Below, in pieces: positions 1 through 45,265 of a stretch of DNA of 45,265 bases. Source of the stretch: an uncultured Pelagibacteraceae bacterium (lineage in GTDB: Bacteria > Pseudomonadota > Alphaproteobacteria > Pelagibacterales > Pelagibacteraceae); contig CACAYA010000001.1 of assembly GCA_902536575.1 (NCBI GenBank), forward strand, positions 1 to 45,265. Direction: 5' to 3'. Made by a program: the position numbers and the translations under genes. The notes under the pieces were generated by a model that saw only the letters and a program-made list of their open reading frames with translations, made no database searches and was not told the origin of the DNA. Position 1 is the first letter of the stretch. The number at the start of each line of letters is the position of its first letter.

Positions 1-1
1 A

Positions 2-2080
2 TTAGCCTGCAATCTTTTTAGTTACTTCGTCCTGTACATTTTGTGGGACTTTAGAATAATGATCAAAAAACATTGAATATTGGGCTCTACCTTGTGACAT
101 AGATCTTAAATTATTAATGTATCCAAACATATTTGCTAAAGGTACCATTGCTGTAATTACAGTTGCGTTTCCTCTTTGCTCTTGAGTGCTTATCTGACCT
201 CTTCTACTATTTAGATCTCCTATAACATCACCCATATAATCTTCTGGTGTTACTACTTCAACTCTCATCACTGGTTCTAATAACTTTAAACCACCTTTTG
301 TACACGCTTCTTTGAAACACGCTCTGCTAGCTAATTCAAAAGCTAACACGCTTGAGTCAACATCATGATGAAGTCCGTCTAAAATAGTTACTTTGTAATC
401 TATCATTGGAAAACCAGCTAAAATTCCACCATCTGATATTGTTTCAATTCCCTTTTCTACACCCGGTATGAATTCCTTAGGAATTGCTCCACCTTTAATT
501 TTACTCTCAACTTCTCTTCCTTTGCCAGCTTCTTGTGGCTCAACTAATAATTTAACTTTAGCGAATTGTCCTGCTCCACCACTTTGTTTTTTATGTGTGT
601 ATTCAACCTCTGATGCAGCTTCAATTGTTTCTCTATATGCAACTTGAGGAGCGCCAACATTAGCCTCAACTTTAAATTCTCTTTTCATTCTATCAACAAT
701 TATATCTAAGTGTAACTCACCCATACCTTTAATGATCGTTTGACCGGATTCTTCGTCAGAAGTTACTCTAAATGATGGGTCCTCTTTTGCTAATCTACCT
801 AAAGCTTCACCCATTTTTTCTTGGTCGGCTTTTGTTTTTGGCTCTACTGCAATTTCTATAACTGGATCAGGGAATTCCATAGGCTCAAGTAAAACAGAAT
901 TTCCCTCATCACATAAAGTATGACCAGTAATAGTATTTTTTAATCCCGCTAAAGCAACTATATCTCCAGCATTAGCTTCTTTAATGTCTTCTCTAGAATT
1001 AGCATGCATTAAAAGCATTCTTCCAACTCTTTCTTCTTTTTCTTTAGATGAATTAAAAACAGCAGTTCCAGTTTTGACTGTCCCTGAATAAATTCTTATA
1101 AAAGTTAAAGAACCTACAAATGGATCATTGGCGACTTTAAATGCAAGAGCTGAAAAAGGAGCATTGTCGTCAAATTTCATCTCCATCTCGTCTTCAGACC
1201 CTAATTTGGTTCCTTTAATAGAACCAATATCAACTGGACTTGGTAAATAATGTACAACAGCATCAAGTAAAGGCTGTACACCTTTATTTTTAAAAGCTGA
1301 ACCAGTTAAAACTGGTACAAAGCTAAAATTTAAAGTTCCACTTCTTATACATTTAATTAAATCTTCTTCTTTAATTTCATCGCCATTTAAATAAGCTTCC
1401 ATAAGCTTTTCATCTTGCTCAACAGCTGTTTCAACTAATTCTGTTCTATATTTTTCTGAAATTTCTTTTAAATCATCTGGAATATCTTTATATTCCCACT
1501 CTGCTCCTAGAGCTTCGTTTTTCCATACTTGTGCCTTCATTTTTACTAGATCAACAACGCCAGTTAGAGAAGCTTCAGCACCTATCGGAACCTGAAGCAC
1601 TAAAGGTTTTGCACCCAATCTATCTCTAATCATGTCAACACATCTAAAGAAATCAGCGCCAGTTCTATCTAGTTTATTAACAAAACAAATTCGAGGAACT
1701 TTATATTTATCTGCTTGTCTCCATACAGTTTCTGATTGTGGCTCTACACCTGCTACACCATCAAATACTGCAACAGCTCCATCTAAAACTTTAAGTGATC
1801 TTTCAACTTCGATTGTAAAATCTACGTGACCTGGAGTATCGATTATATTAATTCTATGATCATTCCAAAAACAAGTAGTTGCTGCTGATGTAATTGTAAT
1901 CCCTCTTTCTTGTTCTTGCTCCATCCAATCCATTGTTGCAGCGCCATCATGAACTTCTCCAATTTTATGACTTTTACCTGTATAATATAAAACTCTTTCA
2001 GTGGTAGTTGTTTTACCAGCATCTATATGGGCCATAATCCCAATATTTCTATATTTATCTAAAGTATGAGTTCTAGCCAT
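2..2080 (-). CDS. fusA: Translation elongation factor G
   Basis: Full-length ORF; GTPase motifs [36 protein letters not shown]; downstream of rpsL-rpsG. Confidence 0.99.
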
Positions 2081-2086
2081 TATTAT

Positions 2087-2557
2087 TTACCACCTAAAAT
2101 GTGCAAAAGCCTTATTAGACTCTGCCATCTTATGAACATCCTCTCTTTTTTTAACTGCAGCACCTTTTTTCTCATACGCATCAAAAAGCTCATTAAAGAT
2201 TTTATCTGACATATGTTTATCTTTTCTTTTTCTTGCTGAATCTACTAACCATCTAATTGCTAAAGCTTGTGCTCTTTTATTTTTTACTTCAACTGGAACT
2301 TGGTAAGTTGCACCGCCAACTCTTCTTGATCTAACTTCTACAGTTGGCTTGATATTGTTTATAGCTTCATTAAAAATATTAATTGGTTCATCTTTACTTT
2401 TTGTTTTAATTTTATCGATTGCATCATAAACAATTTTAGCAGCAACACCTCTTTTGCCATCGTACATAATATTGTTTATTAATTTTGGAATTATTGTCGA
2501 ATTAAATTTGGGGTCTGGAACAACGTTTTTTTTAGGTTGGGTTTTTTTTCTAGACAT
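2087..2557 (-). CDS. rpsG: 30S ribosomal protein S7
   Basis: S7-like sequence (GGATYQVPVEV...RWLVDSARKR), str operon order. Confidence 0.98.
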   Translation of the reverse strand: MSRKKTQPKKNVVPDPKFNSTIIPKLINNIMYDGKRGVAAKIVYDAIDKIKTKSKDEPINIFNEAINNIKPTVEVRSRRVGGATYQVPVEVKNKRAQALAIRWLVDSARKRKDKHMSDKIFNELFDAYEKKGAAVKKREDVHKMAESNKAFAHFRW

Positions 2558-2928
2558 TACTTACCTTTTTTTGTTCCGTACAAAGATCTTCTTTGTTTTC
2601 TGTTAGCAACGCCTTGAGTATCCAGGTTACCTCTAAGGATATGATACCTAACTCCTGGTAAATCTTTTACCCTTCCACCTCTAATTAGAACTACAGAGTG
2701 TTCTTGAAGATTATGACCTTCACCTGGAATGTAAGCTGTAACTTCAAAACCATTAGACAGTCTAACTCTTGCAACTTTTCTTAGTGCCGAATTAGGCTTC
2801 TTTGGAGTAGTCGTGTAAACTTTAACACAAACACCTCTTTTCAAAGGTTGTTTTTGTAAAGCAGGAACTTTGTTCCTGGATATTTGTTTGACTCTTTTTT
2901 TTCTTAACAATTGGTTAATTGTTGGCAT
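2557..2928 (-). CDS. rpsL: 30S ribosomal protein S12
   Basis: S12 signature [39 protein letters not shown]. Confidence 0.99.
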
Positions 2929-3039
2929 AAATTTTTTTAAAGTTAATTAGTTTATTTTTAGATGAAAATAACTGACAGGTTATTTTGTGGCAGCGTTTAG
3001 CACTGTTAGAAGCACTACATTCCAACCAAAAACATCGCC

Positions 3040-3067
3040 AAATTACTTATTAATTGACCATTGTCAA
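3040..3067 (-). promoter_or_regulatory. Candidate sigma70-type promoter for rpsL-rpsG-fusA
   Basis: Minus-strand TTGACA (3062-3067), 16 nt spacer, TAATTT (3040-3045) in the 168 bp rpoC-rpsL gap. Confidence 0.4.
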
Positions 3068-3096
3068 ACTAAAAGTTCAAGTATTAAGCGATTTTT

Positions 3097-6000
3097 TTAC
3101 TGATTTGCTTGCGTTTCAGAAGGTTCTGAGCTCTCAATTTTTTCTTGTTCTGATAAGAACTCATTATCATCCTTAAGAGCTTTTTTGTTCCAATTATTTT
3201 TAATATTTCCAGTTCCAGCAGGTACCAATCTACCAACGATAACATTCTCTTTAAGACCGTTTAATGGATCAACCTTACCTTTAATAGCTGCATCAGTCAA
3301 CACTCTTGTAGTTTCTTGAAATGATGCTGCAGAAATAAATGACTCAGTTTGCAATGATGCTTTAGTGATACCCATCAATACTCTTTCACCAACAGCTGGG
3401 TTCTTACCATCTGCAACTAATTTTTCATTTGTATTTTCAAATTTAATTCTATCAACAATTTCACCAGGTAAATATGATGAATCTCCAGATACTTTAACCT
3501 CAACTTTTTTCAACATTTGTCTTAAAATAGTTTCAATGTGTTTATCGTTAATAATTACACCTTGTAACCTGTAGACTTCTTGAACTTGGTTGACAAAATA
3601 TTCAGTTAATTCTTTTATTCCTAAAATTCTTAGAATGTCATGAGGTAATGGCTGACCATCGAGAAGATATTCACCTTTTTGAATTTTTTCACCAGGATTA
3701 AAATTAATATGTTTTCCTTTTGGAATTAAGTAGTTTGAAGGCTCTGCTCCATCTTCTGGTACTATTGAAACTCTTTGCTTACCTCTAACTTCTTTACCAA
3801 AAACTACTTGACCATCATTTTCAGCAATAATTGCACTATCTTTTGCTTTTCTTGCTTCAAATAGTTCTGCAACTCTTGGAAGGCCTCCAGTAATATCTTT
3901 AGTTTTAGTAGTCTCTTTAGGTAATCTTGCTATAACATCTCCTGCAAAAACTTTTTGTCCATCTTTTATAGATAAAATTGAGTCTGGAACTAGATAATAT
4001 CTCGCTTCGTTATCATCCGCTTTTTTAATTACATTTCCTTTTTCATCTCTTAAAGTAATTCTTGGTTTTAAATCAGTACTTTTAGATTGACCTCTCCAGT
4101 CAATTACAGATTTTGAAGATATCCCAGTTGCATCATCTGTAGTTTCTTGAATAGAAACACCATCAATCAAATCAACAAAACTAGCTTCACCACTTTTCTC
4201 AGCTATAACTGGTGTTGTATATGGATCCCATTCGCAAATTTTTGTGTTTGCTTTAACTTTATCTCCATTGTTAAAAAATAATCTTGAGCCATAAGCAACT
4301 TTATAAACTGCTATTTGAACACCGTTATCATCCTCAATAGAAAGCTGTGTATTTCTTCCCATAACAATTAAATTTTTCTTTGAGTCTTCAAGTATATTTG
4401 AATTCAAGATTTTTAAAGTTCCCTCATTCTTAGTTACAATCTGAGAATCTTGTTTTACAGATGCTGTACCACCAACGTGGAAAGTTCTCATTGTTAATTG
4501 AGTTCCTGGCTCACCAATAGATTGTGCAGAAATCATACCAATCGCCTCACCCACGTGTACCATTTTTCCTCTAGATAGATCCCTTCCATAAGAAGTTGCA
4601 CAAACTCCCTCTTTAGATCCGCACGTCATGACAGAGTAAACCTTTATAGCTTTGACGCCAGCAGCATCAATTTTATCACAGCCAGCCTCATCAATCATTT
4701 CCTCTTTTTTAATAATAACTTCACCAGTTAAAGGATGTTTAACTTCATCAAAAGTTACTCGTCCTAGAGCTCTTTCTGACAAACTAACAACGACATTTCC
4801 ACCTTCTAAAATTTCAGATAATTCTATGAAACCAGGTTTTTTACAGTCGCAAGCTTTTTTAGTTACAGTTAAATCTTGAGCTACATCACAAAGTCTTCTT
4901 GTTAAATAACCAGAACTCGCAGTCTTAAGTGCGGTATCAGCAAGACCTTTTCTTGCTCCGTGAGTTGAATTAAAATATTCTAAAGCTGTTAAACCTTCTT
5001 TAAAGTTGGAAATAATTGGACTTTCAATGATTTCCCCAGATGGTTTTGCAATTAGACCACGCATTCCAGCTAATTGCTTCATTTGGGCAGCAGAACCTCT
5101 TGCACCACTATCAGCCATCATAAATACTGAATTAATTTTTAAACCTTCTGATGTTTTTTCAGTTGCAGAAATACCCTTCATCATTTCACCAGCTACTTTA
5201 TCTGTACACTTAGACCAAGCATCAACAACTTTGTTGTACTTTTCACCTCTTGTAATTAATCCTTCTGCATACTGTGTTTCATAGTCAGCAATTAATTTTT
5301 TAGTATCATTAATTAACTGAGTTTTGCTCTCAGGAATTACCAGATCATCTTTACCAAATGATATCCCAGCTTTAAATGCATGTTTAAATCCTAAATCTTT
5401 TAACTTATCGCAAAATATAACTGTAGTTTTTTGACCACAAAATCTAAAAACAATGTCAATAATTTCTGAAACTACCTTTTTAGGTAATAATCTATCTATT
5501 AAAGAGAATTTAATATTACTATTTTTTGGTAATAAATTTGCTAGTAAAAATCTTCCTGCTGTTGAAGTATATTTTTCAAATTTTTTATTTCCTTTATCAT
5601 CTACAGTTTCAAATCTAGATATAATTGTACTGTGTACTTTTATCTGACCAGAAGATAATGCAAATTCGATTTGGTCAGAGTCAACAAAATATCCTGCTGG
5701 CTTATCAGTAACTGGCTCTTGCGATAGATAATAAATCCCTAAGATCATATCCTGACTTGGAACAATAATAGGTTTACCATTTGACGGTGAAAGAATGTTA
5801 TTAGTCGATAACATTAAAATTCTTGCCTCTAACTGAGCTTCTAAACTCAAAGGTACGTGTACTGCCATCTGGTCACCATCAAAATCAGCGTTAAATGCTG
5901 CACATGTTAAAGGGTGAAGTTCAATTGCATCTCCCTCAATTAATTTTGGTTCAAATGCTTGTACACCAAGTCTATGAAGTGTTGGTGCTCTATTTAATAA

Positions 6001-7275
6001 CACAGGGTGTTCTCTTACTATTAACTCAAGCGCATCCCAAACTGCATTGGTTTCTTTTTCAACAAGTTTTTTTGCTTGTTTAATTGTTGAAGCTAAACCT
6101 AATTTATTTAATCTTGCATATAAAAAAGGTTTAAATAATTCTAAAGCCATTTTTTTTGGTAAACCACATTCATGAAGTTTTAAATCTGGACCAACAACGA
6201 TTACAGATCTACCAGAATAATCTACACGTTTTCCTAATAAGTTTTGTCTAAATCTACCTTGCTTACCTTTAAGCATTTCGGCAAGTGATTTAAGGGGTCT
6301 TTTTCCTGTTCCGGTAATTACTCTTCCTCTTCTTCCATTATCAAATAATGCATCAACAGACTCCTGAAGCATTCGTTTCTCATTACGAACAATAATATCT
6401 GGAGCTTTAAGGTCCATTAATCGTTTTAATCTATTATTTCTGTTAATTACTCTTCTATAAAGATCATTCAAATCTGAAGTCGCAAATCTACCACCATCTA
6501 ATGGAACAAGTGGTCTTAATTCAGGTGGAATAACAGGTACAACTGTCATAATCATCCACTCTGGTTTTTGTCCAGTTTCAATAAATGACTCTACAAGCTT
6601 TAGTCTTTTAATTGCTCTTTCTTCATTAACTTTTGATTTTGTTTCCTTAATAAAATTAACTAAATTTATTTTCTCTTGTTCTAAATCTAAATTCTTAAGC
6701 ATTTCAAGAACTGCCTCAGCACCTATACCTGCTGTAAATGCCTCTTCACCAAACTCATCTTGATATTTAGCTAATTCCTCTTCATTTAATAACTGATTTT
6801 TTTGTAAACCAGTTAAACCAGGTTCTATGACAATAAAATTCTCAAAGTAAAGAACTCTCTCTATTTCTTTAAGCTTCATGTCTACAGCAAGCGCGATTCT
6901 ACTAGGCAAAGATTTTAAAAACCATATATGTGCTACAGGTGTAGCAAGATTAATATGGCCCATTCTTTCTCGTCTTACATTTGATTTTGTAACTTCGACA
7001 CCACATTTCTCACAAATAATTCCTCTAAATTTCATTCGTTTGTATTTTCCACACAAACATTCATAATCTTTTATTGGACCAAAAATTCTTGCACAAAACA
7101 AACCATCCTTTTCAGGTCTGAAAGTTCTATAGTTTATCGTTTCAGGTTTTTTAATTTCACCATAAGTCCATGATTTAATTTTTTCAGGACTAGCCAGAGA
7201 AATTTTAATACTATTAAAATTTTGAGCTTCGGATATTTCATTATTTTTAAATAAATCTGTTAATTCTTTTTTCAT
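3097..7275 (-). CDS. rpoC: RNA polymerase beta' subunit
   Basis: 1392 aa; [16 protein letters not shown] catalytic motif, zinc-ribbon CLCGKYK...CEKCGVE. Confidence 0.99.
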
Positions 7276-10200
7276 TTAATTAAGCTCCACATTTAAAGCT
7301 AATGATTTTATTTCTTTAACTAGTACGTTGAAAGACTCCGGTATACCTGATTCAAAGTTTTCTTCACCTTTAACAATTGTCTCATAAACTTTAACTCTAC
7401 CAGCTACATCATCTGATTTTACTGTTAAAATTTCTTGAAGAGTATATGAAGCGCCATAAGCTTCTAGTGCCCAAACTTCCATTTCACCAAATCTTTGACC
7501 ACCTAGTTGTGCTTTACCTCCAAGTGGTTGCTGTGTGACCAGACTGTATGGTCCTGTAGATCTTGCATGAATTTTGTCTTCAACTAAATGATGCAGTTTC
7601 AACATATAGATAATTCCAACTGTTACTGGTCTATCAAATTTCTCGCCTGTTCTTCCATCCCATAAATAAGTTTGTCCAGAACCAGGTAATTTTGCTAATT
7701 CAAGCATTTCAGTAACATTTTTTTCTTTCGCCCCATCAAATACTGGTGTTGAAATTGCTATTCCATTTTGTAAATTTTCGCACAAATCCTTGAATTCATT
7801 TTTGCTTAATTTATCAACTTTATCGTTAAATATTTCTTCTCCATAAACAGATTTTAAAAAACTTGCAATTTTTTCGGTTTTTTCAATTTTTTTACTATTT
7901 TCATTAACTAATTTTTTAACTTCCTCACCAAACTCTTTACAAGCCCAACCTAAGTGCGTTTCTAATATCTGTCCTACATTCATTCTACTAGGAACACCAA
8001 GAGGATTTAGCACTATGTCTACCGGTCGACCATCTTCACGGTAAGGCATATCTTCAACCGGAACAATTTTACTAACTACACCTTTGTTCCCGTGTCTTCC
8101 AGACATTTTATCACCTGGCCTTAATCTTCTTTTAATAGCAACAAATACTTTTACCATTTTCATAACACTTGGAAGTAAGTCATCTCCACTTCTAATTTTC
8201 AAAACTTTGTCTTCAAATCTTTCAGTAATATCTTGTTTTGCTTTATTGTACTGTTCTTTTAATTGTAAAAGAGTTGCCTCGTTTGCTGAATTTCCATTTG
8301 AAATTTTAAAAACATCATTGATTGGAAGATTGCTAATAACCTCAAAATCAAGTTTTGTCCCTACAATTAAATCCTTAACTTTTTTATCTAATGTTGTTCC
8401 AGATAAAATTTGGCTAGCTCTTTGCTTAATACTTCTCTCTAAAATTTCTTCTTCAACTATTTTATCTTGCTGAACTTCCTCAATTTCAGCTCTTTCAATG
8501 GTTATGGATCTTTCATCTTTTTCTATACCGTGCCTATTAAAAACTCTTACATCCACGATTGTTCCACTGCTTCCTCTGGACATTCTTAAAGATGTATCAG
8601 TAACATCAATAGCTTTTTCACCAAAAATTGATCTTAATAGTTTCTCTTCAGGGCCTGACGCAGAATCACCTTTTGGAGTAACCTTTCCAACTAGAATATC
8701 ACCAGCGTTTACTTCTGCACCAATGTAAACGACACCTGACTCATCAAGGTTTTTCAATGCTTCTTCATTAACATTTGGAATATCCCTCGTAATTTCTTCT
8801 TCACCAAGTTTAGTGTCTCTTGCCATAATTTCATATTCTTCTATATGAACAGAAGTAAATACGTCGTCTGTTACACATCTTTCAGAAATTAAGATTGAAT
8901 CTTCAAAATTATAACCTTGCCAAGGCATAAAAGCTACAGTCACATTTTTTCCTAATGCTAATTCTCCTAATTTTGTTGAAGGTCCATCTGCAATTATATC
9001 TCCAGATTTTACCTTGTCTCCCACTCTAACTAATGGTCTTTGATTGATACAGGTATTTTGATTTGATCTCTTAAATTTTTGTAAATTATAAATATCAACT
9101 CCAGACTCGCTAAATTCGGTCTCCTCTGTCACTTTAATTACAATTCTTTTTCCATCAATTTTATCAACAACACCATCTCTTTTTGCTACAATTGTTACAC
9201 CTGAGTCTAGCGCAACATCACTTTCTATACCTGTTCCAACAAGTGGAGACTCTGGTTTTAATAATGGAACAGCCTGTCTCATCATATTTGAGCCCATAAG
9301 AGCTCTGTTTGCATCATCATTTTCTAGAAAAGGAATTAAAGATGCTGCAACTGAAACCAGTTGTTTGGGTGATACATCAATATAGTCAATTGTATCTGGC
9401 TTAGATAAAAGAAAATTTAAATTTTGTCTACACGAAACTAAGTCCTCAATAATTTTACCATTTTTATCAAGTTTAGTATTTGCTTGCGCAATAGTATATT
9501 TAGTTTCTTCCATGGCAGAAAGATATTCCACTCTATCTTGAACAACTCCGTCTTTAACTTTTTTATATGGACTTTCAATAAAACCATACTTATTGATTTT
9601 TGCATAAGTAGATAAACTGTTTATTAAGCCAATGTTTGGTCCTTCTGGAGTTTCGATCGGACAAATTCTACCGTAATGAGTTGGGTGAACATCACGAACT
9701 TCAAATCCTGCTCTCTCTCTAGTAAGACCACCTGGTCCTAATGCTGAGACTCTTCTTTTGTGAGTGATTTCCGAAAGAGGGTTCGTTTGATCCATGAACT
9801 GTGAAAGTTGTGAGCTTGCAAAAAAATCTTTTAAGGAAACTGTTAAAGGTTTTGCATTAATTAAATCCTGAGGCATTGCGGACTCAACGTCTAAAGTAGT
9901 CATCTTTTCTTTAATTGCTCTTTCCATTCTGTAAACACCAATACGAGCTTGGTTTTCAACCAACTCTCCTACAGAACGAACTCTTCTGTTTCCTAGATGA
10001 TCAATGTCATCTACTTCATCCTTACCATCTCTTAAATCTAACATCTTATGAATAATTGCTACAATGTCATCATTTCTTAAAATAGTAATTTTATCTGAGC
10101 ATTCTTGATTTAATCTAGAATTCATTTTCACTCTTCCAACATCTGACAGGTCGTATCTATCTGAGCTAAAGAATAAATTGTTAAATATTTGTGTAGCTAT

Positions 10201-11364
10201 TTCTATTGTTGGTGGTTCCCCAGGTCTAAGCATCTTATAAACTTCTGTAATTGCATCGTCTTTTGAATTATTTTTGTCATTTAAAATAGTAGTAAGTAAA
10301 TAAGGACCTTTATTAATAGAGTTTGTAACTGAAATTTGAAGTGAATGAATATTAGCATCTAAAATTTGTTGAATAACAGTGTCATTTAATTCTGTACCAA
10401 TTTTAAATGTTCCCTCTTCCTCTTCATTTACTTTAATATCTCTATGTAATATTTTACCAAATAAAGACTCTTTTGAAACTAAAATATCTTTAAGTCCATC
10501 ATTAGCTAATTTTTTAGCATTTAAAAAATTAATTTTATCACCTAAATTTATTACTACTTCACCTGTCTTTGCGTCAATAACTTCTTCTGAAAAATTTTTG
10601 GCTTTGTAGTTTTCAGGATTAAATTTTGTTTTCCATTTCTCTGTTTTTACATCAAAAGTATACTGCTCATTTTTATAAAACTCGTCTGCTATTTCAGCTT
10701 TAGTATATCCAAGTGCTAATAGTAAAGTGGATGCAAAAATTTTCTTTTTTCTATCAATTTTAAAATATAAAAAATCTTTTACGTCGTATTCAAAATCCAA
10801 CCAAGATCCTCTATTTGGTATTACTCGACAATTAAATAGAAGTTTGCCACTTGCATGAGTTTTGCCTTTATCGTGATCAAAGAAAACACCAGGACTTCTA
10901 TGCATCTGGTTAACTACAACTCTTTGGACACCATTAGTAATAAATGTTCCACTATTTGTCATCATTGGAACTTCACCCATGTAAACTTCCTGTTCCTTAG
11001 CTGACAAAATATCTTTTGTATTGTTATCCTGATCTATTTCATAAACGACTAATCTTAAAGTACATTTTAAAGCTGACGAATAAGTAAGTCCTCTTGTAAT
11101 ACATTCATCAACATCAAATTTTGGTTTTTCTAATCTATAAGAAACATATTCTAATGTTGCTTTATCGTTTAAGTCTTCAATAGGGAATATACTTTTAAAA
11201 ACTCTATCAAAACCTTTGGTTAAATCTGCTGCTTCGGAATTAAATTCAGTTAACTCTTTGTATGAGTTTTTTTGAACTTCAATTAAATTTGGTATTGATA
11301 AACTCTCTTTTAGTTTTCCAAAACTTTTTCTTATATTTTTCTTTTCAGTAAAGGATAATTGCAT
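7276..11364 (-). CDS. rpoB: RNA polymerase beta subunit
   Basis: 1362 aa; RpoB motifs ([64 protein letters not shown]). Confidence 0.99.
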
Positions 11365-11420
11365 TTATATTTATTAACACTGATTAAAAATAATCAGTAT
11401 TTGAATTCTTTCTAATTAAT

Positions 11421-11786
11421 CTATTTAAGTTCTACTTTAGCGCCTGCAGCTTCTAACTTAGCTTTGATCTCTTCTGCTTCTTTTTTGTTAACACCAGATT
11501 TAACTTCTTTTGGTGCTCCCTCAACTAGATCTTTAGCTTCTTTTAATCCTAATGAAGTAGCCGCTCTTACTTCTTTAATGACGTTAATTTTTTTTTCACC
11601 TGCAGAAACTAACATAATAGTAAAATCGTCTTTTTCTTCTGCTGGTGCTGCACCGCCTGCTGCTGCTGGAGCTGCTGCGGCCATTGGAGTTACACCCCAT
11701 TTTTCTTCTAATTGTTTTGAAAGTTCAGCTGCTTCAGCAACTGTTAAACTTGAAAGGTCTTCAATGATTTTGTTAAGGTCAGGCAT
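11421..11786 (-). CDS. rplL: 50S ribosomal protein L7/L12
   Basis: Ala/Gly hinge and C-terminal domain [34 protein letters not shown]. Confidence 0.98.
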
Positions 11787-11791
11787 ATCAA

Positions 11792-12313
11792 TTACTCTTT
11801 GGGTTGTGTTTCAGAATTTTCTGCGGTCAAACTACTCATTTTTTTCGAATGTGCAAGTAAAATGCTAATTAATTTAGAAGCTGGGGCGTTTAAAATACTC
11901 ACAATATTAGCTCTCGCTTCATCTAAAGTTGGTAAACTAGCTACATTTTGGACGCCAGCCTGATCCAGGACCTCATTATCCATTATACCACCAATTAATT
12001 TTAAATTTTCGTTATCTTTTGCAAATTTTGAGAGAATCCTTGCTGACATAATTGCATCTTCGCCAAAAGCAACAGCTGTTGGGCCAGTAAACAAATTTGT
12101 CAAATCCTTACATTTAGTTTTTTCTAATGCAAGTTTTGTGATTCTATTTTTAGTAATTTTGAAAACAATTCCATGTTGTCTCATTTTTGATCGTAAATCA
12201 TCTAACTGAGTCATAGTTAAACCTTGATAATGAGTAACCATAACAGCTTTACTGTTCTCAAATTTTGAAGTCATTTCTTCAATATAATTTTTCTTCTGCT
12301 CTTTGTTCATCAT
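11792..12313 (-). CDS. rplJ: 50S ribosomal protein L10
   Basis: L10-like sequence and rplKAJL order. Confidence 0.97.
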
Positions 12314-12315
12314 AA

Positions 12316-13005
12316 CTAAATCGACTTACCTAATTTAACTTTATAAGAAACTCCCATTGTAGAGGTAACAAAAATATTTTTTATTAAATCCCCTTTTAAT
12401 GTATTATTTAATTTTTCTTTTTCTAATGTTTCTAAGATAGCATTATAATTTTTCATTAATTGATCATTACTGAAAGATTTTTTTCCAATGCTTACTCCAA
12501 TATTACCATCTTTGTCGTTTCTTATTTCTACTTGACCTGATTTTGCATTTGTTACAGCCTCTTTAATATTATCAGACACAGAACCAAGTTTTGGATTTGG
12601 CATTAACCCTTTTGGTCCTAAGACTTTTCCTAATTTTGAAAGCTTAACCATCATTCCGGGTGTACATATTAATTTTTCAAAATTTAATTCACCCCCTTTA
12701 ATTTTGTCAACAAATTCATCACTACCAACAATATCTGCTCCAGCGTCTTTAGCTTCTTGCACTTTATTGTCCTCACAAACAACAGCAACTTTTACTTTTT
12801 TACCTGTACCACCTGGTAAATTAACTACTGTTCTAATATTAACTTCACTTTTCTTTTGTTTATTGTTTATTTGAAAACTTAAATCTAAAGACTCATCAAA
12901 TTTTGTCGTACAATTTTTTTTTAGCTCTGGTATCAATTTTTCAAAAGCCACAGGGGTTAGATCTTTTGTTTTTTCTGGTAACTTTTTAAATCTTTTTGAA
13001 GACAT
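12316..13005 (-). CDS. rplA: 50S ribosomal protein L1
   Basis: L1 motif LGPKGLMPNPKLGSV. Confidence 0.98.
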   Translation of the reverse strand: MSSKRFKKLPEKTKDLTPVAFEKLIPELKKNCTTKFDESLDLSFQINNKQKKSEVNIRTVVNLPGGTGKKVKVAVVCEDNKVQEAKDAGADIVGSDEFVDKIKGGELNFEKLICTPGMMVKLSKLGKVLGPKGLMPNPKLGSVSDNIKEAVTNAKSGQVEIRNDKDGNIGVSIGKKSFSNDQLMKNYNAILETLEKEKLNNTLKGDLIKNIFVTSTMGVSYKVKLGKSI

Positions 13006-13430
13006 TATTCTTTTACCTCTATACCCATTGATCTTGCTGATCCTGCAATAATTTTTACTGCTTCATTAATATCATGAGCGTTAAGATCATTCATTTTTTC
13101 TTTTGCAATATTTTCTAGTTGTTTTTTAGAAATTGAAGCCACAATATTTCTACCTGGCTCTTTCGATCCACTTTTAAGTTTTACTGCTTCTTTAATATAG
13201 AAAGATGCTGGAGGAGATTTAATTTTAAAGTCAAATTTTTTGTCTTTATATACCGTGATTTCAACGGGAACAGGTTTGCCTGCCATTGATTTTGTCTTGT
13301 CATTGAAAGCTTTACAAAATTCCATAATGTTAACACCCCGTTGACCTAATGCAGGCCCTACAGGAGGAGCTGGGTTAGCTTGACCACCTTTGATTTGTAA
13401 TTTAATAAATCCACTAATTTCTTTTGCCAT
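13005..13430 (-). CDS. rplK: 50S ribosomal protein L11
   Basis: L11 motif [34 protein letters not shown]. Confidence 0.99.
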
Positions 13431-13960
13431 TAACTTGCTTTCTCAACTTGGTTATATTCTAAATCTACTGGTGTTGGACGTCCAAATATAGAAACTGACA
13501 CTTTAAGTCTAGACTTTTCTTCATCTATTTCTTCAATCATTCCACTGAATGATGCAAAAGGGCCATCAACCACTTGAACTTTTTCACCAACGCTATACTC
13601 TATACCAGATTTTGGCTGAGCCACACCATCTTTTATTTGACCTAAAATCTTTTCAACTTCTTTATCTGAAACAGGAACTGGTATACCCTTTGTGCCGAGG
13701 AAACCACTCACTCTTTTTATGTTTTTTATCATGTGATAGATATTGTTATCCATCTCACTTTTAATTAATACATATCCAGGGAAGTATTTTTTTTTCCTTT
13801 GGATTCTTTTTCCTCTTTTTACTTCTGTAACATCATGGGTTGGAACAACAATTTCCTCAAATTTTTCGCTAATTTTAGCTTTATCTGCTTCTTCTTTAAT
13901 TAGTGAAGCAACTTTATTTTCAAAGCTAGAATGAGATTGAACAATGTACCAATTTTTCAT
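13430..13960 (-). CDS. nusG: Transcription termination/antitermination protein NusG
   Basis: NGN domain ([14 protein letters not shown]) and KOW ([17 protein letters not shown]). Confidence 0.98.
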
Positions 13961-14151
13961 TAAATGCTCACCTTAAGCAAAAGTTCTAAGAAAAACTTTA
14001 AAACCTGATCTAAAAGTAAAAAAAATAGAGACATCACCACAGCCATCGCAAATACCATTAATGCACCCTGCAAAGTCTCTTTCCAAGTTGGCCACGTAAC
14101 TTTGAATGCCTCTTGTTTTACTTCTTGAATAAATTTAATTGGGTTTCTCAT
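13960..14151 (-). CDS. secE: Preprotein translocase subunit SecE
   Basis: 63 aa single-TM protein with FIQEVKQEAFKVTWPTWKE, upstream of nusG. Confidence 0.95.
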   Translation of the reverse strand: MRNPIKFIQEVKQEAFKVTWPTWKETLQGALMVFAMAVVMSLFFLLLDQVLKFFLELLLKVSI

Positions 14152-14167
14152 ACTTTTAAGCTCTAAT

Positions 14168-14243
14168 TGGCAGGAGCGGAGGGACTCGAACCCTCAGCCT
14201 CCGGTTTTGGAGACCGGCGCTCTACCAATTGAGCTACACTCCT
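14168..14243 (-). tRNA. tRNA-Trp (anticodon CCA)
   Basis: Cloverleaf AGGAGTGTAGCTCAATTGGTAGAGC...CTCCAAA...GGTTCGAGTCC...CGCTCCTGCCA; CCA encoded. Confidence 0.97.
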
Positions 14244-14246
14244 ATT

Positions 14247-14263
14247 TATAGAGTTACTCTATA
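14247..14263 (-). repeat. Inverted repeat at tuf stop codon
   Basis: TATAGAG-TAA-CTCTATA on the minus strand: perfect 7 bp arms with the tuf TAA stop as loop. Confidence 0.6.
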
Positions 14264-15444
14264 ATTTTTGTTACTACTCCTGCTCCAACAGTTCTTCCAC
14301 CTTCACGAATAGCAAAATTTAATTTTTCAGCCATTGCAATTGGTGTAATTAATTTAACTGTAAATTTAGCATCATCACCTGGCATAACCATTTCAGTTCC
14401 AGCTGGTAATTCTACTTCACCTGTTACATCTGTTGTTCTAAAATAAAACTGTGGTCTATATTTAGTAAAGAAAGGAGTGTGTCTTCCACCCTCATCTTTT
14501 TTAAGTACATACGCTTGAGCTTCAAATTTAGTATGTGGAGTTATTGATCCAGGTTTACATAGAACTTGACCTCTTTCGATATCATCTCTTTCTATACCTC
14601 TCAATAAAATTCCAACATTATCACCTGCTTCACCTGTGTCTAAAAGCTTTCTAAACATTTCAACACCAGTACAAACTGATTTTTTTGTTTCCTTAATTCC
14701 AACGATTTCAACTTCTTCACCAGTTTTGATTACACCTGATTCAACTCTACCAGTTGCAACTGTTCCTCTTCCAGAAATTGAAAATACATCCTCAACGGGC
14801 ATTAAGAAAGGCTTATCTACTTCTCTAGCTGGTTGTGGGATATGTTCATCAACAGCTTTCATCAATTCTAAAATTGAATTTTTTCCAATTTCATCATCTC
14901 TTCCTTCAACAGCTGCTAAAGCTGAACCTTTAACGATTGGTGTTTTATCACCAGGGTATTTATAGGAAGTTAAAAGTTCCTTAATTTCTTCCTCTACAAG
15001 TTCGATCATTTCTTTATCATCAACTTGATCAACTTTATTAAGATAAACAACAATTGCTGGAATACCGACTTGTCTACCTAAAAGAATATGTTCCCTAGTT
15101 TGTGGCATTGGACCATCTGCTGCATTTACAACTAAAATGGCACCATCCATTTGTGCAGCACCAGTGATCATATTTTTTACATAGTCAGCGTGACCTGGAC
15201 AGTCTACGTGAGCATAGTGTCTCTTTTCAGTTTCATACTCAACGTGAGCAGTTGAAATTGTTATTCCTCTTTCTTTTTCTTCTGGCGCTTTATCAATTTG
15301 ATCGTAAGCAACCGCAGTTCCACCACCTGCTTGTGCTAACACATTTGTGATTGCAGCAGTAAGAGTTGTTTTACCATGGTCGACATGACCTATAGTCCCA
15401 ATGTTACAGTGGGGTTTATTTCTTACAAATTTTTCTTTCGACAT
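14254..15444 (-). CDS. tuf: Elongation factor Tu
   Basis: 396 aa; [41 protein letters not shown]. Confidence 0.99.
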
Positions 15445-15490
15445 TACTTTTTTACCTCAGTTTTATTTGTTTCATTACTAATTTTTTTCT

Positions 15491-15564
15491 TGGAGCGGGT
15501 AAAGGGAATCGAACCCTTACATCCAGCTTGGAAGGCTAGCGTTCTACCATTGAACTACACCCGC
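15491..15564 (-). tRNA. tRNA-Gly (anticodon TCC)
   Basis: GCGGGTGTAGTTCAATGGTAGAACGCTAGCCTTCCAAGCTGG...GGTTCGATTCCCTTTACCCGCTCCA. Confidence 0.97.
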
Positions 15565-15610
15565 ACAACCCCAAGAGTAACACTCCATTGCCACTTAAAA
15601 TTCTACTGAA

Positions 15611-15696
15611 TGGTGGAGGGGGAAAGATTCGAACTTTCGAAGACCGAAGTCAACGGGTTTACAGCCCGCCCCATTTGACCGCTCTGGAACCCCTCC
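15611..15696 (-). tRNA. tRNA-Tyr (anticodon GTA)
   Basis: Long-variable-arm tRNA GGAGGGGTTCCAGAGCGGTCAAATGGGGCGGGCTGTAAACCCGTTGACTTCGGTC...CCCCCTCCACCA. Confidence 0.97.
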
Positions 15697-15825
15697 TTTT
15701 GGGGAAGTGTCCCCTGTTCAATAAAGCTTTAAACAACATGCGTTTTATATATTTTATTTATGCAAATGCAACACGTGATTTAATAGCCAAATATTCAAAA
15801 AAACGTGTAAAACTCATGATAATTT

Positions 15826-16569
15826 ATGAACAAATCCTCATTTTTTATTGTTGGTCAACATGCTGTTATCGAGGCTCTTAGAAACCCACTAAGAAAGGTT
15901 TTAAGAGTTTTTTTAACTGAAGAAGCAAAAAAAAATATTCATAGAAAAAACCAAAATAAAAATCTTCTAGAGGATGTTAAGGTTTATTTTAAATCAAAAA
16001 AAGAATTGGATAAATATTCATCTAAAGAACAGTTAATGCATAATGGTTACGTTGCTGAACTAGAACATTTAGATCAACCTGATCTTAAACAATTTATAAA
16101 AGACAAAAATAATCTCACATTAGTTTGTTTGGATGGAGTGACAGACCCAAGAAATATCGGCTCTTTAATTAGGAGTGCAGCTTCGTTTAAAATTGATGGT
16201 TTGATAATAAAAGAAAGACATTTTCCAAGTGATAGTAAGCTAATGTACAAATCTGCTAGTGGATGTATGGAACATTTAAATATTTTTGCAGTATCTAATA
16301 TAAATTCAACAATAAAAAATTTAAGAGAAAAAAATTTTTGGGTATATGGTTTTGATGCAAAGGGAGATAAGAATTTTACAGATATTAAATGGGAAGGAAA
16401 TAATATTTTATTATTTGGTTCTGAGGGTTTTGGTATGAGAAAACATACTGGTAAATATGCTGATTTCTTTGTTAAAATTAGTATGAATGACAAGATTGAA
16501 AGTTTAAATATCTCTAATAGTGCTGCTATTGTCTTTCATCATTTAAGTTATATTAAAAAAAAGAGTTGA
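15826..16569 (+). CDS. rlmB: SpoU/TrmH-family 23S rRNA (guanosine-2'-O-)-methyltransferase
   Basis: SPOUT motifs LDGVTDPRNIGSLIRSAASF, LFGSEGFGMRK, LNISNSAAIVFHHL; substrate-binding N-terminal domain. Confidence 0.92.
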   Translation: MNKSSFFIVGQHAVIEALRNPLRKVLRVFLTEEAKKNIHRKNQNKNLLEDVKVYFKSKKELDKYSSKEQLMHNGYVAELEHLDQPDLKQFIKDKNNLTLVCLDGVTDPRNIGSLIRSAASFKIDGLIIKERHFPSDSKLMYKSASGCMEHLNIFAVSNINSTIKNLREKNFWVYGFDAKGDKNFTDIKWEGNNILLFGSEGFGMRKHTGKYADFFVKISMNDKIESLNISNSAAIVFHHLSYIKKKS

Positions 16570-16602
16570 TTATTTAATAAATAGTTAATAATTATTGCGC
16601 AT

Positions 16603-16678
16603 GCCCTTGTAGCTCAGTTGGTAGAGCAATTGATTTGTAATCAATAGGTCCGCGGTTCGAATCCGTGCGGGGGCACCA
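16603..16678 (+). tRNA. tRNA-Thr (anticodon TGT)
   Basis: GCCCTTGTAGCTCAGTTGGTAGAGCAATTGATTTGTAATCAATAGGTCCGCGGTTCGAATCCGTGCGGGGGCACCA. Confidence 0.97.
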
Positions 16679-16758
16679 TCACTCAATAAAATCAACACTA
16701 TTTATTTTTGCAAAAATAAAAATTTTAGTATTAGGTAACAATGATTGCTACCATAGTG

Positions 16759-17283
16759 TTACCATTGGTCAAAAGATATTTGGGTTTCAAGTCTATTTTT
16801 TTCATCATTACAAGGTGACTTGATACAGGTAAATAGATTTACCCAAACTTTTTTATTTGAGTTTGATGGTACAGATAAAAATACAAATCCTTTATGAGTA
16901 TTTGACATATTTCCTTCCTGAAGCACATACATATTCTTGCCATTCCAATTTTTAACATTAGATTTGTTAATCCATTCCATTTCATTATTAATATGGTTTT
17001 TAAGATGTTCTGGAAAAAAAGCCTGGACATTTCCATAGCAAGTATGTGTGCTATAATTTTTGCTATTTAACGTACTCATTAATTGAACGCTACCTCCAAT
17101 TTCACAATTCGTAATTGTCAATTTTACTTCTTTAACAACTGTATTGTGATTTGACTTTGTTAATGTAGCTTTAGTACCAGTTATATAGCCATTATAAGCA
17201 ACCACTCCTACTGAAGCAAGTATACCGATGATGGCTACAACGACTAGAAGTTCTATAAGGGTAAATCCTTTTTGTTTATTCAC
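16759..17283 (-). CDS. Type IV pilin-like protein (prepilin N-terminal signal)
   Basis: KGFTLIELLVVVAIIGILASVGVVAYNGY class III signal/N-terminal helix. Confidence 0.9.
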   Translation of the reverse strand: MNKQKGFTLIELLVVVAIIGILASVGVVAYNGYITGTKATLTKSNHNTVVKEVKLTITNCEIGGSVQLMSTLNSKNYSTHTCYGNVQAFFPEHLKNHINNEMEWINKSNVKNWNGKNMYVLQEGNMSNTHKGFVFLSVPSNSNKKVWVNLFTCIKSPCNDEKNRLETQISFDQW

Positions 17284-17289
17284 AATTAA

Positions 17290-17871
17290 TTATAATTTTT
17301 TATCATTTAGCTTGGTCATAGCTTTTCCAGGGGAAAAAGTATAATCATTGTCATCCATTAATTTTCCACTTCCATCATAAAGTTTCCAATTAAATTTTAC
17401 TTTATCTTTCTGTTTCTTTCCTAATTTTAAAATAGTCAACTCTATTTTTCTTAGCTTACTACCCGAAGCACCTATAAATGATCTAGTCTCACCTTCTTTC
17501 CAAATCCCAAGAGGAAATTTGCATCCATTTTTTATTACTCTTCCTCCACGTCTACTATCCCAAACTCTACCAATACACTGTCCGTCATTAGTGACTGTAA
17601 ATAACTGTGTTTTTAATCCACTTTGACCTTTTCTTGTTCTTTTATAAACTTTCATTATTTCTCCAGTTTGAGGATTTTTCCAATCTTCAGGTCCAACTAC
17701 TTTTTTTCTTTTCTTTTCACCAAATATTAAATTAGCATTTGTAAATTTAATTTCTGTATCTTCTCTTATTTCACCACCAGTAAATAGCTCTAAAGGAATA
17801 AATCTTTCATCAGCTGATAGTGGAATAATCCACAACAAAGCCAGAACTACGATCCCTAAAAGTTTTTTCAT
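17290..17871 (-). CDS. Secreted protein of unknown function
   Basis: Signal peptide MKKLLGIVVLALLWIIPLSA; no recognised domain. Confidence 0.75.
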   Translation of the reverse strand: MKKLLGIVVLALLWIIPLSADERFIPLELFTGGEIREDTEIKFTNANLIFGEKKRKKVVGPEDWKNPQTGEIMKVYKRTRKGQSGLKTQLFTVTNDGQCIGRVWDSRRGGRVIKNGCKFPLGIWKEGETRSFIGASGSKLRKIELTILKLGKKQKDKVKFNWKLYDGSGKLMDDNDYTFSPGKAMTKLNDKKL

Positions 17872-17879
17872 TTATCCTA

Positions 17880-19079
17880 TTAGACTAAATTTTTGTTGAG
17901 ATACCATTTACCATTTTTTTTTGTCCAAAGATGAGGTGATCTAAAGCTATCAATTGTTTTCCAAAAAACATCTTCTTCTATATCTAAATAAATTAAGAAC
18001 TCTTTAAAATATTTTTTTGGAAATTCATTGTCAAATTTTTTTACAAGTGCCACGCCTTCCTCTCTTGTAATTTTTTTATTTCTAATTTCTTGAGCGGCGT
18101 CATAAGTTGTTCGGCCGATACCAAACTTTATTAAAGTGCAATAATAATGAAATGGATCTATTTTATCGTCTATGCTAGAATACTTACTGTACGAGCCTTC
18201 GGTTCTTTCATTGTTAGGCTTAAAACCAGTATTTTGAACTGCATAATAAAAACACTCTTGTGGATCCCATTTTAAGTAGTAGCCTAAAAATCGTTGTTCA
18301 ATTTTTTTTTGATTTATTTCATTAATATTTAGAGGTAAATATGGTTGAAATTCATTAATTGTAAAATTTGTTTCTTTGATTATAGATTTTATAGATTGTC
18401 CTCCTATTTTAATATCTGAAATTTCTTTTTCAGAAAAAAATTTATTGCTCATCAATGATGATTTGTTTTCATCTTTTGAATTTCCATACTCTGCTTGATT
18501 TTCTCCATAAAATACTAAGGGTATGTTAAATTTCGATGCAATTAGAGGTCCAATAATCTTTTGTCCATTTATAAAAGGTTGAAATGGGTGAAGTAAATTT
18601 AAAAAAGCTATTTTAGTTAAGTATCTGTGTAGTTTTCCGTTAGGTGTAAATAAAATATTATCTAAGCCACCGACATGAGACCAATTGACAAAATTTTCCC
18701 ATCCTATTTCAGTATATAAGTGTGGAGCCCAAGTAACAGTTAAAGGATTCATACCATATTTATCTTTAAGAACATGTGCTGTATATGCTGAGTCTTTTCC
18801 ACCAGAACCTGGCACTACACAGTCGTATCCATTAGGTTTTCTGTGTTTTTCAAGTAATTTTAATAATTCTTTTTCTCTTTCTTTCCAATCAATTTCTTGT
18901 TTTAAATCATTATACTCACATGCCTCACAAATGCCCTGAGCACTAAAATCAATGCCTCTTTTTTTTTGTTCTAAAGTATTTTTAAATTCAACCACACTAC
19001 TAGGTCTTTGATTTGAAATTATACATTTCTTGCAAAACAATACTTTTTCGGGCAAACCATAAAGTGAAAAATTAGACAT
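17880..19079 (-). CDS. N-acetyl sugar amidotransferase (WbpG/PseA-like)
   Basis: PP-loop VVPGSGGKDSAYTAHVLK, CxxC pairs (CKKC..., CEACEY), family-like YLKWDPQECFYYAVQNTGFKPN. Confidence 0.85.
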   Translation of the reverse strand: MSNFSLYGLPEKVLFCKKCIISNQRPSSVVEFKNTLEQKKRGIDFSAQGICEACEYNDLKQEIDWKEREKELLKLLEKHRKPNGYDCVVPGSGGKDSAYTAHVLKDKYGMNPLTVTWAPHLYTEIGWENFVNWSHVGGLDNILFTPNGKLHRYLTKIAFLNLLHPFQPFINGQKIIGPLIASKFNIPLVFYGENQAEYGNSKDENKSSLMSNKFFSEKEISDIKIGGQSIKSIIKETNFTINEFQPYLPLNINEINQKKIEQRFLGYYLKWDPQECFYYAVQNTGFKPNNERTEGSYSKYSSIDDKIDPFHYYCTLIKFGIGRTTYDAAQEIRNKKITREEGVALVKKFDNEFPKKYFKEFLIYLDIEEDVFWKTIDSFRSPHLWTKKNGKWYLNKNLV

Positions 19080-19145
19080 AGCATTCTTTTACAACAATAA
19101 TTCTAATTAAAAAAGTATTAAACTTTCTACTTTCTAGTTTGATCT

Positions 19146-19199
19146 AGCAATTGTTTTGTAATTTATCGTTCCACAGTTCGAGACCGTGCGGGGGGACCA
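19146..19199 (+). pseudogene. Degenerate tRNA-Thr(TGT)-derived fragment (att-like)
   Basis: Ungapped 54 nt alignment to the 3' part of tRNA-Thr at 16625-16678: 44/54 identical by hand count; retains TTTGTAA anticodon loop and terminal CCA. Confidence 0.85.
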
Positions 19200-19208
19200 A
19201 TAAATTTT

Positions 19209-19346
19209 TTACCAAGCAGTTAGTTTCCAACAAGCATCTGCATTCTCAAGACGAACATAGCAACCCAAAAAAGACATTATTTTAAATGCAAAAAAACCTC
19301 CAACTAAAACTAATACTACTAATACGACTGGATTAATTTTTTTCAT
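19209..19346 (-). CDS. Small single-TM/secreted peptide (45 aa)
   Basis: ATG...TAA ORF encoding MKKINPVVLVVLVLVGGFFAFKIMSFLGCYVRLENADACWKLTAW; below ORF-track cutoff. Confidence 0.5.
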   Translation of the reverse strand: MKKINPVVLVVLVLVGGFFAFKIMSFLGCYVRLENADACWKLTAW

Positions 19347-19348
19347 AA

Positions 19349-20035
19349 TTAAGTTTTTTTGACACCAGTTGGATGAGCAACCCCATCGATAACAAACTTT
19401 GGCTCAATACTTATATCAATTAATTTAGGTCTTGAGTTTAGATAAGAATTAACTGTTTCTATTGACTCAATATCTTCAATGAATTTTTCAAGTCTTGAAA
19501 ATTTTTTTATAAGCTCTGTGTCGAGTAACTTAGATAAATCTAGATGATGATACACTGCAAAATCACATGCATGTGGCTTATCGTCCACATAAAACTTTTC
19601 ATCATTTTCTGTTAATGCTCTTTCAAGATCTTCAAACCTAGTATTTAAAAAAGGCATCATATCTTCACGTTTCTTTTTAAAACTATCACCAACTGCAAAA
19701 TTAATAGTTGGATTAAGAGGCATAAATAATTCTTGTGCACTTTGCATTACTGCGTTTGCTTTAGCATTTTGTATTGGATCTGAAATATCAATACCTGCAA
19801 TTTTTTCAATGAAGTTTAGTATAGCAATGCTCTGACAAATTTCATGTTTTCCATCAACGACTAGCATAGGGAGTTGTCTGAACGGAACTTTAGATTTTAT
19901 CTGAGCCCATTCTTTACCGTAATAATCCCATGACATTATATCGTCATACTCAAGTTCAGTATATTCAAGAAGAAGTCTTGGAGCCTCCGCTAAAGCTCTC
20001 ATTTTAAAATATATTAATTCTAATTTATGTTTCAT
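19349..20035 (-). CDS. Glutathione S-transferase-like protein
   Basis: Thioredoxin-fold N-terminus ELIYFKMRALAEAPRLLLEYTELEYDD...VPFRQLPMLVVDGKHEICQSIAILNFI. Confidence 0.88.
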   Translation of the reverse strand: MKHKLELIYFKMRALAEAPRLLLEYTELEYDDIMSWDYYGKEWAQIKSKVPFRQLPMLVVDGKHEICQSIAILNFIEKIAGIDISDPIQNAKANAVMQSAQELFMPLNPTINFAVGDSFKKKREDMMPFLNTRFEDLERALTENDEKFYVDDKPHACDFAVYHHLDLSKLLDTELIKKFSRLEKFIEDIESIETVNSYLNSRPKLIDISIEPKFVIDGVAHPTGVKKT

Positions 20036-20806
20036 TTAATTTGTTTCTTTTCTTAATTGCTCAATTTTAATTTTTTTTTGTAGACTTCGATTTTTATCAT
20101 AAAGAAGATTAAACTTAATTTTATTATTAGTTTTAATTGTAATAGACTTAGCATTTCTTACTTCAAGATTATCAGCCACAGCACTTATGGGTCTTTTAAA
20201 TGTGTTTAAGTTATTGATAGTGATTTTTGATTTATCATTAACAATTTTTCCTTTCCATCTTCTAGGTCTAAACGGACTTATAGGAGAAATAGATAATTTT
20301 TTAGAATTTAACCCTAAAATAGGACCATGAACTGATAAATTATAAGCGGTACTTCCTGCAGGAGTAGACACTAAAACTCCATCGGAAACTAATTTTTTAA
20401 TTATTTGCCTTGAACCTTGTTTAATTGATAGTGATGCAGCTTGTCTGCTCTGTCTAAGAACAGATACCTCATTGATAGCTATTGATTTCTTTATTTTATT
20501 ATTCTTATTTTTGACAGTCATTTCTAAAGGAGAAATCGAGATCATATTAGCATTAGTTAAATTTTTAATAATATTTGTTGAAGAAAATATATTCATCAAA
20601 AATCCATAATTTCCTGAATTAATTCCATAAAATTGCTTTTTTGAATTCTTATTATTTTTAAGTGTTTGAAGCATAAATCCATCACCCCCTATAACAATTA
20701 CCAGATTTGATTTTTTAAATTCACTAGCTTCTATTTTTTTGGTGAGAATTTTTTTAATTCTAAGAGATTTTTTATTTTTATCTGAAATGATTTGAGGTTT
20801 ACTCAT
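20036..20806 (-). CDS. nadK: NAD kinase
   Basis: IGGDGFMLQTL, GINSGNYGFLMN, DGVLVSTPAGSTAYNLSVHGPIL. Confidence 0.93.
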   Translation of the reverse strand: MSKPQIISDKNKKSLRIKKILTKKIEASEFKKSNLVIVIGGDGFMLQTLKNNKNSKKQFYGINSGNYGFLMNIFSSTNIIKNLTNANMISISPLEMTVKNKNNKIKKSIAINEVSVLRQSRQAASLSIKQGSRQIIKKLVSDGVLVSTPAGSTAYNLSVHGPILGLNSKKLSISPISPFRPRRWKGKIVNDKSKITINNLNTFKRPISAVADNLEVRNAKSITIKTNNKIKFNLLYDKNRSLQKKIKIEQLRKETN

Positions 20807-20810
20807 TTAA

Positions 20811-20896
20811 TGGTGCCCTCGGCCAGACTCGAACTGGCACTCCGCAAGCGGCAAGGATTTTAAGTCCTTTGTGTCTACCAATTTCACCACGAGGGC
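20811..20896 (-). tRNA. tRNA-Leu (anticodon TAA)
   Basis: GCCCTCGTGGTGAAATTGGTAGACACAAAGGACTTAAAATCCTTGCCGCTTGCGGAGTGCCAGTTCGAGTCTGGCCGAGGGCACCA. Confidence 0.97.
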
Positions 20897-20982
20897 ATGA
20901 GTTATTTTCATGAGTGTTTATGCCAATATTTATAATTGAACAAGACCTATAAGTAAATTTTTTTATTTTATATCTCTTACTT

Positions 20983-22050
20983 CTAGTCTGCTTCTAGTTT
21001 GAGATCATTTCTATCAAATGTGTGCAAACCATCTAATTTAAAAGATAAACCAATTATATCATTTTCATTTCCAGGAGGTTGGTCTGAACTAATTGCAAAT
21101 ATTGATTTACCCGAAATGTTAAGTCCAACTATCCAATCTGCTCCAGTGGGTTGAATAGTTTCGATTGTACCATTGATATCTCCATTATCTTTTGATGTTA
21201 ATTTTATAGACTCTGGTCTTATGCCTAATGTTTTAACATTATTTTTATCAAACTTTGTTTTATTTAATAAACTTGAGGCTAATTGCTCACCATCATTAAA
21301 ATCTACTATATTCATTTGAGGACTTCCTACAAATTTTGCAACAAAAAGAGATTTTGGATTTTTATATATTTCCATTGGTTTTGCTAGCTGTTCAATTATT
21401 CCTTTATTCATAACTGCTATTGATGTAGCTAAAGTCATTGCTTCCATTTGATCATGTGTAACAAAAACAATAGTGCACCCTAAAGTTTGATGTAACCTTT
21501 TTAATTCTGCTCTCATTTCTAATCGAAGATTTGAATCTAAATTTGAGAGAGGTTCATCTAGTAGTAATAAATTAGGATTTACCGCCAACATTCTTGCCAG
21601 AGCAACCCTTTGTTGTTGTCCACCAGACAACTCAGACGGATATCTATTTTTAAGATTTTTAAGTTGGAAAAGCTTTTCTAATTCTTCAAATCTTTTATCT
21701 TTTTCAGAAGAAGACTCATTTTTCATATCAAGGCCAAAAACAATATTTTGGAATACAGTCATATGAGGCCAAAGCGCATAACTTTGAAACATTAAACCTA
21801 AGTTTCTTTTCTCGGTTTTTAAATATTCTCCTGTATTAGATGAAAAATAGGTTTGATCTCCACAGAATATTTCGCCGCTATCAGGTCTTTCTAATCCAGC
21901 AATCATTCTTAATGTTGTTGTTTTTCCACAACCAGAAGGCCCTAATAAACAAACAAATTCACCAGAAGGAAAAGTGACTGAAAGATTGTCAACAGCTAAA
22001 GAATTTCCTCCAAAATTTTTAACCAAAGAATTTAATTTTATCTCAGACAT
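20983..22050 (-). CDS. ABC transporter ATP-binding protein (FbpC/PotA-like)
   Basis: Walker A GPSGCGKTTTLRMIAGL, LSGGQQQRVALARML signature, Walker B LLLLDEPLSNLD, C-terminal TOBE-like region. Confidence 0.95.
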   Translation of the reverse strand: MSEIKLNSLVKNFGGNSLAVDNLSVTFPSGEFVCLLGPSGCGKTTTLRMIAGLERPDSGEIFCGDQTYFSSNTGEYLKTEKRNLGLMFQSYALWPHMTVFQNIVFGLDMKNESSSEKDKRFEELEKLFQLKNLKNRYPSELSGGQQQRVALARMLAVNPNLLLLDEPLSNLDSNLRLEMRAELKRLHQTLGCTIVFVTHDQMEAMTLATSIAVMNKGIIEQLAKPMEIYKNPKSLFVAKFVGSPQMNIVDFNDGEQLASSLLNKTKFDKNNVKTLGIRPESIKLTSKDNGDINGTIETIQPTGADWIVGLNISGKSIFAISSDQPPGNENDIIGLSFKLDGLHTFDRNDLKLEAD

Positions 22051-23868
22051 TTACCCTCCTAATCCTGAAGCTAAATTTGTTTTTGTAACTCTATTCAAAA
22101 TTAAAACCGATATCATAACCACTACGCCAATTATTAATATAGTAGCATTTGCCAACTGAGTATATCCAAAATCTAAAAATCTAATAGATTGGGTTGTGAG
22201 TAGCTCTGTTCCTGGAGTTACTAACATGACAACTAAACTTAGCTCTTTCATTCCTGTTATAAATGGAAGAATTATTGCAATTACAAGTGCAGATTTTTGT
22301 AATGGAGCCAATATTGAAACTATCCTTCTCCAAAAACCAGCACCTAAAACCATGCCGGCTTCCTCAGGTTCTGGTCCAACTTGCATCATTGCTGAAATAC
22401 CTGATCTCGATGCATAAGGTAAATAGGTTACTACCATAACCAGAATTAATAAACTAATTGATCCGTACAATGCAGGTATAGGTCCTCTAGCTACAGCAAA
22501 CAAAGAAAGGTAAGCTGCTGCAAATGCTAGACCTGGCATTAAATAAGGTAGGAAAGATATCTGTCTTAAAAAACCAGATATTAATGTTCCAGGCAAACGA
22601 ACAACTGCATAACCAATTAGTAAACCTAATGCACCACATATTATTGATGCAGATCCAGCAATAATAAAACTATTTTTAAGTGCAGTCAAAACTTCTGGAC
22701 TTGTAAACATTCCAGGTTGGTCCATTCCTGGCACATTAACACCCGTCCAATATGCTAAACCAAAATTAGAAAACGAAAAATTGCCTGGCTCCCTCATCAA
22801 AGTCGATAATGCTAAAACTACAAATGGTCCAAGAGCAGCTAATAAAAAAATTAGCCATGCAAATATTGTGGTTGGTGTTCTAAATAGTCCTAATTTAGAT
22901 GGTTGTCGTTTTATACCCTTCCCTCCTACTGTTACAAATCTTTGCCACTTTCTTACTACCCAAATATCAACAAGTAGCAACATTACACCAATTAAACTTA
23001 ATACAATTGCTAGTACAGCAACAACACCTGACTCATTTGATCTAACACTAGAGTAAAGTGAAGTTGAAAGTAATGTATATTTAGCAGGTGTTCCTAATAT
23101 ATATGGTGTAGCGAAGGTTCCTAAAGTTCTTGCAACTGTTAAAAGTAAAACTGACATGGTAGTTGGAATCAACAGTGGTAAAATAATTTTTGTCCAAATA
23201 GCTTTTGTTTTTGCTCCTAGAGTTGAAGCAACTTCTTCCAACTGTATATCTATTTTACTAAGTGCACTTGAAAATAAAAGAAAAGCAAATGGAAAGTAAC
23301 TTAGTGCCATACAAATAGAAATTGGCAAGGGTCCATATGCAAGCCAATCTGGAGGTGTAAATCCAAAAGATTCTAACATACCAGGTGGACCACTTATTTT
23401 TCTATTTTTAAACATTGTAAGCCATGCAGTAGCCATAGCTTGTGAAGGAAGCATGTAAGGTATAATTAATAAAAATCCTAAATATCTTCGTCCAAAAATA
23501 TTAGTGCTAGTAACTAATGATGCTAAAATTAATCCTAATGCTAATGCAATTAAAGTTGCAAAAAAAGATACAGTTATAGAGTTTTTTAAAGGTGTCCAAA
23601 AGATTTTTTCACTTATCGATGATGTAAAAACTCTTTCTACATACTTGTAAGTAAACGCTCCATCTTTCCCCCCAGATAACATTGCATCCATCATAGTTAG
23701 GGATACAGAGTTAGAAAATATTGAAATTATTGGCGCAATAACAAGATAAGTTAAGATTATTACAAGAATTGATCCAATTATAAAACTAGGTTGTAATAAC
23801 AACTGTGAAATTTTTATTTTTATACGAATTAATAAGGAATTTTGATTTGTAGGATTTAAAGAAACCAA
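22051..23868 (-). CDS. ABC transporter permease, fused two-domain (FbpB-like)
   Basis: 605 aa with two permease halves, each with an EAA-like loop (LEEVASTLGAKTKAIWTKIILPLL; EEAGMVLGAGFWRRIVSILAPL). Confidence 0.93.
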   Translation of the reverse strand: MVSLNPTNQNSLLIRIKIKISQLLLQPSFIIGSILVIILTYLVIAPIISIFSNSVSLTMMDAMLSGGKDGAFTYKYVERVFTSSISEKIFWTPLKNSITVSFFATLIALALGLILASLVTSTNIFGRRYLGFLLIIPYMLPSQAMATAWLTMFKNRKISGPPGMLESFGFTPPDWLAYGPLPISICMALSYFPFAFLLFSSALSKIDIQLEEVASTLGAKTKAIWTKIILPLLIPTTMSVLLLTVARTLGTFATPYILGTPAKYTLLSTSLYSSVRSNESGVVAVLAIVLSLIGVMLLLVDIWVVRKWQRFVTVGGKGIKRQPSKLGLFRTPTTIFAWLIFLLAALGPFVVLALSTLMREPGNFSFSNFGLAYWTGVNVPGMDQPGMFTSPEVLTALKNSFIIAGSASIICGALGLLIGYAVVRLPGTLISGFLRQISFLPYLMPGLAFAAAYLSLFAVARGPIPALYGSISLLILVMVVTYLPYASRSGISAMMQVGPEPEEAGMVLGAGFWRRIVSILAPLQKSALVIAIILPFITGMKELSLVVMLVTPGTELLTTQSIRFLDFGYTQLANATILIIGVVVMISVLILNRVTKTNLASGLGG

Positions 23869-23891
23869 TTTAACCTCTCTAAAAGATTTAT

Positions 23892-23917
23892 AAGGCGGTG
23901 TAAAATTACACCGCCTT
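23892..23917 (-). terminator. Stem-loop between substrate-binding protein and permease genes
   Basis: AAGGCGGTGTAA-2 nt-TTACACCGCCTT, 12 bp perfect arms; weak T-tract, so could be attenuator or mRNA-stabilising hairpin. Confidence 0.7.
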
Positions 23918-23940
23918 TATATTAACATTAAGCTAACTTT

Positions 23941-25053
23941 TTAATTACTGTGTTTAATCCAAAAATCCATCAGATCAGCTCTACGGTTAGCAACATTAGT
24001 ATTATTTGAAACTAATAAAGAACCTTTCCAAGACTCAGCTGTTGGATATGGGTTATCAGGACTTGAGCCTAAAGATGAGTTAGATGAATACGCTCCTACT
24101 ACACCAACCCATGGATTTGCACCTTCTTGAGTAAGCACATAATATGCAAGTAATCTAGCTGCATTTGGATGCGGAGCTCCTTTTACAATTTGCATATATG
24201 TAGGCTGATTTAAACCTTTAAACGGATCTACTTCACATAAAGCTAATGCTAAATTTTTCTTAGCATTTTCTCTATGACGTCCTAAAGAGTAAATTCCAAT
24301 AGGAGCTTTACTTTGACCTTTAGTTCCTACAGCAACCGCTATTTCATAATCTTCATTATATAAAACAGGGTTGTTTTTTGCTAATCTTTTTACAAACTCT
24401 AGCCCTGCATTTGCTTCTGTAACTTTAAGATCTTTTCCATAATGTTTTTTGTAAGATGCAGCTAATTCATCTGATCTATCTTCCATTGCTGAAAACATTT
24501 GAATCATCGAAGATGCTATACGTGGATCCCACATATGAAATCTTCCAGCCCAATCTTTTTCAGTCAATTGCCACAATGATTTAATTGGACAACTATTTCC
24601 GTAAGTTTCAGAATTATAACCAATCACAAAAGGTTGCCATAAATAAATTAATGGTTTGCTACTATCTGCAGGAATATCTTTAGCAACATAAGGTGGCACA
24701 TAATTTTCAACCATTCCTTTTGGAGTTAGAACAGTGTCTAAAAACGGTCCATCATCATAGCCAACTAAATCGACTATTACATTTCCTGAACTAACTTCTC
24801 TTACTATTCTCTCTGTCATTTCAGAGTCTTTCATTTTTGTTGCATTAACTTTAATTCCGTATTTTGCCTCGAAAGCTGCAGCAACTTTTTTACCCATACG
24901 GCTTGAGTGCCAATATGTGTTTACTTCTCCTTCTTTTTGAGCAGCCGCAATCAATTCATCCAAAGTCATTGCAAACGAAACAACTGGCTGAAGAAATAAA
25001 GTCAGTCCAAAAAAGAATGAAGTAACTAAACTAATAATTTTTTTCTTAGTCAT
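23941..25053 (-). CDS. ABC transporter substrate-binding protein (Fe3+/AfuA-like family; substrate uncertain)
   Basis: Signal peptide, LIAAAQKEGEVNTYWHSSRMGKKVAAAFEAKYGIKVNATK, upstream of permease and ATPase. Confidence 0.92.
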   Translation of the reverse strand: MTKKKIISLVTSFFFGLTLFLQPVVSFAMTLDELIAAAQKEGEVNTYWHSSRMGKKVAAAFEAKYGIKVNATKMKDSEMTERIVREVSSGNVIVDLVGYDDGPFLDTVLTPKGMVENYVPPYVAKDIPADSSKPLIYLWQPFVIGYNSETYGNSCPIKSLWQLTEKDWAGRFHMWDPRIASSMIQMFSAMEDRSDELAASYKKHYGKDLKVTEANAGLEFVKRLAKNNPVLYNEDYEIAVAVGTKGQSKAPIGIYSLGRHRENAKKNLALALCEVDPFKGLNQPTYMQIVKGAPHPNAARLLAYYVLTQEGANPWVGVVGAYSSNSSLGSSPDNPYPTAESWKGSLLVSNNTNVANRRADLMDFWIKHSN

Positions 25054-25200
25054 TTTTCCTCCATAGTTAAAGTATAATTAAAAAATACTATCTAGATAAA
25101 AGGCATGATACAAGCTATTTGTAAGCATTCTAAACTAGACAAACACAGCAATCTTATTTAGTTATTCGATAATTAAACTATAAATTGTATTAATATTCTA

Positions 25201-25977
25201 ATGTCAAATAAATCTGAATTAGTAAAAATATTTGAAAGTGCAGCAAGAGAGGCTGGGAAATTAATCAAAAAAGAATTTGGGAAAGTTGCTGAGTCAAAAG
25301 TTCAATCAAAAGATTTAGGAGATTTCGTTACGAATACTGATTTGGAAACTGAGAATATCTTACTTAATTTACTAAAAAAATATTTTCCAAACTCATCATA
25401 TTTAACAGAGGAGTCTGATCCATTTAAAGGTAACGATGAAACTATAGTTATTGATCCAATTGATGGAACTATTAATTTTATTCATGGAATTCCTTCTATA
25501 GGAATAGTAATTGCTAGAGTTTATAAAGAAGAAATTACCGATGGAATTATATTTAATCCGGTGTCTGATGAGTTATTTTTTGCAACTAAAGATAAAGGAG
25601 CTTGGTGTAATAATGAAAAATTGATGGTTTCACAGAATAAAGAAATTGCTAACAGTTTAATTGGAGCAACAATTCCACATGCTAATCGTGGATACAAAAA
25701 TTATTTAAACGAGATTGATAATGTTGCTAAAAAATGTGCAGGATTTAGATGCACAGGTTCAGCAGCAATTGATCTAAGTTTAGTAGCAAGTGGAAAAACT
25801 GATGCTTTTTATCAAAGAAATCTAAGTTTATGGGATATGTGTTCAGGAGTTTTAATTGTTAAGGAAGCTGGAGGATTGGTTACCCAACCGAATGGTGATG
25901 AATGGACAATCGATTCAACTGACATACTCGCATCTAATAGATTTATACATGAACAAGTTCAAGTTAACTTTAAATAA
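25201..25977 (+). CDS. Inositol monophosphatase family protein (SuhB-like)
   Basis: DPIDGTINFIHGIPSIGIVIA, TEESD, LWDMCSGVLIVKEAGG. Confidence 0.93.
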   Translation: MSNKSELVKIFESAAREAGKLIKKEFGKVAESKVQSKDLGDFVTNTDLETENILLNLLKKYFPNSSYLTEESDPFKGNDETIVIDPIDGTINFIHGIPSIGIVIARVYKEEITDGIIFNPVSDELFFATKDKGAWCNNEKLMVSQNKEIANSLIGATIPHANRGYKNYLNEIDNVAKKCAGFRCTGSAAIDLSLVASGKTDAFYQRNLSLWDMCSGVLIVKEAGGLVTQPNGDEWTIDSTDILASNRFIHEQVQVNFK

Positions 25978-26931
25978 TTAGCACTTTTTCTTTTTTCTTA
26001 AACTTTTTCTTCCTTTCAAATCAGATTTATAAGTACCCACTCCATATGTGCAAAATTGATTACATTTCAAATTTAATAATTTTTTATGATTGTATCTTTT
26101 AGGAATTTCAAATTTCATATCTGGCAAAATTCCTCTGGCGGTTTGAGCTAATGAACACTGTATTTGAAATGGATCAAAAGCAGTCTCAGATGTAGGTGTA
26201 AGGTAAACAGAGTCTTTTAAATCTGGACATCTATAATCTTTTTTATGATTATAAAGTGCTCTAGGAAATTTATGTGACCCGTCTTTACTTAAAATTCCAG
26301 ATTTCATATGTCCACCTCTTTCTTGTCCTTTTTGACAAGGAAAAGCAAAACCTAGGGCATGAAGAATTTCATGATTTATCGTTCTATGAATACTGTTTCC
26401 GAAATCACCTTTTAAAAATACGTAAGCGTGATGAAACCCTCCCTGGCCGCTATCATTATGCTTTATATCAACTAATGATAAATATATTTTTTTAGGATTA
26501 TTAAATCCTTTTAAATTCAAGTAATAATCTGGAAAGTTCATATTCCATCCACCAGTGTAAAATTTTTTATGCATATAATTTGTTCTAACAAATGAAATAT
26601 CTAATTTTCCATCTTTTCTGTAATCAAGTTTTAATTTTTGTTTATTTTTTGTTGCTTTAAAAAATTTCTCATTGGCTTTCATGATAATTTTTTCTGCTTC
26701 ACCATTGATGTCATATTCTCTATCTTTTTCATCTGGCCCTAAAAAATAGATCAAATGAATTTGATAATCATCTGTAACGTCTGGCTGGTCTTCAAAATAT
26801 CTACCTGGTTTTTTATCAGTATCTCTTATGGATAAATCTCTGCTCCTTGGATCTTTATGACCATCAGCTAAAGCAAATGTAGATAAAATTGATATGGCAA
26901 TTAAAAAATTTATTAATCTTCTCATATTCAA
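25978..26931 (-). CDS. Secreted protein with HExxH putative zinc metalloprotease motif
   Basis: Signal peptide; TINHEILHALGFAFPC (HExxHxxG) followed by RGGHMKSGILS. Confidence 0.65.
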   Translation of the reverse strand: MNMRRLINFLIAISILSTFALADGHKDPRSRDLSIRDTDKKPGRYFEDQPDVTDDYQIHLIYFLGPDEKDREYDINGEAEKIIMKANEKFFKATKNKQKLKLDYRKDGKLDISFVRTNYMHKKFYTGGWNMNFPDYYLNLKGFNNPKKIYLSLVDIKHNDSGQGGFHHAYVFLKGDFGNSIHRTINHEILHALGFAFPCQKGQERGGHMKSGILSKDGSHKFPRALYNHKKDYRCPDLKDSVYLTPTSETAFDPFQIQCSLAQTARGILPDMKFEIPKRYNHKKLLNLKCNQFCTYGVGTYKSDLKGRKSLRKKKKC

Positions 26932-28374
26932 TTATTTTAAAGCGTTGACAAAAAATGGAACTGCTATTTCAACAGTTTCTTTTCCATGATCTCCACCAAT
27001 TGTGACTCCTCTTTCTCCACATTTTTTGTACATTTTAATATATATCTTTTTATATAATTTATTGGCTGCCCCTGGTTTTGTAGATGCCTTCTCAAATTTT
27101 TCCCTCCATTTTTTTAAATCCATATTAAAGGCTTCTTTAAAAATATCAGTTTGTTTTTCATGAATGAACCCATCGTCATTCATAACCCACCCTTCAGGAA
27201 CATAAATTTCACATTTATTAAAATGTACAGCATCAGCGCTGTGGTTAGGTGGTGCATCATTATAAAAGTCATGGTACCAACCTTCTTTCACAATTACCTC
27301 AACATTGCCTCCAGCTTTTTTCATTTTTTCCGCATAAGCAACACAAAACTTTGCAAGTGTATAATCATCAGCACCTCCAAGTAAAAATAATATTTTTGTA
27401 GGAGTTGGGGTTGGTTTATCAAATGCTACATTAAAACAATCTGGAGCCATTGGAAGTGAAGCTTTATAATAATTTTCTTCTCCAAGAACTACATCTGAGA
27501 ATTTTTTCTCTACTGCCATATTTGCAGCCATTCCACCTCTTGAATGACCTGTAATACCTAATTTTTTTGCATCAACTCTTGGGTGTTTATCCAGTATTTT
27601 ATAAGCTACTAAAGCATCTAGCTCTCCAGCATTTACAGAAACTTTACCTTGATTAGAACCTGTACTTTTTGCTCCTCTACCTGTAAAACTATCTATTTCA
27701 AAAATACCAATATTATTTTTTAAAAGTTGATTTCTAAAAACGTTACGCCAAGACTGAGTTGGGGATGTAAAGCTACTGGGCCCTCCGCTACCATGGACAG
27801 TTACAACAACTGGTAAATTTTTACCTTCCTTTGGTAAAATTAGTTTTCCAGATACTTCAACAGGAGAGTTTACATAAGATCCATTGATTATTGTTAAGGG
27901 AATACCAGGATTGTAGCTAGTAAATTTTATTATTTCCTCTGTTGCTTCACTTAAATATTTTAAAGGGGTAAAATGCGGAGGACGATTTACTTTAAAAAAC
28001 CTTCCATTGCATTTCCAAGGAGGATTCAGTGCAGCTCTACCTTTTAAGATTGCCTCTTTATCATTAATAAATTCACCTGAATAATTTACATTTGCCTGAT
28101 AACCATCTTTAAAGGTTAGTGAATGGGAAATTTTGATTTTATTTGCCTCAATTTTTCCTTTAAATTTAATATTTTTAGCCCCATATTCAATTCTATTAAA
28201 TGGCCCTAGTGAAAATTTATTGTTTTCTACATTTACAACAAAAGCAGACTCATACCATTCATATTTTCCTTGTTTACATTGAATATCCATTTTCCATGAG
28301 TTGGGATATTCGTTAGCTAATAAATTATTGTAAAACAATAAACTTAGAACCACGATCCCTAAAAGTTTTTTCAT
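26932..28374 (-). CDS. Secreted alpha/beta hydrolase (dienelactone hydrolase-like)
   Basis: Signal peptide; HGSGGPSSFTSPTQSWRN, nucleophile elbow GITGHSRGGMAANMA, C-terminal EGWYHDFYNDAPPNH. Confidence 0.85.
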   Translation of the reverse strand: MKKLLGIVVLSLLFYNNLLANEYPNSWKMDIQCKQGKYEWYESAFVVNVENNKFSLGPFNRIEYGAKNIKFKGKIEANKIKISHSLTFKDGYQANVNYSGEFINDKEAILKGRAALNPPWKCNGRFFKVNRPPHFTPLKYLSEATEEIIKFTSYNPGIPLTIINGSYVNSPVEVSGKLILPKEGKNLPVVVTVHGSGGPSSFTSPTQSWRNVFRNQLLKNNIGIFEIDSFTGRGAKSTGSNQGKVSVNAGELDALVAYKILDKHPRVDAKKLGITGHSRGGMAANMAVEKKFSDVVLGEENYYKASLPMAPDCFNVAFDKPTPTPTKILFLLGGADDYTLAKFCVAYAEKMKKAGGNVEVIVKEGWYHDFYNDAPPNHSADAVHFNKCEIYVPEGWVMNDDGFIHEKQTDIFKEAFNMDLKKWREKFEKASTKPGAANKLYKKIYIKMYKKCGERGVTIGGDHGKETVEIAVPFFVNALK

Positions 28375-28550
28375 ATAATAAACTATAATTTTTTATCTTT
28401 TTAAGTACAAGTTTAGTAAAAGTCTGAACAAATTTATTAACCTTTATTTTCTAAGATTAATTGAGAGCTAAATTTAATTTATATGATTTTATAGGATATT
28501 TAAGCCTAACTTGGACTACCACGGACTGACTCACTTGTGAATCCCTCAGC

Positions 28551-28569
28551 TTTTAAGTCCTTTGCGTCT
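28551..28569 (-). pseudogene. Possible tRNA-Leu(TAA)-like anticodon-arm fragment
   Basis: ttttaagtcctttgcgtct versus ttttaagtcctttgtgtct in tRNA-Leu at 20858-20876: 18/19 identical; flanking sequence does not fold as a tRNA. Confidence 0.4.
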
Positions 28570-28624
28570 AGGTAGGACAAAATTAAAGATGAATAAATAT
28601 TTTTAATAATTATGATTATAATTA

Positions 28625-28828
28625 ATGAAAAAAGATATTGTTAAGTCTCACTTAAAAAAAAAATCACAATCAAAGCTTGCTTTATCAATTAGCCTATTTA
28701 TTGTACTTTTAACCTCTACTGGATACATCTTTAATTCTAAAGGAATAATTTTTCTATTCTATATTGCTTGTTTTGTATTTCTCTACAATTTAGTAATCCA
28801 CTTCTTATTAGAAAAGTTTGATATTTAA
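28625..28828 (+). CDS. Small two-TM membrane protein
   Basis: 67 aa ORF with Lys-rich N-terminus and two hydrophobic segments. Confidence 0.5.
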   Translation: MKKDIVKSHLKKKSQSKLALSISLFIVLLTSTGYIFNSKGIIFLFYIACFVFLYNLVIHFLLEKFDI

Positions 28829-28830
28829 TT

Positions 28831-28977
28831 ATGATTAAAACGCTCATTAAATTAAAGATTTTAAAATTAATACTAATTGGTGGTGTATCAGGAGCTTATG
28901 TCTTAAAGAGATATTGTTATCAAAAAAATAAAGCAAAAAGTAAAAAAGATAAAAATCCATTGCTTCCTATGCAATGA
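28831..28977 (+). CDS. Small one-TM basic protein (48 aa)
   Basis: ATG...TGA: MIKTLIKLKILKLILIGGVSGAYVLKRYCYQKNKAKSKKDKNPLLPMQ; 2 nt after the previous small ORF. Confidence 0.4.
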   Translation: MIKTLIKLKILKLILIGGVSGAYVLKRYCYQKNKAKSKKDKNPLLPMQ

Positions 28978-29017
28978 AAATTTTGCGTACGTTTTTGCTC
29001 ACATTTAATATTGTAAT

Positions 29018-29812
29018 CTAGTATTTTACGACTTTACCCCATAAAGATTGTGATGGTCCATAGCCTAGTCTCGCATCCTCCATTTTAAGAACCCTACTAT
29101 GGTCAATCATCATATTTATACCTGGTCCATAAATTTCGATATATTTTGATAATACATCTTGATCATCGGCCTCAACCATAAACTGATTTAATTCTAATGG
29201 ACTGATAATTTTATCAATTGTATTCCACCTATAATTTTTTTTATCAAGATTTTCTGTTAAACCCTCAGATTCAAGTAATATTTTCCATGAACCTGCCTCA
29301 AGAAACCTTTTGGATTGCATTTTAATTCTTTCTATAAAAATTTCCTCCTCAATAACCTTAGAGTGTGCAAATGCAACACCAACCTCATTAATAACTTTAA
29401 TTCCTTTACTTGATGTGTTTTCAATCAATCTACACATTTCGTCATCATCTAAAGAACGAGCTATACTTGAGATTTCGATTATATCTATGCCCAGACTTAC
29501 AACTGTATTCAAATAATCATCTACTACTTCTTTTCCACCAGATAATGCAACATCCATAATTGGATTTCCTAATGCAATTTGAACACTATGTTTTTTACAA
29601 GTTTCAATAAATCTTAAAAGAGACTTTTTACTCATCATAGCACCTTGTTTTCCTGAAATCTTAAAGATATCGACAACGCTTGCATACGCTTCTAGGTAAT
29701 CATCAATGCAATTTCCTACCATCACAGGTGCTCTAACGTAATTTATACCTGTCTCACGAGGTTTTTCCTCTCTTTTTATAAAAGGTAATTTTGGAAATGT
29801 TATATCTGTCAT
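29018..29812 (-). CDS. ComA-like (phosphosulfolactate synthase family) protein
   Basis: VVDIFKISGKQGAMMSKKSL, LGIDIIEISSIARSL, GIKVINEVGVAF, INMMIDHSRVLKMEDARLGYGPSQSLWGKV; start placed at MTDITFPKLP. Confidence 0.75.
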   Translation of the reverse strand: MTDITFPKLPFIKREEKPRETGINYVRAPVMVGNCIDDYLEAYASVVDIFKISGKQGAMMSKKSLLRFIETCKKHSVQIALGNPIMDVALSGGKEVVDDYLNTVVSLGIDIIEISSIARSLDDDEMCRLIENTSSKGIKVINEVGVAFAHSKVIEEEIFIERIKMQSKRFLEAGSWKILLESEGLTENLDKKNYRWNTIDKIISPLELNQFMVEADDQDVLSKYIEIYGPGINMMIDHSRVLKMEDARLGYGPSQSLWGKVVKY

Positions 29813-29826
29813 TACAAATTTTTTAT

Positions 29827-31812
29827 TTAATTCAATTGTCCACCCAGCCACCAAGGTAAATCGATAAATAATCCAATTAATCCGTTTGGAAACTGTAAAG
29901 TTAACAGTGAGGATAACGCCCAGAGTATTACCATTAATGCTGCAGAAATGCAAATTGATGAAACATAAGCTTTCTTATTATGAAAAAGTATAAATAAATT
30001 AATAAAAAGTGCTGCAGCAATAGGAAAACCAAAAATAAAATTCATTAATAGAAAACCAATAAAGCTTAAATAATAATAAATTTGAATTTTGAAATTACCA
30101 CCAATTTCAAAAATATTTGATCGAGCAAATTTAATTATGGTGTAATTTAAAAATGACAAATTTTTTAAATCTGCAATTTTTATTATAAGTATAAATGTTA
30201 ATAGAAAAAAAGCTATTAGACTGAGGCTTATTGGAAACAAGTTAGCTCTATAGTCTAAATTGATAGTAAACCATATCATTGATAAAGGAAGACATAACAA
30301 TATAATATTATAATAAATTTGTGTGAGCTTTCCTTTAACAAAATCAGATCTATAATATTTGTCAAATTTCTGTTTCGTCAAAAGTACGATTGTAGCAAGA
30401 CATAAAATTATTAAAATTATTGAAACTGGACGAGTTAAAAAACTTAATCCATAAACAGCTTGAGTTTGGTAACTTAGAAGTTCAACTTTAGTTGATAAAA
30501 AGAAACCTATTAAAAGAGCTGGCCTAGACCAGCCAAAATTTTTAAAGGTAATACCAATTAAACCAAAAGACATTAATCCAATAAAATCATACCAGTCTCT
30601 ATTAAAGTTAAATGTTGCAAAAAAAATTAAACAAACCATGACCGGTGCAAGTATGTAATATGGAACTAAAGTAAATTTTGAAATTTGAGATGAAAAACCC
30701 ATACAAATTCCAGCACCCAAGATATTTGCAATAGCTAAAGACCAAATCATTAGATAAGTAAGATCTAGGTTTGTCGTTACCATATCTAAACCAGGTTCAA
30801 TTCCAATCAATACAAAGCCTCCAAGTAATAAAACTTTGTTACCAGAACCTGGTATTCCAAAAATCAAAGTTGGAATTAATGCACCTCCCTCTTTTGCATT
30901 ATTAGCAGACTCAGGTGCTATAACTCCACGAATATCACCTTTACCAAATTGAGAAGTATCTTTTGTTGTTTGTTTTAAGTGACTATATGCAATCCAATCA
31001 ACTACTGTTCCTCCTAAACCCGGTAAGGCACCAACTAGACAACCAAGAGTAGAACATCTTAAAACTAAAAACCAATTTTTTACTACATCCTTTAAACCTG
31101 TGAACCAACCCTTTTTAGTATTAAGTGATTTAGCAATAGAGCCTTTAGCATCAAGAAGTCCAACAATTTCAGGAATTGCAAACAATCCTAATCCGACAAC
31201 AACAAGAGGTACTCCCTCTAAAAGATATAATGTATCAAATGTATATCTTGGATCTCCAGTAATTGGAGCAGTTCCAATTGATCCAATAATTAATCCTAAA
31301 AAACAAGAGGCAATACCTTTAAATAAGTTGTCACCTGTAAGAGCTCCAACCATTAGTAAAGCAAGGACTACTAAAAGAAATTGTTCTCCAAATCCAAATG
31401 CCATTATTATTGGAATGGCGTAATAAATTGATATTGATAATATTAACGCTCCAAAGACACCTCCAAGCAATGAAGCACTGAAAGCTGCGCTCAACGCTCT
31501 TGCTGCCATACCTTTTTTAGATAACGGAAATCCATCCATTACTGTTGCTTGAGAACCTGATGTGCCAGGTACTCCCATTAGTACTGCAGGAAATGTATCT
31601 GAAGTCGTCGTTGGTGCCAAAACTCCAATCATCATTGCAAGAGCATGTGATGGTTCCATTGTAAAAACAAAAGGTAAAACTAGCGCTAAACCAGATGTTC
31701 CACCCATGCCTGGAAGTATACCAACAATTAAACCAAGTAAAGTACCAGCAAATAGAAAAGCTAAATGAGTAGGCTCAAAGAGTTGAAAAAGTGCAGCTAA
31801 TAATTGTTCCAT
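29827..31812 (-). CDS. TTT family transporter large permease TctA with a C-terminal TctB-like extension
   Basis: TctA motifs GLIVGILPGMGGTSGLALVLPF, GVPGTSGSQATVMDGFPL, ALPGLGGTVVDWIAY, FGIPGSGNKVLLLGGF; about 160 aa extra hydrophobic C-terminus. Confidence 0.9.
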   Translation of the reverse strand: MEQLLAALFQLFEPTHLAFLFAGTLLGLIVGILPGMGGTSGLALVLPFVFTMEPSHALAMMIGVLAPTTTSDTFPAVLMGVPGTSGSQATVMDGFPLSKKGMAARALSAAFSASLLGGVFGALILSISIYYAIPIIMAFGFGEQFLLVVLALLMVGALTGDNLFKGIASCFLGLIIGSIGTAPITGDPRYTFDTLYLLEGVPLVVVGLGLFAIPEIVGLLDAKGSIAKSLNTKKGWFTGLKDVVKNWFLVLRCSTLGCLVGALPGLGGTVVDWIAYSHLKQTTKDTSQFGKGDIRGVIAPESANNAKEGGALIPTLIFGIPGSGNKVLLLGGFVLIGIEPGLDMVTTNLDLTYLMIWSLAIANILGAGICMGFSSQISKFTLVPYYILAPVMVCLIFFATFNFNRDWYDFIGLMSFGLIGITFKNFGWSRPALLIGFFLSTKVELLSYQTQAVYGLSFLTRPVSIILIILCLATIVLLTKQKFDKYYRSDFVKGKLTQIYYNIILLCLPLSMIWFTINLDYRANLFPISLSLIAFFLLTFILIIKIADLKNLSFLNYTIIKFARSNIFEIGGNFKIQIYYYLSFIGFLLMNFIFGFPIAAALFINLFILFHNKKAYVSSICISAALMVILWALSSLLTLQFPNGLIGLFIDLPWWLGGQLN

Positions 31813-31819
31813 AAAAAAA

Positions 31820-31849
31820 GCTGCTAGCTAATAGCTAGCAGCGCTTTTT
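31820..31849 (-). terminator. Intrinsic terminator-like hairpin between tctC and tctA
   Basis: gctgctagct-aat-agctagcagc, 10 bp perfect arms, A/T tracts on both sides. Confidence 0.8.
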
Positions 31850-31858
31850 TTATTTGTT

Positions 31859-32932
31859 CTATTGAACTCTATAAGTGAATTTATGTTTCTTTAAAGCTGC
31901 ATTTAATTGCTTTTTAGTAGTATCAGAAAATACTGCAGCCTTTTTAATAATTTCACCAGCTTCTTCTCCTATGATTAATGGAAATGGTCCAAGAGCTTTT
32001 TCAGCTTTAGCCTTAAACTCTGGATCTTTTGTCATTTTAATAGCTGCATCTCTGTATGCTTTAACTATTTCATCCGATGCATCTTTTGGAAGCATCATTG
32101 CTTTAGATGCTTGAGACCATGCAGCACCTATTGCGTAATATGCTTCAAGGTCATCACCTTCAAGTTTTTTACCATTTACCTTCTCATACATTTCAGGAAA
32201 AGTAGGTGCATTTGGTGCCAAAGGATTTCTAGAAACTGAACCATCAGATCCTATAATTCCTAATGTCATTAAATCTACAACTTTTCCTTTTTCTATTTCA
32301 GGCTTAACTTTTTTTACATAATTTGCTGCACCGTGTGAACTTAGATGAATTTCGCCTCTAAGGAATGCTTGATAACCTCCAGAAGATGAAAGACCAGGTA
32401 TAGGTTTAGCTCCCTTTATACCAAGCTTATCATAGATCCATATGTGAAATAAATCTGCAGATGCAGGAGTTTTCAATGCATAAAGAACCAACTTTCTTTC
32501 TTTAATTTTTGATAGATCATGAGGTTCAGCTAAATCTGAACGTGTAAACCAATGAGTATTTTGTGGTAGCAAAACTACTGGTCTATATTCACTAAGATTA
32601 TATTTAACAAGTGGATTTCCAGTGGCAACATTAACTATAACTGAAGTTGAGCATCCAAAAATAAATGTTCCATCTGCTTTAGCATTTTTTTCAAAATAAT
32701 TTGAACCTTTAATAGCTCCACCTCCTGGTATATGCATGATTTGGACATCAGGATTTCCAGGTAAGTATTTTTTTAAGAAAGGTTGAATGAATCTTGCAAA
32801 TCTGCTGGTACCACCACCTTCTTTAAATGGTACGACCCATGTAATTGTTTTGCCTGAGAAATTCACATCTGCACTCGAAACAGATACAAATGAGAATAAC
32901 GACATTATTATAAGTATTAAAATTTTACGCAT
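31859..32932 (-). CDS. TTT family extracytoplasmic substrate-binding protein (TctC-like)
   Basis: Signal peptide; FSGKTITWVVPFKEGGGTSRFARFIQPFLKKYLPGNPDVQIMHIPGGGAIKGSNYF. Confidence 0.9.
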   Translation of the reverse strand: MRKILILIIMSLFSFVSVSSADVNFSGKTITWVVPFKEGGGTSRFARFIQPFLKKYLPGNPDVQIMHIPGGGAIKGSNYFEKNAKADGTFIFGCSTSVIVNVATGNPLVKYNLSEYRPVVLLPQNTHWFTRSDLAEPHDLSKIKERKLVLYALKTPASADLFHIWIYDKLGIKGAKPIPGLSSSGGYQAFLRGEIHLSSHGAANYVKKVKPEIEKGKVVDLMTLGIIGSDGSVSRNPLAPNAPTFPEMYEKVNGKKLEGDDLEAYYAIGAAWSQASKAMMLPKDASDEIVKAYRDAAIKMTKDPEFKAKAEKALGPFPLIIGEEAGEIIKKAAVFSDTTKKQLNAALKKHKFTYRVQ

Positions 32933-32985
32933 ATTTTCCCCCCCTCGAGAATGTTGATTTAGAACTATAACTTGTTCATTATGGG

Positions 32986-33029
32986 TTTTTCAACTAGTAT
33001 ATTCCAAATTTAAACAGTAAGTTGAAAAA
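32986..33029. repeat. Inverted repeat in divergent tctC / ComA-like intergenic region
   Basis: TTTTTCAACT (32986-32995) and AGTTGAAAAA (33020-33029), perfect 10 bp arms, 24 nt apart. Confidence 0.6.
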
Positions 33030-33041
33030 TGCTGAAAATAC

Positions 33042-33947
33042 TTGAGAATTGATGCTTTTGACTTATACAAAGCTTTAAAAAACATGTCAAAAAGCACAAA
33101 TTCAATAAAAAAAATTTTTAATTTAAGCAGTATTGGATCAAAGCCTCGAAAAAAATCACAACTATGGATGAAAGACGTAGGTTTTGATGAAGCACCATGG
33201 TATCGCGAAAGAATGGGACTTCGGGAGTTAGAAGATTTTCTAGAAGTTGCTGATAATAGAATAGATCACGTTAAAATTACAACATTGCAAGTTCTGGGTC
33301 ACCCGAAGGAGTGGTTGGAACGTAAGATTAAACTTTACAAAAAGCATTCAATTCAACCTTACTTGGACCATGGTTACTTTTTAAAAGCTTTTAAAAAGGG
33401 AAAAGTAAATGAAGCTATTGATACTGCGGCTGATTTAGGATTTTCAGCAATGGAGTTCATGAATACGTTTGGAGACATACCTGAAAATCAAATCAAAGAT
33501 TGGTGTAATCGCGCAATTAAAAATGGAATGAATATAATTTATGAGCATCATCCAGAAAGCGGATGGAGAAAAACAAAAAAAAATATCCCTACTACATTGA
33601 AACAAATTACTGAAAGTGCAGATCGGTTTTTTGATTACGGTGCATTTGCTATGCTTATTGATCATGAAGAAATAGAACTGCATGATAGTAAGTCAAATGT
33701 GTTAGTTGGAGTACTAGAACATTACGGAAAAAGTGTTGTAGCGTTTGAAGTTACATCGCCTAAGGAAGCTGAAACGAGATGGTATTCGGATATCCTTAAT
33801 TATTTTAAACTCTTTGGTTCAGACTGCAATTTAACTAATATTATGCCCAGCCAAGTAATGCTAATTGATCTATTAAGGTCTGGAGAGAGACCTGCAAATA
33901 TTTTATTTGATAGATTTCCAGAATTGACTTCAGTAAAAGATAAATAA
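33042..33947 (+). CDS. ComA-like (phosphosulfolactate synthase family) protein, second type
   Basis: LEDFLEVADNRIDHVKITTLQVLGHPKEWLERKIKLYKKHSIQPYLDHGYFLKAF, CNLTNIMPSQVMLIDLLRSG; ORF starts TTG, ATG at 33084 is a likely alternative. Confidence 0.7.
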   Translation: MRIDAFDLYKALKNMSKSTNSIKKIFNLSSIGSKPRKKSQLWMKDVGFDEAPWYRERMGLRELEDFLEVADNRIDHVKITTLQVLGHPKEWLERKIKLYKKHSIQPYLDHGYFLKAFKKGKVNEAIDTAADLGFSAMEFMNTFGDIPENQIKDWCNRAIKNGMNIIYEHHPESGWRKTKKNIPTTLKQITESADRFFDYGAFAMLIDHEEIELHDSKSNVLVGVLEHYGKSVVAFEVTSPKEAETRWYSDILNYFKLFGSDCNLTNIMPSQVMLIDLLRSGERPANILFDRFPELTSVKDK

Positions 33948-34026
33948 AACTAAATAAAATTTATTGTAATAATCATGCTTATTGGTAACATGTTTTGATT
34001 ATTAGACAATAGTGTTGTAAGAAAAA

Positions 34027-35409
34027 TTATAAAATCTTTAATACTGCTATAGATGGTGTAAATTCAAAAAGAATAAAAAACAAACTTGTTTCTTTGTCGT
34101 ATTTTATGTCCCTTATTCTTTTAGAATTAAACCAAATTCTATCTTCCTTCAGAATTTTATCAAATTCACTATTCATTTCATAAATATAAACTGATCCTGC
34201 TCTTAGTGATGAAACATACATATAATCTTTATTGTCAGGACTTTCATCTTTTGGAAGATGCTCTAATTGACTTATGCCTATAGCTGGAGTGTACCATTTA
34301 AAAGGTTCATCAAAGCCATATTTTTCATGTGATTTTAAAAGTGTATCGGGTCCAACATAATTTACTCCATAGGACGCAATAGCCCAACCATAGTTGGGAA
34401 TTCTATTCTTATTTTTATTTAAATAATTAATATTAATCTCATCTCCACCTTTAGGGCCATGCTCTGTATTTACAATAATATTTTTAGTCTCGATAAATTT
34501 AAGACCTTGCGGATTTCTATGACCAATCGAAACGAATTCAAATTCTCGAGTATCTTTGTCTATTGCAATAATTTTTCCAAGTGTATTTTCTTTACTTTGA
34601 GCAGCTGGCCACATACCTTGAAAACCAACTGAGAATAATATTTTATTATCTTTATATTTTTCGAGACGCCCCCCTGAATATACATTGTAACCTGCCCAAT
34701 AATGATCGGTTATAAAAAAATCTTCAAAAAATAAATTCTCATAATTTAATTTTGCTTGATATGCATTTATAGTAATACCTCTTTCATTTTGCGAAAGCAT
34801 AGATATGTAAACTTTATCATCCTCAAAATATAAATCTCTAATACCAATTAATTTAGAATTATCTTTTTCTAAAATATTTTTAAGATTATTTTTAATGACA
34901 GACTGATTTAATTTTTGACTGCTTATGTTTTGCTTATCAAAATAAATTGTTTCTGCTTCTCCAGAAATGACAATAACTTTATCACCTATAATTTCAAAAT
35001 GATGAGCTCTTCTTGAATTTTCTTCACCATGCCATCCTAGACTTAGATCTAAACGCTTAAAGGGTAAAAAAAACTCCTTTAATTCAAATTTATCTTTATA
35101 ATTGTCTGAAATGAATATCTCAGTATTAAATAGATTGCCTTCGTAACCTTGTTCATATTTGTCGACTTGTGTTTTATAAAATTTATTCCTTTCTTTTAAA
35201 TGAGGTATAATGAATATTACATCTCTAGCTTTTTGATATACAGGAGTTGGTATAATATTTTTAAAAAAAAGAATTAATCTATTTTGCTTGTCATGTCCTC
35301 CACTGACAGCAATCCATGCTAACGAAAATGACAAGATGCCCAAAAAAATTAAAAATAAAATCAGAGTTTTAATTTTGTTATTAGACATAGTTTGAAAAAT
35401 TTTGATCAT
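34027..35409 (-). CDS. Membrane-anchored PQQ-type sugar dehydrogenase/beta-propeller (GSDH family)
   Basis: N-terminal TM; SIGHRNPQGL, NTEHGPKGGDEIN, NYGWAIASYG. Confidence 0.75.
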   Translation of the reverse strand: MIKIFQTMSNNKIKTLILFLIFLGILSFSLAWIAVSGGHDKQNRLILFFKNIIPTPVYQKARDVIFIIPHLKERNKFYKTQVDKYEQGYEGNLFNTEIFISDNYKDKFELKEFFLPFKRLDLSLGWHGEENSRRAHHFEIIGDKVIVISGEAETIYFDKQNISSQKLNQSVIKNNLKNILEKDNSKLIGIRDLYFEDDKVYISMLSQNERGITINAYQAKLNYENLFFEDFFITDHYWAGYNVYSGGRLEKYKDNKILFSVGFQGMWPAAQSKENTLGKIIAIDKDTREFEFVSIGHRNPQGLKFIETKNIIVNTEHGPKGGDEININYLNKNKNRIPNYGWAIASYGVNYVGPDTLLKSHEKYGFDEPFKWYTPAIGISQLEHLPKDESPDNKDYMYVSSLRAGSVYIYEMNSEFDKILKEDRIWFNSKRIRDIKYDKETSLFFILFEFTPSIAVLKIL

Positions 35410-35671
35410 AAATTCTTACTTAATTAATTATTTTTGGATTCTCTAACCTGATATAAATACCGTATTTTTTATTTTTTAGCCTAATAAATTATTGATAATT
35501 ATAAGTAAGTATATCAAATTTTAAATGTGCATTTTTGACGTTGTTTATATTTATGAATTATCCATGTTTATTGAGATATTTATATTTAAACAAGGTTTAT
35601 ACTTAATTTTTTTGACTTTTTCTCACCTACTTCATTTTTTTATGGTAATTAATATTTATAACTAATCAATA

Positions 35672-36700
35672 ATGAAAAATGTTTTAGTAACAGGTGGTTC
35701 AGGTTATTTTGGTGAATCTTTAATTTATTTTTTAAAAAAAAAAAATTTAAATATATTTTCATTAGATATAAATGATCCAGTAAGTGATGACTATTTAGAA
35801 AAGTTTTACAAATGTGACATCTTAGAATTATCAAAAAAAAGTAATATATTAGAAAATATTGATGCAGTATTTCATTGTGTAGCAAACGTCCCCTTATCAA
35901 AAAATAAAAGATTATTTTACAGAAATAATGTTGAGGGCACTAGAATTTTGTTAGATGCTTGTTTAAAAAAAAAATTAGATAAAATTGTTCTTCTATCATC
36001 TAGTGCTGTGTACGGAATACCAGAAAAAAATCCCGTTTCAGAAAATACAATTCCATCGCCTATGGAAGATTATGGGAAAGCAAAATTAGAGTCTGAAAAA
36101 ATCTGTTTTGAGGAAAAATACAAAAGTTTAAATATAAATATTATACGACCTCGAACAATTTTAGGAAAAGGTCGTTTAGGCATATTTGAAATATTATTTG
36201 ATTGGATCGAAAAAGGATATAACGTTCCAGTGTTAAACAATGGAAAAAATATTTACCAGTTTATACATTCAGATGATTTAGCAAGTGCATGTTATATGGC
36301 TTCATTTAAAGAAGGTAAAAATGTTTTTAATTGTGGTACAAACGAATACTCTGATATGAGAAGTGTTTTAGAGAATCTTTGTCACTATGCAAAGACAGGA
36401 TCAAAAGTAAAATCCTTACCAATGACAATTATTGAACCACTAATGAAAATATCATCATTTTTAAATATATCACCTTTAGCACCATACCATTCAATGATGT
36501 ATGGTAGATCGTTATATTTTGATAATAAAAAAATAAGCTCTTTAGGTTGGAAATCAAAATTTTCAAATAATGAGATGTTTATAGAAAGTTATGAGAATTA
36601 TTTGAAAAATAAAGATAATTTACTTAAATACAATAATGTAAGCGATCATAGAAAAAAAGTTAAAAGAAAGATTCTTAATCTTGTTAAGTACTTTATTTAA
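35672..36700 (+). CDS. NAD-dependent epimerase/dehydratase
   Basis: Extended SDR: VTGGSGYFGESL, VPLSKNKRLFYRNNVEGTRILLDAC, SSSAVYG, YGKAKLESE. Confidence 0.9.
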   Translation: MKNVLVTGGSGYFGESLIYFLKKKNLNIFSLDINDPVSDDYLEKFYKCDILELSKKSNILENIDAVFHCVANVPLSKNKRLFYRNNVEGTRILLDACLKKKLDKIVLLSSSAVYGIPEKNPVSENTIPSPMEDYGKAKLESEKICFEEKYKSLNINIIRPRTILGKGRLGIFEILFDWIEKGYNVPVLNNGKNIYQFIHSDDLASACYMASFKEGKNVFNCGTNEYSDMRSVLENLCHYAKTGSKVKSLPMTIIEPLMKISSFLNISPLAPYHSMMYGRSLYFDNKKISSLGWKSKFSNNEMFIESYENYLKNKDNLLKYNNVSDHRKKVKRKILNLVKYFI

Positions 36701-36709
36701 ATAGAAATT

Positions 36710-38443
36710 GTGAAAAAAAATTTAATAACGAAATATTTGTATGATATTGATAATTTCATAAAGTATTACTTTAATGATACAAACATTTCAAAGAGAAATT
36801 TTAGTAAGTTATATTCAAGTATTTTAAAATCACAGAAAATTATACAAATATTTATTTTTTGTCACATTATTATATTTAGGATTTTGACTTTATTTCTTAA
36901 AAATGAAAAATATAAATTATTTATTTTAAAATTTTTTTATAAAATAAATTTTTTTAGATTTAATAAAATATTACAATTATTTTTTGCATTGAAACAACTT
37001 GTACAAGGTAATAATGAAAGAATATTCAAAAATAATAACAAGTCATATAAATGTTTAGATAAAGATTATTATGAAAATATTGTAATTGGATCTGGTCCTG
37101 GCGGAAGTATAACAGGTTATAAACTAAGCAAAGCTGGATTTGATACACTTATAATTGAAAAAGGTAATTATTACAGTTTGCCAAAATACAAACATCCTTT
37201 TAGTGAATTCCAGAAAAAGTGGAAATATGTTGGTATATCTGGAGCCATTGGAAAGTATGACTTTCAATATGCATCTGGAGAATGTGTTGGTGGAGGTAGT
37301 GAAATAAATAGTGGCCTTTATCATGAATTAGATGAAAATTTTTTAAAAAATTTAAAATTTAATAATAAAAATGATTTATTAGCACTTAAGAAATTTGAAT
37401 GGGAAAATTTACTATCTAAAGAGAAAAATAAATTAAATACGCTAGAGGAAGAAAACCTTAAAAATTATTTCTTATCAGGAGCTAAAAAGCAAAATCTTAA
37501 AATTGAAAATTTAGATATTTTTTTTAAAAATAATAAAAAAAACTCAATGTCAGAAACAATTCTACAGGAAGCGAAAAAAGAAGGTTGTAAACTTTTGACT
37601 AATACTGAAGTGATTAATTTTGAAAAAAAAAATAAATGGAAAATATCTTTAAATACAAATGGAAAAAAAAGGATAATCAATTCAAAGCGACTTTTTTTGT
37701 GTTGTGGAGCACCGTATAGCCTTAACCTAATGAAAAAAAGTAAATGTATAGATAAAAATTTTAATCAAGATTTTCATTTTCATCCTATGCTTAAAATTAT
37801 AGCTAAATTTCCTAAGAGAGTTAATTCAATTAACAATATTAATGTTATTAATACACAAATTTCACATTTTTACCCTGATTATTTATTTGGAAATGCTGCT
37901 AGTAATTTAGAATTTTTAAAAATTTTTGCTTTTGGAAATAAAACAGTAATTTCTGACATCGAAAATAATTTTGAATATATGTCAATGTTTCATGTTACAT
38001 ACTCATTAGGTAAATCAAATTTTCTAAAAATTCCATATATAAATGAAAATTTAATAAAATATGATTTTAACAATAATGATCTAAGAATTGTTAAAGATGG
38101 TTTACAAAATCTAATAAATTTTATTTTTAATTGTGGGGCAGAATATATTTATATTCAAGACAAAGGTGTAAGTAAGGTAATAAAATCCAATAATTACGAC
38201 GATATAATAAATAATTATAAATTTAATTTTTCAAGTGTTCATTTATTAGGAGGTTTAAAATTTGGAGAAAGTGAAGACGCTATATTAAATTCTTATGGTA
38301 AACATAAAAGTAAAAAATTTGATAATTTATTCGTAAATGACTCTTCTTTATTAACTGAAAAACTTCTTAAAAACCCACAAGGAGCAGTTATGTCAATTTC
38401 GTCACAAAATATTGATGAAATAATTAAAAATATAAATGCTTAA
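36710..38443 (+). CDS. GMC-type FAD oxidoreductase (choline dehydrogenase-like)
   Basis: VIGSGPGGSITGYKLSKAGFDTLIIEKG, YASGECVGGGSEINSGLYHE, C-terminal GGLKFG...LFVNDSSLL...NPQGAVMSIS; GTG start. Confidence 0.85.
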   Translation: MKKNLITKYLYDIDNFIKYYFNDTNISKRNFSKLYSSILKSQKIIQIFIFCHIIIFRILTLFLKNEKYKLFILKFFYKINFFRFNKILQLFFALKQLVQGNNERIFKNNNKSYKCLDKDYYENIVIGSGPGGSITGYKLSKAGFDTLIIEKGNYYSLPKYKHPFSEFQKKWKYVGISGAIGKYDFQYASGECVGGGSEINSGLYHELDENFLKNLKFNNKNDLLALKKFEWENLLSKEKNKLNTLEEENLKNYFLSGAKKQNLKIENLDIFFKNNKKNSMSETILQEAKKEGCKLLTNTEVINFEKKNKWKISLNTNGKKRIINSKRLFLCCGAPYSLNLMKKSKCIDKNFNQDFHFHPMLKIIAKFPKRVNSINNINVINTQISHFYPDYLFGNAASNLEFLKIFAFGNKTVISDIENNFEYMSMFHVTYSLGKSNFLKIPYINENLIKYDFNNNDLRIVKDGLQNLINFIFNCGAEYIYIQDKGVSKVIKSNNYDDIINNYKFNFSSVHLLGGLKFGESEDAILNSYGKHKSKKFDNLFVNDSSLLTEKLLKNPQGAVMSISSQNIDEIIKNINA

Positions 38444-38744
38444 ATATTTTGAAATATTAAGATTCAATCATCTATTTAAAAATTTACTTATATTAACACC
38501 TGTTTTTACTTATGGAGGATTTGAATACAGAGATAATTCAACTTTATTTTTAAAAGCATTTTTAATTTTTAGCTGCATTAACCTTCTCTGTTATTTGATT
38601 AATGATTTTACAGATCAGGAAATTGATAAAATAAACAAATTAAAAAAAAAGATAAATTTAAATCAAAAAGAGTTTTTGACATTAATTTTAATCTTATTTT
38701 GTTTAAATATTTTTCTTTTATTATTTTTTGATTTTCATATATAA
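38436..38744 (+). CDS. UbiA-family prenyltransferase, N-terminal part (interrupted)
   Basis: MLKYFEILRFNHLFKNLLILTP; NDFTDQEID resembles the NDxxDxxxD motif; frame closes at 38744. Confidence 0.75.
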   Translation: MLKYFEILRFNHLFKNLLILTPVFTYGGFEYRDNSTLFLKAFLIFSCINLLCYLINDFTDQEIDKINKLKKKINLNQKEFLTLILILFCLNIFLLLFFDFHI

Positions 38745-39276
38745 TTTTTTTGCAAAAAAAATAAAATATTTAGATTTAATATTCCTAAATAATTTTTATA
38801 TAATTAGAATTTTATATGGTTCTTATGTATTTAAAATAGATTTAACAATTGGTTTTTTGATTTTTTTTATAACATTATTCATGGGTTTATCATTATCAAA
38901 GAGAGTAACTCAAATACAAATAAATCAACTTAAGCCTGGAAATTCAATACTGAAATATTCTTTGGATGATCTTAGATATTTATTAAAATATATTTTAGTT
39001 TTTTTTTCAATTTCTTTAGTTTCGTATTTCTTTTATATAATTAATAATTTTAATTCTTATATTGCTGATCTAAACTTATTCAAAGTTACAAACCATCCTA
39101 AAGATTTTCTAATTATTTTGCTATTTATTTTTATTATCTGGATTGTTAGAACAATGAAATTATTGAGAAACAACCTCATTGATAAAGATTTTTATAAATT
39201 TTTTATTAAAGATAAATTTTCATATTTGTGTTTAATAATATTAATAATTTATCTAATAATAAGTAATGTATATTAA
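38728..39276 (+). CDS. UbiA-family prenyltransferase, C-terminal part (+1 frame)
   Basis: YNFFAKKIKYLDLIFLNNFYIIRILYGS ... GLSLSKRVTQIQ continues the UbiA fold in the next frame. Confidence 0.75.
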   Translation: MIFIYNFFAKKIKYLDLIFLNNFYIIRILYGSYVFKIDLTIGFLIFFITLFMGLSLSKRVTQIQINQLKPGNSILKYSLDDLRYLLKYILVFFSISLVSYFFYIINNFNSYIADLNLFKVTNHPKDFLIILLFIFIIWIVRTMKLLRNNLIDKDFYKFFIKDKFSYLCLIILIIYLIISNVY

Positions 39277-40927
39277 AAATTTTTTACAAATAAAAATTTT
39301 ATTAATTCTTTTTGCTATTACATTATTAATATTTGCAAGATATAATGGAAATTATCATTCTGACTATAAATATATTTGGCTTTTTTTAGATGGTAGCTTT
39401 AGAAATGATATTTATGAAAACAATACAATACTATTAGATACATCAATAGTTTTTCCTGTATTAAATTTTTTTAATATAAATCTTGATAATGATTTAATTG
39501 GTTTTCCTATTCATTTTGGTCTTAGCATATTTGCTGGAGTTTATTTATACAAAATATTAAAAAAAATTATCCCCAATTTATCTACAGAAGAATTACTTTT
39601 TTTATTATTTTCACTAGGCACCCTTGAAAGCATGATAGTTAATACAGCAAAAAGTAGTTGGATAGGCCATCACACAATGGTTCCGTCTCAGTTTGGTTTA
39701 AGTTTTTTTTATTTTTATTTTTGGCACGTTATAAATAGAAATAAAAGTTTAATTTCAATATTGGCAGTTCTGTTCATCTTAATTTCACCTAGAACAGCAT
39801 GGTTTCCATGTGCTTGTACGTTTGTTTATTTTTTATATCCTAAATTTAATATTAAAAATATTTTGTGGGTTATTCCAAGTTTAGTTTTAATATCGATTTA
39901 TATCTTTTTTAATTTTGATTTTCAAAATTACGAGACTAAAAAATTATTGTTTGAAAGAGCTATAGATAAAGAGCAGGAAGAAATAGCATTTCATTTGCAA
40001 TCTATATACTTTATAATTTTCATGATATTGACATATATATTTTACTTCTTTTCTATAAAGTATTTAAGTGAAGAATTTCAAAATTTATTTCAAATAATTC
40101 TATATCTCACAATTTTGACTTTTATTTTTGGGCTCTTTTATGGATTATACGGACAAAACCTTTACCCTGATCCAAAAATTATATCTTTGTCACCTGTGAG
40201 GGCACTATATGTATATCAACTTTTTTTTGTAATAATCTATTTTTTTATTATAAAAAATAATTTCGATGATAAAATTTTAAGATATAGTTTTTACATATTG
40301 CCTTTTTTATTTTGCTTAGGCTACAAAGGAAAAATTCTCGTTTTATTTATTTTAATTACAATAGCTTTTTATAAAATAAATTTTATAAATAAATTATTTA
40401 ATAATATAAACTTTGATTTTTCATATATTTTTATAATATTTATATTATTAATCTCAATGAATTCTACAAAAAATAGACTTAATAAATTTGATAATTTTAC
40501 ATTTAATAAAATTTCGCATTGGTCGACTCATATGGGAAACCAGAACAATGAATTTAAAGATTTTTTCTTAAAATTAAGACCTTGTGATGATTTTTTAATT
40601 TATGATAACACTAGACATTCAACAACAGCTAATTTTTTTTCAAGTAAATCCAAATATTATGCTAAAACTAATTTAAATGTTGCTTTTAATAAAGATCTAT
40701 ATGATGAACATTTTAGAAGAAAATTTATTTTAGATAAAATCAAATCATATAAAATTACAGATATAAATAATCTTATTAGAGAAAAACTTATTTATATAAG
40801 TAAAAAAAATGAAGAAATACATCCAGATCTTTTTATTTTACAAAAACCTTTTGGAAACTTGGTTTTTTATTTTGAAAATAATGAAATTTTAAAACTTAAA
40901 AATAGTTGCCCTTTACTCTTTAAATAA
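39266..40927 (+). CDS. Polytopic membrane protein (possible GT-C-type glycosyltransferase)
   Basis: 553 aa, many TM segments, soluble C-terminal domain, overlaps the UbiA 3' end. Confidence 0.55.
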   Translation: MYIKNFLQIKILLILFAITLLIFARYNGNYHSDYKYIWLFLDGSFRNDIYENNTILLDTSIVFPVLNFFNINLDNDLIGFPIHFGLSIFAGVYLYKILKKIIPNLSTEELLFLLFSLGTLESMIVNTAKSSWIGHHTMVPSQFGLSFFYFYFWHVINRNKSLISILAVLFILISPRTAWFPCACTFVYFLYPKFNIKNILWVIPSLVLISIYIFFNFDFQNYETKKLLFERAIDKEQEEIAFHLQSIYFIIFMILTYIFYFFSIKYLSEEFQNLFQIILYLTILTFIFGLFYGLYGQNLYPDPKIISLSPVRALYVYQLFFVIIYFFIIKNNFDDKILRYSFYILPFLFCLGYKGKILVLFILITIAFYKINFINKLFNNINFDFSYIFIIFILLISMNSTKNRLNKFDNFTFNKISHWSTHMGNQNNEFKDFFLKLRPCDDFLIYDNTRHSTTANFFSSKSKYYAKTNLNVAFNKDLYDEHFRRKFILDKIKSYKITDINNLIREKLIYISKKNEEIHPDLFILQKPFGNLVFYFENNEILKLKNSCPLLFK

Positions 40928-40957
40928 ATTTGTTATAAATTAGAACATTTAACTCTT

Positions 40958-41764
40958 GTGGATAAAATAATAAAGATCCTAGTATTTACTGATCTTGACG
41001 GCTCACTTCTTCATAGAGATACTTTTAAATTTGATGAGATCAAAGATTATCTAAAAAAACTGCTTTCTAAAGGAATTTATATAATACCCAATACAAGCAA
41101 GACAGAAAATGAAATTCTAGAATTTAACAATGAGTTAGGTTCAAGTTTACCTTTCATTTCTGAAAACGGGGCTGCTATTAAAGGTTTACACTTATTAAAT
41201 TCAAACTTACCTGAAGAACTAATTCTAAGTAGAGAGAAAATTAATATAAAAAAAATTTTTGTAGAGACAGTGCCAATAAATTTACAAAATAAATGCAAAT
41301 GGTTATCTGAGATGAATAAAAAAAAACAAAGCTTAGTTTTTGGTTTGGAGGGTGAAAAACTTAAAATGGCTTTAGATCGTAAGTATTCTATTCCCTTTAT
41401 ATTTGAGGGGACTAAAAGTGAAAAAAAAGATTTATTTATTTTTGTTAAAAAAAAAGGTTTAAATTTACAGGAAGGTGGTAGAGTTATTAATCTAACAGAT
41501 AAAGTCAATAAAGCTAAAGCGCTAAAAGTGTTTGTCAGATTTTTTAAAAAAAATAATCAAAATGTTAAAACTGTTGCTGTTGGAGATAATTATAATGACT
41601 TAGATATGCTAAAAACGAGCGATTTTCCTTGTTTAGTCTTTAATGATAAATTTACTTTAGATCAAATTCCAATAAATAATTTAATAATAACAAATAAGCC
41701 ATCACCTGAAGGCTGGGCAGATGTGATCAAAATGGCTCTAGTTAAAATAAATAAAAATTACTAA
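40958..41764 (+). CDS. HAD-IIB phosphatase, mannosyl/glucosyl-3-phosphoglycerate phosphatase-like
   Basis: VFTDLDGSLLHRDTF, IPNTSKTENEI, PFISENGAAIKG, VAVGDNYNDLDML; GTG start; next to a GpgS-like gene. Confidence 0.85.
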   Translation: MDKIIKILVFTDLDGSLLHRDTFKFDEIKDYLKKLLSKGIYIIPNTSKTENEILEFNNELGSSLPFISENGAAIKGLHLLNSNLPEELILSREKINIKKIFVETVPINLQNKCKWLSEMNKKKQSLVFGLEGEKLKMALDRKYSIPFIFEGTKSEKKDLFIFVKKKGLNLQEGGRVINLTDKVNKAKALKVFVRFFKKNNQNVKTVAVGDNYNDLDMLKTSDFPCLVFNDKFTLDQIPINNLIITNKPSPEGWADVIKMALVKINKNY

Positions 41765-41772
41765 AATATTTT

Positions 41773-42993
41773 ATGAGTGAATTCTCTCAAAACGGAATAA
41801 TTTCAACACTACACGACTTTGGTACAAAATCTTTAGAACAAATTGAAAAAGAACTTCTTGGTTTTTCCAAAGAAAGAAAGATGGAACTAATCTTGCCATG
41901 TCTTTATTCTGAATTAAAGGGTAACGCTCTTCCAAAGATAGTGTCGGAGATAAGTAAAACTAATTATATTAATCATATTATTATAGGTTTAGATCAAGCA
42001 AGCGAAGCTCAAGCAAGAAAAGCTTGGACCTTTTTTGAAAAATTAGAAACTCCTTTTACAATCCTGTGGAATGATGGCCCAAACCTAAAAAAATTGGATA
42101 AAGAATTACAGAAAAAAGGTTTGGCACCAAATGAATATGGTAAAGGAAGAAACGTCTGGTATTGCATAGGTATGTCCATAGCTAGAGACAGTGCAAGATC
42201 TGTAGCATTGCATGATTGTGATATAAAAACTTATGATAGAAGAATGTTAGCAAAATTATTTTACCCAGTTGTAAATCCCCTTTTTAACTTTGAATTTTGT
42301 AAAGGGTTTTATCCAAGAGTAGCTGATAATAAAATGAATGGACGAGTAGCAAGACTTTTGGTATTTCCGTTATTAAATGCTTTAGAAAAAACCATTGGTA
42401 AGAGTGATTACTTAGATTTTATGAAGTCATTCAAATACCCTCTTGCTGGTGAATTTTCATTTAGGAGAAATATTTTACCAGAACTTAGGATTTCATCAGA
42501 CTGGGGTATTGAAATTGGAATTTTGTCAGAAATGCAGAGAAATTTTTCACCTCAAAATATTTGTCAGGTTGACTTAGCAGATACATATGACCATAAACAC
42601 CAAGATTTGTCTTTAGATGACGAAAAAAAAGGTTTATCAAGGATGTCCATTGATATTATTAAAACCTTTATCAAAAAATTGGCTACTCAAGGTCATTCTT
42701 TTAGTAGAGAGCAACTAAGATCTTTGAAAGCAACATACTATAGATCCGCCTTAGATCTCATAGATGCTTATAGAGCCGATGCTGAAATGAATGGTTTAAA
42801 ATTTGATTCTCACATGGAAGAAAAGGCAGTTGAATTATTTTCAAGTAATATCATTAAAGCAGGGGAGGATTTTTATTTAAACCCAATGGATGCACCATTT
42901 ATTCCCACATGGAGTAGAGTAAAAAGTGCAATTCCAGATTTTTTAATTAGATTAGAAAAAGCTGTTAATGAAGATAACAGACATTATCTTTAA
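41773..42993 (+). CDS. gpgS: Glucosyl-3-phosphoglycerate synthase-like glycosyltransferase
   Basis: ILPCLYSELKG, GKGRNVWYCIGMSIARDSARSVALHDCDIKTYDRRML, YPLAGEFSFRRNILPELRISSDWGIEIGIL. Confidence 0.8.
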   Translation: MSEFSQNGIISTLHDFGTKSLEQIEKELLGFSKERKMELILPCLYSELKGNALPKIVSEISKTNYINHIIIGLDQASEAQARKAWTFFEKLETPFTILWNDGPNLKKLDKELQKKGLAPNEYGKGRNVWYCIGMSIARDSARSVALHDCDIKTYDRRMLAKLFYPVVNPLFNFEFCKGFYPRVADNKMNGRVARLLVFPLLNALEKTIGKSDYLDFMKSFKYPLAGEFSFRRNILPELRISSDWGIEIGILSEMQRNFSPQNICQVDLADTYDHKHQDLSLDDEKKGLSRMSIDIIKTFIKKLATQGHSFSREQLRSLKATYYRSALDLIDAYRADAEMNGLKFDSHMEEKAVELFSSNIIKAGEDFYLNPMDAPFIPTWSRVKSAIPDFLIRLEKAVNEDNRHYL

Positions 42994-43256
42994 ATTTACC
43001 AATACAAAAATTTTTACATATTTTTCATTTTTATCATGTGTAACATAAATCATATTGGTATTAATTCTGAGGATTTATTAAATTTGACAAAAATAAAATT
43101 TGAATAAAAATATAATACAACTATTAATTGTTTAAATTGTAATTTTTTAGTTAAAATAAATAAAATTTAATCATATTTTTTAATAATTCGTTTTAACGAA
43201 AATTTGCGACATGCTGTCAAATATAGTAATTTTTTAAAAAAATCCTAGGAGGAGAA

Positions 43257-44585
43257 ATGAAAAATATAATAAAAATATTTTGTATAACTTCATTATTTAT
43301 TAGCAGTGTTGTATATGCAGATATTAAATTTTGGACTACAGAGGTCCAACCTGCTCGTATGGCTAAGCAGGAGGAAATGGCAAAAGCTTTTGAGGCTAAA
43401 ACAGGTATCAAAGTTGATGTGATTCCAATTGAAGAAAAAGATCTGGGAACTAGAGCAACAGCAGCTGCAGCAGCTGGTGATTTACCAGACGTGATTTATC
43501 ACACTTTACAATATGTCTTACCTTGGGCTGAAGCTGGAATTTTAGATGTTGATGCCAATAACGCTGTGGTTAAAGCACTTGGTAAAAATACTTTTGCACC
43601 AGGAGCTCTTAACATGGCTAAGTCAGGATCCAAAATTGCTGCTGTGCCAGTTGATGGATGGACACAGATGGTTGTTTACAGAAAGGATCTTTTTGAAAAC
43701 GCTGATCTAGAGCCACCTACAAGTTATGCCAACATTGTTAAAGCTGTTGAAAAATTATCAAAAGTTAACGGTGTGTTTGGTTTTGTAGCTGCTACTAAAA
43801 CTGATGAAAACTTTATGAGCCAAGTTTTAGAACATGTTCTTTTAGCGAATGGGGTAAACATAGTTAAAAAAGGTGGTATTAAGAAGCAAGGTAAAAAATT
43901 AAAAGAAGCATTAGAGTTTTATAAAGTCATCGCGAAGGCAAGTCCTCCTGGTGAACTTTATTGGAAACAATCTAGAGCACTTTATTTTGCTGGAAAGACA
44001 CCGATGATAATTTGGTCTCCATTTATTATGGATGAGCTTGCAGGTTTAAGGGACTCAGCTCCACCGACTATAAATAGTGATCCAACCTCTCCTGAGCTAG
44101 CATCTAAAACTGGTTTTATAACAAATTTTAGTGGACCAAGTAATAAAAAAGGTGCTGCATGGGCAGATATTAGATACTTTGGTATAACAGCTGATGCTGA
44201 TACTGATGAAGCAAAGCAATTTATCATGTACTCAATGGATGAAGGTTATACAAGTACCTTATCAATTGCTCCAGAAGGTAAATTTCCAGTAAGAAGAGGA
44301 AATGCGAGTGACTCTGAAGCCTTTACAAAAGCTTGGAGTAAACTTCCAGTTGGAGTTGATAGAAAAGCTGCCTTGTCAGATCTTTATGACCCAGATGTTA
44401 TAAATAACATCGTTGCAGGTTTAGATACTGCAAACAGATGGGGAGTTAAAGAAGGAGAGCTATCTAGAGCATCTAAAATTATTAATTCACAATTCATAAA
44501 CAGAATCACAAGAGAATATATTGATGATGAAATTTCTGTTGATGAAGCAGTTGATAAAATAAATGCAGGATTAGCTAGTTTCTAA
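43257..44585 (+). CDS. Sugar ABC transporter substrate-binding protein
   Basis: Signal peptide; FWTTEVQPARMAKQEEMAKAFEAKTGIKVDVIPI, GDLPDVIY; strong Shine-Dalgarno AGGAGG just upstream. Confidence 0.92.
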   Translation: MKNIIKIFCITSLFISSVVYADIKFWTTEVQPARMAKQEEMAKAFEAKTGIKVDVIPIEEKDLGTRATAAAAAGDLPDVIYHTLQYVLPWAEAGILDVDANNAVVKALGKNTFAPGALNMAKSGSKIAAVPVDGWTQMVVYRKDLFENADLEPPTSYANIVKAVEKLSKVNGVFGFVAATKTDENFMSQVLEHVLLANGVNIVKKGGIKKQGKKLKEALEFYKVIAKASPPGELYWKQSRALYFAGKTPMIIWSPFIMDELAGLRDSAPPTINSDPTSPELASKTGFITNFSGPSNKKGAAWADIRYFGITADADTDEAKQFIMYSMDEGYTSTLSIAPEGKFPVRRGNASDSEAFTKAWSKLPVGVDRKAALSDLYDPDVINNIVAGLDTANRWGVKEGELSRASKIINSQFINRITREYIDDEISVDEAVDKINAGLASF

Positions 44586-44602
44586 TAATTTAAATTAATT
44601 AA

Positions 44603-44636
44603 AAAAGCGGATAAGATTACTTGTCCGCTTTTTTTT
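44603..44636 (+). terminator. Intrinsic terminator between SBP and permease genes
   Basis: aaaagcggataag-atta-cttgtccgctttt (13 bp stem with one T-G pair) and a T8 tract ending directly before ATG 44637. Confidence 0.9.
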
Positions 44637-45265
44637 ATGAAAGATACTTTAGCAAATACTGAAAAGAAAACTGCTTATATTTTAACCTTACCTGCAGTGG
44701 CATTAGTTTTTGCAATAATTTTATTTCCTATTTTTGCAAATGTTTGGATTAGTTTTAAAGAGGTTAAGCTTAAAGATATAAGAATTCCTGAACCAAGAGC
44801 AAAAAAAATTATCAAATACATATCTGAAGATCCTTCAAAAATAAAAATTTTATATAAATTAAGAAATAGCTCATTACTTCAAGAAATCAGGGAAGTTTCA
44901 TTTCAAGATAAATTTCCAAAAAATTTTGAAATTGAAAAATTAGACCCGCGTTGTGAATTCAAAAAATATGCTTTAAATTGTAAATTTGGTAATTGGCCAG
45001 CAAAATATAAAGAAAATTTTCAAGTAATTTTTGAAACAAATGACGGATCAAAAGTAGATAAAAAAGTACTAAAATCCACAAAACCTAAATTAGATGGTAC
45101 CTCAGATAATATACTGCTTAATACTAATTTTACTTTAAAAAACTTTAAGAAAGTTTTATTTGATAATGAATTTGTAGATCTGCTCCTTACAACTTTTTAC
45201 TACACATTTTTTGGAACTGTTGGCTCTATCATATTTGGTATTTTGACAGCCCAAATGGTCAATCA
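44637..45265 (+). CDS. Sugar ABC transporter permease (MalF-like), truncated by window edge
   Basis: Open frame from ATG 44637: MKDTLANTEKKTAYILTLPAVALVFAIILFPIFANVWISFKEV...LLLTTFYYTFFGTVGSIIFGILTAQMVNQ; absent from ORF track because no stop. Confidence 0.88.
   Translation, partial: MKDTLANTEKKTAYILTLPAVALVFAIILFPIFANVWISFKEVKLKDIRIPEPRAKKIIKYISEDPSKIKILYKLRNSSLLQEIREVSFQDKFPKNFEIEKLDPRCEFKKYALNCKFGNWPAKYKENFQVIFETNDGSKVDKKVLKSTKPKLDGTSDNILLNTNFTLKNFKKVLFDNEFVDLLLTTFYYTFFGTVGSIIFGILTAQMVN

Follow-up and report, generated by a model that had tools for sequence, protein, structure and literature searches.

What does a TTT transporter import when it is encoded between two different proteins that both resemble ComA? 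This question is raised by a locus in a 45,265-nucleotide stretch of DNA (the window) from an uncultured Pelagibacteraceae bacterium of the SAR11 group. ComA is phosphosulfolactate synthase (EC 4.4.1.19), which couples sulfite to PEP, and the original prediction was that the locus takes up and processes an organosulfonate such as sulfolactate or, more vaguely, a carboxylic acid. Few bacterial groups in the ocean are as abundant as SAR11, whose uptake at the strain level largely sets which dissolved organic carbon is lost.

Organization and conservation of the locus

All four genes of the module are present in the window. Their corrected boundaries, together with the region between the divergent genes, are as follows.

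29018-29812, minus strand: ComA1, a ComA-fold TIM-barrel enzyme of 264 aa (ATG at 29812)
29827-31812, minus strand: TctA permease of 661 aa, extended at its C terminus by a membrane region
31859-32932, minus strand: TctC/Bug-type periplasmic solute-binding protein, assigned by its orthologue profile against solved TctC/Bug proteins
32933-33083, no strand: divergent tctC/comA2 intergenic region, presumed from its position between divergent genes to be a promoter region
33084-33947, plus strand: ComA2, a second, distinct ComA-fold enzyme of 287 aa from the likely ATG

The operon order is tctC-tctAB-comA1, with tctC first and comA1 last, and comA2 diverges from tctC across 151 bp. The listed TTG start of ComA1 (29953) would overlap tctA, and homologues favor the shorter ATG start. 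An Rfam search of positions 28300-34100 returned no match, and no sugar-acid enzyme adjoins the four-gene module in the window.

The permease matched Pfam PF01970 over residues 17-434 (E = 7.6e-119). Its membrane extension of about 220 aa (residues 435-661) is presumably a fused TctB, as judged from length and hydrophobicity; the extension had no Pfam TctB match, and there is no separate tctB gene at the locus. TctC alone had no match in Pfam or NCBIfam, and the profile of its orthologues matched solved TctC/Bug proteins with E values from 2e-7 to 2e-5, including 6hke (E = 7.6e-6) and 2dvz. Of the TTT components, the TctA permease and the TctC/Bug protein are present at the locus.

The module is complete on 30 of 31 Pelagibacteraceae contigs, the remaining contig ending within it, and it is also intact in SAR116 and marine gammaproteobacteria, which bears out the predicted linkage between the ComA-like genes and the transporter. 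ComA1 orthologues share 91-97% identity in the 31 Pelagibacteraceae loci and 69-72% in the SAR116 and gammaproteobacterial loci, where ComA2 orthologues at the same place are 46-50% identical and TctC orthologues, beside TctAB and ComA1, 72-77% identical. Between SAR11 strains, dN/dS is about 0.04-0.14 for the four genes, which means purifying selection on each of them. This selection, and the recurrence of the intact arrangement in dozens of genomes, show that it is not due to chance, and the same dN/dS values and conservation ruled out degenerate pseudogenes.

Family, fold and active sites of ComA1 and ComA2

Both proteins belong to the ComA family, as had been proposed from the sequence. 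Against Pfam PF02679 (cut-off 25.2 bits), ComA1 scored 161.8 bits and ComA2 136 bits, and the best structural match of both AlphaFold2 models was ComA 1qwg (E = 2.9e-16 for ComA1 and 2.2e-15 for ComA2). Because 1qwg surpassed the next fold by about 8 orders of magnitude with either model, assignment to another TIM-barrel family was ruled out. The scores against TIGR03849, the archaeal ComA equivalog, were 73.3 bits for ComA1 and 67 bits for ComA2, far under the cut-off of 280 bits. In the tree, genuine ComA proteins, defined as those characterized or linked to ComB/XcbC, formed one group (99/96), outside which ComA1 (100/100) and ComA2 (100/100) made up separate clades; the two proteins are thus clearly distinct from each other, as predicted.

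Active-site residues were compared in an alignment of 69 sequences with five genuine ComA proteins as the reference, and the outcome went largely against a sulfonate function. The core residues D40, K43, E103, E133, E205 and R240 are kept in ComA1 and ComA2, but both have lost Lys137, Arg170 and the GWGT loop, which every one of the five genuine proteins has. At Lys137, Arg170, Gly45/Gly47/Thr48 and Glu79, ComA1 has Ala, Glu, Ser/Lys/Gln and Asp, and ComA2 has Glu, Glu, Thr/Leu/Gln and Leu, with Leu at the Lys137 position in the gammaproteobacterial and SAR116 orthologues of ComA2. An apparent lysine at this position in both proteins was the product of a gap in an alignment with few close relatives; it disappeared with 69 sequences, where no gap follows the Glu preceding the position. 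Each clade has new, strictly conserved residues, namely E181-S182-E183-G184-T186-E187 and D237 in ComA1 and D95, H96, E124, N127, E154, H156, D193, H194, E195, E196 and E222 in ComA2, as would be expected for active sites.

Such conservation argues against a reading in which one or both proteins are non-catalytic sensors or regulators of the transporter. The loss of ComA-invariant residues would agree with a regulatory role, as would the place of the SAR11 ComA2, divergent beside tctC, where two other loci (L098 and L103) have LacI or GntR regulators. However, L098 has both a LacI regulator and ComA2, and we consider this role highly improbable.

Evidence bearing on sulfonate metabolism

If the locus served sulfonates, an organosulfonate such as sulfolactate would be imported, and the ComA-like enzymes would run in reverse or act on a related sulfonate. 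Besides the family membership of both proteins, this would be in line with the listing of SlcHFG as a TTT transporter for sulfolactate (PMC5812351, Table 1), with sulfoacetaldehyde acetyltransferase (Xsc), detected over cut-off in all four near-complete carriers, and with a ComA-like locus (L046) adjoining a TauE/SafE-family gene. Xsc, however, is encoded far from the module, and the module-carrying loci of SAR11, SAR116 and gammaproteobacteria contained neither a recognized sulfonate gene nor recognized sulfolactate-degrading genes linked to the transporter. ComB (PF04029) was found in none of five carrier genomes, with the control detected in B. subtilis and M. jannaschii. ComA also requires phosphosulfolactate, and no sulfolactate kinase was seen nearby. 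Due to the weak equivalog scores, the lost residues, the separate clades, the absence of ComB and the lack of sulfonate neighbors, the sulfonate part of the original prediction was not supported, and we regard it as quite improbable. Carboxylic acid uptake remains the better part of that prediction, the informative neighbors being uronate/aldarate enzymes.

Genomic neighborhoods of the module and its relatives

In four gammaproteobacterial genomes (L098, L099, L100 and L106), the module lies inside an oxidative uronate/aldarate operon. Directly after ComA2 stands an MR/MLE enzyme matching 4ggb (E = 4.1e-160), which we take to be the cycloisomerase Gci, and an amidohydrolase flanking the module had as its best match 4mup (E = 3.5e-82), which we take to be the galactarolactone isomerase Gli. 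Further flanking genes encode uronate dehydrogenase (Udh; 3rft, E = 5.6e-71), inside which the L100 contig ends, an HpcH/HpaI aldolase matching 2-dehydro-3-deoxygalactarate aldolase 1dxe (E = 5.5e-41), and a LacI-type regulator. Taken together, Udh, the Gli-like and Gci-like enzymes and the aldolase amount to the published oxidative uronate pathway (PMC6353982), here terminated by an aldolase. The operon sometimes also includes a sulfatase, and sulfatases that look cytoplasmic are encoded next to ComA/TTT genes in L099, L100, L057 and L058. On plasmids, a single relative of ComA2 comes near 50% identity, a 48% match on pAtS4c of Allorhizobium ampelinum, whose gene shares an operon with those for a sugar-type ABC transporter and a GntR regulator. 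Elsewhere, the ComA2 clade had no clear members and two weak matches in about 398 other genomes of Pseudomonadota.

The neighborhoods of more distant relatives point elsewhere. Because the nearest relatives of ComA1 pair with MmgE/PrpD genes, the main rival explanation has the transporter take up a C6 tricarboxylic acid or something closely related (aconitate, tricarballylate or an alkylcitrate), with the ComA-fold proteins acting on it as hydro-lyases or C-C lyases. In 31 of 42 loci, drawn from many phyla, the sister clade of ComA1 stands next to an MmgE/PrpD gene, and on three plasmids it lies near one; other alphaproteobacterial ComA-like genes stand with TctABC, PrpD, PrpF and a TcuA-like flavoprotein. 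Likewise, tricarboxylate genes (PrpF, TcuA/B, PrpD) accompany the TctC relatives that match best within the class, and PrpF, TcuA/B or PrpD accompany more distant TctC relatives, including the paralogue in the same genome. However, the module has no linked gene for MmgE/PrpD, PrpF or aconitase in SAR11, SAR116 or gammaproteobacteria, and sugar-acid genes take their place. In addition, ComA1 is only about 35% identical to the MmgE/PrpD-linked group and differs from it in the changes of Gly75 to Asn, Glu79 to Asp and, at the Lys137 position, Gln to Ala. Import of a tricarboxylic acid appears rather unlikely. A literature search found nothing that joins ComA-like proteins with TTT transporters or MmgE/PrpD.

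In SAR11 carriers, Udh and Gli were not found, and the sugar-acid dehydratase and aldolase genes stand elsewhere, away from the module. One type of MR/MLE sugar-acid dehydratase-like gene was present in 5/5 carriers and 1/9 non-carriers, a second type in all four near-complete carriers and 1/9 non-carriers, and an aldolase with 53-55% identity to that of L098 in 5/5 carriers and 3/9 non-carriers. G677 carries both a gene of the galactarate dehydratase family and one resembling tartronate semialdehyde reductase, and a tartronate-semialdehyde-reductase-family gene adjoins ComA2 in 15 of the 31 SAR11 carriers. The association of the module with sugar-acid genes within SAR11 may reflect shared ancestry, not function.

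Proposed function and significance

With somewhat less than even confidence, we favor a module that takes up and processes a polyacid derived from a sugar, that is, a uronate, an aldarate (galactarate/glucarate) or a modified, possibly sulfated form. The gammaproteobacterial operon, the Allorhizobium operon, a Halomonas TTT transporter discussed below, the sugar-acid genes of SAR11 carriers, the tartronate-semialdehyde-reductase-family neighbor and the sulfatases all argue for it. It is weakened by the restriction of the uronate operon form to closely related gammaproteobacteria, by the lack of Udh and Gli in SAR11, by the bare neighborhood in the window, by a gammaproteobacterial uronate pathway that is complete without any ComA protein, and by the tricarboxylate genes that accompany TctC and ComA1 relatives.

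In such a module, the periplasmic TctC would capture the acid, which TctAB would then import by ion-coupled transport, by analogy with the TTT family. ComA1 and ComA2 would be ComA-fold enzymes that no longer couple sulfite to PEP and keep the acidic barrel core, most likely for metal-stabilized enolate chemistry, in which removal of a proton beside a carboxylate would be followed by elimination or isomerization, feeding the acid into a 2-keto-3-deoxy-acid route. More tentatively, the two proteins could represent two new families of ComA-fold enzymes for sugar-derived acids, lyases or isomerases acting through a metal-bound enolate, that have a dedicated TTT importer and are spread in SAR11, SAR116 and marine gammaproteobacteria.

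Should uronates or aldarates be imported, the module would point to a carbon source of these strains that is now misannotated as sulfonate metabolism. Public records label ComA-family relatives as phosphosulfolactate synthase, including ones that lack the ComA residue set; if the proposed function is correct, sulfolactate production would be overestimated wherever comA is counted as its marker. The module also makes the further chemistry of the ComA fold a testable question.

Comparison with known systems

ComA1 and ComA2 share the Pfam family, the TIM-barrel fold and a residue core with ComA of M. jannaschii (1qwg) and B. subtilis (1u83). They differ in their 20-27% identity, their place outside the genuine clade, their linkage to a transporter, the loss of Lys137, Arg170 and the GWGT loop, and the lack of a ComB partner. 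With SlcHFG, the sulfolactate transporter listed for Roseovarius and Chromohalobacter in Table 1 of PMC5812351, the module shares the TTT type; it has two ComA-fold proteins in place of a linked sulfolactate dehydrogenase or sulfo-lyase. The same table lists a Halomonas TTT transporter, TctABC, for galactarate/glucarate (Leyn 2017), which is alike in transporter type and, for the gammaproteobacterial form, in linkage to aldarate-type catabolic genes; this likeness is one of type, not of sequence comparison, and ComA-fold enzymes are not mentioned in that table. The Agrobacterium oxidative uronate pathway consists of Udh, Gli and Gci (PMC6353982), the first two of which SAR11 carriers lack. The gammaproteobacterial cluster likewise has Udh-, Gli- and Gci-like genes, but it ends in an HpcH/HpaI aldolase where the Agrobacterium pathway ends in KdgD, and it adds the two ComA-fold proteins and the TTT transporter.

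The module and its spread

The proposed organosulfonate locus lies in a 0.93 Mb SAR11 genome, and all four of its genes were confirmed as real, but homologues favour shorter ATG starts over the predicted TTG starts of both ComA-like proteins. The closest named relatives are Pelagibacteraceae single-cell genomes, with 95-97% identity in ComA1.

Genes of the module
29018-29812, minus strand: comA1
29827-31812, minus strand: tctAB, fused transporter gene
31859-32932, minus strand: tctC
33084-33947, plus strand: comA2, divergent from tctC-tctAB-comA1

Among 297 family genomes plus the window's own, four more carriers came up, and every carrier has its two ComA genes about 4 kb from one another; being absent from most family genomes, the module is therefore accessory. 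A genome-contig scan showed the complete four-gene set with unchanged gene order in 30 of 31 Pelagibacteraceae loci, the remaining one being interrupted by a contig end. Seven more loci were found at 69-72% identity, in gammaproteobacterial MAGs (L098, L099, L100, L106), SAR116 (L101, L102) and a probably mislabelled MAG filed as Candidatus Pacearchaeota (L103). The full set is present in six of the seven; the linkage of ComA-like genes and transporter is conserved. The exception is L103 (PBZO01000010.1), which reads GntR-TctC-TctAB-ComA1, 69-77% identical to bacterial versions, with the GntR regulator at ComA2's place; it is probably a misbinned bacterial contig. Since 69-72% identity persists across classes, the sequences point to horizontal transfer of the module. 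The dN/dS of all four genes was about 0.04-0.14 in SAR11 strain comparisons.

ComA family, active site and the sulfonate reading

Both proteins are ComA by Pfam and fold, not by curated function. PF02679 scored 161.8 bits for ComA1 and 136 bits for ComA2 (cut-off 25.2), and for the AlphaFold2 models (mean pLDDT 84 and 80) the top structural match was 1qwg, ComA of M. jannaschii, at E 2.9e-16 and 2.2e-15, against about 1e-7 for the next unrelated fold. The predicted family membership holds to this extent, but the ComA equivalog model gave 73.3 and 67 bits, under its cut-off of 280. In a tree of 69 sequences, whose deep branches are long and unsure in order, genuine ComA, represented by M. jannaschii, B. 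subtilis, two alphaproteobacterial proteins and a further one beside an XcbC-like gene, formed a single group (99/96), and ComA1 and ComA2 formed separate, non-sister groups (each 100/100). In at least one of the two genuine alphaproteobacterial cases (G103), a ComB-like gene, judged by eye, adjoins ComA.

Residues D40, K43, E103, E133, E205, G220 and R240 are retained in both proteins. Among those invariant in genuine ComA, Gly45, Gly47 and Thr48 are gone, Arg170 is Glu in both, and Lys137, reportedly proposed as catalytic in the ComA structure paper, is Ala in ComA1 and Glu in ComA2 (Leu in gammaproteobacterial and SAR116 ComA2 orthologues). Because Lys137 persists in every one of the 18 other ComA-like proteins, whose contexts are mixed, its loss is probably derived in the two groups.

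With this residue set lost, no sulfonate gene recognised in loci carrying the module and no ComB found in carriers, the sulfonate assignment was not borne out. Xsc is present in carriers, which therefore probably degrade some sulfonate, but it is unlinked to the module (in genome G644, about 80 kb off on the same contig).

Association with uronate and sugar-acid genes

In gammaproteobacterial loci, the module is embedded in a larger cluster. One strand carries a Gli-like amidohydrolase (best solved match 4mup, E 3.5e-82), a Gci-like MR/MLE enzyme (4ggb, E 4.1e-160) and ComA2; the other carries LacI, TctC, TctAB and ComA1, then a uronate dehydrogenase, Udh (3rft, E 5.6e-71), and an HpcH/HpaI aldolase (2-dehydro-3-deoxygalactarate aldolase 1dxe, E 5.5e-41). 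Neither 4ggb nor 4mup is informatively named among the structure matches; we take them to be the Agrobacterium cycloisomerase and lactone isomerase. An Allorhizobium plasmid relative of ComA2 (48% identity) is the last gene of an operon that also encodes a sugar-type ABC transporter.

A sulfatase sits between ComA1 and Udh in L099 and L100, the latter contig ending inside the Udh gene. In three lineages, sulfatases (CxPxR motif by eye) are neighbours of ComA-like genes and TTT genes (L100:10890-12452; L099 about 10889-12445; L058:5313-6836; L057:7097-8521). By eye, they lack an evident signal peptide, a weak lead that would agree with the uptake of a sulfated sugar acid by some hosts.

Searches of SAR11 carriers, made without a positive control in these genomes, found neither Udh nor Gli. 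Two MR/MLE enzyme types occur in carriers away from the module, each also in 1/9 non-carriers, and an aldolase sharing 53-55% identity with its gammaproteobacterial counterpart is present in 5/5 carriers versus 3/9 non-carriers (small counts, relatedness ignored, in both cases). The carrier G677 additionally has galactarate-dehydratase-family and tartronate-semialdehyde-reductase-like genes outside the module. Its large sugar-acid island (contig 4, 57001-76000, L161; also L160) holds genes for a TRAP transporter, for MR/MLE enzymes and for members of the galactarate-dehydratase and dihydroxy-acid-dehydratase families, besides another TTT accompanied by SDR and kinase genes. In 15 of 31 SAR11 carriers, relatedness ignored, ComA2 is adjoined by a convergent gene for a 335-aa protein of the tartronate semialdehyde reductase/3-hydroxyisobutyrate dehydrogenase family (L072:4835-5842, L073:4835-5839 and others); it is frameshifted in L088, and none is present in the window. 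The window also encodes an ABC importer (20983-25053; ATPase, fused permease, binding protein) weakly like 2-aminoethylphosphonate transporters, adjoined by an inositol-monophosphatase-family gene (25201-25977).

A tricarboxylate as the alternative substrate

A tricarboxylate remains a serious alternative as the TTT substrate because relatives of ComA1 and TctC accompany tricarboxylate-type genes. Beyond the marine module, the closest relatives of ComA1 (34-38% identity) directly adjoin a conserved MmgE/PrpD gene at 31 of 42 loci (L107-L148), which span many phyla, among them Chloroflexota, Planctomycetota (Brocadia), Acidobacteriota, Nitrospirae and Chlamydiae; the ComA-like member of this two-gene pair has Gln at the Lys137 position. 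Similar pairs occur on plasmids of Salinibacter, Methylosinus and Haladaptatus (L064, L065, L066; near but not adjacent in Haladaptatus), where the ComA-like copies are annotated as phosphosulfolactate synthase. Other alphaproteobacterial ComA-like genes accompany TctABC, PrpD, PrpF and a TcuA-like flavoprotein, and TctC relatives within the class accompany PrpF or TcuA/B. One of the latter lies in the window's genome about 66 kb past the module (L191:5370-9740), where a second fused-type TTT (TctC and TctAB) adjoins a PrpF/4-oxalomesaconate tautomerase gene and is probably a tricarboxylate system.

Proposed function

What is established is the set of genes, their conservation, the fold and altered active sites of the ComA proteins, and the uronate cluster of relatives; beyond this, we propose that TctC and TctAB take up a polyacid derived from sugar. 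ComA1 and ComA2 would each catalyse a metal-assisted elimination or isomerisation, and their products may feed a ketodeoxy-acid route and the aldolase. Common to the sugar-acid and tricarboxylate readings are a substrate with several carboxylates and a reaction by elimination or isomerisation, features that would suit the enolate chemistry of the ComA fold.

Altogether, the locus is real and conserved but misnamed by annotation. The oxidative uronate pathway has been described (PMC6353982) and a TTT for galactarate/glucarate is already known (PMC5812351); the module combines known parts in a new way.
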